Shown: positions 1 to 64,000, counted from the stretch's first letter. The stretch is 64,000 nt of DNA from Candidatus Vecturithrix granuli (GCA_000739535.1 DF820472.1:227588-291587), one strand, 5' to 3'. Numbers and translations are program-made. Notes: generated by a model not told the origin, from the sequence alone.

Positions 1-138
1 TCCCGCAAGCGGGCAGGGCTGTGAAGTTCTGTGGATGTTTGTCATCTCGACTTCGCTCGACGTGCGGTGTTCCGGTCATCGAGCGAAGTCGAGATGACAA
101 ACATCCACAGAACTTCACAGCCCTGCCCGCTTGCGGGA
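1..138. repeat. Giant perfect inverted repeat (60-bp arms)
   Basis: Bases 1-60 are the exact reverse complement of 79-138, with an 18-base loop (61-78). The inner part of each arm carries the motif CTCGACTTCGCTCGA, which recurs in other intergenic inverted repeats of this window, and the whole element is clearly related to the one at 38962-39070. It may extend left of the window. It could act as a bidirectional terminator or be a non-autonomous mobile repeat; the sequence alone does not say. Confidence 0.9.
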
Positions 139-187
139 GGATTGAGGGGGAGAGTGCGTAACATAAGTAACTAATTATCTTGAAAGC

Positions 188-1210
188 CTACTTTCCGGTT
201 ATTTCAGCCCATTTTTTCTTCCAGGCATCAACATTCTCGGCAGCTTTTTTCAGATCCCAGGGAGCTAGATCGAGGGATTCAAACGGCGGCACGCCTTCCG
301 GGAGTTCGACCCCTGTTCGCACCGGATAGCGATACCCGTTTTGGGCGTTAATTTTTCCGGCAGTGGGGGAGAGTAAGAAATCAATAAACTTCCGGGCGCT
401 TTCCAAATTCGGCGCGCCTTTCAGGATGGAAGCCGCGCCAATTTCAAATCCGGTATCCTCCGGGAACACGACCACAATCGGAAGGTTTCCTTGAATTTTT
501 TGTTTCAGCGTATCATGCCCCCAGGCAAACCCTACGATGGCTTCTCCCTGACTGACAAGGGGAATAGAACCATTGGCTCCTTTTGTGTATTGGGCGACAT
601 TCGGGTGTAATTTGCTGATGTACTCGAATCCGGCTTCTTCGCTTCCCAGACGGAAAATTTGAGCAGCCATCATCAAATACGCGCCGCCGGTGGTTGCAGG
701 GTTGGACGCAATCACTTCGCCTTTGTAGGCAGGATGTAACAGATCGTCCCAGGTTGAAGGAGGTTCGATGCCTTGAGGAGCAATTTCTTCTTTGTAGCGT
801 TTCTCATTGTACAGCAGACATAATCCCCCGAAATACCAACCGGTCCAATAGCCATCCGGATCAACAAACTGTTCTGATATCCCGGCTTCTTTGATCACAG
901 GGGATGTGTATTTTTCAAGAAAATCTCCTGCTGCAAGCTCAGCATGGTAATTGGAGTTCCCGCCGATAAACACATCTGCCCGGGGATTGGCGGCTTCAGT
1001 TTTAATTCTGCCTGAGACTGTGCCCGCCTGTTCAAGCTGCACGCCCACTTCGGCTTCAATACCGGTTTCTTCTGTAAACGCTGCGGCAAGTTCATTCACA
1101 GTTTTTTCATCCAGCGCAGCATAAATAATTACCTTTTCCGCCGCTGCGCTGTAGGCTAACACACCTGTCATCAAGCATACAAGCAACAAACAACGCATAC
1201 ACTTTTTCAT
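188..1210 (-). CDS. Periplasmic iron(III)-type ABC transporter substrate-binding protein
   Basis: A 340-residue extracellular solute-binding protein, family 1, of the type that binds ferric iron or 2-aminoethylphosphonate. It has a cleavable signal peptide (about residues 1-24, ending AYSAAA), then the typical start of the mature domain (VIIYAALDE), a YNEKRY segment and GEVIASNPATTGG, all usual for FbpA-like proteins. A GGGAGG ribosome-binding site precedes the ATG. No permease or ATPase gene lies beside it inside the window; partners could lie to the left, beyond the hairpin at 1-138. The family is clear, the ligand is not. Confidence 0.85.
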   Translation of the reverse strand: MKKCMRCLLLVCLMTGVLAYSAAAEKVIIYAALDEKTVNELAAAFTEETGIEAEVGVQLEQAGTVSGRIKTEAANPRADVFIGGNSNYHAELAAGDFLEKYTSPVIKEAGISEQFVDPDGYWTGWYFGGLCLLYNEKRYKEEIAPQGIEPPSTWDDLLHPAYKGEVIASNPATTGGAYLMMAAQIFRLGSEEAGFEYISKLHPNVAQYTKGANGSIPLVSQGEAIVGFAWGHDTLKQKIQGNLPIVVVFPEDTGFEIGAASILKGAPNLESARKFIDFLLSPTAGKINAQNGYRYPVRTGVELPEGVPPFESLDLAPWDLKKAAENVDAWKKKWAEITGK

Positions 1211-1237
1211 GGTAATCCTCCCATGATTTAACAGGTA

Positions 1238-1283
1238 TTATCGGAAATAAGAAATTATTCTGCATATTCCCTTCCTCCGATAA
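1238..1283. repeat. Short inverted repeat upstream of the binding protein
   Basis: TTATCGGA at 1238-1245 is repeated inverted as TCCGATAA at 1276-1283, between the binding-protein start and the upstream gene. A similar pair (TCGGAAATAA and TTATTTCCGA) occurs in 62879-62980. It may be an operator or a small repeat; no regulator is identified. Confidence 0.45.
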
Positions 1284-1429
1284 TATCTATTTCTTGTTTT
1301 TGGGTCATCACAGCATAAACATTCCTGACGAAAGTGCTTTCTCTAAACGCCCACCGCCTCCTTTTCTCTAACCTGATTTCACTGATACTTTCACACCTCA
1401 CAAATTTTCTGTTGTCAAGCAAATTCCAA

Positions 1430-2002
1430 TTAATTTTCTTTTACCGTTTGAAAAGTAAATTGGGCGAGTCTGCGCCAATCTTTGAGGGCGATATTGGATG
1501 AACACAAGGTTACATACATATCTTTGACCTCAAATCGTATTTGAAAATCTTTCCCAATCTCTGCAATAATCTTTTCCTTGATCTCACGCGAGAAATTCCC
1601 GTACATGAGGCTCAAGTGAGGGAAGAATTCTGGCTCTCGGCCACTACGAAAAAGGGTTCTGGCCTTTTGATGGGCTTCCATAAGTTCTTCAGTTTTTTCT
1701 ATGTTGATAAAAAGCGATCTAAAATACTCATTCAGAAGACCTGCCGTCGTTAGATGAAGCGTGAACGGCTTCAGGAAATTGGCTAACTGCTGAGTTTTAG
1801 ATGACACCTCCTGTTCAAGGAGGGAAAGATTGCCAAGTAACGTCACGTGCGGCTCGAAAGATGGCGTGGAGTATTGTTTGCTTATCTGAGTGATGATCTG
1901 AGCCAGTCTATCAAAAACAGGTTCAGGCGGGAGTATCCAAATTGAGTATTCTCGTATTCTTGTCATAAGGCTTCTTTCTCCGTATCCATAGGCAATATCC
2001 AT
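1430..2002 (-). CDS. Cyclic phosphodiesterase-like / 2'-5' RNA ligase superfamily protein
   Basis: About 190 residues. Two H-x-T/S-x motifs of the 2H phosphoesterase superfamily are visible, HVTL (in PSFEPHVTLLG) and HLSL (in FFPHLSLMYG), together with the IREYSIWILPP start that is typical of cyclic phosphodiesterase-like proteins. Family members hydrolyse 2',3'-cyclic or related nucleotide phosphodiesters; the substrate here is unknown. The start is ambiguous: the ATG at 2002 has a GAGGAG site six bases upstream, while a later ATG at 1963 (MTRIREYS) fits the usual family N-terminus and also has a purine-rich upstream stretch. It stands alone between the binding protein and the heme genes. 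Confidence 0.75.
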   Translation of the reverse strand: MDIAYGYGERSLMTRIREYSIWILPPEPVFDRLAQIITQISKQYSTPSFEPHVTLLGNLSLLEQEVSSKTQQLANFLKPFTLHLTTAGLLNEYFRSLFINIEKTEELMEAHQKARTLFRSGREPEFFPHLSLMYGNFSREIKEKIIAEIGKDFQIRFEVKDMYVTLCSSNIALKDWRRLAQFTFQTVKEN

Positions 2003-2091
2003 ATTCATCTCCTCGAAAGGAGGGAAATTATGGCGTATCTCACCCTGATGAGTCAGGATGGCATGGATTATATCACCTGTTCTGGGTTCAA

Positions 2092-3135
2092 TTAAACGCT
2101 CTCATTCTGCTGTCTGTCCCACTCATAAAAAGCCTCACTGAAATAATCAACTCGTTGTTTTTTGTATTCTTTGACCGTGTATAAGGCTTGATATTGAGGC
2201 GTTTCGTCACAGTAAGCCGCCAGGTCCGCCACGATGTTTTCAATGTCAGCATGAGTCCTGCCGTGAATCATGGTGTAGATATTATATGACCAGGCTGAAG
2301 CCGTGAGGCGTTCATAACAGTGGCTAATGGCGTCGTACTTCACCGCATGATCTGTAAAAGATTGAATCGCCCGGTCGGGGATCTTCCAGACGACCATCGC
2401 ATTGGCGGTGAATCCTGCGCTTGTATGCCTGAGAATCGCGGCAAAGCGGCGTATTTTTTGAGTGGTTTTTAAGGTCGTTAATAATTTCAAGACAGTTTCT
2501 TCCTTGACATCACAGCGCGAAGCTATATCATAGAAAGGCGTTGGGATAAGCGGCAAATCGTTTTGCAGTTCTCGCATCAGGCAGCGCTGAATATCGGCAG
2601 GCAGAACCTCTGGCAACGGCGGAGAATCATTCAGCCTGGGTTCAGGATACGAAGGAATACCTGGGAAATTTTGCTGCTGACTGAAGTTGAGATACACCTG
2701 TCGTTTAAACATTCGGATCGCAGGTAGATTCAAAAATTGTGCACAGGAGGTTTTCTGCGCTAATTGCGATAAATGTTCTATCAGGTCAAGATCGCGGGGA
2801 ATTGAGAGGGTAAACCAGAGATTGAAACGGTGAGCGCGCTGATAATTGTGGCTGACGCCCGGGTGCGAGTTGATCATCTTGGCTGCGGCGTCAAGTCGCT
2901 CGTTCTCAATCTGAAACGCCGCTAAAGTACTGTGAAACCCCAGGGCCTTTGCATCGAAGATCGCGCTGATCTGGCGTATAATGCCGCGTTCCTTGAGAGA
3001 ATGCAAGAGCGTAAGAACCTCTTGCTCGGATGCGCCAAGCATTTCGGCCAGCACCTGATACGGCTTTGATGTGCATGGAAAATGTCTCTGAATAAGGTCT
3101 AAAAGCTGTTGTTCTTTTTCTGTAAGCGTGTACAT
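2092..3135 (-). CDS. Siroheme decarboxylase, AhbA/AhbB fusion (NirDL-like)
   Basis: Two Lrp/AsnC-like units are fused in one chain of about 347 residues. Each has a winged helix followed by a ferredoxin-like sensor fold. The first half contains the AhbB-type segment HNYQRAHRFNLWFTLS; the second contains the AhbA-type segment SHCYERL...YNIYTMIHG. In characterised systems AhbA and AhbB (or NirD-L and NirG-H) decarboxylate siroheme to 12,18-didecarboxysiroheme. It is transcribed divergently from the precorrin-2 dehydrogenase gene, with about 60 bases between starts, which fits a role in the same pathway. An upstream ATG at 3147 abuts the AAAGG site directly, so 3135 is preferred. Confidence 0.85.
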   Translation of the reverse strand: MYTLTEKEQQLLDLIQRHFPCTSKPYQVLAEMLGASEQEVLTLLHSLKERGIIRQISAIFDAKALGFHSTLAAFQIENERLDAAAKMINSHPGVSHNYQRAHRFNLWFTLSIPRDLDLIEHLSQLAQKTSCAQFLNLPAIRMFKRQVYLNFSQQQNFPGIPSYPEPRLNDSPPLPEVLPADIQRCLMRELQNDLPLIPTPFYDIASRCDVKEETVLKLLTTLKTTQKIRRFAAILRHTSAGFTANAMVVWKIPDRAIQSFTDHAVKYDAISHCYERLTASAWSYNIYTMIHGRTHADIENIVADLAAYCDETPQYQALYTVKEYKKQRVDYFSEAFYEWDRQQNESV

Positions 3136-3195
3136 GATGATTGACATCCTTTGAGTTGGTTTCGGCTTTTTTATAGAACTACAATTATACGCATA

Positions 3196-3852
3196 ATGAA
3201 TACATTATTTCCAATTTTTTTGAAACTCAACAATCAACTCTGCACAGTCGTCGGGGGCGGACAAATTGCCGCACGAAAAATCTCCGGGCTGCTTGAATGT
3301 CAGGCGGTTGTCAGAGTCATTGCCTCGGCGGCGATTCCTGCTCTCCATCAACTGCACCAGGAACAGAAAATCGAGTTGCATGAACGCGCGTATCAACCGG
3401 GCGATATTCAAGATTCAGTGCTGGTCGTGGCCGCCACAAACGACGACAAACTCAACACGCGGATTGCGCAGGAATGCGCACAAGAACGTATTCTGTGTAA
3501 TATTGTGGATACCCCTGACTTGTGTAGTTTTTATTATGGTTCAGTTTATACCTGCGGCGATCTGAAAATTGCGATTTCCACAAACGGCGCCGCGCCGGCG
3601 TTTGGCAAAAAAATTCAAGCCGAACTGGCGGAACGTTACCCTGAAACCTTGCTCCCTTATATGCGTTACTTACAACACATGCGCGCAATCGTCAAGGAGA
3701 AAATTGCGTCACCGGCCCAACGCCAAAAAATTTTGGAGACTATCGTGCATGATACGGAGTTTTTCGCGCGTGCTCAAGGCCCGGAATTTCAAGATGCTGT
3801 TGATGCGCTCGATTATGCAAAGGAACTGGAAACGTGGTTAGAAATCCATTGA
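3196..3852 (+). CDS. Precorrin-2 dehydrogenase / sirohydrochlorin ferrochelatase-type protein (CysG N-terminal, SirC/Met8-like)
   Basis: About 218 residues. The N-terminus carries the NAD-binding glycine motif VVGGGQIAARKI (residues 18-29) of the CysG N-terminal domain, then VVAATND and the CNIVDTPDLCSFYYGSV segment typical of precorrin-2 dehydrogenases, and ISTNGAAPAFGKKI. The enzyme oxidises precorrin-2 to sirohydrochlorin; some members also insert iron. The ATG at 3196 (MNTLFP) is chosen because family proteins begin here. It is the first gene of a tight operon with hemC (19-base overlap) and cobA-hemD, which makes siroheme, the substrate of the divergent AhbA/AhbB fusion. Confidence 0.9.
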   Translation: MNTLFPIFLKLNNQLCTVVGGGQIAARKISGLLECQAVVRVIASAAIPALHQLHQEQKIELHERAYQPGDIQDSVLVVAATNDDKLNTRIAQECAQERILCNIVDTPDLCSFYYGSVYTCGDLKIAISTNGAAPAFGKKIQAELAERYPETLLPYMRYLQHMRAIVKEKIASPAQRQKILETIVHDTEFFARAQGPEFQDAVDALDYAKELETWLEIH

Positions 3853-4745
3853 TAGCCGGAAGCCGTGGAAGCACGCTGGCCCTGAAACAAACCCAGGCTG
3901 TGATTGACGCGCTGACTCAATGCACGCCTTTTTTAGCCTGCGCGATCACGATCACCAAAACTCAGGGAGATCATCTGCTGGATGTTCCGCTGGCGAAAAT
4001 CGGCGGAAAGGGCTTGTTTACCAAAGAATTAGAACAGAGTTTGCTGCGCGGCGAGATTGATTTTGCAGTCCACAGTCTGAAAGATCTGCCGATTGAATTG
4101 CCGGCGGGATTGACGATAGGGGCGTATCTGCCTCGCGAACTGCCGAATGATGCGCTGATCAGCAAAGGAAATCGAAAACTGAAGGATCTTCCCTGCGGTG
4201 CAACCCTGGCAACCGGGAGTTTACGCCGCAAGCTGCAACTGTTGGAATATCGCCCGGATTTAAAATTTACGGATATTCGCGGCAACATTGAAACGCGCCT
4301 GCAAAAACTGGCAGACAATAATTGGGCTGGACTTATTTTAGCCTATGCCGGATTACAACGACTGGAAAAATCCGAACTGGTCAGCGAGATTCTGCCGACC
4401 GATCTGATGTATCCTGCGGTCGGCCAGGGAATTATTGCGATAGAATGCCGCGAAGACGCCGAATTGTTGGCGCTCTTTGCAGGCATCAATGATCGCGCAA
4501 CGCAAATCTGTGCGCTTGCCGAACGAGCCTTTTTAGAAGGCATGGGCGGCGGATGTCAAATCCCGTTGGGCATCATTTCGCGCATTCATGACGGCGTGTT
4601 GCAGCTTTCAGGCAAATTTTTGCTTGAAGGGCGATGCGCCGGCGTCACACATTCCATTCAAGGCGAGGCCGATCAACCTGTTCTCATTGGAAAACGATTG
4701 GCAGAGGAGCTGTTAACCTTATGCAGACAGGCACAGTGTATTTAG
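3834..4745 (+). CDS. hemC: Hydroxymethylbilane synthase (porphobilinogen deaminase)
   Basis: A 303-residue HemC. It polymerises four porphobilinogens into hydroxymethylbilane in the cytoplasm. The family motifs are all present: AGSRGSTLALKQTQ at the start, TQGD, GKGLFTKELEQ, HSLKDLP, ATGSLRRKLQL, DIRGNIETRL and the GGGCQIPLG loop whose cysteine (about residue 241) holds the dipyrromethane cofactor. The start codon is GTG at 3834, inside the end of the upstream precorrin-2 dehydrogenase gene, so the two are probably translationally coupled. It overlaps the downstream cobA-hemD gene by 25 bases. Confidence 0.96.
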   Translation: MVRNPLIAGSRGSTLALKQTQAVIDALTQCTPFLACAITITKTQGDHLLDVPLAKIGGKGLFTKELEQSLLRGEIDFAVHSLKDLPIELPAGLTIGAYLPRELPNDALISKGNRKLKDLPCGATLATGSLRRKLQLLEYRPDLKFTDIRGNIETRLQKLADNNWAGLILAYAGLQRLEKSELVSEILPTDLMYPAVGQGIIAIECREDAELLALFAGINDRATQICALAERAFLEGMGGGCQIPLGIISRIHDGVLQLSGKFLLEGRCAGVTHSIQGEADQPVLIGKRLAEELLTLCRQAQCI

Positions 4746-6253
4746 TCGGGGCCGGTCCCGGCGATCCGGGCTTATTAACGCTTAAAGGCAAAGCCTGTTT
4801 AGAAAAAGCCGACATCGTTATTTATGATGCGCTGGCGAACGAAAGTTTGCTCAACTATCTTCAGCCGCAGGCAAAACGGGTCTATGTCGGCAAAAAAGCC
4901 GGACAACACACCATGAAACAGGACGACATCAACGCGTTATTGGTTGAGTCGGCGCGCCAATATGCCCATGTTGTGCGCTTAAAAGGTGGGGATCCCTTTG
5001 TGTTCGGACGCGGCGGCGAAGAAGCCCTGGTTTTGGCGGAAAATCAGATTCCTTTTGAAATTGTGCCCGGTGTGACCGCTGGAATTGCCGTGCCTGCCTA
5101 CAGCGGCATTCCAGTGACGCACCGCGATACAGCCACAAGTGTGGCCTTTGTGACCGGCCACGAATCCCCGGATAAAACCGAGGAAGATGCGCAGGTGGAT
5201 TGGCAGCGCATGGCCCGCAGTTGTGATACGCTCGTGATCTATATGGGCGTCAAAAATCTGCCGTATATCGTGCAAGAATTGAAGACTGCGGGTCTGCCGG
5301 ACGATACGCCGGTCGCCGTGATTTGCGACGGCACCTATCCTGCACAGCGCACGCTGACCGGTACCCTACAGACGATTGCCTCACAAGCGCAGGAACAGAA
5401 CGTGAAGCCGCCGGCCATGATTGTAGTTGGTTCTGTTGTGAAACTGCACGATTCGCTCTCCTGGTTTGAACAACGCCCCTTATTCGGGCAAACCATCGTG
5501 GTCACACGCAATGCCGATGCTGACGCCAGATTGACGAATTTGCTCGAAGATCAGGGCGCGCAGGTTTTGCACTTCCCGACCATTGAGATCGTCGAAGGGA
5601 TTCCCAATCCGGATATGGAACAGGCCATGCAGCAGCTTGCAAGCTACGATTGGTTGATTTTCACCAGCGGGAATGCAGTCAGAATCTTCTTTCAACAACT
5701 TTTGACTGACAACCGTGATATTCGTGCGCTCCATGACCTCAAAATCGCCGCCATCGGCAAACCGACAGCAGAACAGTTGCAGACTTATCACCTGCACGCC
5801 GATTTTGTCCCGGACCAGTTTACCTCTGAACAATTAGTTGCAGGAATGCTGGCTCAGAGGATAGGAACGAACACGCGCATCTTATTTCCCTGTTCGAACC
5901 TGTCGAATCCGCATATTGCCGAACAGTTCAGGCAGGCGGGTGCCACTATTGACGTGCTTCCGGTGTACGAGACTCGGCTCAGCACGCCGGAAGCAAAAAA
6001 GGTTGACGAATTGAAGTCATTGATTCAGCATGGGCAGGTTTCCTGGATTACCTTTACCAGCAGCAGCACCGTACATAATTTTGTGCAGCTTGTGGGTCAA
6101 GAGTTTCTGGCCGAATATCATGAGCGAATTCCGGCCGCCTCAATCGGGCCGGTCACGACCGCCACGTTAGAAGAATATGGCCTCCGGCCGCGCGTCACCG
6201 CCAGCAAGCACACCTATCAGGGACTTGTGAATGCTATGCGAGGGGATGAATAA
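4721..6253 (+). CDS. cobA-hemD: Fused uroporphyrinogen-III C-methyltransferase / uroporphyrinogen-III synthase
   Basis: A 510-residue bifunctional protein. Residues 1 to about 250 are the SAM-dependent uroporphyrinogen-III methyltransferase (SUMT), with VYLVGAGPGDPGLLTLKG at the start and RLKGGDPFVFGRGGEE. The rest, after PLFGQTIVVTRN, is a HemD uroporphyrinogen-III synthase with FTSGNAV and TFTSSSTV segments. Together the halves cyclise hydroxymethylbilane and methylate it to precorrin-2. The ATG at 4721 lies within the end of hemC and begins exactly at the SUMT domain. The fusion is known in anaerobes and clostridia and fits the siroheme branch encoded around it. Confidence 0.95.
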   Translation: MQTGTVYLVGAGPGDPGLLTLKGKACLEKADIVIYDALANESLLNYLQPQAKRVYVGKKAGQHTMKQDDINALLVESARQYAHVVRLKGGDPFVFGRGGEEALVLAENQIPFEIVPGVTAGIAVPAYSGIPVTHRDTATSVAFVTGHESPDKTEEDAQVDWQRMARSCDTLVIYMGVKNLPYIVQELKTAGLPDDTPVAVICDGTYPAQRTLTGTLQTIASQAQEQNVKPPAMIVVGSVVKLHDSLSWFEQRPLFGQTIVVTRNADADARLTNLLEDQGAQVLHFPTIEIVEGIPNPDMEQAMQQLASYDWLIFTSGNAVRIFFQQLLTDNRDIRALHDLKIAAIGKPTAEQLQTYHLHADFVPDQFTSEQLVAGMLAQRIGTNTRILFPCSNLSNPHIAEQFRQAGATIDVLPVYETRLSTPEAKKVDELKSLIQHGQVSWITFTSSSTVHNFVQLVGQEFLAEYHERIPAASIGPVTTATLEEYGLRPRVTASKHTYQGLVNAMRGDE

Positions 6254-6302
6254 TTGTTCGCGGTCCTGTGAGCAAACCGCCTCAAATTTCACAAAAATAA
6301 GA

Positions 6303-6321
6303 TTGACAACACGTTGATGTA
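6303..6321 (+). promoter_or_regulatory. Shared TTGACA-containing 19-mer upstream of the methyltransferase
   Basis: A 19-base segment beginning TTGACAACACG occurs here and again at 26070-26088 with one mismatch, in both cases in an intergenic space. The TTGACA would suit a -35 box, but no well-spaced -10 box follows, so its nature as promoter or repeat is open. Confidence 0.35.
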
Positions 6322-6352
6322 GGATTGCAAGTATATAAGCGAAGGAGTTATT

Positions 6353-6394
6353 ATGAAAGAGCTGAGATATACTTTATCAATAGGAAATACATAA
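6353..6394 (+). CDS. Possible 13-codon leader peptide coupled to the methyltransferase
   Basis: A tiny open reading frame, MKELRYTLSIGNT, has a good GAAGGAG site at the right distance, and its stop codon overlaps the methyltransferase ATG as TAATG. This arrangement would allow translational coupling or leader control. It could equally be chance or the relic of a shortened gene. No homology is recognised. Confidence 0.35.
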   Translation: MKELRYTLSIGNT

Positions 6395-7299
6395 TGCAAG
6401 TGTATGAAAGAGATCATCATAAAATTATTCAAGCTGACGTATTTGAAGGATTAAGAACGATTTCGGATCAGAGTATTGACCTCATTTTTTGTGATCCTCC
6501 CTATAATATCGGCAAAAACTTTCATGGAAGAAAAGATCAATGGGAATCTGACGACGCCTATTTAGCCTGGTGTTATCAATGGATTGATCAATGTCTTGCG
6601 AAATTAAAGCCTTATGGCACGTTGTATGTCATGGCAGCAACGCAAAATATGCCATATTTAGACCTTTATCTGCGAAGAAAAATGACCATTCTCTCAAGGA
6701 TTGTATGGTGCTATGATAGTTCTGGAGTACAAGCGAAAAATTACTTTGGTTCATTATATGAGCCGATTTTACATTGTGTGAAAGATAAAAACAATTACAC
6801 GTTTAATGCTCAGGATATTCTTGTCGAAGCCAGGACTGGTGCAGTTAGAAAGTTGATTGACTATAGAAAGTCTATTCCTACAACCTACAATTCTCAAAAA
6901 GTTCCAGGAAATGTATGGCAGATTCCAAGAGTCCGCTATCGAATGCCAGAATACGAAGAACATCCGACCCAAAAGCCAATTGCATTGTTGGAACGCATTA
7001 TTTTAGCCAGTTCAAATGTCAATGACACTGTGCTAGATCCATTTTCAGGAACCTTTACCACATCCTTTGTTGCAAAACAATACGGAAGAAAATCCATCGG
7101 AATAGAAATTGAAGAAAGTTATGTAAAAATTGGTCTAAGGCGGTTAGAGATATGCTCAGAATATCAGGGAGAGAGACTTTCTAAGCCTTTAAAAAAATAT
7201 GAAGGCGGATATAAACAGTTGACATTGTTGGAGGAAGGCAATGGAACATCTCTTTACAAAGAAGCAGCTTTGCCAATCTCTATGCAAAGTATGTGCTGA
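6394..7299 (+). CDS. DNA adenine N6-methyltransferase, YhdJ-like
   Basis: About 301 residues. The catalytic motif DPPY is at residues 34-37 (LIFCDPPYNIGKNF), and the SAM-binding motif is in the C-terminal half (VLDPFSGTFTTS), preceded by HPTQKP. The order is that of beta-class methyltransferases. Long stretches such as YVMAATQNMPYLDLYLR, SSGVQAKNYFGS and YEPILHCVKDK resemble E. coli YhdJ, which methylates adenine in ATGCAT; the target here is not proven. The gene is visibly AT-richer than the heme genes on both sides and looks acquired. It has no intact restriction partner (see 7241-7342). Confidence 0.87.
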   Translation: MQVYERDHHKIIQADVFEGLRTISDQSIDLIFCDPPYNIGKNFHGRKDQWESDDAYLAWCYQWIDQCLAKLKPYGTLYVMAATQNMPYLDLYLRRKMTILSRIVWCYDSSGVQAKNYFGSLYEPILHCVKDKNNYTFNAQDILVEARTGAVRKLIDYRKSIPTTYNSQKVPGNVWQIPRVRYRMPEYEEHPTQKPIALLERIILASSNVNDTVLDPFSGTFTTSFVAKQYGRKSIGIEIEESYVKIGLRRLEICSEYQGERLSKPLKKYEGGYKQLTLLEEGNGTSLYKEAALPISMQSMC

Positions 7300-7342
7300 T
7301 AGTGGTTGCTCAACTCAGGCATGGTTGTCGCCCACCCTTTGA
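7241..7342 (+). pseudogene. Short ORF overlapping the methyltransferase end, possible stub of a lost partner gene
   Basis: This 33-codon frame starts MEHLFTKKQLCQSL and has a GGAGGAAGG site just upstream, inside the end of the methyltransferase gene. Overlapping starts of this kind are usual for restriction enzymes placed after their methyltransferase. It stops after 33 codons, so at most it is the beginning of a deleted gene. The assignment is inference only. Confidence 0.35.
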
Positions 7343-7381
7343 ACCTGGTGAAGTGGAGTGTTGTAAGGAAATTATTGGATT

Positions 7382-8566
7382 ATGATCAGTGTTTCACGAC
7401 TATATTGCGATACGATTCATCCCTCCGATATCTTGCGTTACGGCAGAAAAGCAGGCTCCCTACCGTCGCATCTGCTGCACTATTCGCAGGATAAAAAACC
7501 GGTGGTAGTCTATAACTGCACGCAGCAATGTAATCTCAACTGCGTCCACTGCTATTCGCAGTCGAGCAGCAAAACCGTTCCGCGTGATGAACTCACAACA
7601 ACTGAGGCAAAAAAACTGCTCGATGATCTTGCGGCGTTTGGCAGTCCTGTGGTGTTGTTTTCCGGCGGAGAGCCGTTAATGCGTCACGATATTTTTGAAC
7701 TGCTTGCATACGCGGTCTCCAAAGGATTGCGGGCTGTGCTCTCCACGAATGGGACTTTGATTACTGCGCAAGCGGCGCAGCAGTTGAAAGCGGCGAAGGT
7801 CTCCTATGTCGGCGTCAGTTTGGATGGCATGGAAACCATTAACGATGCGTTTCGCGGCGCGCCAGGGGCCTTTCAACGTGCGCTGACCGGGATTCGTACT
7901 TGTATTGCGGAAGGGATCAAGGTCGGATTGCGTTTCACGATTAACAAACGCAACATCGTTGACCTTGAAAACATCTTCCAACTGCTCGAACAAGAACAAA
8001 TTCCGCGCGTCTGTTTTTATCATTTAGTGTATGCCGGCCGGGGCAGTCAATTGATTGATGAAGCCTTGCCCCTGGAAACCACTCGCGCTGTTGTTGACAA
8101 GATTCTCGATTGCACTCTTGATTTGTACCGCCGCGGCTACCCGAAAGAGGTTTTAACCGTTGACAATCACTGCGACGGCCCCTATATTTATTTGAGAATG
8201 CTGCACGAACAGCATCCGCGCGCTGAGGATGTGTATCAACTTCTGCAATACAACGGCGGTAACAGTTCTGGTATCGGGATCGGTTGTGTCAGTTGGGATG
8301 GCGCCGTCCACCCAGATCAGTTCTGGCGGCATTATGCTCTGGGAAATGTGCGTCAGCGTCCGTTTAGCGCGATCTGGACGGATCTTTCAGAGCCGCTGCT
8401 GGCAAAATTAAAGGATCGCAAAGCCTATCTGCAAGGCAGGTGTACGCAATGCCGCTGGCTGAATATCTGCAACGGCAATTTCAGAGTGCGGGCTGAGGCT
8501 GTAACCGGAAACGTTTGGGCCTGGGACCCCGCCTGTTATTTAACAGACGAGGAGATTGGTCTGTAG
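7382..8566 (+). CDS. ahbC: Radical SAM Fe-coproporphyrin III synthase (AhbC)
   Basis: A 394-residue radical SAM protein. The CX3CX2C motif for the 4Fe-4S cluster is at Cys50/54/57 ([10 protein letters not shown]), followed by FSGGEPLMR and STNGTLI. The C-terminal part has a cysteine cluster ([12 protein letters not shown]...DPACYL) for an auxiliary cluster, as in AhbC/NirJ. AhbC removes the two acetate side chains of 12,18-didecarboxysiroheme to give Fe-coproporphyrin III. The location next to hemB and ahbD supports this over other SPASM-type functions. Confidence 0.88.
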
Positions 8567-8573
8567 AACTGGA

Positions 8574-8636
8574 TGTACCGCGAAACTCCGGTTTCGCGGC
8601 TGTCAACGATGTGCGAAACTGGAGTTTCGCGCTACA
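8574..8636. repeat. Inverted repeat between ahbC and hemB
   Basis: Two 24-base arms (8574-8597 and 8613-8636) match inversely with two mismatches around GCGAAACT. The right arm plus the following ACATTTTCAT and GGGAG site of hemB is nearly repeated before the gene at 42705, so a piece of this repeat carries a ribosome-binding site with it. Confidence 0.8.
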
Positions 8637-8654
8637 TTTTCATGGGAGATAAGA

Positions 8655-9629
8655 ATGCAACTCAAAAAACGACCACGACGATTAAGAAAAACTGCCTTAC
8701 ACCGCCGCATGATTCAGGAAACACATCTGACTCTCGACGATCTGATCTATCCGCTTTTTGTCTGCCCGGGAAGCTCGGTCAAACAGGCCATTGCTTCCAT
8801 GCCGGGTCAATATCGTTTTTCAGTCGATCTGCTGGTTGAGGAATGCCAACAAGTGCGCGACCTGGGAATTCCGGCCGTGGTGTTGTTCGGCCTGCCCGAA
8901 AAGAAAGATCTGGTCGGAAGCGACGCCTATTCTGAAACCGGTATCATCCAGACTGCGATTCGGGCGGTGAAAAAGCATGTTTCGGATCTGATTATCATCG
9001 CGGATCTCTGTTTCTGTGAATATACTTCACACGGACATTGCGGTATTATCGCCGATGGGGATGTGGGCAACGATCAAACCCTGGAATTAGTCTATAAAAC
9101 CGCCGTGAGCCAGGCCGCAGCCGGTGCCGATATGATTGGCCCGTCAGGCATGATGGATGGCGCGGTCGGTGTTATTCGCAAAGCTCTGGATGAAAACGAC
9201 CTGTCGGATCGCGCAATTATGGCTTATGCAGCCAAATATGCGTCATCCTATTATGGTCCTTTCCGCGAGGCCGCCGATTCAGGCGCACAGTTTGGCGACC
9301 GCTCCACCTATCAAATGGATGTACACAATGCAGATGAAGCCTTGCGCGAAGTCGCCCTCGACATCGAAGAAGGCGCGGATATTGTGATGGTCAAACCGGC
9401 CTTAGCGTATTTAGACATATTGTACCGCGTGAAGCAGACCTTCCACATGCCTACAGCGGCCTACAATGTCAGCGGCGAATATGCGATGATTAAGGCTGCG
9501 GCCGCCAACGGTTGGCTGAACGAACGCAACATCGTATTGGAAACCCTGACCGCCATAAAACGCGCGGGCGCGGACATGATTCTGACTTATTTTGCCAAAG
9601 ATGCGGCTAACTACCTTCAGGAGTGCTAA
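8655..9629 (+). CDS. hemB: Delta-aminolevulinic acid dehydratase (porphobilinogen synthase)
   Basis: A 324-residue HemB that condenses two 5-aminolevulinates to porphobilinogen. The zinc-type cysteines are present at about 119, 121 and 129 ([11 protein letters not shown]). The two active-site lysines lie in [13 protein letters not shown] and [10 protein letters not shown]. The ATG at 8655, after a GGGAG site, gives the normal N-terminus ([14 protein letters not shown]); the open frame runs further upstream through the inverted repeat and that part is discarded. The stop codon lies inside the left arm of the next repeat. It supplies the precursor for hemC upstream. Confidence 0.96.
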
Positions 9630-9766
9630 AGCTCTGCTTTAGCCCGTGTCAGTAGGCGAAGCGTTCAGCAAACCGGACAAAAAACAGCCGGAAGTCTGTT
9701 GACTCTCGTTGACTCTCTGGGTGTTTCGCTTACTGACACGCGCTAAAGCAGAGCTTTAGCACTCCT
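9619..9766. repeat. Long inverted repeat between hemB and ahbD
   Basis: Arms of 44 bases (9619-9662 and 9723-9766) are inverted copies with about three mismatches and contain the GCTAAAGCTCTGCTTTAGC palindrome. The left arm includes the hemB stop codon and the right arm ends seven bases before the ahbD start. The AGGAGTG...CACTCCT ends recur at 10874-10924 and, more weakly, at 36247-36296. Confidence 0.9.
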
Positions 9767-9772
9767 GGGTGT

Positions 9773-10846
9773 ATGAACAGAGAAAAAACCTATATTCCTC
9801 GCTTGATCGCTTGGGAAGTTACCCGACAATGTACGCTGAACTGCCGTCATTGCCGGGCTTCGGCGCAAAATATCCCGTATCAGCATGAATTGACCTTTGA
9901 AGAATGCCAACGGGTTCTGGACGCTTTACATGAATTTACGCCGCCGCCCATCGTGATTCTGACCGGCGGCGATCCGCTGATGCGCGACGATATTGATGAC
10001 ATCATCAGCTATGGAACCCAGCAGGGTTTGCGCATGGTCATCGCGCTCTGCGGAGAGTTTTTAAGCCCGGAGCGCATGCAGCGTTTAAAAGACAACGGAA
10101 TCCTCAAAATCAGTTTCAGTCTCGATGGCAGCACGGCAGTTACACACGATGCTTTTCGCGGGCAGCCCGGTTCCTTTGACGCCGTATTCAGGGGGATAGA
10201 ATATGCAAAGGCAGTCGGAATCCCTTTTCAGATGAATAGTACGATCTCAAAGCTGAACGTGAACGAGCTCCCGGACATTTTGAACCTTGCCATTCAGTCC
10301 GGAGCCGACGCCTTTCATCCTTTTCTGCTCGTGCCGACCGGCAAAGCAAAAGACCTGATCGATCTGGAACTCTCCCCTGACGAATATGAGGCCACTTTGC
10401 GCTGGATCGCGGCGCAGAGCGCGACGCAGCCGATTATGGTGAAACCGACCTGCGCGCCGCATTATTACCGCATCATCCGGCAGGAAGGACATTTCCGCCC
10501 TGAGCCTTCCCATCCTGGGAATTCGCACGGACACGGCTTTTCTGCCCTGACCAAAGGCTGTCTGGGCGGACAGGGTTTTGCTTTTATCTCGCATATCGGA
10601 AAAGTACAGATTTGCGGATTTTTAGAGCTGGAGTGCGGCGATTTGCGCCAGGAAGATTTTGATTTCATACGAATTTGGAAAACATCTCCGCTTTTACAAG
10701 AAATTCGCACTATTGACGCCTATCATGGCAAATGCGGAGTTTGCAAGTTCCGGCAGGTCTGCGGCGGCTGCCGGGCGCGCGCCTACAGCATGACCGGCGA
10801 TTACCTGGCTAGCGAACCGTTTTGTACATTTCTACCGCAAATATAA
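9773..10846 (+). CDS. ahbD: Radical SAM heme synthase (AhbD)
   Basis: A 357-residue radical SAM enzyme. The first cluster motif is Cys20/24/27 (CTLNCRHCRAS), followed by ILTGGDPLMRDD. The C-terminal auxiliary cluster region CGVCKFRQVCGGCRARAY, GDYLASEPFC is the AhbD signature. The enzyme converts two propionates of Fe-coproporphyrin III to vinyl groups, finishing heme b in the siroheme-dependent route. It is the last pathway gene in the cluster. Confidence 0.9.
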   Translation: MNREKTYIPRLIAWEVTRQCTLNCRHCRASAQNIPYQHELTFEECQRVLDALHEFTPPPIVILTGGDPLMRDDIDDIISYGTQQGLRMVIALCGEFLSPERMQRLKDNGILKISFSLDGSTAVTHDAFRGQPGSFDAVFRGIEYAKAVGIPFQMNSTISKLNVNELPDILNLAIQSGADAFHPFLLVPTGKAKDLIDLELSPDEYEATLRWIAAQSATQPIMVKPTCAPHYYRIIRQEGHFRPEPSHPGNSHGHGFSALTKGCLGGQGFAFISHIGKVQICGFLELECGDLRQEDFDFIRIWKTSPLLQEIRTIDAYHGKCGVCKFRQVCGGCRARAYSMTGDYLASEPFCTFLPQI

Positions 10847-10873
10847 CATTAACCTGGAGTTTCAAAGCTCTAA

Positions 10874-10924
10874 AGGAGTGTCAAAGCTCTGCTTTGACAG
10901 CGCAAGCAGAGCTTGCGCACTCCT
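10874..10924. repeat. Compound hairpin between ahbD and the beta-barrel gene
   Basis: The ends AGGAGTG (10874-10880) and CACTCCT (10918-10924) enclose two small hairpins, TCAAAGCTCTGCTTTGA (10881-10897) and GCGCAAGCAGAGCTTGCGC (10900-10918). It belongs to the same family as 9619-9766. Confidence 0.8.
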
Positions 10925-10940
10925 GAAGGGGGAATAGATT

Positions 10941-11408
10941 ATGAAAAAAATTCTGTATATTTTCGTTCTCTTGCTGCTGTTCTGTTTTGTAAATAACCAG
11001 GCTTTTGCGCAGCGACAGGGGGTTGGCCTGGGAGTAATTCTGGGTGAACCCACAGGGTTGAGTCTGAAAAGCTGGATGAGTACCTCGACCGCCTTAAATC
11101 TGGCAGCGGCCTGGTCTTTTGAAAAATATGGGGCGTTCCAGGTGCATCTGGATTATGTGTTTCACCATCCGCGCCTAGTTGAACCCAACCTTCCTTTTTA
11201 TTACGGTCTCGGTGGACGCATAAAACTCAAAGATACCGGGAACGATGAGAACGAAGCACGCCTTGGCGTTCGTTTGCCTTTGGGCCTGGTGTATCTGTTT
11301 CGAGAAGCTCCGCTTGATTTCTTTGTCGAAATTGTTCCGGTGCTCGACGTTGCCCCTGATACATCGGTCAACCTGAATGCTGCCCTGGGAATGCGCTTTT
11401 ATTTTTGA
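10941..11408 (+). CDS. Small outer-membrane beta-barrel protein (BAPKO_0422-like)
   Basis: A 155-residue secreted protein. A signal peptide (about 1-23, ending AFA) is followed by alternating hydrophobic strands, an early GVGLGVILGEPTGLSLK motif, FYYGLGGRIK, LGVRLPLGLVYLF and a C-terminal aromatic ending MRFYF, typical of outer-membrane barrels. It resembles small conserved proteins annotated as BAPKO_0422-type outer-membrane barrels. The function is unknown. It has a GAAGGGGG site and may be read through from ahbD. Confidence 0.8.
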   Translation: MKKILYIFVLLLLFCFVNNQAFAQRQGVGLGVILGEPTGLSLKSWMSTSTALNLAAAWSFEKYGAFQVHLDYVFHHPRLVEPNLPFYYGLGGRIKLKDTGNDENEARLGVRLPLGLVYLFREAPLDFFVEIVPVLDVAPDTSVNLNAALGMRFYF

Positions 11409-11422
11409 CGGTTTTAGCAAAT

Positions 11423-11528
11423 GAAACTACAAGGATTTTGTGTAGGAAGGATTCTCAGAGGCATGGGTCGGTGCCACGCTGACCAGTTCGCCGTCAGAAT
11501 CCTTCCTACACAAAATCCTTGTAGTTTC
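11423..11528. repeat. Perfect 33-bp inverted repeat before ldh
   Basis: Bases 11423-11455 and 11496-11528 are perfect inverted copies separated by 40 bases. The right arm ends directly before the AGGAGG ribosome-binding site of the lactate dehydrogenase gene. Confidence 0.92.
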
Positions 11529-11542
11529 CCAGGAGGACATGT

Positions 11543-12529
11543 ATGCCAAAAAATTCGTGTTGTGAAATGGAATTGCCTGAAACCGACTATCAGGCGACCA
11601 GGAAAGTGGCAATTGTCGGCGCAGGGCAGGTGGGGGCGACGTTTGCCTTTACCTTGATGCAAAGCGGCCTGGCGGATAAAATCGTGCTGATTGACGTCAA
11701 TGCTGAGTTAGCGCAGGGGCATGTGATGGATTTGAATCACGGGCTTTTGTTCGTGCCACCGGTCAAAATTTCTGCCGGCGATTATTCCGAATGTGAGGAT
11801 GCCAATATTGTCGTGATCACGGCCGGAGCAGGGCAAAAACCCGGAGAAACGCGCCTGGATCTGGTGCAAAAAAATGCGGCAATTTTTCAAAACATCATTC
11901 CCCAGATCGTGCGCTATAACCCGAAAATATTGCTGATCGTAAGCAATCCGGTTGATGTGCTCACGTACGTCGCGCTCAAAGTGTCCGGGTATCCGCTGAA
12001 CCGCGTGATCGGCTCTGGAACAGTGCTTGATACTGCGCGGTTTCGTTCGCTGCTGAGTGCGCACTGTGAGGTGGATGCCAGAAACGTGCATGCCTATATC
12101 ATCGGCGAACATGGCGACAGTGAGGTTGCGGTCTGGAGTCAGGCCAATATCGCCGGGATTACCTTTGACCAGTATTGCCCAACCTGCCATAAGCACTGTT
12201 CAGAGATGGACAAGGAACAGATTTTTCAGAAGGTGAAAAATGCGGCGTATGAAATTATCCGGCGCAAAGGTGCGACCAATTTTGCCGTCAGTTTGGCGTT
12301 GCTGCGGATTGTCGGAAGCATCCTGCGCGACGAACAAAGTGTGTTGACCGTTTCGACATTACTTGACAATTACTACGGTATCAGCGATGTGTGTTTGAGC
12401 ATCCCGGCCATTGTGAATCGGGATGGTCTTTCCAGAATTTTGTCAATAGAACTGAACGAGACTGAACGTCAACAACTGCAATCGTCAGCCAATTTGCTGA
12501 AGCAGACGATTCGGCAGTTGTACATTTAA
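11543..12529 (+). CDS. ldh: L-lactate dehydrogenase
   Basis: A 328-residue NAD-dependent dehydrogenase interconverting pyruvate and L-lactate. The NAD motif GAGQVG is at residues 26-31, the substrate-specificity loop reads GAGQKPGETR with Gln98 (the lactate rather than malate choice), and the catalytic histidine is His190 in GEHGDSE. SNPVDVLTY and GSGTVLDTARFR are also typical. The AGGAGG site is well placed before the ATG. The N-terminus is about 18 residues longer than most. It is probably a fermentation enzyme, co-transcribed with the small gene that follows. Confidence 0.93.
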   Translation: MPKNSCCEMELPETDYQATRKVAIVGAGQVGATFAFTLMQSGLADKIVLIDVNAELAQGHVMDLNHGLLFVPPVKISAGDYSECEDANIVVITAGAGQKPGETRLDLVQKNAAIFQNIIPQIVRYNPKILLIVSNPVDVLTYVALKVSGYPLNRVIGSGTVLDTARFRSLLSAHCEVDARNVHAYIIGEHGDSEVAVWSQANIAGITFDQYCPTCHKHCSEMDKEQIFQKVKNAAYEIIRRKGATNFAVSLALLRIVGSILRDEQSVLTVSTLLDNYYGISDVCLSIPAIVNRDGLSRILSIELNETERQQLQSSANLLKQTIRQLYI

Positions 12530-12546
12530 CTAAGGAGGAGGATGAT

Positions 12547-12693
12547 ATGACGATTCATCTGGCACTGCAACCATTACTGTCCCTTCTTGCAGGAATTCTG
12601 ATTCTGATCAGACCGAAACTGTTGAGCTACATTGTGGCAATTTACCTGATTATTGTCGGCGTGTTGGGGATTTTCCCTCAACTTTGGTTTTAA
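12547..12693 (+). CDS. Small membrane protein, DUF3096-like
   Basis: A 48-residue protein, MTIHLALQPLLSLLAG..., nearly all hydrophobic, with two short membrane spans (about 7-22 and 26-43). The AGGAGGAGG site just upstream of the ATG is strong, and the sequence pattern matches the short DUF3096 family. The function is unknown. It follows ldh by 17 bases and is probably in the same transcript. Confidence 0.8.
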   Translation: MTIHLALQPLLSLLAGILILIRPKLLSYIVAIYLIIVGVLGIFPQLWF

Positions 12694-12730
12694 AGTTAAG
12701 AGAGCAGTGAGATTCTGGGTGGCGATAGCC

Positions 12731-12818
12731 TGTACATGATGCGCATTCCCTGAGCGAAGTCGAAGGGAACACTTACTCACTCGTCTCGACTCCGCTCGAC
12801 GAACGGATATCATGTACA
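12731..12818. repeat. Inverted repeat carrying the GAGCGAAGTCGA motif
   Basis: TGTACATGAT (12731-12740) and ATCATGTACA (12809-12818) bracket two inner pieces, TGAGCGAAGTCGA and TCGACTCCGCTCGA, the core shared with 1-138, 13362-13410, 18310-18365 and 38962-39070. Confidence 0.75.
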
Positions 12819-12908
12819 AGGCAGCCCTACCATATTCAGTTTATCTGGTAACGGGGTGTTTGTTCCAGACTCCTCGTTACCCCTGGAAAAATTTTTTCTG
12901 AGGTCATT

Positions 12909-13319
12909 ATGAAACTTTTAGGCAGTATTCCGGTGTTTGCATTTTTGTTGATCGCCTACAATCTGGCGGCGTTTTTCGGAAATTACGATATGGAAACGCT
13001 CTTAACAACGCAACTGTTTGCATTCCAATTAATCTCAGGCGCGCTCTTCGTGCTGAGAGTGAATGATCTGTTGATTGTGCTCGGCGTGATCGCGCTCTAT
13101 ATTGAAATTCTCAAATCAACCAGAACTTCAAAATGGTCTGTAATCGATCATGCGCTGTCAATGCTTGTGTTTGTCATTTTTTTAGTGGAATTCATCGTGT
13201 TCAAGCCTTTTGGCACAGCGACATTTTTTATTCTCACCCTTATGACAATGCTGGATGTCATCGCCGGATTTACGGTGACAATCTCTTCTGCGCGTCGCGA
13301 TTTTAGAGTTGAGCAGTAG
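12909..13319 (+). CDS. Integral membrane protein of unknown function
   Basis: A 136-residue protein with about four transmembrane helices (roughly 5-23, 35-48, 54-67, 78-100 and a last hydrophobic stretch near 105-125, so four or five). No family is recognised. Upstream is the repeat 12731-12818 and downstream the repeat 13362-13410, so it appears to be a single-gene unit. An GAGGTC-type site precedes the ATG. Confidence 0.7.
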   Translation: MKLLGSIPVFAFLLIAYNLAAFFGNYDMETLLTTQLFAFQLISGALFVLRVNDLLIVLGVIALYIEILKSTRTSKWSVIDHALSMLVFVIFLVEFIVFKPFGTATFFILTLMTMLDVIAGFTVTISSARRDFRVEQ

Positions 13320-13361
13320 AACAGTTTGACACGTATAGTTTTCCAAAAAAATTGCACATTT

Positions 13362-13410
13362 CGACTTTCACTCAGTGTCCGTCGGCTGTCGAGCGAAGTC
13401 GAGACATGCG
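13362..13410. repeat. Dispersed repeat, CAGTGTCCG / GAGCGAAGTCGA type
   Basis: This segment and the reverse complement of 18310-18365 share TTCGACT...CTCAGTGTCCG followed by TGTCGAGCGAAGTCGAGACA. It can fold, since TTCGACT and AGTCGA are complementary. It lies between an unknown membrane gene and the TetR promoter. Confidence 0.75.
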
Positions 13411-13533
13411 CAATGTAATATCTGAAAAACGATAGCTCCTTATATGACATTCTCCTGAAAAACCCTCCTCTATCTTTCCTCTCCAAAGGGGAGGGGAAAA
13501 AATCTTCGTTCCGAAATTTTTTAAAAATATTAC

Positions 13534-13612
13534 TTGACAACTATATGGTTAAACAAAATAGTTAAACTGAATGGTTTGATAAAAAAGTTAAACACTTCAG
13601 TTAAACTAAAAG
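13534..13612 (+). promoter_or_regulatory. TetR promoter with five tandem 13-bp repeats (operator array)
   Basis: TTGACA at 13534-13539 and AATAGT at 13557-13562, 17 bases apart, form a plausible sigma-70 promoter. Overlapping and following it are five units spaced exactly 13 bases: GTTAAAC at 13548, 13561, 13587 and 13600, and a degenerate GTTTGAT at 13574. A further GTT begins at 13613, ten bases before the start codon. The likely reader is the TetR protein encoded next. Adjacent units also create AAAC-N6-GTTT symmetry. Confidence 0.75.
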
Positions 13613-13622
13613 GTTGCCATAT

Positions 13623-14267
13623 ATGAATATGATCGATACTCGCGAAAAAATTATCAATTCAGCCATTGAGATCTTTGCCGAAAAAGGAAAATATGGCGCA
13701 AGAATGGAAGAAATTGCTGCAAAAGCGGGCGTGAATAAAGCCATGGTCTATTATTACTATGGCATGAAAGACTATCTCTATCAAGAAGCCTTACGGAATG
13801 TCGTCTCGAGTTACCTTGCACGAATTTTTCGAACGGGCGAGCAGATGATCAACCAAAACTCAAACCCTGTTGAGACGCTTAAAAGCATTGTCGCATTGTA
13901 TTTTGAAGTGTTTTCCTCGGAAAGGGCCTATACCAAACTGGTGCTTGATGCAATTGCAAGTGAGCCGGAAGAACTTGAAGATCTGTTGGTGCAGATTAAG
14001 GACGATTTGAAGCTTGATATTCCTGGCAAGTTGCTGCGTTTTTTAGAAGAAGGTATGGAGCGACAGGTATTTCGTAAAGTTGATCCCAAACAACTGCTGC
14101 TCAATATCGTTTCGATGACGATGTTCTATTTCTTCGGTAAACCGGCGATCAAAGCCTTTCTCGATTTACAGATCGAGGATGAAGCAACCTTTTTAAAGCA
14201 ACGCCAGGAAGCCATTATTAATTTGATCTTATTCGGAATGATCCAACAACCTTCGCTGAAAGCATAA
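13623..14267 (+). CDS. TetR-family transcriptional regulator (CecR-like)
   Basis: About 214 residues. The N-terminal helix-turn-helix reads TREKIINSAIEIFAEKGKYGARMEEIAAKAGVNKAMVYYYYGMKDYLY, a standard TetR DNA-binding domain; the C-terminal part is a ligand/dimer domain. It heads an operon of a membrane-fusion protein, two ABC ATPases and two permeases, the order seen for E. coli cecR (ybiH)-ybhGFSR, which exports toxic compounds. The AAAAGG site favours ATG at 13623. It probably represses its own operon through the 13-bp repeat array just upstream. Confidence 0.88.
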   Translation: MNMIDTREKIINSAIEIFAEKGKYGARMEEIAAKAGVNKAMVYYYYGMKDYLYQEALRNVVSSYLARIFRTGEQMINQNSNPVETLKSIVALYFEVFSSERAYTKLVLDAIASEPEELEDLLVQIKDDLKLDIPGKLLRFLEEGMERQVFRKVDPKQLLLNIVSMTMFYFFGKPAIKAFLDLQIEDEATFLKQRQEAIINLILFGMIQQPSLKA

Positions 14268-14284
14268 AATGTGGAGAAGAGGAT

Positions 14285-15325
14285 ATGAAAAAGTTTGTCA
14301 TTCTTATACTATTCATTGCGTTGTTTGCGGCTGCCGCAGGATTTGGGCTTTCTGAAACAGAACTGATCTCGCAATTTCTGCTCAAGGCGCACCAGTACTT
14401 TTTGAATTCTGCTGAAGAAAACGCTATTATGGTTTCTGGCAATGTTGAAGTCACAGAAGTTGATGTCGGTTTTACCCTTTCCGGCAGAATCCTGGCCATG
14501 TGGGCCCAAGAAGGCGAACAGGTGTGGAAAGGAATGTCGCTTGCGCAGCTTGAAAATGCTGAATTAGAGAGCCTTGTGGCACAAAACAGGGCGATGTTAT
14601 CTGAAGCCGAAATGAGACTTGCAGATCTCAAAACCGGCGCGCGGTCACAGGAAATTGAGGCCGCCAGGGCCAATGTGAAAGCCATCGAAGCGGAGTTAAG
14701 CAAAGTCAAAAAAGATTTTGACCGTGCGAATGCCCTGTATAAAGATACTCTGATTCCGGTCTCGCAACTCGATGCCGCCAAAAGTGCGTATAATGCCGTA
14801 AAAGCCCGACATCAACAGGGATTGGAACAACTGAGCCTGGTAAAAGCCGGTCCAACAAAAGATGCTGTCATGGCGTCCGAATTTCAAGTGAAACAGGCTG
14901 AGGCCGCCTTACGAGCCTCGGAAGAACGCTTGAAGAACACCCTCATCACTGCGCCACTTTCGGGCGTGATCCTGGAAAAAAATGCTGAAATCGGTGAAAT
15001 TATTGCTCAGGGAACGCCGGTCTATACGATTGGCGACCTGGCGCATCCCTGGATCAAGGTATATATCAAAGAGGATAAACTTGGGCGGGTGAGTTTAGGA
15101 CAAAAAGCAGAAGTGAGCATTGATTCCTTTCCGAACAAAATCTATCAGGGCAAGGTAACGCACATCGCGTCTGAAGCTGAGTTTACCCCCAAAAATGTGC
15201 AGACTCAGGAAGAGCGGGTCAAATTGGTCTTTGAGGTGAAAATCAGCGTAGAAAACAGAAATAGTGAATTGAAACCCGGGATGCCAGCGGATGTCAAAAT
15301 TTTATTGCATGAACAAACCCAATAG
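14285..15325 (+). CDS. HlyD-family periplasmic adaptor of an ABC exporter (YbhG-like)
   Basis: A 346-residue membrane-fusion protein. An N-terminal signal/anchor helix (about 3-22) is followed by a biotinyl-lipoyl half (VSGNVEVTEVDVGF), a long alpha-hairpin coiled coil (about 95-215), the second lipoyl half (APLSGVILEKNAEIGEII) and a beta-barrel region with LKPGMPADVKI. It would link the inner-membrane ABC exporter encoded by the next four genes to the outer membrane. It starts 17 bases after the TetR gene with a GAAGAGG site. Confidence 0.9.
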   Translation: MKKFVILILFIALFAAAAGFGLSETELISQFLLKAHQYFLNSAEENAIMVSGNVEVTEVDVGFTLSGRILAMWAQEGEQVWKGMSLAQLENAELESLVAQNRAMLSEAEMRLADLKTGARSQEIEAARANVKAIEAELSKVKKDFDRANALYKDTLIPVSQLDAAKSAYNAVKARHQQGLEQLSLVKAGPTKDAVMASEFQVKQAEAALRASEERLKNTLITAPLSGVILEKNAEIGEIIAQGTPVYTIGDLAHPWIKVYIKEDKLGRVSLGQKAEVSIDSFPNKIYQGKVTHIASEAEFTPKNVQTQEERVKLVFEVKISVENRNSELKPGMPADVKILLHEQTQ

Positions 15326-15328
15326 ATC

Positions 15329-16261
15329 ATGAAGAATAAGATGGATAAAATCACAATCAAAATGACTGATTTGACCAAAACCTTTGGCGACACGACCGCG
15401 GTTGATCATCTCAATCTTGGGGTACAAGAGGGTGAATTATTCGGACTGGTCGGGCCCGATGGCGCCGGGAAAACCACAACGATGAGAATGTTAACTGCGA
15501 TTATGCGTCCGACTTCCGGCGACGCCGTTGTAGCCGGGCATTCGATTTTGCACGCTGGCGAGCAAATTAAGGAAAATATCGGCTATATGTCGCAGCGTTT
15601 CGGTTTATATGAGGATTTAACAGTGATTGAGAATATTCACTTTTATGCCGATTTATTTCTGGTGCCAAAGCCGGAACGTCCACAGCGTATTGAACGGCTA
15701 TTGGGGTTCAGTAATCTCACCCCATTTAAAAATCGCCGGGCCGGGCGATTATCCGGCGGCATGAAACAAAAATTAGGACTGGCCTGCGCGTTGATCCATA
15801 CGCCGAAAATTTTGTTTCTCGATGAACCGACCAATGGCGTTGATCCGGTTTCCCGCCGCGATTTCTGGAAAATTTTGTATGATTTATTGAAAGAAGGGAT
15901 CACGATCTTCGTTTCCACCGCCTATCTGGATGAGGCTGAACGCTGTACCCGGATCGGCTTGATGCATCAGGGGAAATTATTAATTCAGGATGTTCCGAAC
16001 CACGTGAAACAAGCGCTGGGCTTACCGATGTTCCAAATTTGGGTTACAGATGTCAGACGCGCTAAAGCATTCGTGCAGGAACGGCAAGGGATCAAACGTG
16101 CCAACATTTATGGCGATAGTTTACATGTCACGGTCGCCCGGAAAGAGGTGGTCAACCAACTTATTCAAGACCTTCAGGCCCAGGGCTTCACGATCAATGG
16201 GCAACGTGAAATTCTGCCCTCGCTGGAAGACGTGTTTATTTCAATGGTGGCAGAAAAATAG
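15329..16261 (+). CDS. ABC exporter ATP-binding protein 1 (YbhF N-terminal-half-like)
   Basis: A 310-residue ATPase. Walker A is GPDGAGKTT (with Asp rather than the usual Asn, as in the first half of YbhF), the signature is LSGGMKQKLGLACALI, and Walker B is ILFLDEPTNGVDP. A C-terminal extension of about 80 residues ends with LPSLEDVFISM, usual for ABC-2 exporters. In E. coli YbhF both ATPases are fused; here they are two separate genes with a two-base gap. It should pair with the second ATPase and the two permeases. Confidence 0.9.
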   Translation: MKNKMDKITIKMTDLTKTFGDTTAVDHLNLGVQEGELFGLVGPDGAGKTTTMRMLTAIMRPTSGDAVVAGHSILHAGEQIKENIGYMSQRFGLYEDLTVIENIHFYADLFLVPKPERPQRIERLLGFSNLTPFKNRRAGRLSGGMKQKLGLACALIHTPKILFLDEPTNGVDPVSRRDFWKILYDLLKEGITIFVSTAYLDEAERCTRIGLMHQGKLLIQDVPNHVKQALGLPMFQIWVTDVRRAKAFVQERQGIKRANIYGDSLHVTVARKEVVNQLIQDLQAQGFTINGQREILPSLEDVFISMVAEK

Positions 16262-16263
16262 CT

Positions 16264-17184
16264 ATGAAAGAGATCGCGGTACAAGTCAACAATTTGCGTC
16301 GAACCTTCGGGGATTTTGTGGCGGTCGATCATATCAATTTGCAGGTCGCTGCCGGCGAAATTTATGGATTTCTCGGGCCGAATGGCGCCGGAAAATCCAC
16401 AACCATCCGCATGTTGTGTGGATTGCTGCTGCCGACTGAAGGCAGCGGATTTGTAGGCGGATTTGATATTCTCTCCGAATCTGAGGAGATTAAGAAGCAC
16501 ATTGGGTATATGTCGCAAAAATTTTCGTTGTATGATGATCTGACGGTCGAAGAAAATATTGATTTCTTCGGCGGCGTCTATACTGTGCCGAAAAAGAAGA
16601 GAACCGTGCGTAAAGAATGGGTGCTTGAGATGGCCGGAATTCAAGACCGGCGCAAACACCTCACGATGACGCTTCCGATGGGCTTTAAGCAGCGTCTCGC
16701 TCTGGGGTGCGCGATTCTGCACGAGCCCCCGATCATTTTTCTTGATGAGCCGACTTCGGGCGTTGATCCCATTTCCCGGCGAAACTTTTGGAACTTAATC
16801 CACGAGATGTCAGACGCCGGGACGACCGTGTTTGTCACCACGCATTACATGGATGAAGCTGATTATTGCGACCGACTCGGTCTTATTTATCGTGGGAAGA
16901 TCATTGCAGAAGGCACGCCGAACGAACTCAAACAAACTTATATGCAGCGTGGTGTGGTGGAAATTGAGGTCGATCAATTAGTCCCTGCCATGGGTGTGTT
17001 AGATCAACATACGATTGAAGCTGCCATCTTCGGAAACACGCTCCATGCGACCGTCGAACATGCGCAGCTTTTTATCCCTGATCTAAAAATGATCCTGGAA
17101 GAAGCCGGAATTGCAGTGAAAAGGATCGAAAAGATCATCCCTTCGCTCGAAGATGTGTTTGTGACCTTGATTGAGGTGTCATAA
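16264..17184 (+). CDS. ABC exporter ATP-binding protein 2 (YbhF C-terminal-half-like)
   Basis: A 306-residue ATPase. Walker A is GPNGAGKST, Walker B IIFLDEPTSGVDP, and the tail again reads IIPSLEDVFVTLIE. Its signature motif is degenerate: LPMGFKQRLALGCAIL instead of LSGGQ, a known feature of one of the two sites in such pairs. Probably one canonical and one weakened composite site form with the preceding protein. The stop codon is one base before the start of the first permease. Confidence 0.9.
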   Translation: MKEIAVQVNNLRRTFGDFVAVDHINLQVAAGEIYGFLGPNGAGKSTTIRMLCGLLLPTEGSGFVGGFDILSESEEIKKHIGYMSQKFSLYDDLTVEENIDFFGGVYTVPKKKRTVRKEWVLEMAGIQDRRKHLTMTLPMGFKQRLALGCAILHEPPIIFLDEPTSGVDPISRRNFWNLIHEMSDAGTTVFVTTHYMDEADYCDRLGLIYRGKIIAEGTPNELKQTYMQRGVVEIEVDQLVPAMGVLDQHTIEAAIFGNTLHATVEHAQLFIPDLKMILEEAGIAVKRIEKIIPSLEDVFVTLIEVS

Positions 17185-17185
17185 G

Positions 17186-18298
17186 ATGAAACTCTTGCGC
17201 ATAAAAGCCATCATGAAAAAGGAATTCATCCAAATCTGGCGCGACCCGCTGAGCCTGGCGATTGCCTTCTTAATGCCGCTGATCCAACTGTTTATTTATG
17301 GCTATGCGATTACTTTCGATGTCACGAACATTACCACCGTCGTCTATGATCGCGATAAGAGCTTGTTGAGCAGAGAACTGGTGAAGGAATTCGAGCAATC
17401 AGGCTATTTTACGATCAACGCCTATCTTGACCATGAAGATGAGGTGGATGCCTATCTGAATTCCGGGAAAGCGCTGGTCGCTGTGTTGATCCCTGCTGGT
17501 TTTCAAAAACAGGTGAAAACCGGTCATGAGGTTCAGGTGGGCATGATGCTTGACGGCGGCGATTCCAATACGGCCACGATCGCCAATGGGTATATTTCGG
17601 CGATCGGTCAACGGTTTTCACAGCGTATGGCCGGGAAAAAATTGACGCCGCTGATTGATGCGCAAACCCGCGTGTGGTACAATCCTGAACTCAAATCCAA
17701 GAACTTTATTGTGCCCGGACTAATTGCGATCATCATGGCGGTCATTGTGGCGCTGCTCACGTCCTTGACCATGGCGCGCGAATGGGAACGCGGCACAATG
17801 GAACAACTCATTTCCACTCCGGTGAAAACCTCAGAGTTAATTATCGGAAAGCTGATCCCGTATTTCATGATCGGGTTTCTTGATCTGGTGTTTTCCGTCG
17901 TCATGGGCGTGTTCTTATTTGGCGTGCCGTTGAAAGGGAGCGTGGTTCTGTTGATTGGCCTGTCCAGTATTTTCCTGGTTGGCGGCGTCTGTCAGGGGAT
18001 TCTCATCTCGATTATCGCCAAAGACTCGCAGGCTATTGCCAGCCAGATTGCGTTGTTATCAACTTTTCTGCCAGCCTTTCTGCTCTCCGGATTCATTTTT
18101 GCCATAGCTAATATGCCGCGCGTGTTTCAATTCATCACGTACATTGTGCCAGCCCGCTATTATGTCACGATTCTCAAAGGGATCTTCATGAAAGGTGTTG
18201 GTTTATCAATTCTTCTGGGTGATGCCTTGCTGTTAGGCGTGTATGGGATTGTCGTGTTTATTGCCGCCAATAAGCGGTTTCAGAAACGCATAGATTGA
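17186..18298 (+). CDS. ABC-2 type exporter permease (YbhS-like)
   Basis: About 370 residues. A first helix after MKKEFIQIWRDPLSL, a large periplasmic domain (about 55-175), and five helices in the C-terminal half including the conserved TPVKTSELIIGKLIPY loop form the typical ABC-2 layout (YbhS/YbhR, YhhJ). The ATG at 17186 follows a GAGGTG site; the frame extends upstream into the previous gene without a better start. Its last bases run into a dispersed repeat. Confidence 0.9.
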   Translation: MKLLRIKAIMKKEFIQIWRDPLSLAIAFLMPLIQLFIYGYAITFDVTNITTVVYDRDKSLLSRELVKEFEQSGYFTINAYLDHEDEVDAYLNSGKALVAVLIPAGFQKQVKTGHEVQVGMMLDGGDSNTATIANGYISAIGQRFSQRMAGKKLTPLIDAQTRVWYNPELKSKNFIVPGLIAIIMAVIVALLTSLTMAREWERGTMEQLISTPVKTSELIIGKLIPYFMIGFLDLVFSVVMGVFLFGVPLKGSVVLLIGLSSIFLVGGVCQGILISIIAKDSQAIASQIALLSTFLPAFLLSGFIFAIANMPRVFQFITYIVPARYYVTILKGIFMKGVGLSILLGDALLLGVYGIVVFIAANKRFQKRID

Positions 18299-18309
18299 CG
18301 TTTATAGAC

Positions 18310-18365
18310 ATTTGTGTCTCGACTTCGCTCGACAACCGCCCGGACACTGAGCGGAGTCGAAGTGT
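18310..18365. repeat. Dispersed repeat at the start of the second permease gene
   Basis: Inverted pieces TCTCGACTTCGCTCGACA and TGAGCGGAGTCGAAGTGTCATGA lie between the two permease genes. The repeat is a reverse-oriented copy of 13362-13410. It sits directly before, and supplies the upstream context of, the ATG at 18367, where the operon would otherwise be expected to have a tight overlap. Confidence 0.75.
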
Positions 18366-18366
18366 C

Positions 18367-19497
18367 ATGACACATCTCAACTATATGATCGAACGCATCA
18401 AACATATTATCATCAAAGAATTTATTCAAGCTCTGCGCGATAAAAAGAAGCGGGTGTTTATTATTGCGCCGCCGCTGCTGCAACTCTTTGTGTTTGGGTA
18501 TGTCGCCACCACCGATGTGAATCATATCGCGACGGCTTTGTACGATCTCGACCGGTCGCAGCAAAGCCGCGAACTGGTAAGGAGATTTGAAGCCTCCGGG
18601 TATTTTACGATCACGCACGTTCCTGAGTCGGAACATGAAATCCGAGAACTGCTGGATCGCGGAGAAGTGATTTGCGCGATCCAGATCAATCGCGGATTTG
18701 CCACGCAGATTAAACGCGGTCTTCCAACCGATATTCAGGTGCTTCTGGATGGTACAAATTCCAATACAGCGACAATAGCCATGAATTACGCGACGCGTAT
18801 TGTAGCGGAATACGCTCAGGATCTGATGGGAGCAGCGCTTAAAACGGCATTGACGAAAATCGAATTTCGGCCCAGAGTGTGGTACAATCCTGAATTACGC
18901 AGCCGCAATTATAATGTGCCCGGCATTATCGCTTTAATCATTATGCTGATCTGCTTCATGCTCACTTCAATGGCGATTGTCCGCGAACGCGAAGTTGGCA
19001 CTATGGAACAACTCATGGTGACGCCAATCAGACCGTTGGAATTGATTTTAGGCAAAACGATCCCCTTTGCGATCATCAGCTTTTTTGACATGGCCTTAGT
19101 TACGTCTTTCGGCGTCTTCTGGTTCGATGTGCCGATTAAAGGCGCGTTCTCGCTGCTCGTGTTAGGTACCGCCGTCTATTTACTCTCAGTACTAGGGATC
19201 GGCTTGTTTCTCTCCACCATCACCCATAATCAGCAACAAGCCATGATGGCGACCATGTTGTTCTATATGCCCGCCATCTTACTCTCCGGCTTCATCTTTC
19301 CGATTGATAATATGCCAAGGATCTTTCAGTATATCACCTACGTGAATCCCTTGCGCTATTTTTTGGTCATCATCCGAGGCATCTTTCTCAAAGGCAATGG
19401 GTTCGACATCCTCGGGCCGCAAATGGCTGCCTTAGTCGTGCTCGGATTGCTGATTATCGGCGTCAGCGCCCTGCGTTTCAAGAAACGATTGGCATAG
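18367..19497 (+). CDS. ABC-2 type exporter permease (YbhR-like)
   Basis: About 376 residues, a paralogue of the preceding permease: a first helix near KRVFIIAPPLLQLFVFG, a periplasmic domain (about 60-175), VWYNPELRSRNYNVPG, then five helices with TPIRPLELILGKTIPF and PLRYFLVIIRGIFLKG. It completes the exporter. The start is uncertain because a dispersed repeat occupies the usual spacer: ATG at 18367 or 18385 are the choices, and the open frame continues upstream through the repeat to 18295. Confidence 0.88.
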   Translation: MTHLNYMIERIKHIIIKEFIQALRDKKKRVFIIAPPLLQLFVFGYVATTDVNHIATALYDLDRSQQSRELVRRFEASGYFTITHVPESEHEIRELLDRGEVICAIQINRGFATQIKRGLPTDIQVLLDGTNSNTATIAMNYATRIVAEYAQDLMGAALKTALTKIEFRPRVWYNPELRSRNYNVPGIIALIIMLICFMLTSMAIVREREVGTMEQLMVTPIRPLELILGKTIPFAIISFFDMALVTSFGVFWFDVPIKGAFSLLVLGTAVYLLSVLGIGLFLSTITHNQQQAMMATMLFYMPAILLSGFIFPIDNMPRIFQYITYVNPLRYFLVIIRGIFLKGNGFDILGPQMAALVVLGLLIIGVSALRFKKRLA

Positions 19498-19524
19498 GTT
19501 TGTACATCCGAAGCAGAGAGATTT

Positions 19525-20664
19525 TTATCGGATTTTATATTTTGCCAGATAGCCTTTCAATCCTCCATTGTTGAGCGGTTTTTTCCAGGAGGGCCAGAGC
19601 GGAATCTGTTGCAGCAACGCTTCATTGCCGAGATAGATGTAGGCGGTTGATCCCTGACAGCGTTCTTTTAAGAAGGTTCCGAATTTTTGCAAAAGCACGG
19701 CGGTTTCCTGGGCGGTATTTAACCGTCGTCCATAAGGAGGGTTGCAGAGAATTGTCGTATCTTTGAGCGAATCAATCTGCTGGAAAGGCCGGGTCAGAAG
19801 CGTGACCTGTTTTCCGCCGGGGAGCATCTGACAATTCGTTCTCGCGGCCTCTACTGCCGCGTTATCCAGGTCACTGCCCCCAATCAGTCCATGCGGCAGC
19901 GGTCGAATTTGATTGTTACACTCGCGTTTTACACTTTTCCAAAGGGCAGCGTCAAAATCTGGGAGAGACTCGAAGCCAAAGTGCGGACGCAGAAAGCCAG
20001 CCGGGATGTCGCAGACATGCATCAACGCTTCAGCCAGCAGCGTTCCTGAGCCGCACATCGGATCGTAAAGCGGGCGTTCGCCGAGCCAGCCGCTGAATTG
20101 CAGAATTGCCGCAGCGACGGTTTCCTGCATCGGCGCTTCGACCGAGGTCTGCCGGTAACCGCGCCGGTGCAATGATCCGCCGGAGGTATCGAGGCTGATC
20201 GTGGCCTTATTATTGTCAATATACAGGTTGATCCAGATGTCAGGGTGGATCGGATCAATATCAGGGCGTGCATCGCAGGCTTCACGAAATTGATCCACAA
20301 TCGCATCTTTCAGGCGCAACGCCGCATATTGAGAATGGCGAATATAGCTATTGGCGACATTGGCAAATACGGCAAAGGTTTTGTCGAGCGTGAGCAAGTC
20401 TGTCCAGGGCAAAGAACGGGCAATTTTGTAAAGATACCGGTCGCTGTGACAATCGAAGGTCAACAGCGGGGCGAGCACCCGCGTGATCAGTCTGGCCGTA
20501 TAATTGATGCGGTACAAAACGATAGGATCCGCCGAAAAATATACTCCTCGATACGATGGCGCGACATCGGCTGCCCCAAGCTGCGAAAGTTCTTTCGCGC
20601 CCAATTCTTCGAGGCCATCGGCAATCTGGGCAAAAAACCGCTGATTTTTTTGATATGTGAACAT
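19525..20664 (-). CDS. THUMP-domain 23S rRNA guanine N2-methyltransferase (RlmL N-half-like)
   Basis: A 379-residue SAM-dependent RNA methyltransferase. A THUMP domain occupies about 1-160, then DTSGGSLHRRGYR, the SAM motif DPMCGSGTLLAEAL (about residue 200) and the catalytic NPPYG (about 310). This is the layout of the N-terminal half of RlmL and its Gram-positive stand-alone relatives, which methylate G2445 of 23S rRNA. The exact target is inferred. It is convergent with the export operon and stands alone. Confidence 0.88.
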   Translation of the reverse strand: MFTYQKNQRFFAQIADGLEELGAKELSQLGAADVAPSYRGVYFSADPIVLYRINYTARLITRVLAPLLTFDCHSDRYLYKIARSLPWTDLLTLDKTFAVFANVANSYIRHSQYAALRLKDAIVDQFREACDARPDIDPIHPDIWINLYIDNNKATISLDTSGGSLHRRGYRQTSVEAPMQETVAAAILQFSGWLGERPLYDPMCGSGTLLAEALMHVCDIPAGFLRPHFGFESLPDFDAALWKSVKRECNNQIRPLPHGLIGGSDLDNAAVEAARTNCQMLPGGKQVTLLTRPFQQIDSLKDTTILCNPPYGRRLNTAQETAVLLQKFGTFLKERCQGSTAYIYLGNEALLQQIPLWPSWKKPLNNGGLKGYLAKYKIR

Positions 20665-20901
20665 AAATTTTAACTATCTCGACTATGGTAAATTAACTGC
20701 TCAACTATCCGACCTGAGCCTGTGGAAAGGCATGATTGAGACTACCTCAGTCGCATGTAACAAAGCAGGGTTGAATAGTCTATTTTTTTCTTGCGATATT
20801 TTGAGATTTATTTATAAGAATCCCAGGCGCAATAATTTTTTATACGATGTTTCGAGGACTTTGAAGATGGATTCCCGAAGCACTAACTTTTACCCATAAA
20901 T

Positions 20902-22452
20902 ATGAAACGACGCCATATTCCTGAAATCCATTTTTCAATACGGGAGAAGATTTTTTTCATTATTCTCATTCCTTCTCTGTTGCTGTTGCTCATTATTGTG
21001 ATGGATTATCACAACCTCACGCGCCTGGGACAAAGCGCGGAATTGATCCTGTCAAAAAACTATAAGAGCATTCAAGCGGCGCAGAAGGTTCGTCAGCGTC
21101 TGGAAATGACCCGCAATCAGATGTTATTGAGCATCTTCAAGTCTGAAAACATTAACGCGGCAATCACTCCGTCCGACCAGGAGATTGCCGATCTGCTCGA
21201 AGTTTGTCGGAATAATATTACAGAACCAGGGGAACAGCCGATTGTTACAGGGTTATTCAGAAAATATGCGACCTATCAACAGTTGCTCAACAACATGACG
21301 CGGTCTCCGGCGAATGCCCCCCCACTGAACGCCGCATACCTGGATTTTATTTCATTAACCGCCGAAATTGTTGACGATATTAACGCGTTAGTTGGAATTA
21401 ATGAACAAGCCATGGAGAGGGCGGAACGAGAGACCAAAGATTTTGCCCGTACAGCCTTACGCTATTCGATCGGTTTAATGATCGTCGCGTTGTTGTCGAC
21501 GATTATTCTGAGTTACCTGCTTTCCACGCGTATTTCTTCGCCGTTAACGACGTTGGCGAAAACGCTTTCCACCATTCAGGAAGGGAGCGGCAGCTATCCT
21601 GAAATTCCGGTAAAAACCCGGGATGAAATCGGCTTCTTGACTTCGGAATTCAATCGGCTCTTTACTCGTTTGAAGGAATATGATCGGGAAAGTGCGGATA
21701 AACTGCTGGCTGAAAAGGAAAAAGTTCATCAGGCGGAAATTGCCAAAGCGCAATTTATCGCTGATTTGAGTCATCAACTCAAAACCCCAATGACCTCGTT
21801 GAACATGGGAATCGGCATTCTGGCTGAAAATCCCGGTTCATTATCCTCAACAAAACAAAAAAAACTGGTTGAAACGGCAAAAGACGATTGCACCAGGCTC
21901 TCCGCCTTGATTAACGAACTGGTTGATATTGCGCGTCTGGAAGCGATGGTAAAACCTCGTGAGCATGAAGTATTGGATATTGAAAGGGTCACTCAGGAAT
22001 GTATCAAACCCCTTGTACATCAAGCCGAACAAAAGCAGGTTGCCATCGAAGTCAAGATCGAGCCTGGAATCCCGCCCATTTCGCTTGACTCGCTGCGTTT
22101 TCCCTGGGTCATTACGAATCTGATCGGCAATGCAATTCGTTATACGAATCCGGGTGGTCAGGTAGCATTCCATGTGTACAAACAGGAAGAGCGACTGTTT
22201 TTTCAATGTCGTGATACCGGCATTGGGATTGAAGAGAAATATCTGTCGAAAATTTTTCAACGCTACAGTCAGTTTTCAGAACGGGAAAAGAGTGGCACCA
22301 TCGGTTTAGGATTAGCGATTGTGAAGGAGATTGTTGAACAACACGGCGGCAGTATCACCGTTGAAAGTCAAGTTCATCAGGGAACCACGTTTACCTTTTG
22401 GATTCCCCTGAGCAATAAGGCATCTCATTATGAAGAACGCCCTCATTATTGA
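20902..22452 (+). CDS. Membrane sensor histidine kinase (KinB-like)
   Basis: A 516-residue kinase. Two transmembrane helices (about 17-34 and 187-208) flank a periplasmic helical sensor domain; a HAMP domain follows (to about 260), then HisKA with the phosphorylated His291 in FIADLSHQLKTP, and an HATPase with NLIGNAIRYTNPGG (N box), DTGIGI (G1) and TIGLGLAIVKEIVEQHGG (G2). It overlaps the next gene, a sigma-54 activator, by 23 bases, so the two form one two-component system like Pseudomonas KinB/AlgB. The signal is unknown. Confidence 0.92.
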   Translation: MKRRHIPEIHFSIREKIFFIILIPSLLLLLIIVMDYHNLTRLGQSAELILSKNYKSIQAAQKVRQRLEMTRNQMLLSIFKSENINAAITPSDQEIADLLEVCRNNITEPGEQPIVTGLFRKYATYQQLLNNMTRSPANAPPLNAAYLDFISLTAEIVDDINALVGINEQAMERAERETKDFARTALRYSIGLMIVALLSTIILSYLLSTRISSPLTTLAKTLSTIQEGSGSYPEIPVKTRDEIGFLTSEFNRLFTRLKEYDRESADKLLAEKEKVHQAEIAKAQFIADLSHQLKTPMTSLNMGIGILAENPGSLSSTKQKKLVETAKDDCTRLSALINELVDIARLEAMVKPREHEVLDIERVTQECIKPLVHQAEQKQVAIEVKIEPGIPPISLDSLRFPWVITNLIGNAIRYTNPGGQVAFHVYKQEERLFFQCRDTGIGIEEKYLSKIFQRYSQFSEREKSGTIGLGLAIVKEIVEQHGGSITVESQVHQGTTFTFWIPLSNKASHYEERPHY

Positions 22453-23755
22453 TGATGATAAAAATATTCTCACAACCCTGGAAATCTACCTGGAAGAACT
22501 CGGCTTTAGTGTGCAAACTGCTATAACCGGCTCTGAAGGAGTTGAGAAATTCATCAAGCAGAAGCCAGAGATGGTCTTTTTGGACATGAAACTGCCTGAT
22601 CTGAATGGGCTTGAAGTGTTGAAAAAGATCATGGAGACAGATATTCCGACGAATGTGATTATCATCACCGCCTATGCCGCGATTGATACGGCTGTCAAGG
22701 CCATCAAACAAGGCGCGTTTGAATATTTGCCCAAACCGTTTACGCCGGCTCAAATAGATCATCTGGTGGGCATGGTGGAAAAAGTGCGGTCCCTGGAAGC
22801 GGAAATCCGATCCTTAAAAGGGATTGTCCAGGAAGGCGAACTGACGACGCGCAGCCGGAAAATGCACGCGCTCTTGAATATGGCGCGTCAGGTAGCGGAA
22901 ACCAACGCTGCTATCCTCATTACCGGGGAAAGCGGAACCGGCAAAGGGTTGCTTGCCAGATTAATTCACGACTGGAGTTCGAGAGCGGGCAAACCCTTTA
23001 TCACAGTTGATTGTGCGGTGCTTCAGGAAAACCTTCTGGAAAGCGATCTGTTCGGACACAAAAAGGGAGCATTCACCGGCGCGCTCCAGGATAAAGTCGG
23101 AAAACTCAATCTGGCTGATGGCGGCAGCGTGTTTCTGGATGAGATTTCTGAGATGGCGCCAGCGATTCAAGCCAAATTTCTACGGTTTTTGCAGTATAAA
23201 GAGTTCGAAAGAGTCGGCGATCCGACCAATATTCGGGTTGATGTACGCGTGATTACAGCGACGAATCGCAATTTAGAGGAACTGGTTCAAATAGGCGCCT
23301 TCCGTCAGGATTTGCTTTTTCGACTGAATGTGGTCGAAATTGACCTGCCGCCTTTACGTGATCGCCCTGAAGATATTGATATTCTGGCTGACCAGTATTT
23401 GCAACGCTTTTCAAAATTGTACAAAAAACCCGTACAGGAAATCAGTGCGGATGTCTTACAGGTCTTTCAGCACTATTCCTGGCCGGGAAATGTCCGCGAA
23501 TTGGTGAATGTCATTGAACGCGGAACGATTTTGTGCCGCGGAAAACAACTGCTGTTAGCAGATTTGCCAGCGCACATTGTAGATTGCAAGATCAAGAATT
23601 CCTCTCAATCGGAACTACAAAATCTTGTAGAACTCGAAAAAACGCATATCCAACGCGTACTTGCCAGTACGACCTCGATGGAAGAAGCGGCGCGCATTTT
23701 GGGGATTGATCCGGCAACCCTATGGCGCAAACGCAAAAAATATCATCTGGACTAA
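22430..23755 (+). CDS. Sigma-54-dependent response regulator (AlgB/NtrC-type)
   Basis: A 441-residue regulator with receiver domain (1-120; phosphoacceptor Asp52 in FLDMKLPD), AAA+ sigma-54 interaction domain (Walker A GESGTGKG, the sigma-54 contact loop GAFTGA near residue 216, Walker B SVFLDEISEM) and a C-terminal Fis-type helix-turn-helix (MEEAARILGIDPATLWRKRKKY). It should activate sigma-54 promoters after phosphorylation by the upstream kinase. A perfect palindrome and a sigma-54 promoter lie just downstream (23829-23866, 23943-23958), so the next gene is a probable target. Confidence 0.94.
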   Translation: MKNALIIDDDKNILTTLEIYLEELGFSVQTAITGSEGVEKFIKQKPEMVFLDMKLPDLNGLEVLKKIMETDIPTNVIIITAYAAIDTAVKAIKQGAFEYLPKPFTPAQIDHLVGMVEKVRSLEAEIRSLKGIVQEGELTTRSRKMHALLNMARQVAETNAAILITGESGTGKGLLARLIHDWSSRAGKPFITVDCAVLQENLLESDLFGHKKGAFTGALQDKVGKLNLADGGSVFLDEISEMAPAIQAKFLRFLQYKEFERVGDPTNIRVDVRVITATNRNLEELVQIGAFRQDLLFRLNVVEIDLPPLRDRPEDIDILADQYLQRFSKLYKKPVQEISADVLQVFQHYSWPGNVRELVNVIERGTILCRGKQLLLADLPAHIVDCKIKNSSQSELQNLVELEKTHIQRVLASTTSMEEAARILGIDPATLWRKRKKYHLD

Positions 23756-23828
23756 TGAATTCCCTCAAAACCGGGTTTTTTGAAAAATCCCGATTTTTTC
23801 CTGCCAATGAATTTCTGAAAATCCAGGG

Positions 23829-23866
23829 CTTGCATTTTGCACGCTCTATTTCTTGCAAAATGCAAG
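23829..23866. promoter_or_regulatory. Palindromic upstream activator site candidate
   Basis: CTTGCATTTTGCA (23829-23841) and TGCAAAATGCAAG (23854-23866) are perfect 13-base inverted copies with a 12-base spacer. They lie about 77 bases upstream of the sigma-54 -24 element, the usual place for an NtrC-type enhancer, right after the gene for such an activator. A terminator role for the regulator gene is the alternative, but there is no U-run. Confidence 0.65.
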
Positions 23867-23942
23867 AAGGTCATTGTTCTTCTTTTCTCCCTTTGAGTTT
23901 GATCCTCCCATAGTATCGTCATTTCCTGAAAAGTCCTTGAGA

Positions 23943-23958
23943 TGGCATACAATTTGCT
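23943..23958 (+). promoter_or_regulatory. Sigma-54 (-24/-12) promoter
   Basis: TGGCATACAATTTGCT matches the consensus TGGCAYRNNNNTTGCW: GG at 23944-23945 and GC at 23956-23957, with the required spacing. It would start a transcript near 23970, leading into the pentapeptide-repeat gene at 24017. Confidence 0.72.
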
Positions 23959-24016
23959 CTAAAATAATATAAGAGGTTCACATCAATAATCTGATAAGAC
24001 TGAAGGAGAAGTAAGA

Positions 24017-24610
24017 ATGGCGCATCAAAAATATTTCAGTTATTTGAAAAATGGCGTGACATTATGGAATCATTGGCGAGAAAACCACCCTCATGAAATT
24101 CCCGATCTACGAGAAATCAACCTGGAAGGCGCGAACCTGGAAGGCGCGAACTTCAAAGATACCAATCTGGCAGGAGCAAATCTCCGATGGGCCAATCTGA
24201 AAAGAGTGGATTTTACAAACGCTAACCTTTCACATGCAGAGTGTATGATGGCCGATTGTTCTATGGCGTGTTTTGTAGGGGCGAACCTGAGCAATGCAGA
24301 TTTTCGAGGAGCGATCCTGGTCCATGCCAAACTCCAGGAAGCAAAACTTGTGCAGACCAACCTCAGCCAGACCAATGTGACCGGAGCAAATTTTTATGAC
24401 ACCGCCCGCGATGGGTGGAACATCGAAGGAAGCCTGTGTGAGTATGTCTTCTGGGATTGGAGCAAAGAACATCGTATCCCCCAACATGGATATTTCAGAC
24501 CTGGAGAATTTGAGAAACGGTACAAAAATTCTCACACACCTCATCACCCTTTACGGGCAATGCTGCACCTTGTCACGCTTATGTTCAACCGGGTCTCCCT
24601 GGTGGAATAG
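24017..24610 (+). CDS. Pentapeptide-repeat protein
   Basis: A 197-residue protein with tandem A(N/D)LxX pentapeptides between about residues 35 and 130 (LEGANLEGANFKDTNLAG and onward), forming a right-handed quadrilateral beta-helix. The tail GWNIEGSLCEYVFWDW, GYFRPGEFEKRYK is a common cap of a subset of bacterial pentapeptide proteins. The function is unknown; there is no kinase or toxin domain. An AAGGAGAAG site precedes the ATG. It is the likely target of the KinB/AlgB-like pair through the sigma-54 promoter 60 bases upstream. Confidence 0.87.
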   Translation: MAHQKYFSYLKNGVTLWNHWRENHPHEIPDLREINLEGANLEGANFKDTNLAGANLRWANLKRVDFTNANLSHAECMMADCSMACFVGANLSNADFRGAILVHAKLQEAKLVQTNLSQTNVTGANFYDTARDGWNIEGSLCEYVFWDWSKEHRIPQHGYFRPGEFEKRYKNSHTPHHPLRAMLHLVTLMFNRVSLVE

Positions 24611-24617
24611 CAAGCAA

Positions 24618-25922
24618 TCACAACAATAGCTGACGGCTATGCTCCGCGACTTTCCGAAAAGCCGCTGCATATTCTTCGATAAGTTCAAGACGAAATTGCT
24701 TAAACCAGGGAATCGCAAAGCTGATCTCATGAATATGTTCTGAGATCGGGAGCGATCCCCTGGTTTGCCTGACATCGCGTTGTCCAAAAGCAATCATCGT
24801 CGGTTGACCCATGTTGAAGATGTCGGCTGTATGAAAAACAGGATGCAGGTGTAACGGGTCGTTACCGCCTGGGAAACACTGAAGAACGCCTTCGGCTCTG
24901 ACAGCTTCACAAAATTGCTCGCACGATAATCCTCCGAGTTCCTCGCTGCGGTAGAGTCCCTGCGGATAATACCAGCCGCCCATCGTCGAACCTGAATCTT
25001 GCGCCGGACGATGAGGGGCGATCCCCGGAACATCCTCAAGCAAATCCCAGAAATAATTCATGGCCTTCTGAATGGCCTGCATACGTTCAGCATAGTATTT
25101 GAGCTGCACTCTGCCCATTGCGGAACAGGTTTGATTCATGCGATGTTTGTATCCTCCCAGCGGAACGCCGGCATATTGGGCAAGCTGCGGATCGGTAATC
25201 TGATTATCCGGCGGATTAAAGCGCGAGGGGCCGCCAGTGCGTTCATAGTGTCCGAACGCAATACAGCGTTCATAGAGACGGCGATCATTGGTGACGATCA
25301 TTCCGGCTTCGCCGGCCGGGAAGCTTTTGCCGGCCATCATACTCATGGCCCCGATATGCCCGATCGTTCCACATTTGTGACCTTTATACAAACTGCCATG
25401 GGCATGGGAAACGTCTTCAATCACGTACAGGTGATGTTTTTCAGCTATCGGCAAAATCCGATCCATGTCGCACGGATAACCGGCGTAATGCACTACTACA
25501 ATGGCTTTGGTACGCTCACAGATGCGATGTTCAATATCTTCGGGATTGATACACAATGTCTGTGGCTCAATATCGGCAAAGTTAACTGCCGCGCCAAGCG
25601 AGAGGGCCGGAAGCGCGCTGGCCCAATAGGTCATGCCAGGGCAGATGATTTCATCGCCCGCGCCGACGCCGCAGGCCCACATCGCGGCATGAAGACTCGC
25701 AGTACCGTTACAATAGCCTAACGCATATTTCGCGCCGATCCAGGCCGCAAATTCCTGTTCGAATTGTTTTGTTATCTCCGTGCCGCTCATCTTGCCTTGC
25801 CGCAACACCGCCAGTACGGCCTGTTCATCTTCGGCCGTGATAATCGGCCAGGTAAACAGATCGCCAGGATCCGTGCGCACGCTTTGCGGGCCGCCCTGGA
25901 TCGCTAATTTTCGCTCATTCAT
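24618..25922 (-). CDS. DegT/DnrJ/EryC1/StrS-family PLP aminotransferase
   Basis: About 434 residues of a fold-type I PLP enzyme. The N-terminus has WPIITAEDEQAVLAVLRQGKMSGTEITKQFEQEFAAWIG, then the pocket segments YCNGTASLHAA, IICPGMTYWASA, VVVHYAGYPCDMD, EDVSHAHGS and the lysine-bearing SMMAGKSFPAGEAGM, the family pattern. Relatives transaminate keto-sugars or keto-inositols. No sugar-pathway genes lie beside it, so the substrate cannot be inferred. The ATG at 25922 (MNERKLAIQGG) is chosen; the open frame runs on for 127 unrelated codons upstream. It converges with the pentapeptide gene. Confidence 0.87.
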   Translation of the reverse strand: MNERKLAIQGGPQSVRTDPGDLFTWPIITAEDEQAVLAVLRQGKMSGTEITKQFEQEFAAWIGAKYALGYCNGTASLHAAMWACGVGAGDEIICPGMTYWASALPALSLGAAVNFADIEPQTLCINPEDIEHRICERTKAIVVVHYAGYPCDMDRILPIAEKHHLYVIEDVSHAHGSLYKGHKCGTIGHIGAMSMMAGKSFPAGEAGMIVTNDRRLYERCIAFGHYERTGGPSRFNPPDNQITDPQLAQYAGVPLGGYKHRMNQTCSAMGRVQLKYYAERMQAIQKAMNYFWDLLEDVPGIAPHRPAQDSGSTMGGWYYPQGLYRSEELGGLSCEQFCEAVRAEGVLQCFPGGNDPLHLHPVFHTADIFNMGQPTMIAFGQRDVRQTRGSLPISEHIHEISFAIPWFKQFRLELIEEYAAAFRKVAEHSRQLLL

Positions 25923-25944
25923 TTGCATGACTGCTTTCAGTAAC

Positions 25945-26002
25945 GACAAGAATGCAGAATAAACAAGAATTTGAAAATTCCTGCTTCTCTTGCATTCTTG
26001 TC
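25945..26002. repeat. Inverted repeat upstream of the aminotransferase
   Basis: GACAAGAATGCA (25945-25956) and TGCATTCTTGTC (25991-26002) are perfect 12-base inverted copies, immediately upstream of the aminotransferase start. Confidence 0.75.
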
Positions 26003-26265
26003 TTCTCCCTGTCAATCTCACCTTCTCGCTGATCCAGAAGGCTTTTTTGAGGTGATGAAAATTTTTCTCTTGACAACACGCTGATGTAATGCAAAATTTT
26101 TTCACCTTATGCTGTATGTTATCATCCAGAGTGTCAAGCATTTTTTCGAGAAAACCTTGCATCGCCATGGAAATGAAAGCCCGCTTGAGGTGACGTCCGG
26201 AGCATCGCCGGGCAAAAAAGCTGCGTGAGCACCAGGCGACCGATGAGTGTATGGGCGCTATCGCT
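26003..26265. other. Non-coding stretch at the island edge
   Basis: No gene is supported. It holds an imperfect inverted repeat (AGGTGATGAAAATTTT at 26050-26065 against 26093-26107), the TTGACAACACG 19-mer shared with 6303 (26070-26088), and then more GC-rich sequence running into the small frame at 26266. Confidence 0.5.
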
Positions 26266-26412
26266 ATGACCGGGTACGTAAAAGCGGATTGGAAACCGCT
26301 CAAGCAAGCTGGAGGGATGTGGAATCGGTATCGAAAGGTATGGGAACTTCGCTATGACCAGATGATGGCATTGGGGCTTCAGGATCGGATGGTGTTGCCG
26401 GAGACCCCATGA
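26266..26412 (+). CDS. Small hypothetical protein
   Basis: A 48-residue frame, MTGYVKADWKPL..., rich in W, R and Y (WNRYRKVWELRYDQMMALGLQDRMV). The composition and clear amphipathic pattern suggest a real or recently real peptide, perhaps the end of a larger decayed gene. No family is recognised and the ribosome-binding site is weak. It lies directly before the palindrome cluster. Confidence 0.4.
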   Translation: MTGYVKADWKPLKQAGGMWNRYRKVWELRYDQMMALGLQDRMVLPETP

Positions 26413-26460
26413 TGGATCGTCCGGATTATCCGGGAAGCCAGATCGTGAGCAGTAGGCCTG

Positions 26461-26618
26461 GATCGTATATACGATCTACTGTTGATCGTATATACGATCA
26501 GCGTTTCTTATAGAAGAACATTTTTTCTTATATAAGAACCAATCCCGAGAGACAAGCCGAGATGATCGTATATACGATCATCTGTTTCTTATATACGATC
26601 ATGATTCTTATATAAGAA
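26461..26618. repeat. Cluster of two interleaved palindrome families with a TATATA core
   Basis: Family A, GATCGTATATACGATC, occurs three times exactly (26461-26476, 26484-26499, 26564-26579). Family B, TTCTTATATAAGAA, occurs twice exactly (26525-26538, 26605-26618) and once as a variant (TTCTTATAGAAGAA, 26505-26518). At 26586-26600 a hybrid joins a B left half to an A right half. Both share the central TATATA. The spacing is irregular, so this is not a CRISPR array. It may be a multi-operator region or a recombination substrate. Confidence 0.88.
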
Positions 26619-26917
26619 ACGGTTTCGGCCGCAGGTACGCAGCCTAATCCCTGTTAAACGGCGCATTTCAAAAATACCCATCAAAGAACGATGGCATCAT
26701 AGCATTATTACTCGTGAAAAATAATTTTAGTCAATACAGAACTTGACGAAAAATCAATCACATAATATGGTAATGCAATTACTTTACTATTGTAACGATG
26801 ATGGTTATCCTCTTATGGAAATATTCTTATAGAAAACGGATATACGCAAGAGATAAGGGGGATATTGTCATATTCATAAAGAGAATGTGACTATATGAAC
26901 ACGATGGAGGAACAGAC
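26619..26917. other. Intergenic space before the toxin-antitoxin pair
   Basis: Nothing is coding here. It becomes AT-rich toward the antitoxin gene. A GTTAAAC core-site-like heptamer is at 26655-26661, but no matching attC partner arm was found. GATGGAGGAAC just before 26918 is the antitoxin ribosome-binding site. Confidence 0.45.
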
Positions 26918-27190
26918 ATGCCTGTCATGAGTATAGATATTCCCGATATCATTTTAGAGTCTCATCGACAAGCGAATGAAAGTCTTCAAGATGGAATTCA
27001 ACGAGGGCTTGTCATTTGGGAATACTTGAATGGACGACTGTCGTTACGAGAATGTGGGGAACTCTTACATATTGGGTATAGAGGATTCTTAGAATTACTC
27101 TGGAGTAGAGGCATTCCCATTGATGGATTGAGCGCAACAGAATTTGACCAACAACTCTCCTCCCTTCGAACACTACTTGACCAATCATGA
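26918..27190 (+). CDS. UPF0175-family antitoxin
   Basis: A 90-residue protein. The sequence SIDIPDIILE...NESLQDGIQRGLVIWEYLNGRLSLRECGELLHIGYRGFLELLWSRGIPIDGLS contains the helix-turn-helix-like core (LSLRECGELLHIGYRGFLELL) of the UPF0175 family, which accompanies PIN-type DUF3368 toxins. It overlaps the toxin gene by four bases (ATGA). The strong GGAGG site supports this start; a second in-frame ATG follows three codons later. It probably binds and neutralises the PIN toxin and may autoregulate the pair. Confidence 0.85.
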   Translation: MPVMSIDIPDIILESHRQANESLQDGIQRGLVIWEYLNGRLSLRECGELLHIGYRGFLELLWSRGIPIDGLSATEFDQQLSSLRTLLDQS

Positions 27191-27630
27191 AAGTGATTTC
27201 GAATACAAGTCCACTTATTGGATTTGCTAAGATCAAACAGTTGCCCCTTTTACAGCAGCTTTTTCAGCGCATCATGATTCCTCAAATGGTGTACGATGAA
27301 TTTTTTGAGGCATGTACATCGATTGAAGGGCAGCATTTTCGTGCTGTATCTCAGGATTTTATTGAGATTATTCACGTTGAACATCTGTATCCGTTTTCAC
27401 GCCGTCTTGACAGAGGAGAACAAGAAGTCCTCACATTGGCGATTGAAGAACAGGCTGATCTGCTCTTGCTTGATGATCGAAAAGCCTTCAATGAAGCGAA
27501 AGAGTTACACATTCACGTCGCATCAACACGAACCATTTTAACGCTTGCAGAAGAACGGCATTTGATCTCAAGCTATCAGGAAATTGAAGGGGCATTACGG
27601 CGACAACAATTTTATCTTCCCCGATACTAA
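27187..27630 (+). CDS. DUF3368 PIN-domain toxin
   Basis: A 147-residue PIN-like protein. VISNTSPLIGFAKIKQLPLL at the start is the DUF3368 form of the PIN N-terminus (the first acidic residue is replaced by Asn-Thr-Ser), followed by IMIPQMVYDEFF, RLDRGEQEVLTLAIE and LLLLDDRKAF with conserved acidic residues of the nuclease centre. Such proteins are predicted ribonuclease toxins. It follows the UPF0175 antitoxin with an ATGA overlap. A 140-base attC-like site begins 46 bases after its stop. Confidence 0.87.
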   Translation: MKVISNTSPLIGFAKIKQLPLLQQLFQRIMIPQMVYDEFFEACTSIEGQHFRAVSQDFIEIIHVEHLYPFSRRLDRGEQEVLTLAIEEQADLLLLDDRKAFNEAKELHIHVASTRTILTLAEERHLISSYQEIEGALRRQQFYLPRY

Positions 27631-27675
27631 ATACATGTTTCGTTATCATAACATTCACTGATGTAACGAAGATGT

Positions 27676-27815
27676 GTTTAACAATGCGCATGAAGCCTGA
27701 CCAAGACCCGCGTGGCAATGTGACGTTGGTTCTTCCGGTCAAGGCTTCTTGGTGCTGTCATGTTCCTTTCCCGCTCTCAAGGGCGGGTCTTGGCAGCTTA
27801 TGCGCGGCGTTAAAG
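27676..27815 (+). other. Integron attC-like recombination site
   Basis: The segment starts with GTTTAAC (27676-27682) and ends with GTTAAAG (27809-27815), matching the RYYYAAC and GTTRRRY core boxes (last base differs). The ends fold on one strand: TTTAAC pairs GTTAAA; an unpaired AAT/GCC spacer follows; GCGCAT pairs ATGCGC and AAGC pairs GCTT with an extra G between them; TG pairs CA and CCAAGACCCG pairs CGGGTCTTGG with two more extra bases. Paired core boxes, an unpaired spacer and extrahelical bases on one arm are the features of attC sites. About 140 bases is within the long-attC range. No integrase gene is in the window. Confidence 0.75.
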
Positions 27816-28069
27816 GAGTAAGGCTAATATGACTGGTATAGAGGGTGATTGAGTGATCAGTGGACATAAACATCCACCATTGGACACACCTCTATGATGT
27901 CAATTCATTCACGCGTGATGCCCTGTGAAGGGTGACATCATCGAACGGACAATTGCCCAAAAACGCGACAGTCACGCCTCCTCAAGGGGTTTATTGAGGT
28001 TGAGAGGGATGGTCTCTCTCGCCAGCTTTCAGTGATCATAGGAGACACAACGAGGCTTCAGGGCATTCG
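27816..28069. other. Non-coding stretch between the attC-like site and the IS4 remnant
   Basis: No gene is supported. It contains a perfect short inverted repeat (ATGATGTCA at 27894-27902 and TGACATCAT at 27933-27941). The left end of the decayed IS may lie here, but its terminal repeat was not identified. Confidence 0.45.
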
Positions 28070-29003
28070 TCATAACCACCAGACACCATTGGATTTGAAT
28101 GGTTTTTGGATGTTCGTGTCCGAGCCCCTAAGAGCCTCCCATGTTCCTTCGTGGACGCGTTTTTTAGTGTCCCCGGAACATTCTCGGCGATAACCTTCAC
28201 TGGTACAGAGCACATGGGCGAACGCCATCACAAGCAATAAGGTGTCTATGCGTTTGGGATCGGTCACGTTGGTGCGTTCGAGATCGAACCCATTCGATTT
28301 CTGATCTTTGAACAATGGAGTGATAGCCCCGAGTGTCCCCTTGGGGAAAATACTGGAGGAGGTCAGCGAGTTGCACACTGGGATCCTGATCGCAAAGATA
28401 GGTACTGCGTTTGAGGCGCAGGACACTGTCGACCTGATAGGTCGTGTAGAGCCATTCCGCTGACCAGGGCAATACAAATTCCCGATCTGCCACCACAATC
28501 AGGGGCGTTGTGGAGAGTCCAGGACGCGCTTGAAGGTGTATGATGACTGGCGTCAGCACCTGCTTCCACTCCGGGAAGGAGGAATTGCCGGCTCGGTCTT
28601 TCACGATCCAATACAGCGGGATCGCTCGACCACGGAAGGCCACAGAGACCATCAGAATAGTGATATGTCGCTTGCGCTTTTTCCAACAGGTGCGATCCAG
28701 GGAGAGCCCTAACTCGGGGAGCAGGATGAGCAAAGGATGTAAAATATGAATAAAAACCGGGAGCAGTTGAGTTGGAGAGAGTCGGGGATTCGACAGAACG
28801 CGTCGGATCCGTTGCTCTTTGGCAATTTGGGCGATGTGAATATCTGGTAAGGCTTCGGCCATCGCAGTCAGATGAGCGGGAGTGCCTTCTAACAGGCAGG
28901 CTGTGAGGGTCGCCAGCATCCGTCGCAATGGAAGGGAAAGACCGACTTGGAGCTCTAGAAAAAACTGCATGAGTGTCGCCGTTAATTTTTCAAAATTTGT
29001 CAT
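28070..29003 (-). pseudogene. IS4-family transposase, frameshifted and internally deleted
   Basis: The first part (29003 down to about 28350) reads MTNFEKLTATLMQFFLELQVGL..., with the DDE elements LDRTCWKKRKRHITIL (first Asp) and VVADREF (second Asp). The reading then leaves frame; the homologous C-terminus, FKDQKSNGFDLERTNVTDPKRIDTLLL, which holds the catalytic Glu region, is in another frame (28070 to about 28350). Less than the usual spacing separates the second Asp from the Glu block, so an internal deletion is likely as well. It cannot make a working transposase. Confidence 0.8.
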
Positions 29004-29125
29004 AGTTATGGTTCTCCAACATATAAGTTCTATGGGAATACCTGCTACACAGGCATTTCTTACGTATTCAAGACTTCTTTGGAAAACCTATACGATATTG
29101 TCAATAAGTAAAAAGTGTTAGGTAC

Positions 29126-29510
29126 TAACCAATGGTGCTAGTTGACAAGAACCTTTGATAGACCGATATAAAGAAGAGATTCACGAAATAACCAGAGGAG
29201 GTCTATCGTATGTGCACCGAAGATTTTTTGGACGACGGTCTGTCATCTGAAGCACTTGACCCATCGGGTGTGAATGTATGTTGAGAGGCATCTGGGGTTC
29301 ATGATGGCCGCGTTCAACCTCCTCGTGCAGTGGAATGGCTGGACCCCGGATGAGACCGGCTTTTTCCCGTTATCACTCGCAGAATTCAGCTTATAAGAAG
29401 CGGCCTGGCCTGTCAGGTGATGGGCAGCGTTGAGCACTCCATGTTTTGAAAAATCGGTGTGTTCGACAAAGGGAACGTCTTGTCGTTGGTTCAACTAGCA
29501 CCATTGGTTA
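29126..29510. mobile_element. 385-bp MITE-like element with perfect 20-bp terminal inverted repeats
   Basis: Bases 29126-29145 are the exact reverse complement of 29491-29510. The interior has only short frames, one (29243-29494, minus strand) ending in sequence that looks like a transposon-associated remnant, and no recognisable transposase. It is therefore a non-autonomous element or the collapsed remains of an insertion sequence. No clear target duplication was seen. Confidence 0.75.
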
Positions 29511-29868
29511 CTAAAGTTGACATATTAATCTCTTCTGATTGATTTATAGGATTGTCAGATAGATGTAATGCTACCCATGATTTTGAAAGTGATGATGTTT
29601 TGACATCATCCTCTTTTTCTTAAATATTTTCTCCTCATTGTCAAAAAAATTTCCCTCAAAAAACAACGCTGGCACGTATGGTATACCTTACTTTGAGGTC
29701 AGATTTAAATCATGTATTATGATATAAATCAAAAATTTTAAAAATTCGTGCTAATTTTGCTTGACATATTCAATACATATCGTCTTTTTAGATATAAATT
29801 TGAAATAGTGATATATATCAATATCTTCAATTGATTGCGATGCTGTTTTGTTGAAAGGAAAAGAGACG
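29511..29868. other. AT-rich regulatory space before the ArsR-type gene
   Basis: No gene is supported. It is very AT-rich and has repeated GATATAAAT/GATATATATC words (29719-29822), plausible operator sequences for the adjacent ArsR-type regulator. TTGACA at 29760-29765 could be a -35 element, but a good -10 at standard distance is not obvious. Confidence 0.45.
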
Positions 29869-30804
29869 ATGGACAGTCGCTTGCTGATGATTGAGGCTGA
29901 GGAATCGTTTGACGTATTGAATGCGCTGGCTTCGAAAACGCGTTTGCAGATTCTCAAATTGCTCAGCGCCCAAAAGTTGAATGTCAATGATATTGCTGAA
30001 CAACTGAATCTCCCTCAATCAACGATTTCAACCAATATTACGATCCTGGAAAAAGCCGGTGTGATTGCTGTCGAAGTCGCGGCCGGAAAAAAAGGCTCAC
30101 AAAAAATATGTTCCGCTCCTTATGATGAGGTGGTGGTGCAACTGCCGAGCCTGAAAAAAGAAACTAAACAAAAGGTCATTGAAGTGGCCATGCCGGTCGG
30201 CCTGTACACCGATTTTCAGGTCAGTCCGCCCTGTGGTTTATGCTCCATCGAAGAAATCATCGGGTTTTTGGATGTACCGGAAACCTTTTTAAATCCGAAA
30301 CGCGCGGCGGCCAGCCTGCTCTGGTTTGAACGCGGCTTTGTCGAATATAAATTTCCCAATAACCTGCCGCCGAATACTGAATTAGACGCCTTGGAAATCT
30401 CGTTGGAACTCTGTTCCGAAGCTCCGGTCACAACGCCGGAAACCTCGAAAAACTGGCCTTCTGATATTACGATCTGGATCAACGAACAGGAGATTGGCAC
30501 CTGGACCTCACCCGGTGACTTTGGCGGTGACGTGCGCGGCAAACTTACGCCCGGATGGTGGAAGTTAGCCGGATCGCAATATGGGTTGTTAAAGAATTGG
30601 AAAGTCACGCATGAAGGCGCGTTTATCGATGGGATCAAAATTTCTGATATAACCTTAGCGCAATTAGATATTCGCGCCCATACCTCGGTCAAAGTCCGCA
30701 TCGGGATTAAAGAGCAAGCCGCAAATAGCCGGGGAATCAACATTTTCGGCAAGGGATTCGGAAATCACGATCAAGATATTTTGTTAAAAATGTATCTCCG
30801 CTAA
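29869..30804 (+). CDS. ArsR-type winged-helix regulator with a large C-terminal ligand domain
   Basis: About 311 residues. Residues 10-75 form an ArsR-type winged helix (FDVLNALASKTRLQILKLLSAQKLNVNDIAEQLNLPQSTISTNITILEKAGVI). The remaining 230 residues form a conserved but unnamed domain with CGLCSIEEIIGFLDVP and a beta-rich end (TIWINEQEIGTWTSPGDFGG), reminiscent of carbohydrate-binding jelly-roll folds. It lies directly upstream of a sugar transporter and a family 2 glycoside hydrolase, so it probably senses a sugar or glycoside and controls them. The start follows a GGAAAAGAG site. Confidence 0.8.
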   Translation: MDSRLLMIEAEESFDVLNALASKTRLQILKLLSAQKLNVNDIAEQLNLPQSTISTNITILEKAGVIAVEVAAGKKGSQKICSAPYDEVVVQLPSLKKETKQKVIEVAMPVGLYTDFQVSPPCGLCSIEEIIGFLDVPETFLNPKRAAASLLWFERGFVEYKFPNNLPPNTELDALEISLELCSEAPVTTPETSKNWPSDITIWINEQEIGTWTSPGDFGGDVRGKLTPGWWKLAGSQYGLLKNWKVTHEGAFIDGIKISDITLAQLDIRAHTSVKVRIGIKEQAANSRGINIFGKGFGNHDQDILLKMYLR

Positions 30805-30927
30805 GGAATCATCGAATGACACGAATACAACAAATACATACACATGTCAAGGTTTGATTGATGGGGAGCATCGCAACGTAGCCGTTGCATGACAACCGCT
30901 TGTTTGTCGTCTGCCCTGAGAGAGAAA

Positions 30928-30998
30928 TTTTTACTCACAAGGCTTGTCGGACCTTGTCGGATAGGTCAGATTTGTCCGACAAGGTCTGTGAGTAAAAA
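30928..30998. repeat. Inverted repeat upstream of the sugar-binding protein
   Basis: Arms 30928-30951 and 30975-30998 (24 bases, about three mismatches) contain TTTTTACTCACA and TTGTCGGA with their inverses; TTGTCGG is repeated once more in the loop. It lies in the 339-base gap between regulator and transporter and ends about 145 bases before the next ATG. The rest of the gap holds no gene. Confidence 0.75.
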
Positions 30999-31143
30999 CT
31001 TTTGTTCCCAGGTTCAAAGGAACGGTAATATTCTGAGAAAGGAGGGATGTTTGGGGATTGATAGGAGAGGAGCAATGTATAAGCACACGCTGAAATCAAA
31101 GCAAAAACTTTCGTCGAACGTTTACAGTATGGAGGAAGAGTAT

Positions 31144-32397
31144 ATGAAAATTAGAGGCAAGAAGATTGTTATCACGTTAGTAGCCCTGAGCATGGTGTTC
31201 GGAATGATGCTGCAACCTGCCGCAGCGCAGGTTAAAATTACGATGTGGTCGTTATTCAGCGGCGGAGAAGGTTACATTATGTCTGACCTTATTGCGCGTT
31301 TTAACGCGGAACACCCGGATATCGTGATTGAAGAGCAACTTATTGAATGGGCGCAGTACTATAATAAATTGCTGACCGGTTTGCTTTCCGGGGAAGCTCC
31401 CGACATCGGCATCATGCACCTGGCGGTGTTGCCAGATTATGCGTCGCGCGGCGTGCTTTCCCCGATTGAAGGCATGATTCCGGCAGATTTTACCGATAAA
31501 TTCCTCGCCAACATCATTGAAAAAGCCTATTATGATGGACATCTCTTTGCGGTTCCGATTGATACACACCCCATGGTCATGTACTATAATAAAAAGACGA
31601 TCAAAGAAGCGGGTCTGGTTGACGCCAAAGGCGACGTGCTCGTACCAAAAACCTGGGATGAACTGATGGAATACGCCAAAAAGGTGAAAGAAGCTACCGG
31701 CAAATGGGGCTTCACTGCGGAAAATACCAACACCGGCGCTATGGTAGCGGAACGTTTATGGATTGCTCTCTATTCGCAATTTGGGGCAGCTTTCCTTGAT
31801 CCTGCAACCGGGAAACTTGCTGTTGATGTTGAAAAAGCGGCCAAAGCCTACGAAACCATTGCCTCTATTTATCAGGCAGAAGTAGGGCCTGCCCCTATTG
31901 ATTACGCCGAAGGGGAAACACTTTTCGTCAATGGCGGCACAGCCTATCATTTGAATGGAGTCTGGGCCATGGCGGTGTATCCGGAAACTGAAGGTCTGGA
32001 ATTTGGCGTCACATCGCTTCCGGCTCTCGAAGGCAGCAAACCTTATACCTGGGGTGACAGTCATTCCTTTGTGTTTCCCAAAAAAGGGGATGACGCGAAG
32101 CTGAAAGCCGCGTTGACCTTTGCACAGTGGTTTTCCGAACATACGATGGAATGGGCCAAAGCCGGCCATCTTCCGGTGAACAAAGCCGTCATGGAATCCG
32201 AAGAGTTTATGAATCTGCCGATGCGCAAAGATTATGTGGCGGTTGGCGCAACTGCGATATTAGCGCCCTCAGTCAAAGGCTGGTCCCAAATTCGGGAAGA
32301 AATGTGGGAAATCGGACAGCGCGTGGTTCTGGGAGAACTTACGCCACAAGCCGCGGCTGAAGAACTCAAGCAGAAAATCGAAGAGCTTTCAGAATGA
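31144..32397 (+). CDS. Sugar ABC transporter substrate-binding protein (family 1)
   Basis: About 417 residues. A signal peptide (1 to about 24, ending PAAAQ) precedes a mature carbohydrate-binding fold: VKITMWSLFSGGEGYIMSDLIARFNAEHPDI, then LLSGEAPDIGIMHL, YYNKKTIKEAGL, PKTWDELMEYAKK and FPKKGDD, typical of CUT1 binding proteins. It starts after a GGAGG site; the frame runs upstream but without support. With the two permeases and the GH2 enzyme it forms a glycoside uptake locus. The ligand cannot be read from the sequence. Confidence 0.92.
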   Translation: MKIRGKKIVITLVALSMVFGMMLQPAAAQVKITMWSLFSGGEGYIMSDLIARFNAEHPDIVIEEQLIEWAQYYNKLLTGLLSGEAPDIGIMHLAVLPDYASRGVLSPIEGMIPADFTDKFLANIIEKAYYDGHLFAVPIDTHPMVMYYNKKTIKEAGLVDAKGDVLVPKTWDELMEYAKKVKEATGKWGFTAENTNTGAMVAERLWIALYSQFGAAFLDPATGKLAVDVEKAAKAYETIASIYQAEVGPAPIDYAEGETLFVNGGTAYHLNGVWAMAVYPETEGLEFGVTSLPALEGSKPYTWGDSHSFVFPKKGDDAKLKAALTFAQWFSEHTMEWAKAGHLPVNKAVMESEEFMNLPMRKDYVAVGATAILAPSVKGWSQIREEMWEIGQRVVLGELTPQAAAEELKQKIEELSE

Positions 32398-32463
32398 TCG
32401 CCTACTAAACGCGTTCTGAAAGCTTTCAAACAACCCATCCCCAACCCTCCCCGAAGGGACTGA

Positions 32464-32641
32464 CAGGTAAGGGTTTTTCTTCATCGCGTAGCGGTCAAAG
32501 TATTGTAGTACACGTCGTCATAGCTTGGTAGCTACCGCGTAGCGGTTCAACCGCTACGCGGTAGGGGAGCTCCCTGGGAACGTGGATGCTACAATACTCC
32601 AACCGCTACGCGGTAAAGAAACCTGAAAAAACCCATACCTG
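32464..32641. repeat. Nested inverted repeat with CCGCTACGCGG hairpin
   Basis: An outer pair, 32464-32508 and 32589-32641, matches inversely with gaps (CAGGTAAGGGTTTTT..., GCGTAGCGGT, TATTGTAG). Inside is a perfect 15-base hairpin with one loop base (32533-32547 / 32549-32563, ACCGCGTAGCGGTT). ACCGCTACGCGGTA therefore occurs four times in all, counting both strands. The element fills the 369-base gap between binding protein and first permease, where one would expect co-transcription. Confidence 0.85.
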
Positions 32642-32766
32642 CCAGCCGACACGAAAGGAATGCTCCCCCTCTCCTTTGGAGAGGGACTGGGGGTGAGGTC
32701 AAAAACGATGGTGAAAATAAGGTGTTTCGAGAATCTACACCTTATTCCCGAAACAACAAAAAAATC

Positions 32767-33645
32767 ATGGCGCTCAAAGATAAACACAAACGTATTCTGT
32801 ATGCCTATCTTTTCTTTCTCCCATTTTTGATCGCCTTTATCGCCTTCAGAGCGATCCCTTTTGCGCAATCGATCTGGCTGACCTTTCATAAATGGGATAT
32901 TTTCGGAGAACCTGAATTTGTCGGGCTGGCGAATTTCACCCAGGCCTTTACCACGCCGCGTTTTTGGGATTCCTTGTGGCATACCATTTATTTCACGCTC
33001 TTAACCGTGCCGCCGCTGGTTGTTTTCGGATTTCTCCTGGCGATCCTTGTCCATGGAAACATTCTATTTAAAGGGTTCTTCCGCTCAGCCTTCTACCTTC
33101 CTTATGTGCTGTCGATCAGCGTTGTGTGCCTCACCTGGGGCTTGTTGTATAATTCCAGTTACGGGGTGTTGAATTCCTTTGTTACTAGCATGGGCTTCCG
33201 CCCGATTAAATGGTTAGGCGATCCGAGCTGGGCTATGCCTTCCATCGCCATCACAACGATATGGTGGACCCTGGGTTTCAATTTTCTGATCTATTTAGCC
33301 GGACTTCAGCAAATCTCCCGAAACTATTATGAAGCTTGCGACATTGATGGCGCAAATAGCTGGCAAAAGCTGCGATATATCACGATTCCACTGCTCAAAC
33401 GTTCGCACGTGCTGGTGCTGGTTTTGCAAGTGATCGCCTCATTACAAATCTTTGGGCAGGTCTATATCATGACCGGTGGAGGGCCAGGCGGGAAAACCCG
33501 CGTGCTTGTGCAATATGTCTATGAGCAGGGGTTTCGCTATTTTAAAATGGGATACGCTCAGACCATCGCCTTTGTATTTTTTCTCTTAATGATCGGCGTG
33601 TCATACGTGCAGATACGCTTAATGATGGCGAAGGAGGAATATTGA
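32767..33645 (+). CDS. Sugar ABC transporter permease (MalF/UgpA-like)
   Basis: About 292 residues with six membrane helices beginning at LYAYLFFLPFLIAFIAF. The cytoplasmic EAA loop that docks the ATPase is clear: YYEACDIDGANSWQKLRYITIPLL (about residues 190-213). It overlaps or abuts the second permease. No ATP-binding gene is nearby, so it probably uses a shared MsiK/UgpC-type ATPase encoded elsewhere, which is common for CUT1 systems. Confidence 0.92.
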   Translation: MALKDKHKRILYAYLFFLPFLIAFIAFRAIPFAQSIWLTFHKWDIFGEPEFVGLANFTQAFTTPRFWDSLWHTIYFTLLTVPPLVVFGFLLAILVHGNILFKGFFRSAFYLPYVLSISVVCLTWGLLYNSSYGVLNSFVTSMGFRPIKWLGDPSWAMPSIAITTIWWTLGFNFLIYLAGLQQISRNYYEACDIDGANSWQKLRYITIPLLKRSHVLVLVLQVIASLQIFGQVYIMTGGGPGGKTRVLVQYVYEQGFRYFKMGYAQTIAFVFFLLMIGVSYVQIRLMMAKEEY

Positions 33646-33647
33646 TC

Positions 33648-34466
33648 ATGATCTGGCTGCGCTGGAAATGTCTTGTTCTTACTATTTTGGCAGCTATTAT
33701 TTTAGGAGGCTATCTATTGCCAGTATTCTGGATGGTCAGTTCCTCATTCAAAAGTGAAAAGGATATTGTCGCCATGAAATGGCTGCCGTCGCAAGCTAAT
33801 CTCGAAAATTACAGCACTGTGCTTGAACGCGCCAAAATCGGACGATGGTTTCTTAACAGTCTCATTGTCTCCGTCTCTTCCACACTTGGCGTCGTCATTA
33901 TTAGTCTATTGGCGGGTTATTCACTAGGAAGATTGGAATTTCCGGGCAAACGGTTCCTGTTTCTGCTGATGCTGTCCGGCTTCATGATCCCGCTTCAGGC
34001 GATCATGATTCCGATGTTCCTGACGCTCAAATTTATGGGATTAGTGAATAGTTACGGCGGTTTAATCCTGCCGACCCTGGCCTCCTCGATTTCCGTGTTT
34101 ATTATCACCCAATATTTCAAAGGCATTGACCGCGAATATGAAGAAGCGGCCAGATTAGATGGCGCATCTGAAGTGCAGATTCTTTTTAAGGTGCTGGCGC
34201 CTATGGCGGCGCCGGCTATTATAACAGTGGCGATTTTTAATTTTACTATGACCTGGAACGATTTTGTCTGGCCCCTGATTATCGCGCAATCGGATAATAT
34301 GTACACGCTGCCGGTCGGACTGGTCACATTAGCCGGTTTTGACGTCAATATCCGTTATGGCCCGGTCATGGCAGCGAATGTGATTGCAACCATCCCGGTC
34401 TTTATTATCTACATGATTTTTCAAAAATATTTAGGCGCAGGTATTGCTATCGGTGAACTAAAATAA
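33648..34466 (+). CDS. Sugar ABC transporter permease (MalG/UgpE-like)
   Basis: About 272 residues. Six helices, the segment LPVFWMVSSSFKSEKDI near the N-terminus, and the EAA loop YEEAARLDGASEVQILFKVLAPMAAPA (about residues 160-187). The AAGGAGG site lies within the end of the previous gene; TTG at 33642 is an alternative start, but ATG at 33648 has the better spacing. It forms the channel with the preceding permease. Confidence 0.92.
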   Translation: MIWLRWKCLVLTILAAIILGGYLLPVFWMVSSSFKSEKDIVAMKWLPSQANLENYSTVLERAKIGRWFLNSLIVSVSSTLGVVIISLLAGYSLGRLEFPGKRFLFLLMLSGFMIPLQAIMIPMFLTLKFMGLVNSYGGLILPTLASSISVFIITQYFKGIDREYEEAARLDGASEVQILFKVLAPMAAPAIITVAIFNFTMTWNDFVWPLIIAQSDNMYTLPVGLVTLAGFDVNIRYGPVMAANVIATIPVFIIYMIFQKYLGAGIAIGELK

Positions 34467-34479
34467 GGAGGTACATAAA

Positions 34480-36240
34480 GTGGACATTCCTCGAAGTGAA
34501 CATCCCAGGCCGGATTTTTACCGGCCCCAGTGGCAGAATTTGAATGGCGTATGGGAATTTGAATTTCACGGCACATATCCGTTAGGCGAGCTTGATGTCA
34601 AACGACATCCGAAATTTTCCCGGGAAATCATCGTGCCGTTCCCCTATCAGAGTACATTGTCTGGCATCGGAAATCCGGGAATTTTTCCCTGCATCTGGTA
34701 TCGCAGATATTTTGATCTTCCTGAAACCTGGGAACAGCAGCGCGTGATCTTGCACTTTGGCGCAGTGGATTACCAGGCATGGGTCTGGCTTAACGGCAGA
34801 CTGCTCGGAACGCATCGCGGCGGTCATGTGCCTTTTTCTTTTGATACTACTGATTTTCTGAAACCAAAGACGAATGAATTGGTAGTCAAAGTGTTTGACC
34901 CGCTGGATATCGATCAACCGCGTGGCAAACAATCCTGGGGCGATCCGACTGTGTGCTGGTACACCCAGACCACCGGCATCTGGCAGACGGTCTGGCTGGA
35001 AGCCGTGCCGGAAAATTATCTGCAATCCTGCCGCATTCTGTCTGATTTGGACGATGGGAGCGTCACGATTTTCGTTCGCCCCACCGCGCCCTGCCCGCAT
35101 CTGACAATTCAGGCCGAAGCTTTGTATGAAGGCAAATCTATCGGCACAATCCGACGCCAGGCTACGTATCCGCTGACGCAATTGCGAATCACATTGGAAG
35201 ACGTATTCCCCTGGACTCCGGAAACGCCGAATTTGTATGATCTAAAACTTTCGCTGTGTGAAGGCGATACGGTCGTTGACAGCGTCACTACCTATTTCGG
35301 TATGCGCAAAGTCAGCCTGTCGAGGGCAAGCGTACTCCTCAATAACACGCCCTATTACCAACGGCTGGTGTTAGATCAGGGGTTCTGGCCTGATGGACTC
35401 TATACGGCCCCGACGGATGAGGTGTTAAAAGCTGACATTGAATGGGCCAAAAAGATGGGCTTTAACGGCTGCCGTAAGCATCAAAAAGTCGAAGACCCGC
35501 GCTTCCTGTATTGGGCTGACAAACTTGGCTTTCTGGTCTGGGGCGAATTTCCGGCCAATTACGAACACTCGCTCAACGGTGAAGCCAAATTGCTACCCGA
35601 ATGGCAGGCGGCCATGGAACGCGACATCAATCATGCCTGCATTATCGCCTGGACGCCCTTTAACGAATCCTGGGGATTGAAAGAGGTGCGCCAAAATCCT
35701 GACACTCAACGCTGGCTCAAAGATGTGGTGCAGATGACCAGATTGATTGACCCGACCCGTCTGGTGATTGACAACGATGGATGGGAACATGTTGAGTCGG
35801 ATATTTACGGCTATCACGACTATACGCCGGGCGAAGCGATTGTCAAAAACTGCCGGGATTTATTGGCGCGCGCCAGACAGGAACCGGACGCCGGGCAAGC
35901 AAAACCCAACAGCGGGCGGGAAATGATGGCGGAGGGCGTGAAAATGCCCAACATGCCCATCATGAACACCGAATTTGGCGGCATCGGCTTTGTCGCTGGT
36001 GAAACCCACACCGATGCCTGGGGGTATGCGAATCTTCCCGAAACAACAAAAGCCTTTCAACAACGTTATGAAGCCACTTTTGACGCGATCTTCCGCCTTT
36101 CTGAACTCTGCGGCTACGTTTATACCCAATTGACCGATGTGGAACAAGAGATCAACGGCTTACTGACGGCAGAACGAGAACCCAAATTTGACGTGGACTG
36201 GCTCAAGCGCGTGAACGAGGGATATCCTCAAAAAAGATGA
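34480..36240 (+). CDS. Glycoside hydrolase family 2 (beta-galactosidase/beta-glucuronidase-like)
   Basis: A 586-residue GH2 enzyme without signal peptide, so cytoplasmic. Sugar-binding jelly roll (about 1-170), immunoglobulin-like middle domain (about 170-275) and TIM barrel (to the end). The acid/base Glu is about 396 in AWTPFNESWG and the nucleophile Glu about 498 in MNTEFGGIG. It starts with GTG at 34480 after an AAGGAGG site, 14 bases after the second permease. It probably splits the imported glycoside; the linkage is unknown. Confidence 0.92.
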   Translation: MDIPRSEHPRPDFYRPQWQNLNGVWEFEFHGTYPLGELDVKRHPKFSREIIVPFPYQSTLSGIGNPGIFPCIWYRRYFDLPETWEQQRVILHFGAVDYQAWVWLNGRLLGTHRGGHVPFSFDTTDFLKPKTNELVVKVFDPLDIDQPRGKQSWGDPTVCWYTQTTGIWQTVWLEAVPENYLQSCRILSDLDDGSVTIFVRPTAPCPHLTIQAEALYEGKSIGTIRRQATYPLTQLRITLEDVFPWTPETPNLYDLKLSLCEGDTVVDSVTTYFGMRKVSLSRASVLLNNTPYYQRLVLDQGFWPDGLYTAPTDEVLKADIEWAKKMGFNGCRKHQKVEDPRFLYWADKLGFLVWGEFPANYEHSLNGEAKLLPEWQAAMERDINHACIIAWTPFNESWGLKEVRQNPDTQRWLKDVVQMTRLIDPTRLVIDNDGWEHVESDIYGYHDYTPGEAIVKNCRDLLARARQEPDAGQAKPNSGREMMAEGVKMPNMPIMNTEFGGIGFVAGETHTDAWGYANLPETTKAFQQRYEATFDAIFRLSELCGYVYTQLTDVEQEINGLLTAEREPKFDVDWLKRVNEGYPQKR

Positions 36241-36246
36241 TATTCC

Positions 36247-36296
36247 GGAGTGTAAGAGTTGCTGCTTTCGCGGCAAAATAGAAGCTCTTGCACTCC
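36247..36296. repeat. Hairpin after the glycoside hydrolase gene
   Basis: GGAGTGTAAGAG (36247-36258) and CTCTTGCACTCC (36285-36296) pair with one mismatch, seven bases after the stop codon. It may act as a terminator and shares the GGAGTG/CACTCC ends of the repeats at 9619 and 10874. No gene lies between here and 36477. Confidence 0.7.
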
Positions 36297-36476
36297 ATGC
36301 TTCTTACGCTCCGTTGAAATTATCGAACCACAACATCCTCGTTATTTCATTTCGGAACTTGACAAAATTCCTATCGGATTCATCATAATATTCAGCGCAG
36401 AAAAAAATTTTAGACCTTATTTCTATGTCCAGGAAGGCGATAGTTGAAATAATCGCAGGGAAATAACCTGAACACA

Positions 36477-36980
36477 ATGATAGAGCTAAAACAGAGAGTA
36501 CACCAATTTTTCTTTCCATCATTGACGCCCAGATTTTTGTTACGTCTCGTGCTGATCGCGGTGGGAGCTTATCTGTTTTTTGAGCAGGTGTGCATTCCTT
36601 TTCGGATTCATGGTCGCAGTATGGAACCAACCTATCAAGATGGAGGATTCAATTTTTGCTGGACCCCATCGTATTGGTTTGCACATCCTCAACTCTCTGA
36701 TGTGGTGCTCATCCGTTTTGCCGGACAACAGGTGATGCTGCTCAAACGAGTCGTCGCCTTAGAAGGAGAGACGGTGGAATTTCAAGAGGGACGGTTGTTT
36801 GTTAATGGCAAAGAACGCGACGAACCCTACTTGAAGTATCCATGCGATTGGAATCTTCCGCCTCGAAGGGTCGAACAGGGAAAGGTTTATGTGGTCGGAG
36901 ATAACCGGAATCAACCAAGCGAGGCTCACCAATTCGGTCAGACGCTCATCACGCGTATTCGAGGGAAACCCTTATGGTAA
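36477..36980 (+). CDS. lepB: Signal peptidase I
   Basis: A 167-residue type I signal peptidase. One transmembrane anchor (about 21-40) is followed by the catalytic Ser48 in HGRSMEPT, the catalytic Lys90 in MLLKRVVALEGE, and the box VYVVGDNR. It is a short form, as in Gram-positive and some delta-proteobacterial enzymes. It cleaves signal peptides at the outer face of the inner membrane. It overlaps the next gene by seven bases. Confidence 0.92.
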   Translation: MIELKQRVHQFFFPSLTPRFLLRLVLIAVGAYLFFEQVCIPFRIHGRSMEPTYQDGGFNFCWTPSYWFAHPQLSDVVLIRFAGQQVMLLKRVVALEGETVEFQEGRLFVNGKERDEPYLKYPCDWNLPPRRVEQGKVYVVGDNRNQPSEAHQFGQTLITRIRGKPLW

Positions 36981-37480
36981 AGCACAAGAAGTATGTGATC
37001 TTCATCATTTTCCTGGCAACAGGCATCGGCATCGCCGCCATCCTTTACGCATTCACCAATCAAACCTATCAGGTGAAACAACGTTTTGCCTCTGTCGCTA
37101 AATGGGTAGCAAAAGATGGTGACGAGCCGAATTTGGCGGCTGCGCGGAAGATACAGCAGTTTATGTCTGTGTTAGCAGAAACATGCCGGGTGAAAGATCC
37201 TAGCTCTGGCGTTTTTCGAGAGATTTCAGGTAGAGAAACTGCTCAAAAAGCCGTGCTCGCTCGCAACGAATACCGTAGCATTTCCCTGAAATTTCATGAT
37301 TTGGAGATCGCCTTTCCGGAAAAAAACATGGCAAAGGCGATTACCACTGCTCGTATAGCCGGAACTTCAGGAGGAGGAGAACTATACACTGCAACCTATG
37401 AACTCGAATGTACACTGCACAAGACCGACGAAGGCTGGGTTTTTCACACGATTGAAATCGTTGAGCTATTGGAAAAATAA
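36974..37480 (+). CDS. Hypothetical membrane-anchored protein (SnoaL/NTF2-like possible)
   Basis: A 168-residue protein with one N-terminal membrane helix (about 7-26) and a periplasmic domain of about 140 residues. The alpha-then-beta pattern (helices in 35-75, strands such as AITTARIAGTSGGGELYTATYELECTLHKTDEGWVFHTIEIVEL at the end) suggests an NTF2-like cone fold, but no family is recognised with certainty. It overlaps the signal peptidase gene by seven bases, so the two are co-expressed. Confidence 0.7.
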   Translation: MVKHKKYVIFIIFLATGIGIAAILYAFTNQTYQVKQRFASVAKWVAKDGDEPNLAAARKIQQFMSVLAETCRVKDPSSGVFREISGRETAQKAVLARNEYRSISLKFHDLEIAFPEKNMAKAITTARIAGTSGGGELYTATYELECTLHKTDEGWVFHTIEIVELLEK

Positions 37481-37536
37481 GCCATTTAGAGTGAACATAA
37501 AGATGTAACTTCTTGATTCCACAGGGGGAAGAGCGT

Positions 37537-38913
37537 ATGTTGGTACAATATCGAATTGAAAAAGATTCTATGGGTGAAATTCAGGTGCCTGCGGAACGAT
37601 TGTGGGGCGCGCAAACGCAGCGCAGTCTTCAAAATTTTCAGATTGGCGTCGAACAGATGCCCAAAGAAATGATTGTCGCTTTTGCCATTTTAAAAAAGGC
37701 CGCAGCCCTTGTCAATCACGCCCTGAAAAAATTGGACGCCAAACGCACCGATGCGATTGTCACAGTTTGTGATGAAATTTTAGAGGGCATACATGCGGAA
37801 GAATTTCCGCTTGTGGTCTGGCAAACCGGCAGCGGCACGCAGACGAACATGAACCTGAATGAAGTGATTGCGAACCGGGCCATGCAATTGATTGATGATC
37901 CTGTGCACCCAAACGATCATGTGAATATGTCGCAAAGTTCAAATGATACCTTTCCGACTGCCATGCACATTGCCGCCGTCATCCAGATCGAAGATACGCT
38001 GCTGCCCGCGCTGAAAACGCTTATAGAAGCCTTGCAAATGAAAGTTGATGCCTTTCGCACGATTATCAAGATTGGACGAACCCATTTGCAAGATGCCACA
38101 CCACTCACGCTTGGACAGGAATTCAGCGCATACAGCGCCATGCTGGAAACCAACGAACGCCAGATCAAACAGGCGTTAGAACATGTGCGCGCTCTGGCAA
38201 TCGGCGGAACCGCAGTCGGCACCGGCTTGAACTCGCCGCTCGGTTTCGCAGAGCGAGTGGCCGCCAAAGTGTCTGACCTGACGGGCAAACACTTTTTGTC
38301 CGCGCCGAACAAATTCCAGAGTTTGACCTCACATGATGCACTGGTCGGATTGAGCGGCGCGCTGAAAGCTCTGGCCGCCAACCTGATGAAAATTGCCAAT
38401 GACATTCGCTGGCTGGCCTCGGGGCCGCGTTGTGGGATTGGCGAATTACGCCTGCCTGAGAATGAACCCGGAAGTTCGATTATGCCGGGCAAAGTGAACC
38501 CCACCCAGGCCGAAGCCCTGACCATGGTGGTATGTCAGGTGTTTGGCAACGATGTCACGATTGCCTTTGCGGCCAGTCAGGGAAATTTCGAGTTAAATGT
38601 GTTTAAACCGGTGATTATTTACAATATCCTGCAATCAATCCGTCTGCTCAGCGACACCATGAAGTCTTTTACCACGAATTGCGTGGTGGGGATTGAACCA
38701 AATGAAGAGATCATTGCGAACTATCTGCGGACTTCGCTGATGCTCGTTACTGCGCTGACGCCGCATATCGGCTATGACAAAGCCGCCCAAATTGCAAAAA
38801 ACGCTCATGTTCATGGAACAACATTGAAAGAAGAGGCGATCAGGCTTGGTTATGTCACCGCCGAAGAATTCGACCGCTATGTCCGCCCCGAAACCATGAT
38901 TTCCCCGAAATAA
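37537..38913 (+). CDS. fumC: Fumarate hydratase class II
   Basis: About 458 residues. All class II fumarase marks are present: [28 protein letters not shown] at the start, [56 protein letters not shown] and the signature [15 protein letters not shown]. It interconverts fumarate and malate. The ATG at 37537 follows a GGGGGAAGAG site and gives the usual N-terminus; an earlier in-frame codon at 37513 is less likely. It stands alone. Confidence 0.96.
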
Positions 38914-38961
38914 TCAACACCTGAAGATGCCAAGAGCCGAGTCACCTCCCGGAGCAACCTC

Positions 38962-39070
38962 AGGGCTGTTAAGTTCTGTGAATATTTGTCATCTCGACTC
39001 CGCTCGATGACGGAACACCGTCCGTCGAGCGAAGTCGAGACGAGATGTTTTGCGAAAACTTAGCAGCCCT
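38962..39070. repeat. Inverted repeat related to the one at 1-138
   Basis: The ends AGGGCTGTTAAGTT and AACTTAGCAGCCCT and the inner CTCGACTCCGCTCGA / TCGAGCGAAGTCGAGA pair. The left arm is nearly the same as the left arm of 1-138 (CAGGGCTGTgAAGTTCTGTG...), but here the arms have diverged. It lies between two convergent genes, fumC and the TPR lipoprotein. Confidence 0.85.
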
Positions 39071-39125
39071 ACGGAGCAACCCGGCTCTTGTCACCTTTAT
39101 AAAACTGACGAAACTTTACAGTATC

Positions 39126-40217
39126 TCAAGGAACAATCACTGTATCCTCTTCTTGAATCATCATCCCCGATGCTAACGACTCGATTTCTGCGATTGAAAA
39201 ACCCTCATGAATCTCAACAATGCGAATTGTTCCAATCAATTTTTCTTCTCGATAGACTTCCAGATTCATCCCTTCACGAATCCCATCGGTTCGAATAAGA
39301 TCTGTAAAGACGGTATTCTCACGGATCAACACAATATACCCTTCAGAATGGACTTCCTGGGTGGGCTGCGCTGGTGAAGACGAAGGTTGCTCGGTCGTTG
39401 GCGTTTCAGTGCGTTGGAGCAGAGGGGCTGCTTGCGGAATATCGGTTACTCCTAGCTTCGCAAGGTATTTACGCGCATCTGAGGCATGTTCATGGTTTGG
39501 ATACTGTTGCACCAGTTGCAATAATGATTGTTTCGCCTCTTCAGGTTGGTCTAAATCAAGGTAGTTTTGCCCCAATAGGTAGAGACCATCACTACTGATG
39601 CGGGATTCCGGAAATTGTTCCAACAAATACCGCAAACGATGATTGGAAGAGGTGTAACGTTCTTCCTTGCGGTAAAACTCCGCCACCAAATATTCATGTA
39701 AAGCCAATTTCTGTTTGACTTTTTGAATCTCTTCATCGGCTTTCTGCACATATTCCTGGTTATCAGGATATTTCTGCTGCACCTCTTGAAGAGTGGTGAA
39801 CGCTTTCTGAAGCATGGTTTGATCGCGATCTGGCCCCAGGGATTGTTTCAAATAACTAGCGCCGAGTTTATACTGAGCAACAGGCGCATAGGGATCGTTG
39901 GGGAAAAATGAAAGAAAACTCTTATACTCAATGGCCGCATCTTCATATTTCTTGAGGGCAAAATAGGATTCCCCGGCGTAAAATCTGGTTATCCCGGCAT
40001 ACGAGCTGCGCAGGAAGTGATCTTTGACATACAGAAAATATTGGAGCGATTTTTTATAATCCCCTTGTTCATAATACTGTTTCCCTTGCTCAAAGATTTC
40101 TGTATCTGTTTGACTATCCATAATATCAACAGTACTTCCGCACCCAACCAATAGGATCAACAAAAGTCCGCACAGTGCGCCTGCGCTTGACATAGGTAAC
40201 ATTTGCTTTTTCATCAT
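39126..40217 (-). CDS. TPR outer-membrane lipoprotein (BamD/YbgF-like) with C-terminal extension
   Basis: About 363 residues. A lipoprotein signal ending LLLILLVGCG places the lipidated Cys near residue 26. Tetratricopeptide repeats follow (about 40-260: EQGKQYYEQGDYKKSLQYFLYV, FYAGESYFALKKYEDAAIEYKSFLSFFPND, LLGQNYLDLDQPEEAKQSLLQLVQQYPNHEHA), as in BamD and the Tol-Pal helper CpoB. After a Pro/Thr/Ser linker comes a beta-rich domain of about 75 residues (GYIVLIRENTVFTDL...) of the type found in envelope proteins, so it is not a plain BamD. It is the last gene of a minus-strand trio with the PEGA and coiled-coil proteins. Confidence 0.82.
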   Translation of the reverse strand: MMKKQMLPMSSAGALCGLLLILLVGCGSTVDIMDSQTDTEIFEQGKQYYEQGDYKKSLQYFLYVKDHFLRSSYAGITRFYAGESYFALKKYEDAAIEYKSFLSFFPNDPYAPVAQYKLGASYLKQSLGPDRDQTMLQKAFTTLQEVQQKYPDNQEYVQKADEEIQKVKQKLALHEYLVAEFYRKEERYTSSNHRLRYLLEQFPESRISSDGLYLLGQNYLDLDQPEEAKQSLLQLVQQYPNHEHASDARKYLAKLGVTDIPQAAPLLQRTETPTTEQPSSSPAQPTQEVHSEGYIVLIRENTVFTDLIRTDGIREGMNLEVYREEKLIGTIRIVEIHEGFSIAEIESLASGMMIQEEDTVIVP

Positions 40218-40301
40218 TTTTGCAATCACAAAAGAAAACGGCACAGCCACAACGTCTCTTGTGCGTGGGAACTGCGCCAAAACTCTGTGCTCTCTCAATA
40301 G

Positions 40302-41504
40302 TTATCTGTTGCTACTCTGCTCTTCTTTTTCCAGGACAGGCTTTAACTGAATGAAAGCCCCCTCTTTAATAGTAATCTCGTCAACATAGTTCTTGTACCC
40401 TGGTTTGGTAATCCGAACCGTGTAAATTCCAGGGAGTTTATTCATGGTAATCGGGGTAAACCCAATATTCTCACTATCAACCCACACCATGGCATGTGGA
40501 GGATCAGAATCAATACGAAATTCTCCAACGGCAGGATCTAAATCCCGGTGAATGTTTTTGGTGATATTATCTTCGATCACAATTTCTTCACTGATCTCAC
40601 GATAATTCTTTTTGGCAATCGTAATGCGATACACATCGGGTTTCTTTTCGATGCGTAACGGCGATTCGCCCTGATAGGCGTCATTAATGTGAACTTCTGC
40701 CCCGGGCGGATTGGTGGTAATCTTCAAAGCTCCGACGCGTTCCGCTAAATCAACCTGAACTTCTAACGTTTCATCAGGAGCAATATTGACTTCAATCACT
40801 TTATCACGAAACTCTTTTTTCTTTAAGGTAATCACATATTTTCCAACCGGTTTATCCTGGGTCAGCGGGGTCGTTCCAATCAGATCGTTCCCAATATACG
40901 CCTTTGCCCCGGGCGGATTCGATTCAAGCACAATACGTCCAACCTGCCTGACCAAATCAGCTTCAACGGTTCGCGTTTTTCCCTGTTCAACAATAACCTC
41001 CTCTTCATAAAAGTAATAGGCATCTTTTTCAACTCTGACAAAATACTTACCCTGTGCGATTTTGAGCTCCAGGGGAGTTAGTTGTCCCTGGCGTTTTCCG
41101 TCAATATAAATAACGGCATTGGTGGGAGAGCTGGTAATATGTAAGGTGCCATAATCTTTTGAAAGGGTTGCCCGAACAACAGCAGCCTGATTTTTTTCAA
41201 TAGTAATCCGCCGCGCAAAGGTTTGATACCCCGAGAGAACCACTTTCACGTTATAGGCGCCGTCTTCCATTTCTTTTTTCAGCGGCGTTTGGCCAATAAA
41301 ATGATTATCAATGTAAACTGCTGCACCAACAGGGGTTGACTCGACCTCAAGACTCCCTTCGTTATTAAACACGTCAAAGAGCGATTTGACAAACTCCCAA
41401 AGCGATGTATTAACATAAGAAGCAGGGACAAAGTGCGCGATAATAGCTCCGATACAGATTATGACAAAAATAATAGAGGCGAAAGAGAGCAATTGCTTCA
41501 TCAT
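40302..41504 (-). CDS. Membrane-anchored protein with five PEGA repeats
   Basis: A 400-residue protein. An N-terminal membrane anchor (about 5-27) is followed by five PEGA units of about 68-70 residues starting near residues 51, 119, 190, 259 and 328 (GSLEVESTPVGAAVYID, GTLHITSSPTNAVIYID, GRIVLESNPPGAKAYIG, GALKITTNPPGAEVHIN, GEFRIDSDPPHAMVWVD). PEGA domains are surface or periplasmic beta-sandwich modules, often with a scaffold role. The gene lies between the TPR lipoprotein and a coiled-coil membrane protein and is probably in one operon with them. Confidence 0.87.
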   Translation of the reverse strand: MMKQLLSFASIIFVIICIGAIIAHFVPASYVNTSLWEFVKSLFDVFNNEGSLEVESTPVGAAVYIDNHFIGQTPLKKEMEDGAYNVKVVLSGYQTFARRITIEKNQAAVVRATLSKDYGTLHITSSPTNAVIYIDGKRQGQLTPLELKIAQGKYFVRVEKDAYYFYEEEVIVEQGKTRTVEADLVRQVGRIVLESNPPGAKAYIGNDLIGTTPLTQDKPVGKYVITLKKKEFRDKVIEVNIAPDETLEVQVDLAERVGALKITTNPPGAEVHINDAYQGESPLRIEKKPDVYRITIAKKNYREISEEIVIEDNITKNIHRDLDPAVGEFRIDSDPPHAMVWVDSENIGFTPITMNKLPGIYTVRITKPGYKNYVDEITIKEGAFIQLKPVLEKEEQSSNR

Positions 41505-41526
41505 AATATTTCTATACCTGATATTT

Positions 41527-42360
41527 CTATACCTGCTGATAGGTTATTCGATCGAGCGTTTCTACCGTATCATCAATTGCTTCACTTAAATTCATCACCG
41601 TTTGAAATACGCTGCTCAAATCATCGGTGCCCTCATGAATTTCGGAAAAACTCAAGCGGATGATTGAGAGATGCACCTCCCGGAGTGAGGTGATAATATT
41701 TGTCAGCTTGGATTGGACATACTCTCTGCCTCGTAAAATTTCCTCCTGACTTTTTAATTGTTTGACGAGAGAATCGCGGGTCCGAATCCATTCCGATTTA
41801 ATAAAATCATCAGCAAGATCATGTTCAATTTTTTGCTGGTAGTGTTCAAGCACCATCCTTGTACGGTCGATATCATCATGGCATCGCAAGCCATTATCAA
41901 TCAATTGGGCTTTTCGGGTCAGATAGATAATCTTCTCAACTAAGCTTTGAATCGCAGGAAGAACATCTCCAAACGACTCAGCAAACGCCTCACTACGTTC
42001 ACGGATAGCTGTTTTAATCTCTCGATAAATATCGATCGCTTGCGAGAGTAAGTGTAGATAGTGCTGCCCGAGTTGCGGTTTCATCTCTGTGAAGGTTTCT
42101 TCGATTTCATCGTAACTGGAATCGAGCAATCTGGTCGTCCGCTTCACGACGTATGTTTGGACACGTTCATCGCTCAATACCAACCCAATCGTAAAAAATA
42201 CCCCCAGGATCAAAAACCACACTTGCTGCACAAAAATACTGGTAATGAGCGCGGCGCAAAATACGATTCCTGCCCATTTCAAGCCTAAAAACAAATCAAG
42301 AAAGGTCTTTGCACCTGGTTGATTCGTGACTTCCTGTAATTCAAATTGTTCCGTATTCAT
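41527..42360 (-). CDS. Hypothetical membrane protein with long coiled-coil domain
   Basis: About 277 residues. Two adjacent membrane helices (about 19-55: FLDLFLGLKWAGIVFCAALITSIFV and VWFLILGVFFTIGLVL) are followed by about 220 residues of helical, coiled-coil-prone cytoplasmic or periplasmic sequence. No family is recognised. It is the first gene of the minus-strand trio and has its own promoter (42368-42396). A part in envelope organisation is only a guess from the neighbours. Confidence 0.72.
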   Translation of the reverse strand: MNTEQFELQEVTNQPGAKTFLDLFLGLKWAGIVFCAALITSIFVQQVWFLILGVFFTIGLVLSDERVQTYVVKRTTRLLDSSYDEIEETFTEMKPQLGQHYLHLLSQAIDIYREIKTAIRERSEAFAESFGDVLPAIQSLVEKIIYLTRKAQLIDNGLRCHDDIDRTRMVLEHYQQKIEHDLADDFIKSEWIRTRDSLVKQLKSQEEILRGREYVQSKLTNIITSLREVHLSIIRLSFSEIHEGTDDLSSVFQTVMNLSEAIDDTVETLDRITYQQV

Positions 42361-42367
42361 GATGCTT

Positions 42368-42396
42368 AAATAACCATTATTAAAGACATTTGTCAA
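42368..42396 (-). promoter_or_regulatory. Sigma-70-type promoter of the minus-strand trio
   Basis: On the minus strand TTGACA (42391-42396) is followed after 17 bases by TTATTT (42368-42373). It reads toward the coiled-coil membrane protein. The 5' leader would be only a few bases long, so the true start of transcription or translation may differ slightly. Confidence 0.5.
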
Positions 42397-42472
42397 GAAA
42401 AAACACACCTTTTTAATTTTCTGCTCATAAGGAAAGGTCGTGAAAAGATCATAAGTTCAGAAAGGAAATGTA

Positions 42473-42502
42473 TTGACAATAAAGGGGCAGAGAAGGTATA
42501 AA
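42473..42502 (+). promoter_or_regulatory. Strong sigma-70-type promoter
   Basis: TTGACA (42473-42478) and TATAAA (42497-42502) are separated by 18 bases and read toward 42705. The predicted leader of about 195 bases contains the 64-base perfect hairpin at 42546-42609. Confidence 0.65.
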
Positions 42503-42545
42503 GTAGTCAGAAATCTTAGTGGGCACCTTGCAAGTAAGTGACTAT

Positions 42546-42609
42546 AAGTTTTCGGTAGTTAAAAACCAGGTTTCTTGGAAGAAACCTGGTTTTTAACTAC
42601 CGAAAACTT
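42546..42609. repeat. Perfect 31-bp hairpin in a 5' leader
   Basis: Bases 42546-42576 and 42579-42609 are exact inverted copies with a loop of two bases. The central AACCAGGTTTCTT word resembles the hairpin at 51587 (AACCGGGTTTCTT) and a half copy at 43410. It lies between promoter and gene, so it would be transcribed as a very stable stem. Confidence 0.92.
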
Positions 42610-42704
42610 TGAACCAGTACTTATCGCGGGTGAATGATTGCTATTCAGTGTTTCAATAAGCGAAATGGAAATTTCGCGCGACATTTTCACAGGAGAGATG
42701 TACG

Positions 42705-43373
42705 ATGAAATTTTTAGAGAAAGTGACCGAAGGAGCCGGAATCGCCTTGAATTATATGGCCGGGGTTGCATCGCTGTGGTTTGGCGCCGTCTGTACGCTC
42801 ATTGCATTTGTGATTTGGTCTGTGGCCGGGGTCGGACTCCCTTCTATCTTCTTTTTTGCGATTTTTGGAATAGCGCCTCTGGGCGGGGGAGTCTGGCTGG
42901 TACAGCGCGGAAGAATTCAGCGACAGTTGTTGAAGGTCAAACTTCAAAAAGAGATGGTCAGAAAACTGGCCTTCAGACATCAGGGACGACTGAAACCGGC
43001 AGATTTAGCCCGCGAACAGGATTGGACCGAGGAACGTGCCCTTGAGACGTTAAAGAATCTGGCCGCAGAAGACCCGGAACGCATTGAACTCCAACTCAAT
43101 TATGATTCAGGAGACATTTATTTCGAATTTTCTGATATTATCCGGGCCATTGAACAACGAGAGGCATATCAGGCGCTTCCCATCTCGGAAACTTTAGAAC
43201 GAAAAGCGATTGATATTGCACTTACCTTAGGCAAAACCATTGATACCTTTCAGGAATATCTCGCCTACACCAGACAAACCGCTTCTCAGCGTCAAACGCA
43301 GAAGAAGGAGGAACTCTATCGGACAAAAATCGAACGGTTTCTACGGGAAGTTGATGAACTCAAACAGCAGTAA
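42705..43373 (+). CDS. Hypothetical membrane protein with helical C-terminal domain
   Basis: A 222-residue protein. Two membrane helices (about 18-42 and 45-68) are followed by a charged helical region including a winged-helix-like stretch (RKLAFRHQGRLKPADLAREQDWTEERALETLKNLAAEDPERIELQLNYDSGDIYFEFS). No family is recognised. The promoter at 42473 drives it, and CAGGAGAGATG provides the ribosome-binding site, which comes with a repeat segment related to 8613-8650. Confidence 0.7.
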   Translation: MKFLEKVTEGAGIALNYMAGVASLWFGAVCTLIAFVIWSVAGVGLPSIFFFAIFGIAPLGGGVWLVQRGRIQRQLLKVKLQKEMVRKLAFRHQGRLKPADLAREQDWTEERALETLKNLAAEDPERIELQLNYDSGDIYFEFSDIIRAIEQREAYQALPISETLERKAIDIALTLGKTIDTFQEYLAYTRQTASQRQTQKKEELYRTKIERFLREVDELKQQ

Positions 43374-43488
43374 CAAGGGTGTTTCCCTAATTTTCTTGAC
43401 AAAACTGTGAAGAAAAACCAGGTTTTCTGAGAAATATCTGTTGCCAATAGAAATCAATGAAAACTTCATTTACATGGGAGAAGAGGAT

Positions 43489-44352
43489 ATGGCTGAAGTG
43501 AAGATAGGCGTTATTGGAGGAAGTGGGTTGTATAACATGGAAGCCTTGACGGATATTGAACACATCAAGGTAAGCACGCCGTTTGGCGATCCGTCGGATG
43601 ACTATATTGTCGGCACGCTTGAAGGCGTGCGCGTGGCATTTCTTCCCCGGCATGGGCACGGGCATCGCATCAGTCCCTCAGAATTGAATTTTCGAGCCAA
43701 TATTTACGGGTTCAAGACATTTGGCGTGGAACACATTATTTCTGTCTCGGCGGTTGGCAGTTTAAAAGAACATATTCATCCGCTTGATGTGGTTGTGCCG
43801 GATCAATTTTTTGACCGCACGCGTGAACGTGTGAGTACGTTTTTCGGTCATGGCTTAGTGGCGCACATTGCCTTTGCCGACCCCGTTTGCCCGAATTTGT
43901 CGGAGTTAATTTATCAGGCAGCAGTTGGCCAGGGGGCAACTGTTCATAAAGGTGGAACCTATCTGTGTATGGAAGGGCCGGCTTTTTCGACTCGTGGTGA
44001 GTCGAATGTCTATCGTCAGTGGGGCATGGATATTATCGGCATGACCAATCTTCAAGAAGCCAAGCTCGCCCGGGAAGCTGAAATTTGCTACGCCACGATG
44101 GCAATGGTTACGGATTATGACTGCTGGCACGAAGAGGAGGAAGATGTGACGGTCGAAGCTATTATCCAAAACTTGATGAAAAATGCCGAACTTGCTAAAA
44201 AGGTCATCCGTTCAGTGATTCCTAACATTTCCGGGGAACGAACGTGTATCTGCGCGAACGCGTTGCAATATGCGCTGATTACTGACCGCAAGAGCATCCC
44301 GGAAGAGACGAAACAGCGACTCGATCTGCTTGTCGGGAAATATTTGAAATAG
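43489..44352 (+). CDS. mtnP: S-methyl-5'-thioadenosine phosphorylase
   Basis: About 287 residues. The phosphorylase family 2 marks are present: IGVIGGSGLYNM, FLPRHGHGHRISPSELNFRANIYG, SAVGSLKEHI, MEGPAFSTRGES and IIGMTNLQEAKLAREAEICYATMAMVTDYDCW. It cleaves methylthioadenosine with phosphate in polyamine/methionine salvage. The ATG at 43489 (MAEVKIG) follows GGGAGAAGAGG. A PfkB kinase of the adenosine kinase type lies downstream, which fits purine salvage. Confidence 0.93.
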   Translation: MAEVKIGVIGGSGLYNMEALTDIEHIKVSTPFGDPSDDYIVGTLEGVRVAFLPRHGHGHRISPSELNFRANIYGFKTFGVEHIISVSAVGSLKEHIHPLDVVVPDQFFDRTRERVSTFFGHGLVAHIAFADPVCPNLSELIYQAAVGQGATVHKGGTYLCMEGPAFSTRGESNVYRQWGMDIIGMTNLQEAKLAREAEICYATMAMVTDYDCWHEEEEDVTVEAIIQNLMKNAELAKKVIRSVIPNISGERTCICANALQYALITDRKSIPEETKQRLDLLVGKYLK

Positions 44353-44489
44353 CCGTACATATCAGCCGTGAAGGTACGTGAAATTATACGAACATTTTCC
44401 TGGTTCTTTCGTGCTCAGGAACAGGGCAATGACCAGAGAACCATTTTTCTTTGTGTTTTTTCGCGTCCTGTTGAGGCTTTATACGACAA

Positions 44490-45485
44490 ATGAAAACTTA
44501 TGATGTGTTTGGAATGGAAAATTCCTTGATCGATATTCAAGCCTTTGTCAGTGATCAATTTTTAGCAGAACTTGGCGTGAACAAGGGCATTATGCACCTG
44601 GTAGATGAAGCGCGGTCGCGCTCGATTCTGGCACGCCTGGAAAACATTCCGACCGAAACCCTTCCCGGAGGATGCTGCGCCAATACCATGAGCACAATCG
44701 CCTTTCTGGGAGGAAAACCGGTTTATACTGGCGTGGTAGCACGAGATCGCTATGGGAACATCTATGAGACAACACTCAGAAAATATGGCGTGAAAACATT
44801 GACCAAATGGGTTGATCATGGAATCACCGGGAGCTGTGTTATTCTCACCACGCCCGATGCGGAACGCACCATGAATACTCACCTGGGAGTGTGCCGGGAA
44901 TTTGAAAAAGGCGATATTGATCTTGATATGCTCAAAACCTCTCAGGTGTTTCATACAACTGGCTATATGTGGGACACAGACAACCAGAAAGTCTCCGCGA
45001 TTTACGCTATGGAACAGGCGAAACGTTTTGGATTGAAAGTCAGTTTTGATCTGGCCGACCCCTTTCTGGTCGAACGCAATCGGGGTGAATTTCCGCAGAT
45101 CATTAAAGAGTACATTGATATTCTCTTTGGAAACGCCCAGGAAGTGATGATGCTGACCGATATTGATTCTCCCTTAGATGCCGGAAAATCGCTGCAACAG
45201 CATTGCGATATCGTCGCCGTGAAAGTCGGGAAAGAAGGTTCCTTTATCCTGAGCGAGACCATTGAAAAAATCCCCGGGGTTCCTGTCGCGGCAATTGACT
45301 CGACCGGCGCAGGCGATTCGTATGCCGGCGGCTTTCTGTACGCCTTTTGTCAGGGCAAATCTTTGGTCGAATGCGGAAAATTTGCGAATTATATTGCCTC
45401 TAAAATTGTGACCGTGAAGGGTTTGGGGTTTCATTTACTCAACCGTGAAGCTATTCAGCGGGAATTAGGCATTATTGCCTCATAA
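44490..45485 (+). CDS. PfkB-family kinase, adenosine kinase-like
   Basis: A 331-residue ribokinase-fold enzyme. N-terminal MENSLIDIQAFVSDQFLAELGVNKG and LPGGCCANTMSTIAFLGG match the adenosine kinase subgroup; the anion-hole/catalytic motif DSTGAGDSYAGGFLYAF with the catalytic Asp is near residue 275. It probably phosphorylates adenosine (released from salvage) or a related nucleoside. It is 137 bases after mtnP on the same strand and may be co-transcribed. Confidence 0.87.
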   Translation: MKTYDVFGMENSLIDIQAFVSDQFLAELGVNKGIMHLVDEARSRSILARLENIPTETLPGGCCANTMSTIAFLGGKPVYTGVVARDRYGNIYETTLRKYGVKTLTKWVDHGITGSCVILTTPDAERTMNTHLGVCREFEKGDIDLDMLKTSQVFHTTGYMWDTDNQKVSAIYAMEQAKRFGLKVSFDLADPFLVERNRGEFPQIIKEYIDILFGNAQEVMMLTDIDSPLDAGKSLQQHCDIVAVKVGKEGSFILSETIEKIPGVPVAAIDSTGAGDSYAGGFLYAFCQGKSLVECGKFANYIASKIVTVKGLGFHLLNREAIQRELGIIAS

Positions 45486-45496
45486 AATATCTTTGT

Positions 45497-45579
45497 GGAA
45501 CTACAAGAATAAGAGATAAAAAAGGATGTTCTGGGAATCAAAATCTATCCTTATTCTTATTTCTTATCTTTGTAGTTCC
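45497..45579. repeat. Inverted repeat between convergent genes
   Basis: GGAACTACAAGAATAAGAGATAA (from 45497) and its near inverse ending TTGTAGTTCC (45579) pair with a few mismatches. It sits between the PfkB kinase gene and the convergent gene at 45601 and may terminate both. Confidence 0.75.
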
Positions 45580-45600
45580 CCAAACCTGCTGAAAGAACCT

Positions 45601-45942
45601 CTATAGATACTGCCCATGTCCCAGGCTGCCAATCCCATCTTCTTCATACGCAAAGCCATCCCGATGAGGAAACTGGACAATGGAACGAATATTGCCCCAG
45701 GGGATTAAGATATTCGCCAAATACATTTCCTTCTTGCGTTTTTCCGGCGGGATAATATTGCCGTCGTCATCGCGGACGCGCGTCGTGGTAAATTCCGGAT
45801 TTTCAATCCATAAACCAATCCGGTCGTAACCGACAATCTTGGCATAAAAATTATTTTCTGTAATCCCGATTTTATTTAACCCTTCATGGTTTGCCAGCAC
45901 AATCATCACCAGATCATTCATCAGTCGTTCTATTTCTACCAT
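45601..45942 (-). CDS. Hypothetical protein next to mnmG
   Basis: About 113 residues, mixed alpha/beta, no signal or membrane helix. IERLMNDLVMIVLANHEGLNKIGITENNFYAKIVGYDRIGLWIENPEF and YLANILIPWGNIRSIVQFP suggest a small beta-barrel (Sm- or PilZ-like) with an N-terminal helix, but no family is recognised. An AGAGGAAA site gives better spacing to ATG 45942 than to 45948. It begins 13 bases after mnmG ends on the same strand, so it is probably co-expressed. Confidence 0.7.
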   Translation of the reverse strand: MVEIERLMNDLVMIVLANHEGLNKIGITENNFYAKIVGYDRIGLWIENPEFTTTRVRDDDGNIIPPEKRKKEMYLANILIPWGNIRSIVQFPHRDGFAYEEDGIGSLGHGQYL

Positions 45943-45955
45943 GCTCATTTTCCTC

Positions 45956-47839
45956 TCATGCGGTCTTATCCCATTTCTTTTTTTCTAACCAGATGGCCAG
46001 AATTGAAATCGCCGCCGGGGTGATACCATCTATGCGCGAGGCCTGCCCTAACGATGCCGGACGTACCTCTTTCAATCGCCCTTGTAGTTCCCTGGAAAGC
46101 CCTTGTACCTCACCATAGTCGAAATTTTCAGGAATGCGTTTCTGTTCGAATTTTCTGAATTTCTCGACTTGTTCTCCCTGACGTTTGATGTAACCTTCAT
46201 ATTTGACTTGTACTTCTACTTGCTGTTCCACCGCTCGCGGAAGATCCGGCATAGCGATGTTTAGTGTCTTAAGGTCTTCATAGCCCAATTCAGGACGTTT
46301 CAATAGTTGTTCCAGGTTCGTCGGCTGGTCAAGTTCCGGAGTATTTCGGCTGCGCAATAAGTCATTGAGTTGAGGCGACGGTTTGACCCAGACGGATTTC
46401 AAGCGAGCTTTCTCCTCCTCGATCCTCTGCTTTTTCTCTTGAAATTGGGCATATTGAGCCTCTGAAATCAGGCCAAGCTGATAGCCTTTGTCCATCAGGC
46501 GCAAATCTGCATTATCCTGGCGCAGCAGCAGCCGGTATTCGGCCCGTGAGGTAAACATCCGATACGGTTCACGTGTGCCGCGTGTGACTAAATCATCAAT
46601 CATCACGCCGAGGTAGGCTTCCGAACGATCGAGAATAAACGGAGATTCCCCTCGAATTTTGAGGACCGCGTTAATTCCGGCCGCCATGCCTTGCGCGGCC
46701 GCTTCCTCATAACCTGAGGTGCCGTTAATTTGTCCGGCATGATACAACCCTTCGACCAATTTGGTTTCTAAGGTTAATTTCAATTGGGTTGGAGGGACAA
46801 AATCATACTCAATCGCATAGCCTGGTCGAATAATTTCAACATGTTCAAGCCCTTCAATGGTTCGTAAAAATTCGATCTGCACATCCAACGGCAGGCTATT
46901 GCCGGTGCCGTTGGTATAAATTTCCTTTGTGGTTAACCCTTCCGGTTCCAGAAAAATTCGATGCTGGTCCCGATCTGCAAATTTGACGACTTTATCTTCC
47001 AGAGAGGGGCAATACCTGGCACTGACTCCGGTAATCGTACCATTATAGAGCGGGCAGAACTGTAAGTTGTTGCGAATAATGGCATGGGTATTCGGATTCG
47101 TTGCAGTGATATGGCACATAATTTGCGGCATCGTGATTTCTGAAGTAAACAGCGATAACGGTTCTGGGTGTTCATCTCCTGGCTGCGCCTGCAAACCGGA
47201 GAAATCAATTGTTTTTGCATCCAGTCGCGGGTTGGTTCCAGTTTTTAAACGTCCGATCTGAAAGCCTAATTCTCGCAGGCTTTCGGTCAGCTTGATGGCC
47301 GGGGCTTCTCCGGCGCGACCGGCCGGATACCTGTTGTCACCAATATACACAATCCCATTCAAAAACGTACCGGTCGCCAGAATCACGGCCTGCGCATGAT
47401 ATTGTACCTCCAGATCGGTTTCCACGCCCCGCACTTTTCCATTTTTGACCAAGATTTTTTCGACAATCGCCTGTTTAATGTCCAGATTCTCCTGATTTTC
47501 CAGAATCTCTTTCATAGTCAGACGATACAACTGTTTATCAACCTGAACTCTGGTCGCCTGCACTGCCGGACCTTTGCGGGTATTCAGCGTACGATATTGG
47601 ATGCCATTTTTATCGGTACTTTTCGCAATTTCGCCGCCCAGGGCATCAACTTCCTTAACTAAATGGCTTTTGGCTAAGCCGCCGACTGAGGGGTTGCACG
47701 GCATCAAGCCGATATTATCGGCATTGATCGTAAAAACCAGGGTTTTGCCGCCCAACCGGGCGCTTGCCAGAGCGGCTTCGCAACCGGCATGGCCTGCGCC
47801 CACGACAATCACATCATATTCTTTATTATAGATTCCCAT
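45956..47839 (-). CDS. mnmG: tRNA uridine-5-carboxymethylaminomethyl modification enzyme
   Basis: A 627-residue GidA/MnmG. The FAD motif [19 protein letters not shown] is at about residues 12-30, followed by [39 protein letters not shown] and [20 protein letters not shown]. With MnmE it modifies U34 of certain tRNAs. It overlaps the upstream radical SAM gene by 14 bases, so the three minus-strand genes are one unit. Confidence 0.96.
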
Positions 47840-48764
47840 AATTCACTCGGCTTCCCTGAAAGGAGTTGCGACGTTCCAATTCCTTCTCAATCTGCCGCAG
47901 CACGTCTGATTTCTGCATGCACCATTCCGGCGCAATATAGCGTTCTCTGGGAGCATCGCCCACCAGACGGTGAATGATCATCTGCGGGGCCAGATGTTCA
48001 AGAAAATCGCACACAATGTCAAGATATTCAGGTAATTCAAGCACCTGATATTCACCCCGGGCATACATCTCGGCTAATTGCGTATGTCTCAACACGTGGG
48101 CTGAATGAATTTTTACGCCGTCAACATTCAGAGCCGAAAGCACGTTGGCGGTTTCAATCATATCGTCTTTTGTCTCGCCAGGTAATCCTAAAATCACATG
48201 GGCGCAGATTTTGATATTCTCCCGTTTTCTGGTGCGATCTACCGCGTTGAGAAAAGTTGCGAAATCGTGGCCCCGGTGAATACGTGTCAATGTGGTATCA
48301 TGCACAGATTGCAAGCCATATTCGACCCAAAGATAAGTTTTTTGCGCAATAGCCCCTAAAACCTCCAGAATCTCTTCACCCACACAATCCGGCCTGGTGC
48401 CAATGGAGAGTCCGACGATGCCCTCAATTTCCAGAGCAGCCTGGTATAAACGGACTAATTGATCAACCGGACCATAAGTATTCGTGTATGACTGGAAGTA
48501 TGCCAAAAATTTCTTGGCCTTATAGCGTTTATGAATGGCGGCAATTCCTGTCTGAATTTGTGATTGGACACTGACGCAATCGGCAAGTTGAGAAGTTCTC
48601 CGATCCCCATAGCAGTAAATGCAGCCGCCCACCCCACGCGTTCCGTCGCGATTTGGGCAGGTAAAGCCGGCGTCAATCGTCACTTTATACACTTTTTCTC
48701 CAAAGGTATCTTTGAGATGCTGGTTAAATGAAAGATAACGCTTTTTTACGGTACGTTGCGACAT
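47826..48764 (-). CDS. Radical SAM protein, YhcC-like (TIGR01212 family)
   Basis: A 312-residue radical SAM protein. Its cysteine motif is the long type C-X6-14-C-X2-C ([20 protein letters not shown], about residues 35-53). [35 protein letters not shown] and [16 protein letters not shown] are typical for TIGR01212/YhcC. Its reaction is unknown. It overlaps mnmG by 14 bases; this pairing hints at a tRNA-related or general role, which is inference. Confidence 0.88.
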
Positions 48765-48948
48765 GTTGTTTGCTATCCTACAAAATGGACATCACGCCTA
48801 TATTCACAAAACTCAAGGCTCATTTTTACTATTTTTGTTTCTCGAAATCCTGTCAAGGCATTTTTTCGCAGGGGAAAAGTCAAGCGGGGATTCGTGAGAA
48901 AAAGCGAGTTCTTCCCGGTGAAAGCGGTAACTCTGGTGAGAGAATTCC

Positions 48949-49968
48949 TTACTTTCTGGAACACACCGAGGTACTGCTACGAATCGTTAAACGCGGCTTG
49001 AGCACGATTTGATGGGGGTTTTCTTCATTCCCCCGGATTTTTTCCAGCAGAATCTCTGCGGCTTTTCTACCGATTTCAAGCATGGGTTGATGAACTGTGG
49101 TAAGAGGGACTTCAAAAAATTCAGCAAAGGCAATATCGTCGTAGCCAACTAAGGAAATATCTGCCGGCACCTTGAGTTTCGCTTCACGGATTGCCCGAAA
49201 AGCCCCCAGTGCAAGCAGATCATTATAGGCAAATATCGCCGAAATATCCTGGACAAATTGGAGCAGATCTTTTGCCAGATAATAGCCGCTTTCAACGGTA
49301 TTATCACTCGTTCGCAGTAATATGGGATCAAACGCAATTCCTGCCTCAGTCAGGGCATCTTGATACCCGCGTATTCGTTCTCCGGCGCTTGATTGTGAAT
49401 CAAGTCCGGCAATGTGTGCAATGCGTATATGGCCTAACTTGAGTAAGTGTTCAGTCGCCAGAAATGCGCCATAGCGATTGTCATTGACAACATACCCAAT
49501 CTTCCCTTCTTGAAAACGTTGCGACAGGGCAATGGTCGGCAGAGAAATCTTTTCGAGTTGTTCAAGAATATATTCAGGATTCACTACAGAACCGATCAAC
49601 AGGCCATCCACCTCTTGCTGACAAAAATAGGAAAAAAGATCCTGTTCTCTTGATTCCTGGCGATAACTGCATCCGAAAAGAAAATTGGCTCGTTCCTGCC
49701 ATAACACTTGTTCAATCCCTTGCACAATTTTGGCGTAATATGGATTGAGAATATCCTGAATAAGTACCCCGATTTTCAGAACATCATTGTCGGGCGGAGG
49801 CTGCTGCGGAATTACATAGCCGAGTTCTTCAGCCAAATGAAAAATGCTTGCTCTGGTTCGCTCACTGACATCCGGCTTATTGCGTAGGGCGCGTGACACC
49901 GTGTTCACTGAAACTCCGGCTTTAATCGCAATATCTCGCAACCTGGCTGTTTTCTTTTTTGTCCTCAC
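48949..49968 (-). CDS. LacI-family transcriptional regulator
   Basis: A 339-residue regulator. The helix-turn-helix and hinge are clear (RLRDIAIKAGVSVNTVSRALRNKPDVSERTRASIFHLAEELGYV), followed by a periplasmic-binding-protein-like sensor domain (IGVLIQDILNPYYAKIVQGIEQ ... VPADISLVGYDDIAFAEFFEVPLTTVHQP). It is divergent from the scyllo-inosose dehydrogenase-like gene, so it probably controls inositol or polyol use. A palindrome overlapping its own promoter (50079-50107) suggests autoregulation. Confidence 0.9.
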   Translation of the reverse strand: MRTKKKTARLRDIAIKAGVSVNTVSRALRNKPDVSERTRASIFHLAEELGYVIPQQPPPDNDVLKIGVLIQDILNPYYAKIVQGIEQVLWQERANFLFGCSYRQESREQDLFSYFCQQEVDGLLIGSVVNPEYILEQLEKISLPTIALSQRFQEGKIGYVVNDNRYGAFLATEHLLKLGHIRIAHIAGLDSQSSAGERIRGYQDALTEAGIAFDPILLRTSDNTVESGYYLAKDLLQFVQDISAIFAYNDLLALGAFRAIREAKLKVPADISLVGYDDIAFAEFFEVPLTTVHQPMLEIGRKAAEILLEKIRGNEENPHQIVLKPRLTIRSSTSVCSRK

Positions 49969-50390
49969 AACTTTTTGAGGGGAAGGTGATGCAAAATTTT
50001 CAACAAGTCTGCATCACCGCTTCTCCCTCTTCAATCTTCCACATAAAAATTTATCAAAATGCCGTTACTATACATGACATTAACTATTATTCACGTTAAT
50101 TTGTCAAGTTTTTTCACGAATGCTCATACTGCCATTTCAAAAACTGAGGAAAAAATGGGATAGTTTGATCAAAGAGAATTATCCTTCTTCCCCATTTACA
50201 CAAGCATCTTTATGCAATAACTGATTTTTTCTACGAAAATTTCTCATCGCAGAAAAAAAGTTCTTGACAAAAACATTGTAACATTAAAATTCATGTTTTT
50301 AACATTAAATAAAATGCCTTAATATCACTGATGAATGTATGTTGTTGTAACCTGTCATGATTATTAACATTCCTTAAGAGGATAGATATT
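49969..50390. promoter_or_regulatory. Divergent regulatory region of the LacI and dehydrogenase genes
   Basis: On the minus strand TTGACA (50102-50107) and GTTAAT (50079-50084) are 17 bases apart. The segment 50079-50100 has ATTAAC-N10-GTTAAT symmetry, so an operator overlaps this promoter. On the plus strand TTGACA (50264-50269) is followed by TAAAAT (50285-50290), a short 15-base spacer, and by repeated AACATTAAA words (50279-50312) before a TAAGAGG ribosome-binding site. No gene lies here. Confidence 0.6.
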
Positions 50391-51578
50391 ATGAAAGCTG
50401 TACAATTGAATGCACAATGGGATCCCAAACCGGATTTCAAATTAGGGTCGAAAGATATTGATAAAAAATTAACCTATTTGGGCAGCAAGGTGTGGAGACA
50501 TCCCAAAGTTGAAGTTGTTGAGAAAGGAAAACCGGAAATTGGGCCGGAAGATGTGCTGGTTGAAGTGCAGGCCTGCGGAATCTGCGGCAGCGACGTGCAC
50601 ATGGCGCAGGCAGATAAGGACGGCTATATCTGGTATCCGGGGTTGACAGCATTTCCTGCTGTATTAGGACATGAATTTTCCGGGAAAGTTGTTAAAGCCG
50701 GGAAAAAGGCGCTGAATAAACGCACGAATAAGCCGTACGAAATTGGCGAACCGGTGTGCGCCGAAGAGATGTTCTGGTGCGGTACATGCCGTCCGTGCTG
50801 CGATGGTTATCCGAACCATTGTGAAGCGTTACAAGAAATTGGGTTTAGTATTGATGGCGCCTATACCAAATACGTGCGTGTACCGGCAAAATATTGCTGG
50901 AGTTTAGAAACTCTCCGCAAATTGTACGGCGATGAAAAATTATTTCTGGCAGGCAGCCTGGTTGAGCCAACGTCTGTGGCCTATAACGCCGTGATCGAAC
51001 GCGCTGGCGGAATTCGCCCCGGTGACAATGTATTGATTCTTGGCGGCGGCCCCATCGGATTGGCTGCATGCGCCGTTTTACGCCGCGCCGGAGCTTCACA
51101 TGTGATCATCTCTGAACCGTCGGCCAGTCGCGCCGAACTCGCCCGCAAACTTGGCGCAACGGAAACGGTTGATCCAACCAAAGAAGATATGCCTGGCAAA
51201 GTACTGGAAATTACCGGCGGTATGGGCGCAGAACTGATTTTGGAAGCCACCGGACTTCCAACAGTCGTCTGGCCTGATGTGGAACGCGTGATCTGGGAAG
51301 GCCGCACCCTGAATGCGACGGTCGCCATTGTCGCCCGAGCTGATGCGAAAATCCCCTTAACTGGCGAAGTTTTCCAGGTGCGCCGCGCCAATATCGTTGG
51401 CTCGCAGGGACATTCGGGCCATGGCACCTTCCCGCGTGTAATTAGCGCCATGGCAGCCGGTATGGATATGACGCCAATGATTACAAAGAAAATCTCGCTG
51501 GATGAGGTCGCTGAAAACTTGAAAATGCTTCAGACCGACCGCAAAGAATGCAAGATTACGGTCACGAAATTCGATTAA
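50391..51578 (+). CDS. Zinc-dependent dehydrogenase, scyllo-inosose 3-dehydrogenase-like
   Basis: A 395-residue medium-chain dehydrogenase. Catalytic zinc ligands are Cys65 (ACGICGSDVH) and the His-Glu pair in LGHEFSG; the four structural-zinc cysteines lie in FWCGTCRPCCDGYPNHC; the NAD motif is VLILGGGPIGLAA. The whole sequence, including GSKVWRHPKVEV and VAIVARADAKIPLTGEVFQVRRANIVGSQGHSGHGTFPRVIS, closely recalls Thermotoga TM0412, which oxidises scyllo-inosose at C3 in an alternative myo-inositol route. That function is inferred. Other genes of the route are not in this window. Confidence 0.85.
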   Translation: MKAVQLNAQWDPKPDFKLGSKDIDKKLTYLGSKVWRHPKVEVVEKGKPEIGPEDVLVEVQACGICGSDVHMAQADKDGYIWYPGLTAFPAVLGHEFSGKVVKAGKKALNKRTNKPYEIGEPVCAEEMFWCGTCRPCCDGYPNHCEALQEIGFSIDGAYTKYVRVPAKYCWSLETLRKLYGDEKLFLAGSLVEPTSVAYNAVIERAGGIRPGDNVLILGGGPIGLAACAVLRRAGASHVIISEPSASRAELARKLGATETVDPTKEDMPGKVLEITGGMGAELILEATGLPTVVWPDVERVIWEGRTLNATVAIVARADAKIPLTGEVFQVRRANIVGSQGHSGHGTFPRVISAMAAGMDMTPMITKKISLDEVAENLKMLQTDRKECKITVTKFD

Positions 51579-51586
51579 TACCAATG

Positions 51587-51619
51587 AAAAACCGGGTTTC
51601 TTGGGAAACCCGGTTTTTT
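51587..51619. terminator. Bidirectional rho-independent terminator
   Basis: AAAAACCGGGTTT (51587-51599) and AAACCCGGTTTTT (51606-51618) form a 13-bp stem with a six-base loop and a T-run on the plus strand and an A-run before it, so it can serve both the dehydrogenase and the convergent diguanylate cyclase gene, whose stop codon it overlaps. Confidence 0.8.
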
Positions 51620-53732
51620 ACGTAGCCACAGCGACCTGGTTTCGTCCCAACGCTTTGGCTCGATAGAGCGCCATATCTGCCGCATCAACCGTTTGCATAA
51701 TATCTGAATGATGATTCGGAAACGCGGCCACACCGAGGGAAATTGCAATATGAAATTGTTTTCCCTGCGCCATGATCTTGAGATTTTGCAGCTCAACCCG
51801 CAGTTCCTCTGCTCGCTGCCGGGCTGTTTCTAAGGAGGCTTCAGGCAAAATCAAGAGAAATTCCTCCCCGCCATAGCGACACGCAATATCTTCTCCACGA
51901 ATTCGGGTGTGTAAAAATTCTCCTAACTCGTGTAAGACGCTATCTCCGATGTGGTGCCCGTGCAGATCATTAAAACTCTTAAAATGATCCACATCCAACA
52001 TGATAATCCCGACCTGTGAACCATGCCGTTTGGCTCGAAAGGCTTCGCGTTTCAAAGATTCTTCCATATACCGGCGATTATATAATCCTGTTAATGGATC
52101 CTGAATGGATTCAATTCTCAACTTTTCCCGTAATCGCAGATTGGCGAGAGCAAGAGCATAATGTTTCGCAACTCGATTTAATGCGATCCGTTTTGTTTCC
52201 ACTTCTTGCTTTGTGTTATTGGCTGCTTCCTGCACCAAACAGATCGAGATTAATCCCAAAATCTCACCGGAGGCAACAATCGGCACACTCAAACATTCAG
52301 CATGTGAAGCGTAACGTTGACGCGGACAGAAGGTGCTCGATTTTTCTAAGATCCATCGTGATAAAAGTTCTGTACTCCAATGTTCTGACAAAACTTCCTG
52401 ACCTTGTTCATCCCAATAAGCCACAACATTCATGGCGTTTGTCGCTGGATGTTGTATGCACAAACACCCTGATTCTGCTGGAAACAGTTTTTTGCAAATA
52501 TCGACGATTATGTGATAGGTCTCCTCTTCCTGCTCACAGAGTTGAAGTTTATCGCTTAACTTATTGAGCAGGAATAGTTCGCGGGTGTGCTGGCGCAGTT
52601 TTTCCGCTGTACGGCGATACACGCTAATATCTTCGCACGTGGTAATAATGGCGGCAGGTTTTCCTGAGACATCCCGAATGACATCCGACATCAATCTGAC
52701 CGGAAAGATACTGCCATCCTTTTTAATATTGATGCTTTGTCGTAAATGTTTCATTGAATTGATTTGTTCAATTGTCATGGGACGGCGAAAACCAACAGGA
52801 GCAAAGATACCGAGATCTTTTCCAAGTAATTCTTCGACAGGATACCCGTGCATACGAGCTTCTGCAGGATTCGTATAGATAATCGTGCCCTTCAAATCTG
52901 TAATCGTCACTCCTAATTGCATGGTTTCAACGGCCTGGCATAGCTCGTGCAACTTTTCCTCATCCTGTTTACGTTTTGTAATGTCGCGGCTTGTTCCAAC
53001 CAACCCAATAACCTGTCCATGTTTATCGTGCAAAGGAACTTTAGAAGTGAGCAGCCAGTGAGGGTTGCCATCCGGATCAATCGTCATTTCCTCATGATTA
53101 ATCATTGGCTGGCGTGTCTGTAGAATCTGCTGTTCAGCCGTATAATACTGATAAGCGAGGGATTCCGGAAAAATATCAAAATCGGTTTTTCCGATGAGTT
53201 CTTCCTGGGATGACGCCCCAAGCTCCTTGATGTGCGCCAGGTTATTCAAGACAAACCGACTCTTGCAATCTTTCACAAAAATATATTCAGGGAGCGCATC
53301 GAGTAAGGTGCGCAGTGGACCCTGGTCTTCAACAAACAACGTTTCAGCGCGTTTCCGTTCAACCCTGTCCTGCAAAATCGCCCGATAAGAAGAACCATAT
53401 TCTTTCTCTGCCATCTGAGCGCGTAAAAGATAAATCCCAACTGCAAGCCCTACCAGAACCAGCACAATGCCATACTGTTTGAACATAGCAACAAGAGTCA
53501 GATTGCTGCTCATGAGCCACTGCGCAAGTAACAGCAATCCCAGAAAAGTCAGTAGAAAAATCTGAAAGAGATGACGTTTGATTTCATCATAGGGATTCCA
53601 CTTCCAGAGATGACGCAGGGATATCCATGAAGACAGGGAAAAGATTAGCAAGGCTGGCGGCGACAAAATGACAGCCTGGAATTCCAGAAGACTGAGAAAT
53701 GAAACATTCCAGAGATTGTGTGCAACTATCAT
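51618..53732 (-). CDS. Diguanylate cyclase with membrane anchor, two PAS domains and a GAF domain
   Basis: About 704 residues. Hydrophobic helices lie in the first 95 residues; PAS 1 (about 125-250, ending SRDITKRKQDEE), PAS 2 (about 260-380), GAF (about 400-535) and GGDEF (about 545-704) follow. The active site is GGEEF (about residue 622) with DPLTGLYNRRYMEE and MLDVDHFKSFNDLHGHHIGD, so it should make c-di-GMP. No RxxD inhibitory site is obvious before GGEEF. The ATG at 53732 follows AAGGAAGG. It is a single gene; the signal is unknown. Confidence 0.9.
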   Translation of the reverse strand: MIVAHNLWNVSFLSLLEFQAVILSPPALLIFSLSSWISLRHLWKWNPYDEIKRHLFQIFLLTFLGLLLLAQWLMSSNLTLVAMFKQYGIVLVLVGLAVGIYLLRAQMAEKEYGSSYRAILQDRVERKRAETLFVEDQGPLRTLLDALPEYIFVKDCKSRFVLNNLAHIKELGASSQEELIGKTDFDIFPESLAYQYYTAEQQILQTRQPMINHEEMTIDPDGNPHWLLTSKVPLHDKHGQVIGLVGTSRDITKRKQDEEKLHELCQAVETMQLGVTITDLKGTIIYTNPAEARMHGYPVEELLGKDLGIFAPVGFRRPMTIEQINSMKHLRQSINIKKDGSIFPVRLMSDVIRDVSGKPAAIITTCEDISVYRRTAEKLRQHTRELFLLNKLSDKLQLCEQEEETYHIIVDICKKLFPAESGCLCIQHPATNAMNVVAYWDEQGQEVLSEHWSTELLSRWILEKSSTFCPRQRYASHAECLSVPIVASGEILGLISICLVQEAANNTKQEVETKRIALNRVAKHYALALANLRLREKLRIESIQDPLTGLYNRRYMEESLKREAFRAKRHGSQVGIIMLDVDHFKSFNDLHGHHIGDSVLHELGEFLHTRIRGEDIACRYGGEEFLLILPEASLETARQRAEELRVELQNLKIMAQGKQFHIAISLGVAAFPNHHSDIMQTVDAADMALYRAKALGRNQVAVAT

Positions 53733-53957
53733 GATTTCCTTCCTTGAAAGCACTCTTGATCATGAGACAAGTTAAAATTGAGATTGTAAACTTTATAGAA
53801 AATCGAGAGAACGTGAATTTGACCTGGTAATTACTATTTTTGAGGGATTGTTAACGAAAGGGTTGAAATGAAAATAACAGAAAGCATGTTTTGTGAAAGA
53901 AAAAATATAGAACGAACAATCAAGTTCTTTGAAAAGCTTGCTCTTCGCTTACCAGCC

Positions 53958-56810
53958 TCAGGCGAGTGGAAGCGTAAAGTAAAACGTCGCCCCTTGTTCA
54001 AGTTCAGATTCCACCCAGATACGCCCGCCATGCTGCTCGACAATTTTTTTGCACATTGCCAGACCGATCCCGGTTCCAGGATATTGCCCACGACTGTGAA
54101 GCCGTTCAAAAATCACAAAAATTCGCTGAGCATTGTGCGGGGCGATGCCGATCCCGTTATCTTGCACGGCAAACAGCCACTCATGCTCACGCTGCTGCGC
54201 TGAAATATGAATAACAGGCTGGATTTCTCGTCGAAATTTGATTGCATTACTGATCAGGTTCTGAAATAAACGCACAAATTGAGAGCTATTCACGTTTACG
54301 GTCGGGAGGGCGGTATAGGTGATCACGGCCTGATGCTGCTCAATGAACGCTCGCAGATTTTGAAGCGATTTTACCAGGATTTCCTCGCAATCAATCCACT
54401 GCGTATCTCTATCTGGCCTGTGCAAGCGTGAATACTCCAACAAGTCTGTAATCAGCGTTTGCATGCGATCAATCCCTTCGACGATTCCATCAAGCAGCTC
54501 GTCAGCATCAGCCCCAAGTTTGCCTTTATACCGCTTTATCAGCAGTTGTCCACAGCAATCAACTATTAACAAAGGCTGTTGCAGATCATGTGAGGCGGCA
54601 TAGGCAAATTGTTCCAAATCAGCATTGGATCGCTCCAGATCGTTCATTGTACGTTTCAACCGGTCTTCAGCCAGTTTTCGTTCAGTGATATTCACAATGG
54701 AAACTAACACCTTTGACAATGTGTGCTCATACCCCGGAACCACGACCCAGCGAAGGTCGGAATAGATTTTTTCCCCGGTGAGCGTTAAACTCACGGTTTC
54801 GCGTTGCAATACTGTTCTTCCTTCAGCAATCGCAATCAATTCTTCTTTGAAAAGCTGATAGGATTCTTGCGTAAAAAATTTGTTCAAGCCCTGATAAAAT
54901 TCCTCTTGATTTTCGGCTTTATATAATTGCAACGTGGCTTTGTTAATGCGAACGATCTTGACCATATCGACGCAGGCTCGAACAGCCTCCGGATGTTGGT
55001 CAAAGTACACACGAAAATCTGCGACGCCCTTTGTTCGTAAATGCTCGATGTAAGTCTTCACCTCTGAGAAATCTTCTTCCCATAACGAGATTGGTGAATC
55101 TTCAAATAACATGCGGTAATGGGCCTCGCTTTTTTGAAGAGCTTCTTCCGCCTGTTTCCGCTCAGTAATATCCAGGATCATCGCCTGTTTTGAAATACGG
55201 CCATCGGCATGGTAGAATGGGGTATTGACGACATAATACCAGCGTTGACTTTTCGGACTTTGCACTTCCCAGCGGACGGTCTGCCCTTCAAATACTTGAT
55301 CACTTATACACCACGGGCACACTTCCTCGATTCCATGTAAGACGGTATAGCAAAATTCGCCAGTCGCATCATATCCGATCCGTTCAATCAAATGCTCGTT
55401 CATGAATTCGATCCGGTAATCCTGAGAACAGACATAGACCAACCCCTCGAACGCCTGGATTATAGCAAAATAGCGAGCCTCAGTCTCTCGTAAGGCTTCT
55501 TCCGCTTGTTTCCGTTCAGTAATATCCTGAATCAGTCCATCGTAAGACAGTAGTTTTCCCCGATTGTCAACATACGGAACACAGGTATTCTTGACCCACC
55601 GCACAGTGCCATCTTTGCGGATGAGTCTGTGTTCCAGGGGCTTCACCTCTTTTCCGGCCAGAATATCTTCTACTTGCTGTTTAACCGCCTCCCGATCCTG
55701 TTCATGTACCATCGTAATCCACAAATACGGATTCGAGGCGAATTCTGTCGGCGTGTACCCGGTCACCGCCACGCTTGAAGGACGGTGGATGGTTTCGACG
55801 GGTTGTCCATCCTGTAAGCGCACAGTGTAAATATAATCAGTAACAGCATCTGTAATCCGTTTATAGCGGCATTCACTTTCCCGTAACGCCTCTTCCATTT
55901 GTTTCCGGCTGGTCATGTCTCTGGCAATGCAGAGAATCGCCGGATTTCCGGCGTAGTTGATCAAGCGGCGGCTGGCTTCAACTTCAATCCGGCTTCCATC
56001 GTGACAGAGAAAGACGGTATCATTACGCAGATTCTCCTGGCAGCGCAGTTTGTCAATATGCTGAGCGAGCCGGGAGGTTTGTTCTTGCACATCAATATCC
56101 TCGATGTTCATCTGCCACAAATCTTCACGGGTATAGCCCAGACAGGCGCAGGTCATCTTATTGGCTTCGTGTAATCGCCCATTGACGTCATAAATCACGA
56201 TCATATCGCTGGCATCATCAAACATCGCGCCATAACGAAACTCCGATTCCCACAGCGCTTTCAATTCCAGTTTATGCTTGCTCATATCGGTGATTGCCAC
56301 CCGAAACTGCACAATTTCGCCACCGGCATAGACGATAGGAAGACTCTCTATGTGAGCATAGCGCAGGACACCATCCAGACTTTTCAGTCGGATTTCAGAG
56401 GATTGTTTCTCGCGTGTTTTGAACAATTGTCGGCGGTGTAAATGAAAGATGTCCTGATCTTCATCAACGATGAATTCCGTGAATGCCCGATTTTTCAGAT
56501 GTTCCTGCCGCAGCCCTAACAACTCTGCACTCGTGACATTCCCTTCCACAATCGTATCATATTCAGCCAGCGTAAGATAGCCGATTGGGGACGCATCATA
56601 CAGATCGTTATACCGCGTCTGCAACTCTGCCAGGGCCTGCTGCGTCTGCCGAAGAGTTTCCATCATGCTCTGCAATGCCTGTTGCTGTTCCTGGATTTGC
56701 GCCCGCAACTCCTGAATGGTATGATTCAGCATGGATTCGTCTGGTGTTACTGTAAGAATCTCTAAAGAATGGTTCTGTTGATCCTTTTCTGATATGCCGC
56801 TATTCATCAT
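53958..56810 (-). CDS. Multi-PAS sensor histidine kinase
   Basis: About 950 residues with no membrane helix, thus cytoplasmic. An N-terminal coiled coil (about 20-65) is followed by five PAS units (each closing with DITERK or a like motif), then HisKA with the phospho-His near residue 728 (QFAYAASHDLQQPL) and an HATPase (NLISNAIKFRR, DNGIGI, GTGIGLAMCKKIVEQHGG). A CPWC pair in the fourth PAS domain may bind a metal or be redox-active. No response regulator is adjacent. A GTG at 56855 is an alternative start; ATG at 56810 has an AGGTG site. Confidence 0.88.
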   Translation of the reverse strand: MMNSGISEKDQQNHSLEILTVTPDESMLNHTIQELRAQIQEQQQALQSMMETLRQTQQALAELQTRYNDLYDASPIGYLTLAEYDTIVEGNVTSAELLGLRQEHLKNRAFTEFIVDEDQDIFHLHRRQLFKTREKQSSEIRLKSLDGVLRYAHIESLPIVYAGGEIVQFRVAITDMSKHKLELKALWESEFRYGAMFDDASDMIVIYDVNGRLHEANKMTCACLGYTREDLWQMNIEDIDVQEQTSRLAQHIDKLRCQENLRNDTVFLCHDGSRIEVEASRRLINYAGNPAILCIARDMTSRKQMEEALRESECRYKRITDAVTDYIYTVRLQDGQPVETIHRPSSVAVTGYTPTEFASNPYLWITMVHEQDREAVKQQVEDILAGKEVKPLEHRLIRKDGTVRWVKNTCVPYVDNRGKLLSYDGLIQDITERKQAEEALRETEARYFAIIQAFEGLVYVCSQDYRIEFMNEHLIERIGYDATGEFCYTVLHGIEEVCPWCISDQVFEGQTVRWEVQSPKSQRWYYVVNTPFYHADGRISKQAMILDITERKQAEEALQKSEAHYRMLFEDSPISLWEEDFSEVKTYIEHLRTKGVADFRVYFDQHPEAVRACVDMVKIVRINKATLQLYKAENQEEFYQGLNKFFTQESYQLFKEELIAIAEGRTVLQRETVSLTLTGEKIYSDLRWVVVPGYEHTLSKVLVSIVNITERKLAEDRLKRTMNDLERSNADLEQFAYAASHDLQQPLLIVDCCGQLLIKRYKGKLGADADELLDGIVEGIDRMQTLITDLLEYSRLHRPDRDTQWIDCEEILVKSLQNLRAFIEQHQAVITYTALPTVNVNSSQFVRLFQNLISNAIKFRREIQPVIHISAQQREHEWLFAVQDNGIGIAPHNAQRIFVIFERLHSRGQYPGTGIGLAMCKKIVEQHGGRIWVESELEQGATFYFTLPLA

Positions 56811-57489
56811 CACCTGCGTGTCCCTTCTAAAATGTAGCGCGAAATTATTTTTCACACCCGGAATTGATGCTTTTTCTCTCTGCGTTCCATCCCATCCACA
56901 GGCAATATCCTCGTCAAGAGAATTATACCAGCCCCCTGAATTTCCCTAACATGTTACCAGAAATCAGCCACTCTACAAAAATGAAGGCAAGCCGATAATG
57001 ATGTCATAATTCCCCTCTAAGGGCTATCATGGTGTCGTTCGCTCATATCCTTGATTATCGAACCTGATTAAAGATCGGTAGTGGCTACCTGTATTGACAC
57101 GTCAGATTATGGTCAAATTTTCAAGAACCATTTTGTGCAAAATCAGACGAATTGACCATGAGAATCTGACCATAACCTTGCTGGTCAATACAGAAAAAGG
57201 GGTGCCGAAACAGGATATTGTCTTAGCATTTCATGCCCCATACAAACGGCAGTATATCGGATTTGCTATCAATTGAACAAGAAGGTTCGTGAGCAAGGAG
57301 CAATCGCCGAACTAATGGACTTGGGAAGGCGGGCGGGAAAATTAAATTGGTCGCCAAAACTCAAGCTTGGGTTGCGCCTGCCTTCCCAAGCCGGTGAAGC
57401 TGGTCGTTGTTCAGCAGAATTCGACCTGCCCTCGCCTCCCCCGAAGAAAAAGATTGACACCGGGAAATCCACTGCTTGATTCTGAGAGC
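56811..57489. other. Decayed or non-coding stretch upstream of the kinase
   Basis: No gene is supported. It holds short frames without homology, an imperfect inverted repeat (GTATTGACACGTCAGATTATGG near 57090 against CTGACCATAACC...GTCAATAC near 57190), and a 16-base inverted repeat with one mismatch (57320-57335, CTTGGGAAGGCGGGCG, against 57375-57390). Confidence 0.5.
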
Positions 57490-57629
57490 ATGAAGATTTT
57501 ACTGATCTTAGCCGGAAATCGCATCTACCGTTACCGGGGGACGGTCGCCGCATGGTGTTGTACGCGCCGCTGACCTTAACCGCGCTGACCGAATTTGTAC
57601 CGGAAGAGTTCCAGGCGCAGATTGATTTA
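57490..57629 (+). pseudogene. Remnant of a gene resembling a B12-binding/radical SAM N-terminus
   Basis: MKILLILAGNRIYR in one frame and RMVLYAPLTLTALTEFVPEEFQAQIDL in another frame fit the beginning of B12-binding-domain radical SAM proteins (PPLTL-TLAALVPEE). The frame changes near 57540 and the IS630 element interrupts the sequence at 57629. It cannot be functional. The family call is tentative. Confidence 0.4.
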
Positions 57630-58666
57630 CAGCACTATTCATTACTATTAAACTGATAACCTGCATGTCGAAACCATCCTGCTATATCCTTTAGACTCAC
57701 CTGTTGAATCGCCTCAGTAATGGCTTTTTGAAGAATTGCAACGGTTCGAGCGGCCTGCTTTCGAAGCCAGGCTTTCAGCTTGGACCAACATGCTTCGATC
57801 GGATTGAACTCCGGAGAATAGGCTGGTAAAAACTTCACCTTCGCGCCATGCGCCTCAATGAGTTCTTGAAGACGCTCCCGGCGATGAAACGAGACGTTGT
57901 CCCAGATCACCACCTTGCCAGGCCGAAGCTGAGGCACAAGAATCTGGTCCACAAAGGCCTCAAACACATCGCCATTGACAGTTCCCTCAATCTCTGTCCC
58001 ACCAAGAAACCCCTCGAGCGACAAGGCTCCGATCAGGCTCAGGCGGGTGCCTTTGCCACCGGGTTCATAAGACACGGCCCGCTTACCACAGGGCGCATAG
58101 CCATAGGCTCGACTCATCCCGGTGACCCAGCCCATCTCGTCCACGACGATCAGATCTTCTCCACGCAGCGTTTTTTGATCCTCCTGAAACTCCTGCCGGG
58201 CCTGTTTGACATCATCTCTCAGTTGCTCTTCGGCACGCTTCGCCTTTTTTTTCGCGTGATGCCCAACCGCCGAAGAGCCCGGCTGATCGTCGGTTGACTC
58301 ATCCCCCCCAGTCTCAGCAGCAAATTCATCGCGCAACTCCACTTGTGAACGGTCTGTTTTCCCTTCAATGAGGCCTCGCAGCACATCCTCTCCGGCAGCA
58401 TCTATCAGAAAGGTTTTGCCGTTCGCTGCTGGTTTCGGTGCAAGTGTCCCTGTCTCTCGCCATTGGTTGACAAAATTCTTCACAGAACTCTCATTGACTC
58501 GGAATCGTTCTGCGACGTTCGCATAGGAAAGTTGCCCTTCCTCGTAAACCTCGACTATGCGTGTTCGTAAATCGGTTGAAATAGGTTTCATCTTCTGATC
58601 TCCCAATACGTTAAGTGATGAAACCATAATGGATAACTCCCCAGTTAAACGCAAGTGATAATGCTG
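57630..58666 (-). mobile_element. IS630-family insertion sequence
   Basis: The ends CAGCACTATTCATTACTATT (from 57630) and, reversed, CAGCATTATCACTTGCGTTT (from 58666 backward) are imperfect terminal inverted repeats of about 25 bases. TA dinucleotides flank both ends (57628-57629, 58667-58668), as expected for IS630/Tc1-type insertion with TA duplication. Length 1037 bp. It contains one transposase gene (57635-58591). Confidence 0.87.
57635..58591 (-). CDS. IS630-family transposase with two compensating frame changes
   Basis: About 318 residues. The N-terminal helix-turn-helix (DLRTRIVEVYEEGQLSYANVAERFRVNESSVKNFVNQWRETG) and the DDE catalytic core (VVDEMGWV, VIWDNVSFHR, SPEFNPIEACWSKLK) are intact in one frame. 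Between them about 17 residues after ETGG are out of frame: the expected MSQPTISRALRRLGITR is encoded in another frame between a run of seven G (plus-strand C 58303-58309) and a run of eight A (plus-strand T 58245-58252). The two shifts compensate. Either they are homopolymer errors, a decayed gene, or recoding. Confidence 0.85.
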   Translation of the reverse strand: MKPISTDLRTRIVEVYEEGQLSYANVAERFRVNESSVKNFVNQWRETGTLAPKPAANGKTFLIDAAGEDVLRGLIEGKTDRSQVELRDEFAAETGGDESTDDQPGSSAVGHHAKKKAKRAEEQLRDDVKQARQEFQEDQKTLRGEDLIVVDEMGWVTGMSRAYGYAPCGKRAVSYEPGGKGTRLSLIGALSLEGFLGGTEIEGTVNGDVFEAFVDQILVPQLRPGKVVIWDNVSFHRRERLQELIEAHGAKVKFLPAYSPEFNPIEACWSKLKAWLRKQAARTVAILQKAITEAIQQVSLKDIAGWFRHAGYQFNSNE

Positions 58667-58783
58667 TATGAAGGAGCCACAATTGGGGTCATACAGGTCC
58701 TTGATAAAAATTTGAATCGCCTGATTGGCGTGGAACCCTTCAGCGGAACCATTATTGGCGAAAAACAGGAAACTGTGAAATAG
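58667..58783 (+). pseudogene. Fragment right of the IS630 element, GAF-like
   Basis: The frame YEGATIGVIQVLDKNLNRLIGVEPFSGT... stops at 58783. GATIGVIQVLDK is like the end of a GAF domain. After removing the IS and one TA it does not join in frame with the left fragment (57490-57629), so several decay events or unrelated remnants meet here. The identification is weak. Confidence 0.35.
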
Positions 58784-59075
58784 ACGTTTCCTGATCTCCG
58801 AGGAACAGAAGAACAGGATGCTCCGATGCGCGCCGGGTAAGCAGTTTCAGTATAATTGCCCGCTGTTAAAGTTTGGGTAATTGCGTAGGCTGTCCACTTT
58901 CGGTTAAAGAAGCCCGGCGTCAGGAACTCAGGCAAAAGATGGGAGAAAAAATTCAGCAACAACGAACAAACAAATGAGACTCTATTCCCCGGCGTATTTG
59001 ACGCGCCAGGGAACCGTGGATCGCTTCAGAAAGAGATGTGTCAGGCGGCTTCATTGTATTCACGATTTTTTTTCT
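58784..59075. other. Non-coding stretch after the patatin operon
   Basis: No gene is supported in these 292 bases. A short plus-strand tail (EARRQELRQKMGEKIQQQRTN, about 58904-58977) may be another gene fragment. Confidence 0.45.
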
Positions 59076-61088
59076 TTATGTTTCCCACCGTAAGTGTTGA
59101 ATTTGGGGAATCACGGCTTCTGTTGCTTCTTTGCCGCGCTGGATCAATTTATCGGCGTTAAAGAATTCCGACCAGGAAATATCGCCGACGTCAGGATTAA
59201 TATGGATATTGGCCTGGGTCGTTTTAATTGTTGCCAACTCATATTGCAAACTCTGCAACGACCGCATCGCAATATCAAAGACTGGCAAAAGAGGCGAACG
59301 TGACACTGCGAGTTCCCCTTGTTTGCGCGAGCGGCGTAAGGAGTTGAAACTTTCTTGCAGAGAGGGGGTCACATTGACAGCCATCACCAGATCCGCGCCG
59401 TTCTTCACAAGGGTATTCACCGGCACCGGATCAGCAATCGATCCATCAATCAGAAATCTGCCAGAGTATGCCAGAGGGGTAAATATCCCAGGGATCGAAA
59501 GGCTGGCGCGTACTGCTAACCGCACATTTCCTTTTTCATAGACCACTTCTTCGCCTGAATTAATATCCAGAGCAATAACGGATAATGGGATTTGCAGATC
59601 GCTGAAATCCGGGTCGCCCACAACATTCCGATACAAGCGATCGACTCGTGATCCGCTAAAAATGCCAATGCCAAGCCGAAGCAAGCGAGGATCCCAGATC
59701 GTGCGGGTTTTTCGAAAAAAGCGAGTCAGAGCCTTGCCATAATATTTTAGATCCAGCACATCCGGCACAGTTAACCGCAGCAGACCCAACTTGGATCCCC
59801 ATTTGAGCACGGCAGCTTCGATCGTTTCGATCGGAACTCCGGCGGCATAAGCCGAACCAATTAAGGCACCCGCGCTTGATCCGGCAATCATGTCAATCGG
59901 GATACCGTGTTGTTCCAGAGCTTGAAAAACGCCGATATGCGCCATCCCACGCGCTGAGCCACCGCCCAGAGCCAATCCGATCTTTTTACCGCCAATATCG
60001 CGCGCAATTCGGCCAAAAGCCCGACTCAGTTCACTGTGCGGTGATCCAATGACACAAGGGATACCGGTCGTTAGGAACTGGTCGATTGCCTCGTAATCTC
60101 TGGGTAAAAAATGATAGTGTTTTTCTCGAAGCAATTTCTTATCAATAGAGGCATCAGAAAGGTTGATCACCGTCCGTAATTTTTGATGATCTAAAATCCC
60201 TAATGGATACTCCTGGGCAATATTCGAGGTCACAAAGAGCATGATATTCGATAAATCAATCGCTTCAAACGTACTCCGGCTCAGTTTTGAACTGGTGTCA
60301 ATGATCACGTAATCATATAAGGTTTTGAGGATGCCCAGAATTTTGGCAATGGATTCACGCCCTTTGGTTTCTTCCATGAGTAATTCTGGCGAGACCGAAA
60401 TCAGATCGAGCATCGAGTGGTGTGAGGTGATCTTGCTTTCAATATACTCCTGATTAATGCTGGACGTATCAACATAACGTACAGGGTCAATTTTGAGCAT
60501 CGAGGCAATCCCTTGCTCTTTCATGCCCATATCCACAAGAATCGTCCGACATTTGGTTTCCTGCATCAGACTCACGCCCAAATTAATTGTGACAATGGAT
60601 TTACCAATATTCTCCTCTGTGGCATACACACAAATAATCGGATATTTCACCCGTTTTTTCTTCTGCGTGTCTTCATGATCAAGATAGAGTTTCTGGCACA
60701 ACAAGCGGCTCAAATTATATAACACTGTCGTATGGTGTTTAATCACCTCTTCAAACGAGGCTTTATCAGTTTCAAATACGTCGGCATCGATTACGATTTC
60801 GATTGAGGTCAAGCGGGGTTCGCTGGCCAGCAGAGGCATATCTCCGAAAAACGCTCCCGGAGTCAGGATATCAAGTTCCACTTCTTCGCCTTGCTCATTT
60901 TTCTTGAGTGCCTGAGCCTGGCCGGAAAGGAGAATATAAAATCGGGAACTAATTTCCCCTTCCTGACAAACGCGCGCGCCGCGAGGATAATAGCGTCTTT
61001 CAAAGATTGGAGCAATGCGCGCTAAATCCTCTTCAGGGACATTTTTAAAAATTTTGTTATTCTGAAGTAAAAACAGTGTATCTGGCAT
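59076..61088 (-). CDS. Cyclic-nucleotide-binding / MinD-like / patatin fusion protein
   Basis: About 670 residues in three parts. Residues 1 to about 135: cyclic-nucleotide-binding (Crp-like) beta-barrel (IFERRYYPRGARVCQEGEISSRFYILLSGQAQAL, GAFFGDMPLL). About 145-375: a MinD/ParA-like fold with a degenerate P-loop EENIGKSIVTINLGVSL, ILVDMG and DYVIIDTSSKLS. About 380-670: patatin with oxyanion loop GGGSARG, nucleophile GSSAG and catalytic Asp in LIDGS. The lipase site is complete, so it is probably a regulated phospholipase. It begins ten bases after the end of a paralogue that lacks the first domain. ATG at 61088 is used; the upstream extension starts at TTG. Confidence 0.85.
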   Translation of the reverse strand: MPDTLFLLQNNKIFKNVPEEDLARIAPIFERRYYPRGARVCQEGEISSRFYILLSGQAQALKKNEQGEEVELDILTPGAFFGDMPLLASEPRLTSIEIVIDADVFETDKASFEEVIKHHTTVLYNLSRLLCQKLYLDHEDTQKKKRVKYPIICVYATEENIGKSIVTINLGVSLMQETKCRTILVDMGMKEQGIASMLKIDPVRYVDTSSINQEYIESKITSHHSMLDLISVSPELLMEETKGRESIAKILGILKTLYDYVIIDTSSKLSRSTFEAIDLSNIMLFVTSNIAQEYPLGILDHQKLRTVINLSDASIDKKLLREKHYHFLPRDYEAIDQFLTTGIPCVIGSPHSELSRAFGRIARDIGGKKIGLALGGGSARGMAHIGVFQALEQHGIPIDMIAGSSAGALIGSAYAAGVPIETIEAAVLKWGSKLGLLRLTVPDVLDLKYYGKALTRFFRKTRTIWDPRLLRLGIGIFSGSRVDRLYRNVVGDPDFSDLQIPLSVIALDINSGEEVVYEKGNVRLAVRASLSIPGIFTPLAYSGRFLIDGSIADPVPVNTLVKNGADLVMAVNVTPSLQESFNSLRRSRKQGELAVSRSPLLPVFDIAMRSLQSLQYELATIKTTQANIHINPDVGDISWSEFFNADKLIQRGKEATEAVIPQIQHLRWET

Positions 61089-61098
61089 ACTTGTGTGT

Positions 61099-62616
61099 TT
61101 AACCCCATTTGAGTTTTTCAAGTTCAGGGATCACAGCTTCAGCCGCCGCAATACCAAAATCAATTAATTCATGTACCTTATGAAACTCCCGCCAGGAAAT
61201 CCCCTTGATGTTCGGGCGAATAAAAATATCGGGGCTTACACGTTTGAGGTTGTCCGGACTATCAGGCGTATCGGTCAACCGTTCCATTAAACTATCAAAC
61301 GTGGCAGCCACCAGGGCGTAATTCTCTTTGGTCGCCTGCTGGTCCGCATCACTTTTTCCCAGAGATTTTTGGAGAACATAGCGTTGACTTTCCGCCGGCG
61401 ATGGCGTTACCACGACGGCGACAGTTACATTGGCACCCATATTTTTCAGCGGATACACCGGCGTGGGATAAATCACGGAACTATCGATCAAATGACGCTC
61501 TGCATGTTTAAATGGCACGAATAATTGTGGGATCCTCATGCTTGCCTCAATCGCATCCAGGACTTTTCCTTCCCGAAATACCACGTGTTCGCCGGTACGA
61601 ATATCTATTGCGACGACATTCACCGGAATGAGCAATTCCTCAAAATAGACATCGTGTAACAAGAGATCGCATAATTGTTGTAATTTCGCTTCTTTACAAA
61701 ACGCCTGCTGAAAGAGCCGCCGTAATCCAAACGCGGGCAGTGGCCGGCATGACTGGGCCCAATCAATGACACGCTGCTTGATTTGGCGAAGTTCAAGGCC
61801 TGTGGCATACGCTGCACCCAGCAACGCGCCAAAACTGACACCGGTCAACATGTCAATGGCAATACGATTCCGTTCCAGCACCTCAAGAATCCCTAATTGG
61901 CTCAAACCCAGGGCGACTCCGCCAGTCAGGGCAATGCCGAAGCGTTTTTCTCCGATGTCGCGGGCAAGTCGTCCGATCACCTGACTGAGAGGGCGATACG
62001 GTGCCTGGATGACAAAGGGAATGCCGCTTCTTCGAAAATTCTCGACTGCGCCTGCGTCGAACGGTGCCAGATATAGTCCGGCCTGATGACCTGTCAGCCG
62101 CCCGGTCCCGGATTCATCCGGCATGTTGACCACAACACGCGTGTTGTGGTGTCCGATAATGCCAATCGGCTGTTCATAGTCGGGTGAAGACACCACCATA
62201 ATGAACACATCCGATTCATCAATCACCTCATACGCTATGCGATTCAAATGCGTCGAAATGTCAACTAAAATATAGTCGAAATGGCGGCGTAACTGCTCAA
62301 AAAGCGATGTTACAAACGCTTTGGAAGTGATTTCTTCGTGAATAATCCTGGAATCGACGCTTAAGATCGCTAATTGCGAACTATGCCGCTGAATATAGTC
62401 ATGAAGCCCTTCGCTCGGAATTTCCCGATCTTGGAGCAATTTTGCTCCGGGAAACTTCAACATCGACCACGCCGGGCCCCCATCATCAGCAGAGCTTAAA
62501 TCCACAAGGATCACTGTTTTTTGAGTCTCATGAATCAAACTAACTCCCAAATTCACTGTCAGGGTGGTTTTTCCGATTTTCGCCTCAGAACTATAGATAG
62601 TGAGGATTTTTGCCAT
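61099..62616 (-). CDS. MinD/ParA-like ATPase-patatin fusion protein
   Basis: A 505-residue paralogue of the next gene without the cyclic-nucleotide domain. Residues 1-220: MinD/ParA-like, P-loop SEAKIGKTTLTVNLGVSL (GKTT intact, the signature lysine of KGGVGKT replaced by Glu), ILVDLS and FDYILVDISTHLN. About 225-505: patatin with nucleophile GVSFG and catalytic Asp in LIDSS, but the oxyanion loop reads TGGVALG instead of GGGxRG, so activity may be weak or lost. Here the ATPase looks better kept and the lipase worse than in its partner, as if the two act as a pair. First gene of the operon. Confidence 0.85.
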   Translation of the reverse strand: MAKILTIYSSEAKIGKTTLTVNLGVSLIHETQKTVILVDLSSADDGGPAWSMLKFPGAKLLQDREIPSEGLHDYIQRHSSQLAILSVDSRIIHEEITSKAFVTSLFEQLRRHFDYILVDISTHLNRIAYEVIDESDVFIMVVSSPDYEQPIGIIGHHNTRVVVNMPDESGTGRLTGHQAGLYLAPFDAGAVENFRRSGIPFVIQAPYRPLSQVIGRLARDIGEKRFGIALTGGVALGLSQLGILEVLERNRIAIDMLTGVSFGALLGAAYATGLELRQIKQRVIDWAQSCRPLPAFGLRRLFQQAFCKEAKLQQLCDLLLHDVYFEELLIPVNVVAIDIRTGEHVVFREGKVLDAIEASMRIPQLFVPFKHAERHLIDSSVIYPTPVYPLKNMGANVTVAVVVTPSPAESQRYVLQKSLGKSDADQQATKENYALVAATFDSLMERLTDTPDSPDNLKRVSPDIFIRPNIKGISWREFHKVHELIDFGIAAAEAVIPELEKLKWG

Positions 62617-63001
62617 AATATCTCTTCTCTATGAGTAACATGCCAGAAACTCAAAGGTCATTTCCAGGTTTTGTCAACAGCCATTTCCCATACTCCCTAG
62701 TATCTAAAAGTATAGGATCGGCAAATACTTCCCGTCAAGAAGAAATTTTCCTTGAAAAATTTTTCTGAAAATGCTTTTCTTCTTAAAAAAGTCTTGATTA
62801 TATAAGTAACAACTGAGTAAAATGACGTTTCAAGAACAAAATGGTTTCTATATAAAAAAATTTTCTTTCAATAGACATGATCGGAAATAAGATGTATTGC
62901 CAACGCTTTAGCGTTGTTTCAGGCGTTTTCAGGAATGCTGAAGCGTTTACTACAAGCCAATTTCGTTATTTCCGATAATGTTTAATAAAGAGGAAACACA
63001 C
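62617..63001. other. Divergent intergenic region
   Basis: No gene. It separates the minus-strand patatin operon from the plus-strand coiled-coil gene and is AT-rich. It contains an imperfect inverted repeat bounded by TCGGAAATAA (from 62881) and TTATTTCCGA (to about 62979), with an inner AACGCTTTAGCGTT palindrome (62902-62915). TTGATTATATAAG near 62793 is a possible promoter element. Confidence 0.5.
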
Positions 63002-64000
63002 ATGAGAATATCGGTTTTTTTTACCTTCTGCTGTACATTCCTGCTGATATGTTCAGTATCGGCGCAAGCGAAGACGGAAGAAGAATATCAACAAGAAATT
63101 CTTGCGCTGCGGAAACACAACACGCATTTAGAAAATCAGCTTGAGCAGGTCAGTACTGATCTCAAGCGTTCTACTGAAGAAGGGAGAATTCTCCAACGCC
63201 AAATCGCGAAAATGGTTCAAGAAGGAGAACAACATGCAAAAGAATTGCAAGAGACGCGAGAGAGTATGAAGCAAGTCCGAAGCCAGTTGGAAACATTACT
63301 TGCCCAACAAACAGAGGCTTCAAAAGTATCGCAAAAACAACAGCAGATCGAAGACCAGTTGGCTCAAACTCGTCAACACGCTCAGCAATTGGAAAAAGAT
63401 CTACAAAAACTCACACAAGAGAAGCGTGAGCTTGAAAAACAGCTTGCTGCTGCAAGCAAACAACCATCCACAGAGACGACGCAAGAACTTCAGGCGCAAC
63501 AGAGCGAATTAGTGCAAATGCGCGATCAGTTCAAAGCCAATTTGGCGTTATTGCATGAGCGTGAACAGGCATTAGAGCAGGCATCTCAAAAAATTGAGGC
63601 TTTGCAGCAAGAAGTCTCGCTGCTGCAAATCGTGGTAAAACAACAAAAAGAACAAACCCAGGAAGAAGAAGTCTTGAAAGGGCAGCAAACCCAGGAACGC
63701 CAGCGTATTGCTGAATTAGAAGCCGCCCTGGCTGAGATGAATGCCCGGTTGGAGCGGATGGCGGAGGAAAAAGCTGGCCTTGAGACCCAACTCAGTCAAT
63801 CGGGACAAAGCGAACTTGAGGCAGCCAAACGAAAGGCAGCAGATCTGCAAAATGAAGTTGATACCCTTCGAAACTGGGTAAAACAACAGAAAGAACAATC
63901 TCAACAGAAACAACCGCCATCCATTGAAACACAGAAGCGTATCAACGAGTTAGAAGCCACTCTGGCAGAAGTGAATGCCAAACTTCTGCGCACGGTTGAT
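63002..64000 (+). CDS. Secreted coiled-coil protein (partial, runs off the window)
   Basis: At least 333 residues; the frame is open at the right edge. A signal peptide (1 to about 24, SVSAQA) is followed by almost uninterrupted heptad-rich, Gln/Glu/Lys-rich coiled coil. An internal repeat of exactly 81 residues is seen: VVKQQKEQTQE...RIAELEAALAEMNARLER and WVKQQKEQSQQ...RINELEATLAEVNAKLLR. An AAGAGGAAA site precedes the ATG. The function is unknown; a structural or scaffold role in the envelope is likely. The missing C-terminus may carry the defining domain. Confidence 0.85.
   Translation, partial: MRISVFFTFCCTFLLICSVSAQAKTEEEYQQEILALRKHNTHLENQLEQVSTDLKRSTEEGRILQRQIAKMVQEGEQHAKELQETRESMKQVRSQLETLLAQQTEASKVSQKQQQIEDQLAQTRQHAQQLEKDLQKLTQEKRELEKQLAAASKQPSTETTQELQAQQSELVQMRDQFKANLALLHEREQALEQASQKIEALQQEVSLLQIVVKQQKEQTQEEEVLKGQQTQERQRIAELEAALAEMNARLERMAEEKAGLETQLSQSGQSELEAAKRKAADLQNEVDTLRNWVKQQKEQSQQKQPPSIETQKRINELEATLAEVNAKLLRTVD

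Follow-up and report, generated by a model that had tools for sequence, protein, structure and literature searches.

A MinD/ParA-fold domain inside a predicted cyclic-nucleotide-responsive patatin lipase of Candidatus Vecturithrix granuli

Two neighboring genes of Candidatus Vecturithrix granuli, referred to here as A and B, each join a MinD/ParA-fold domain to a patatin lipase domain, and B additionally begins with a Crp-type cyclic-nucleotide-binding (cNMP) domain. We consider it probable that B is a cNMP-gated membrane phospholipase resembling those of the neuropathy target esterase (NTE) family and containing a nucleotide-binding, hydrolysis-impaired MinD-type module, and that A is a divergent paralogue either modulating B or drifting out of function. 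The lasting value of this finding would lie in the bridge from MinD-type switches to the NTE middle domain, the A-B pair itself being only of local interest.

Gene layout and domain composition

The host is an uncultured filamentous bacterium, and the relatives of the source genome fall in the candidate phylum KSB3, whose filaments are described as gliding, anaerobic and rich in signaling genes (PMC4312070). In the window, that is the whole stretch of 64,000 nucleotides under analysis, an ORF search placed A and B side by side on the minus strand, where an earlier note on this DNA had located them (Table 1). The TTG at 61121, inside A, which the ORF finder chose as the start of B, is less likely than the ATG at 61088; the latter most likely starts B, because the orthologue in the closest relative (G001) begins at the same MPDTLF. 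An overlap of the two genes was rejected on this basis, leaving a gap of 10 nt between the stop codon of A and the ATG of B, and the genes are probably cotranscribed. Scanning the neighbors from window position 48949 to near the end of contig C12 revealed PAS-GGDEF, histidine kinase, transposase, coiled-coil/PD40, signal peptidase, LPG_synthase_TM and FHA genes. The transposase gene, of the DDE_3 type (IS630-like), lies immediately downstream of B (57635-58654), and a divergent gene (62978-64000) encodes a coiled-coil protein that looks secreted and carries PD40 repeats at its C-terminus. This coiled-coil gene adjoins B in two KSB3 genomes; in the window, A intervenes.

Table 1. Features of genes A and B (window positions) and of a related gene pair found in KSB3 genomes (locus positions)
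Feature	Position	Strand	Evidence or description
Gene A	61099..62616	-	505 aa; MinD-like residues 1-222, patatin residues 223-505; cNMP domain absent
A MinD/ParA-fold domain	61951..62616	-	Pfam AAA_31 2.2e-09; 1hyq MinD Z 24.8 over 216 residues
A P-loop EAKIGKT	62566..62586	-	Glu at signature Lys position; Walker A Lys/Thr kept (alignment to 1hyq and ParA)
A patatin domain, PlpD-like	61102..61950	-	Pfam Patatin 4.6e-19; 5fya Z 28.9
A altered oxyanion loop TGGVALG, Arg lost	61906..61926	-	Sequence, alignment
A nucleophile elbow GVSFG, Ser kept	61828..61842	-	Sequence, alignment
A DSS replacing DG[GS], Asp kept	61477..61485	-	Sequence, alignment
Gene B	59076..61088	-	670 aa from ATG 61088; cNMP-binding 1-145, MinD-like 146-367, patatin 368-670
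B cyclic-nucleotide-binding domain	60654..61088	-	Pfam cNMP_binding 1.6e-19; GlxR-cAMP Z 21
B phosphate-binding cassette FFGDMPLLASEPRLTS	60804..60851	-	Sequence, alignment
B MinD/ParA-fold domain	59988..60653	-	Pfam AAA_31 4e-07; 1hyq Z 25.2
B P-loop EENIGKS	60597..60617	-	TEExIGK[ST] in orthologues; sequence, alignment
B patatin domain, full catalytic motifs	59079..59987	-	Pfam Patatin 2.7e-30; 5fya Z 31.9
B oxyanion loop GGGSARG	59946..59966	-	Sequence, alignment
B nucleophile elbow GSSAG	59868..59882	-	Sequence, alignment
B catalytic Asp in DGS	59439..59447	-	Sequence, alignment
C16-type predicted pseudo-lipase	L011:5456-7405 (-), L050:5030-6970 (-), L048:4789-6753 (+), L049:5204-7159 (-)		
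DUF4388 gene	L011:7450-8277 (-), L050:7026-7820 (-), L048:4003-4764 (+), L049:7193-7954 (-)		

Pfam matches of both proteins were counted above the curated cut-offs, which AAA_31 exceeds in A as well as in B. In the predicted structures (mean pLDDT 79.8 for A and 78.4 for B), the MinD structure 1hyq matches residues 2-222 of A and 149-366 of B, and a profile of six P-loop-bearing middle domains matched MinD/ParA entries of the PDB at E values of 2e-09 to 1e-07, the alignment to 1hyq spanning its complete domain (3-221). Since fold and profile concur over the whole domain, a chance P-loop was rejected. The earlier note had described two adjacent MinD/ParA-patatin genes, the second with a Crp-like domain, and had proposed a profile search against MinD/ParA; Pfam, the predicted structures and the PDB search agree with its description.

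Its reading of the signature lysine was likewise correct: alignment to 1hyq and ParA places Glu at this position in both proteins (EAKIGKT in A, EENIGKS in B), the lysine is also absent from the middle-domain profile, and neither A nor B carries the deviant Walker A pattern KGGxGK[ST]. The Walker A Lys (Lys16 in A, Lys163 in B), the Ser/Thr and the Walker B Asp are retained in both middle domains; both have lost the D-x-D motif of switch I at its second Asp (VDLSS in A, VDMGM in B). These motifs suggest that nucleotide is bound but hydrolyzed poorly or in an altered way. The lipase motifs quoted in the note (TGGVALG in A; GGGSARG, GSSAG and DGS in B) were confirmed, and A was found to keep the catalytic Ser and Asp as well. 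As a sequence from another genome (L070) likewise misses the oxyanion Arg and retains the other lipase motifs, A cannot be called dead from its oxyanion loop alone.

Residues 3-145 of B match Crp-type cNMP domains in the predicted structure, with Z about 21. In its cassette (FGDM..PRLTS), the phosphate-binding Arg is retained and Asp replaces the usual ribose-contact Glu, residue roles that we assume by assignment from CRP/PKA; the ligand is uncertain because of this Asp. With 17 class III cyclase domain matches in the source genome, cyclic nucleotides are likely made, which renders a cAMP or cGMP signal plausible.

Distribution of the family and the place of gene A

Ten patatin matches were found in the source genome, five of them with a MinD-like domain: A, B, two further cNMP proteins (C19 and C16) and a REC-cNMP protein (C13). 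Proteins of the order cNMP-MinD-like-patatin occur one to five times per genome in four KSB3 genomes, and in other phyla too. B has orthologues in G001 (69% identity) and G003 (59%). The motif TEExIGK[ST] persists in three orthologues of 58-69% identity, and the KSB3 genomes searched show conservation of the B clade throughout the order. Across 385 surveyed genomes, full-length MinD-like-patatin matches were few, comprising KSB3, three genomes of one family in one non-KSB3 phylum (G032, G179 and G314), G176, G071 and G212. The P-loop is lost in the former three and in G176, and intact in G071 (GPAGVGKT) and G212 (YADGAGKT), where the gene sits in the same neighborhood, after a YifB-like gene. 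In this non-KSB3 phylum the P-loop (GVGKT or GAGKT) is thus kept in two of two genomes, within a cNMP-MinD-patatin protein directly following the YifB/ComM-like gene (L091:2023-3870, minus strand; L092:3998-5887, plus strand). The phylum-wide searches around G071, G032, G176 and G212 covered two to three genomes each, so that large phyla are thinly sampled. A scan of viral contigs with B found no relatives, and a genome-contig scan on cNMP patterns returned the KSB3 MAG DOLJORAL78_50_49 plus four weak matches, to the N-terminal cNMP part only.

A usable P-loop is absent in about 16 of the 22 aligned family sequences, and the six keepers are divided between two distinct regions of the tree. This pattern is most simply explained by an ancestor with an intact P-loop and repeated later losses, in a tree of 22 sequences with a midpoint root only and several weakly supported forks; the MinD module thus appears recognizable in A and B and decayed in most relatives.

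Among the paralogues, the C16-type cNMP-MinD-like-patatin protein has its catalytic Ser replaced by Asn and lacks a P-loop in all four KSB3 genomes, which marks it by its motifs as a conserved pseudo-lipase. In the same four genomes it is preceded by a gene of 250-276 aa with a C-terminal DUF4388 domain; in contrast to A-B, this is a phylum-wide conserved pair. A further paralogue, in which a response-regulator receiver domain precedes cNMP, a MinD-like remnant and patatin, was seen in two genomes (L013:5572-8046, minus strand; L052:2804-5260, plus strand), in both followed by an AMP-dependent ligase-like gene.

Gene A stands apart from this family. In G001, B directly adjoins a homologue of the coiled-coil gene (37% identity, E 1e-19), with A absent and no room for it between the two. 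The three other KSB3 genomes searched and the matches from the survey of 385 genomes yielded no A-type protein, and within four KSB3 genomes every full-length match except A has an open frame of at least 644 aa, those translated carrying a cNMP domain. In the tree, A is a long-branched singleton (1.46 changes per column, compared with 0.13 for B). A recent tandem copying of B was considered as its origin; the long branch of A leaves a poorly supported fork, shared with the groups of B and C16, and favors no particular age or origin. With a KSB3 sample of three relatives besides the source genome, the A-B pair looks peculiar to one genome, and A is most likely a fast-diverging partner or decoy of B. 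The earlier note had presented the paired genes as new, had named a pair never conserved together elsewhere as grounds for refutation, and had credited A with the better P-loop. Neither claim held in the genomes searched: A was found in none of the relatives, which by the note's own standard counts against the pair, and it is the GK[ST] of B that is conserved in orthologues.

Proposed mode of action and alternatives

In the mechanism we favor, B would be a bacterial NTE-like phospholipase or lysophospholipase acting on a membrane substrate, in which the cNMP sensor and the central MinD-fold module jointly hold and release, or oligomerize, a PlpD-type patatin serine lipase. The module probably binds nucleotide through its intact GK[ST] P-loop and may couple sensor to lipase, perhaps by dimerization. 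As both the signature lysine and the second switch-I aspartate are missing in B, we expect a slow or non-hydrolyzing, nucleotide-dependent conformational or dimerization element rather than an oscillating MinD/ParA motor. A, the sensorless divergent paralogue, would most plausibly modulate B via hetero-oligomers, or else be drifting out of function.

A division of labor, as put forward in the earlier note, would make A the ATPase partner that steers or gates the cNMP-controlled lipase B within a dedicated two-gene system. The adjacency, common orientation and 10-nt spacing of the genes fit this idea, as do the GKTT, altered oxyanion loop and missing sensor of A. However, A too is devoid of the signature Lys and the second switch-I Asp, it retains the catalytic Ser and Asp with an oxyanion change shared by the otherwise intact L070, and B has a conserved P-loop of its own. 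We therefore judge such a system unlikely, and as a conserved one it is unsupported, since A is absent between B and the coiled-coil gene of the closest relative and from the other genomes searched. More weight, though well short of our preference, goes to the possibility that, as in NTE, the module of every family member is no more than a pseudo-NTPase scaffold, the GK[ST] of A and B being irrelevant. Loss of a recognizable P-loop in most relatives implies that the module can serve as a mere scaffold, and the switch-I and signature residues are gone even where GK[ST] persists. Against this, the three orthologues of B (58-69% identity) and both genomes of the non-KSB3 phylum with intact P-loops retain GK[ST], which makes drift unlikely.

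A role in phage defense, also raised by the note, would cast the proteins as effectors similar to CapV/CapE of CBASS, triggered by a cyclic (di)nucleotide. The patatin fold is indeed common to both (Z 21-26 in the predicted structures), and CBASS-lipase models give weak matches; however, the two proteins reach 25.9 and 24.7 bits with the CBASS patatin model NF041079, whose cut-off is 200, and the PADLOC matches are weak and confined to the patatin or cNMP region. No CD-NTase or other cyclic-dinucleotide synthase gene was found among the flanking genes scanned, the neighbors being those named above, and the B clade is conserved across the order within a wider family of several paralogues per genome. 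We thus regard an anti-phage function as highly improbable and retain the NTE-like, dual-domain control of B as the preferred reading.

Relation to NTE and other known systems

Pfam lists PF24179 as the 'Neuropathy Target Esterase family P-loop like domain'. It exceeded the cut-off in three genomes of our survey, and two scanned bacterial NTE proteins (L088 and L089) show the order cNMP-PF24179-patatin; no match over the cut-off was obtained in A, B, their paralogues or the rest of the source genome. The earlier note had considered a MinD-type domain within a cNMP-patatin protein to be new; the MinD/ParA fold is genuine, but its position is not new, as the NTE family has a P-loop-like domain in the same place. 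Comparing profile with profile (hhalign), the NTE middle domains matched those of the whole present family at E 3e-06 (reversed control, 0.056) and those of its P-loop-less members at E 6e-05 (reversed control, 0.33), with a confident core of about 42-48 columns. Homology of the two middle domains is likely on these alignments, albeit not proven. Of the NTE-family traits, a cNMP domain N-terminal to the catalytic region is present in B and absent in A, and a patatin domain with GxSxG and DG[GAS] is found in B (GSSAG and DGS), while A has GVSFG but DSS.

In human NTE, the matching stretch is flanked by the third cNMP site, which extends to 749, and by the phospholipase domain (981-1147) (PMC9025805); for the catalytic region (residues 681-1327), the literature essentially describes the patatin domain (PMC6995513). 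NTE acts on PC/LPC, with regulation by its cNMP region (PMC6995513, PMC9025805), and direct evidence for cyclic nucleotides binding NTE or altering its activity is described as lacking (PMC6995513). Our literature searches retrieved no paper tying the NTE middle region to MinD, and no solved PNPLA6/7 structure appeared by sequence among the best matches. As a tentative and rather speculative proposal, NTE-family phospholipases may descend from a MinD-type nucleotide-switched lipase, the NTE middle domain being a decayed MinD module and B-like proteins preserving it in working order, as lipases under the dual control of cyclic nucleotide and ATP/ADP. If so, the unexplained stretch of NTE between cNMP and patatin domains would be a degenerate MinD-type switch; the P-loop-intact bacterial relatives would suggest the nature of this region and the residues that once bound nucleotide, and would offer a simpler system for two-signal control of an NTE-like lipase.

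Among solved structures, the closest lipase fold is that of PlpD (5fqu, 5fya; Z 29-32, 30-34% identity), the passenger of a secreted type Vd autotransporter. Unlike PlpD, A and B have no beta-barrel domain and start straight at the MinD-like (A) or cNMP (B) domain. With the CBASS lipases CapV and CapE, B has in common a patatin lipase regulated, in its case by prediction, by a cyclic nucleotide; its sensor, however, is a separate Crp-type domain, its scores lie far under the CBASS cut-offs and a CD-NTase gene was not found nearby. The deviant Walker A ATPases (MinD, Soj, FlhG/FleN, BcsQ and McdA) share with A and B the whole-domain fold (1hyq Z about 25), the Walker A Lys-Ser/Thr and the Walker B Asp. 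A and B differ from them in the Glu at the signature Lys position and the absent second switch-I Asp, and carry a lipase in the place of MinD's membrane-targeting helix; loss of just the signature Lys is also known from McdA (SGGQGKT) and BcsQ (RGGVGTT) (PMC9178275, PMC8262871). Finally, B follows the NTE family (PNPLA6/PNPLA7, yeast NTE1 and the bacterial cNMP-NTE_Ploop-patatin proteins) in its order of cNMP, P-loop-like and patatin domains and in its lipase motifs, and the middle domains align with equal strand order and a common closing helix, both ending in an 'R.AR.I.G' segment that precedes the patatin GGG loop. In contrast to NTE, B has a single cNMP domain, and its middle domain is longer, MinD-recognizable and equipped with an intact GK[ST]; A lacks a cNMP domain altogether, and PF24179 matches neither protein.
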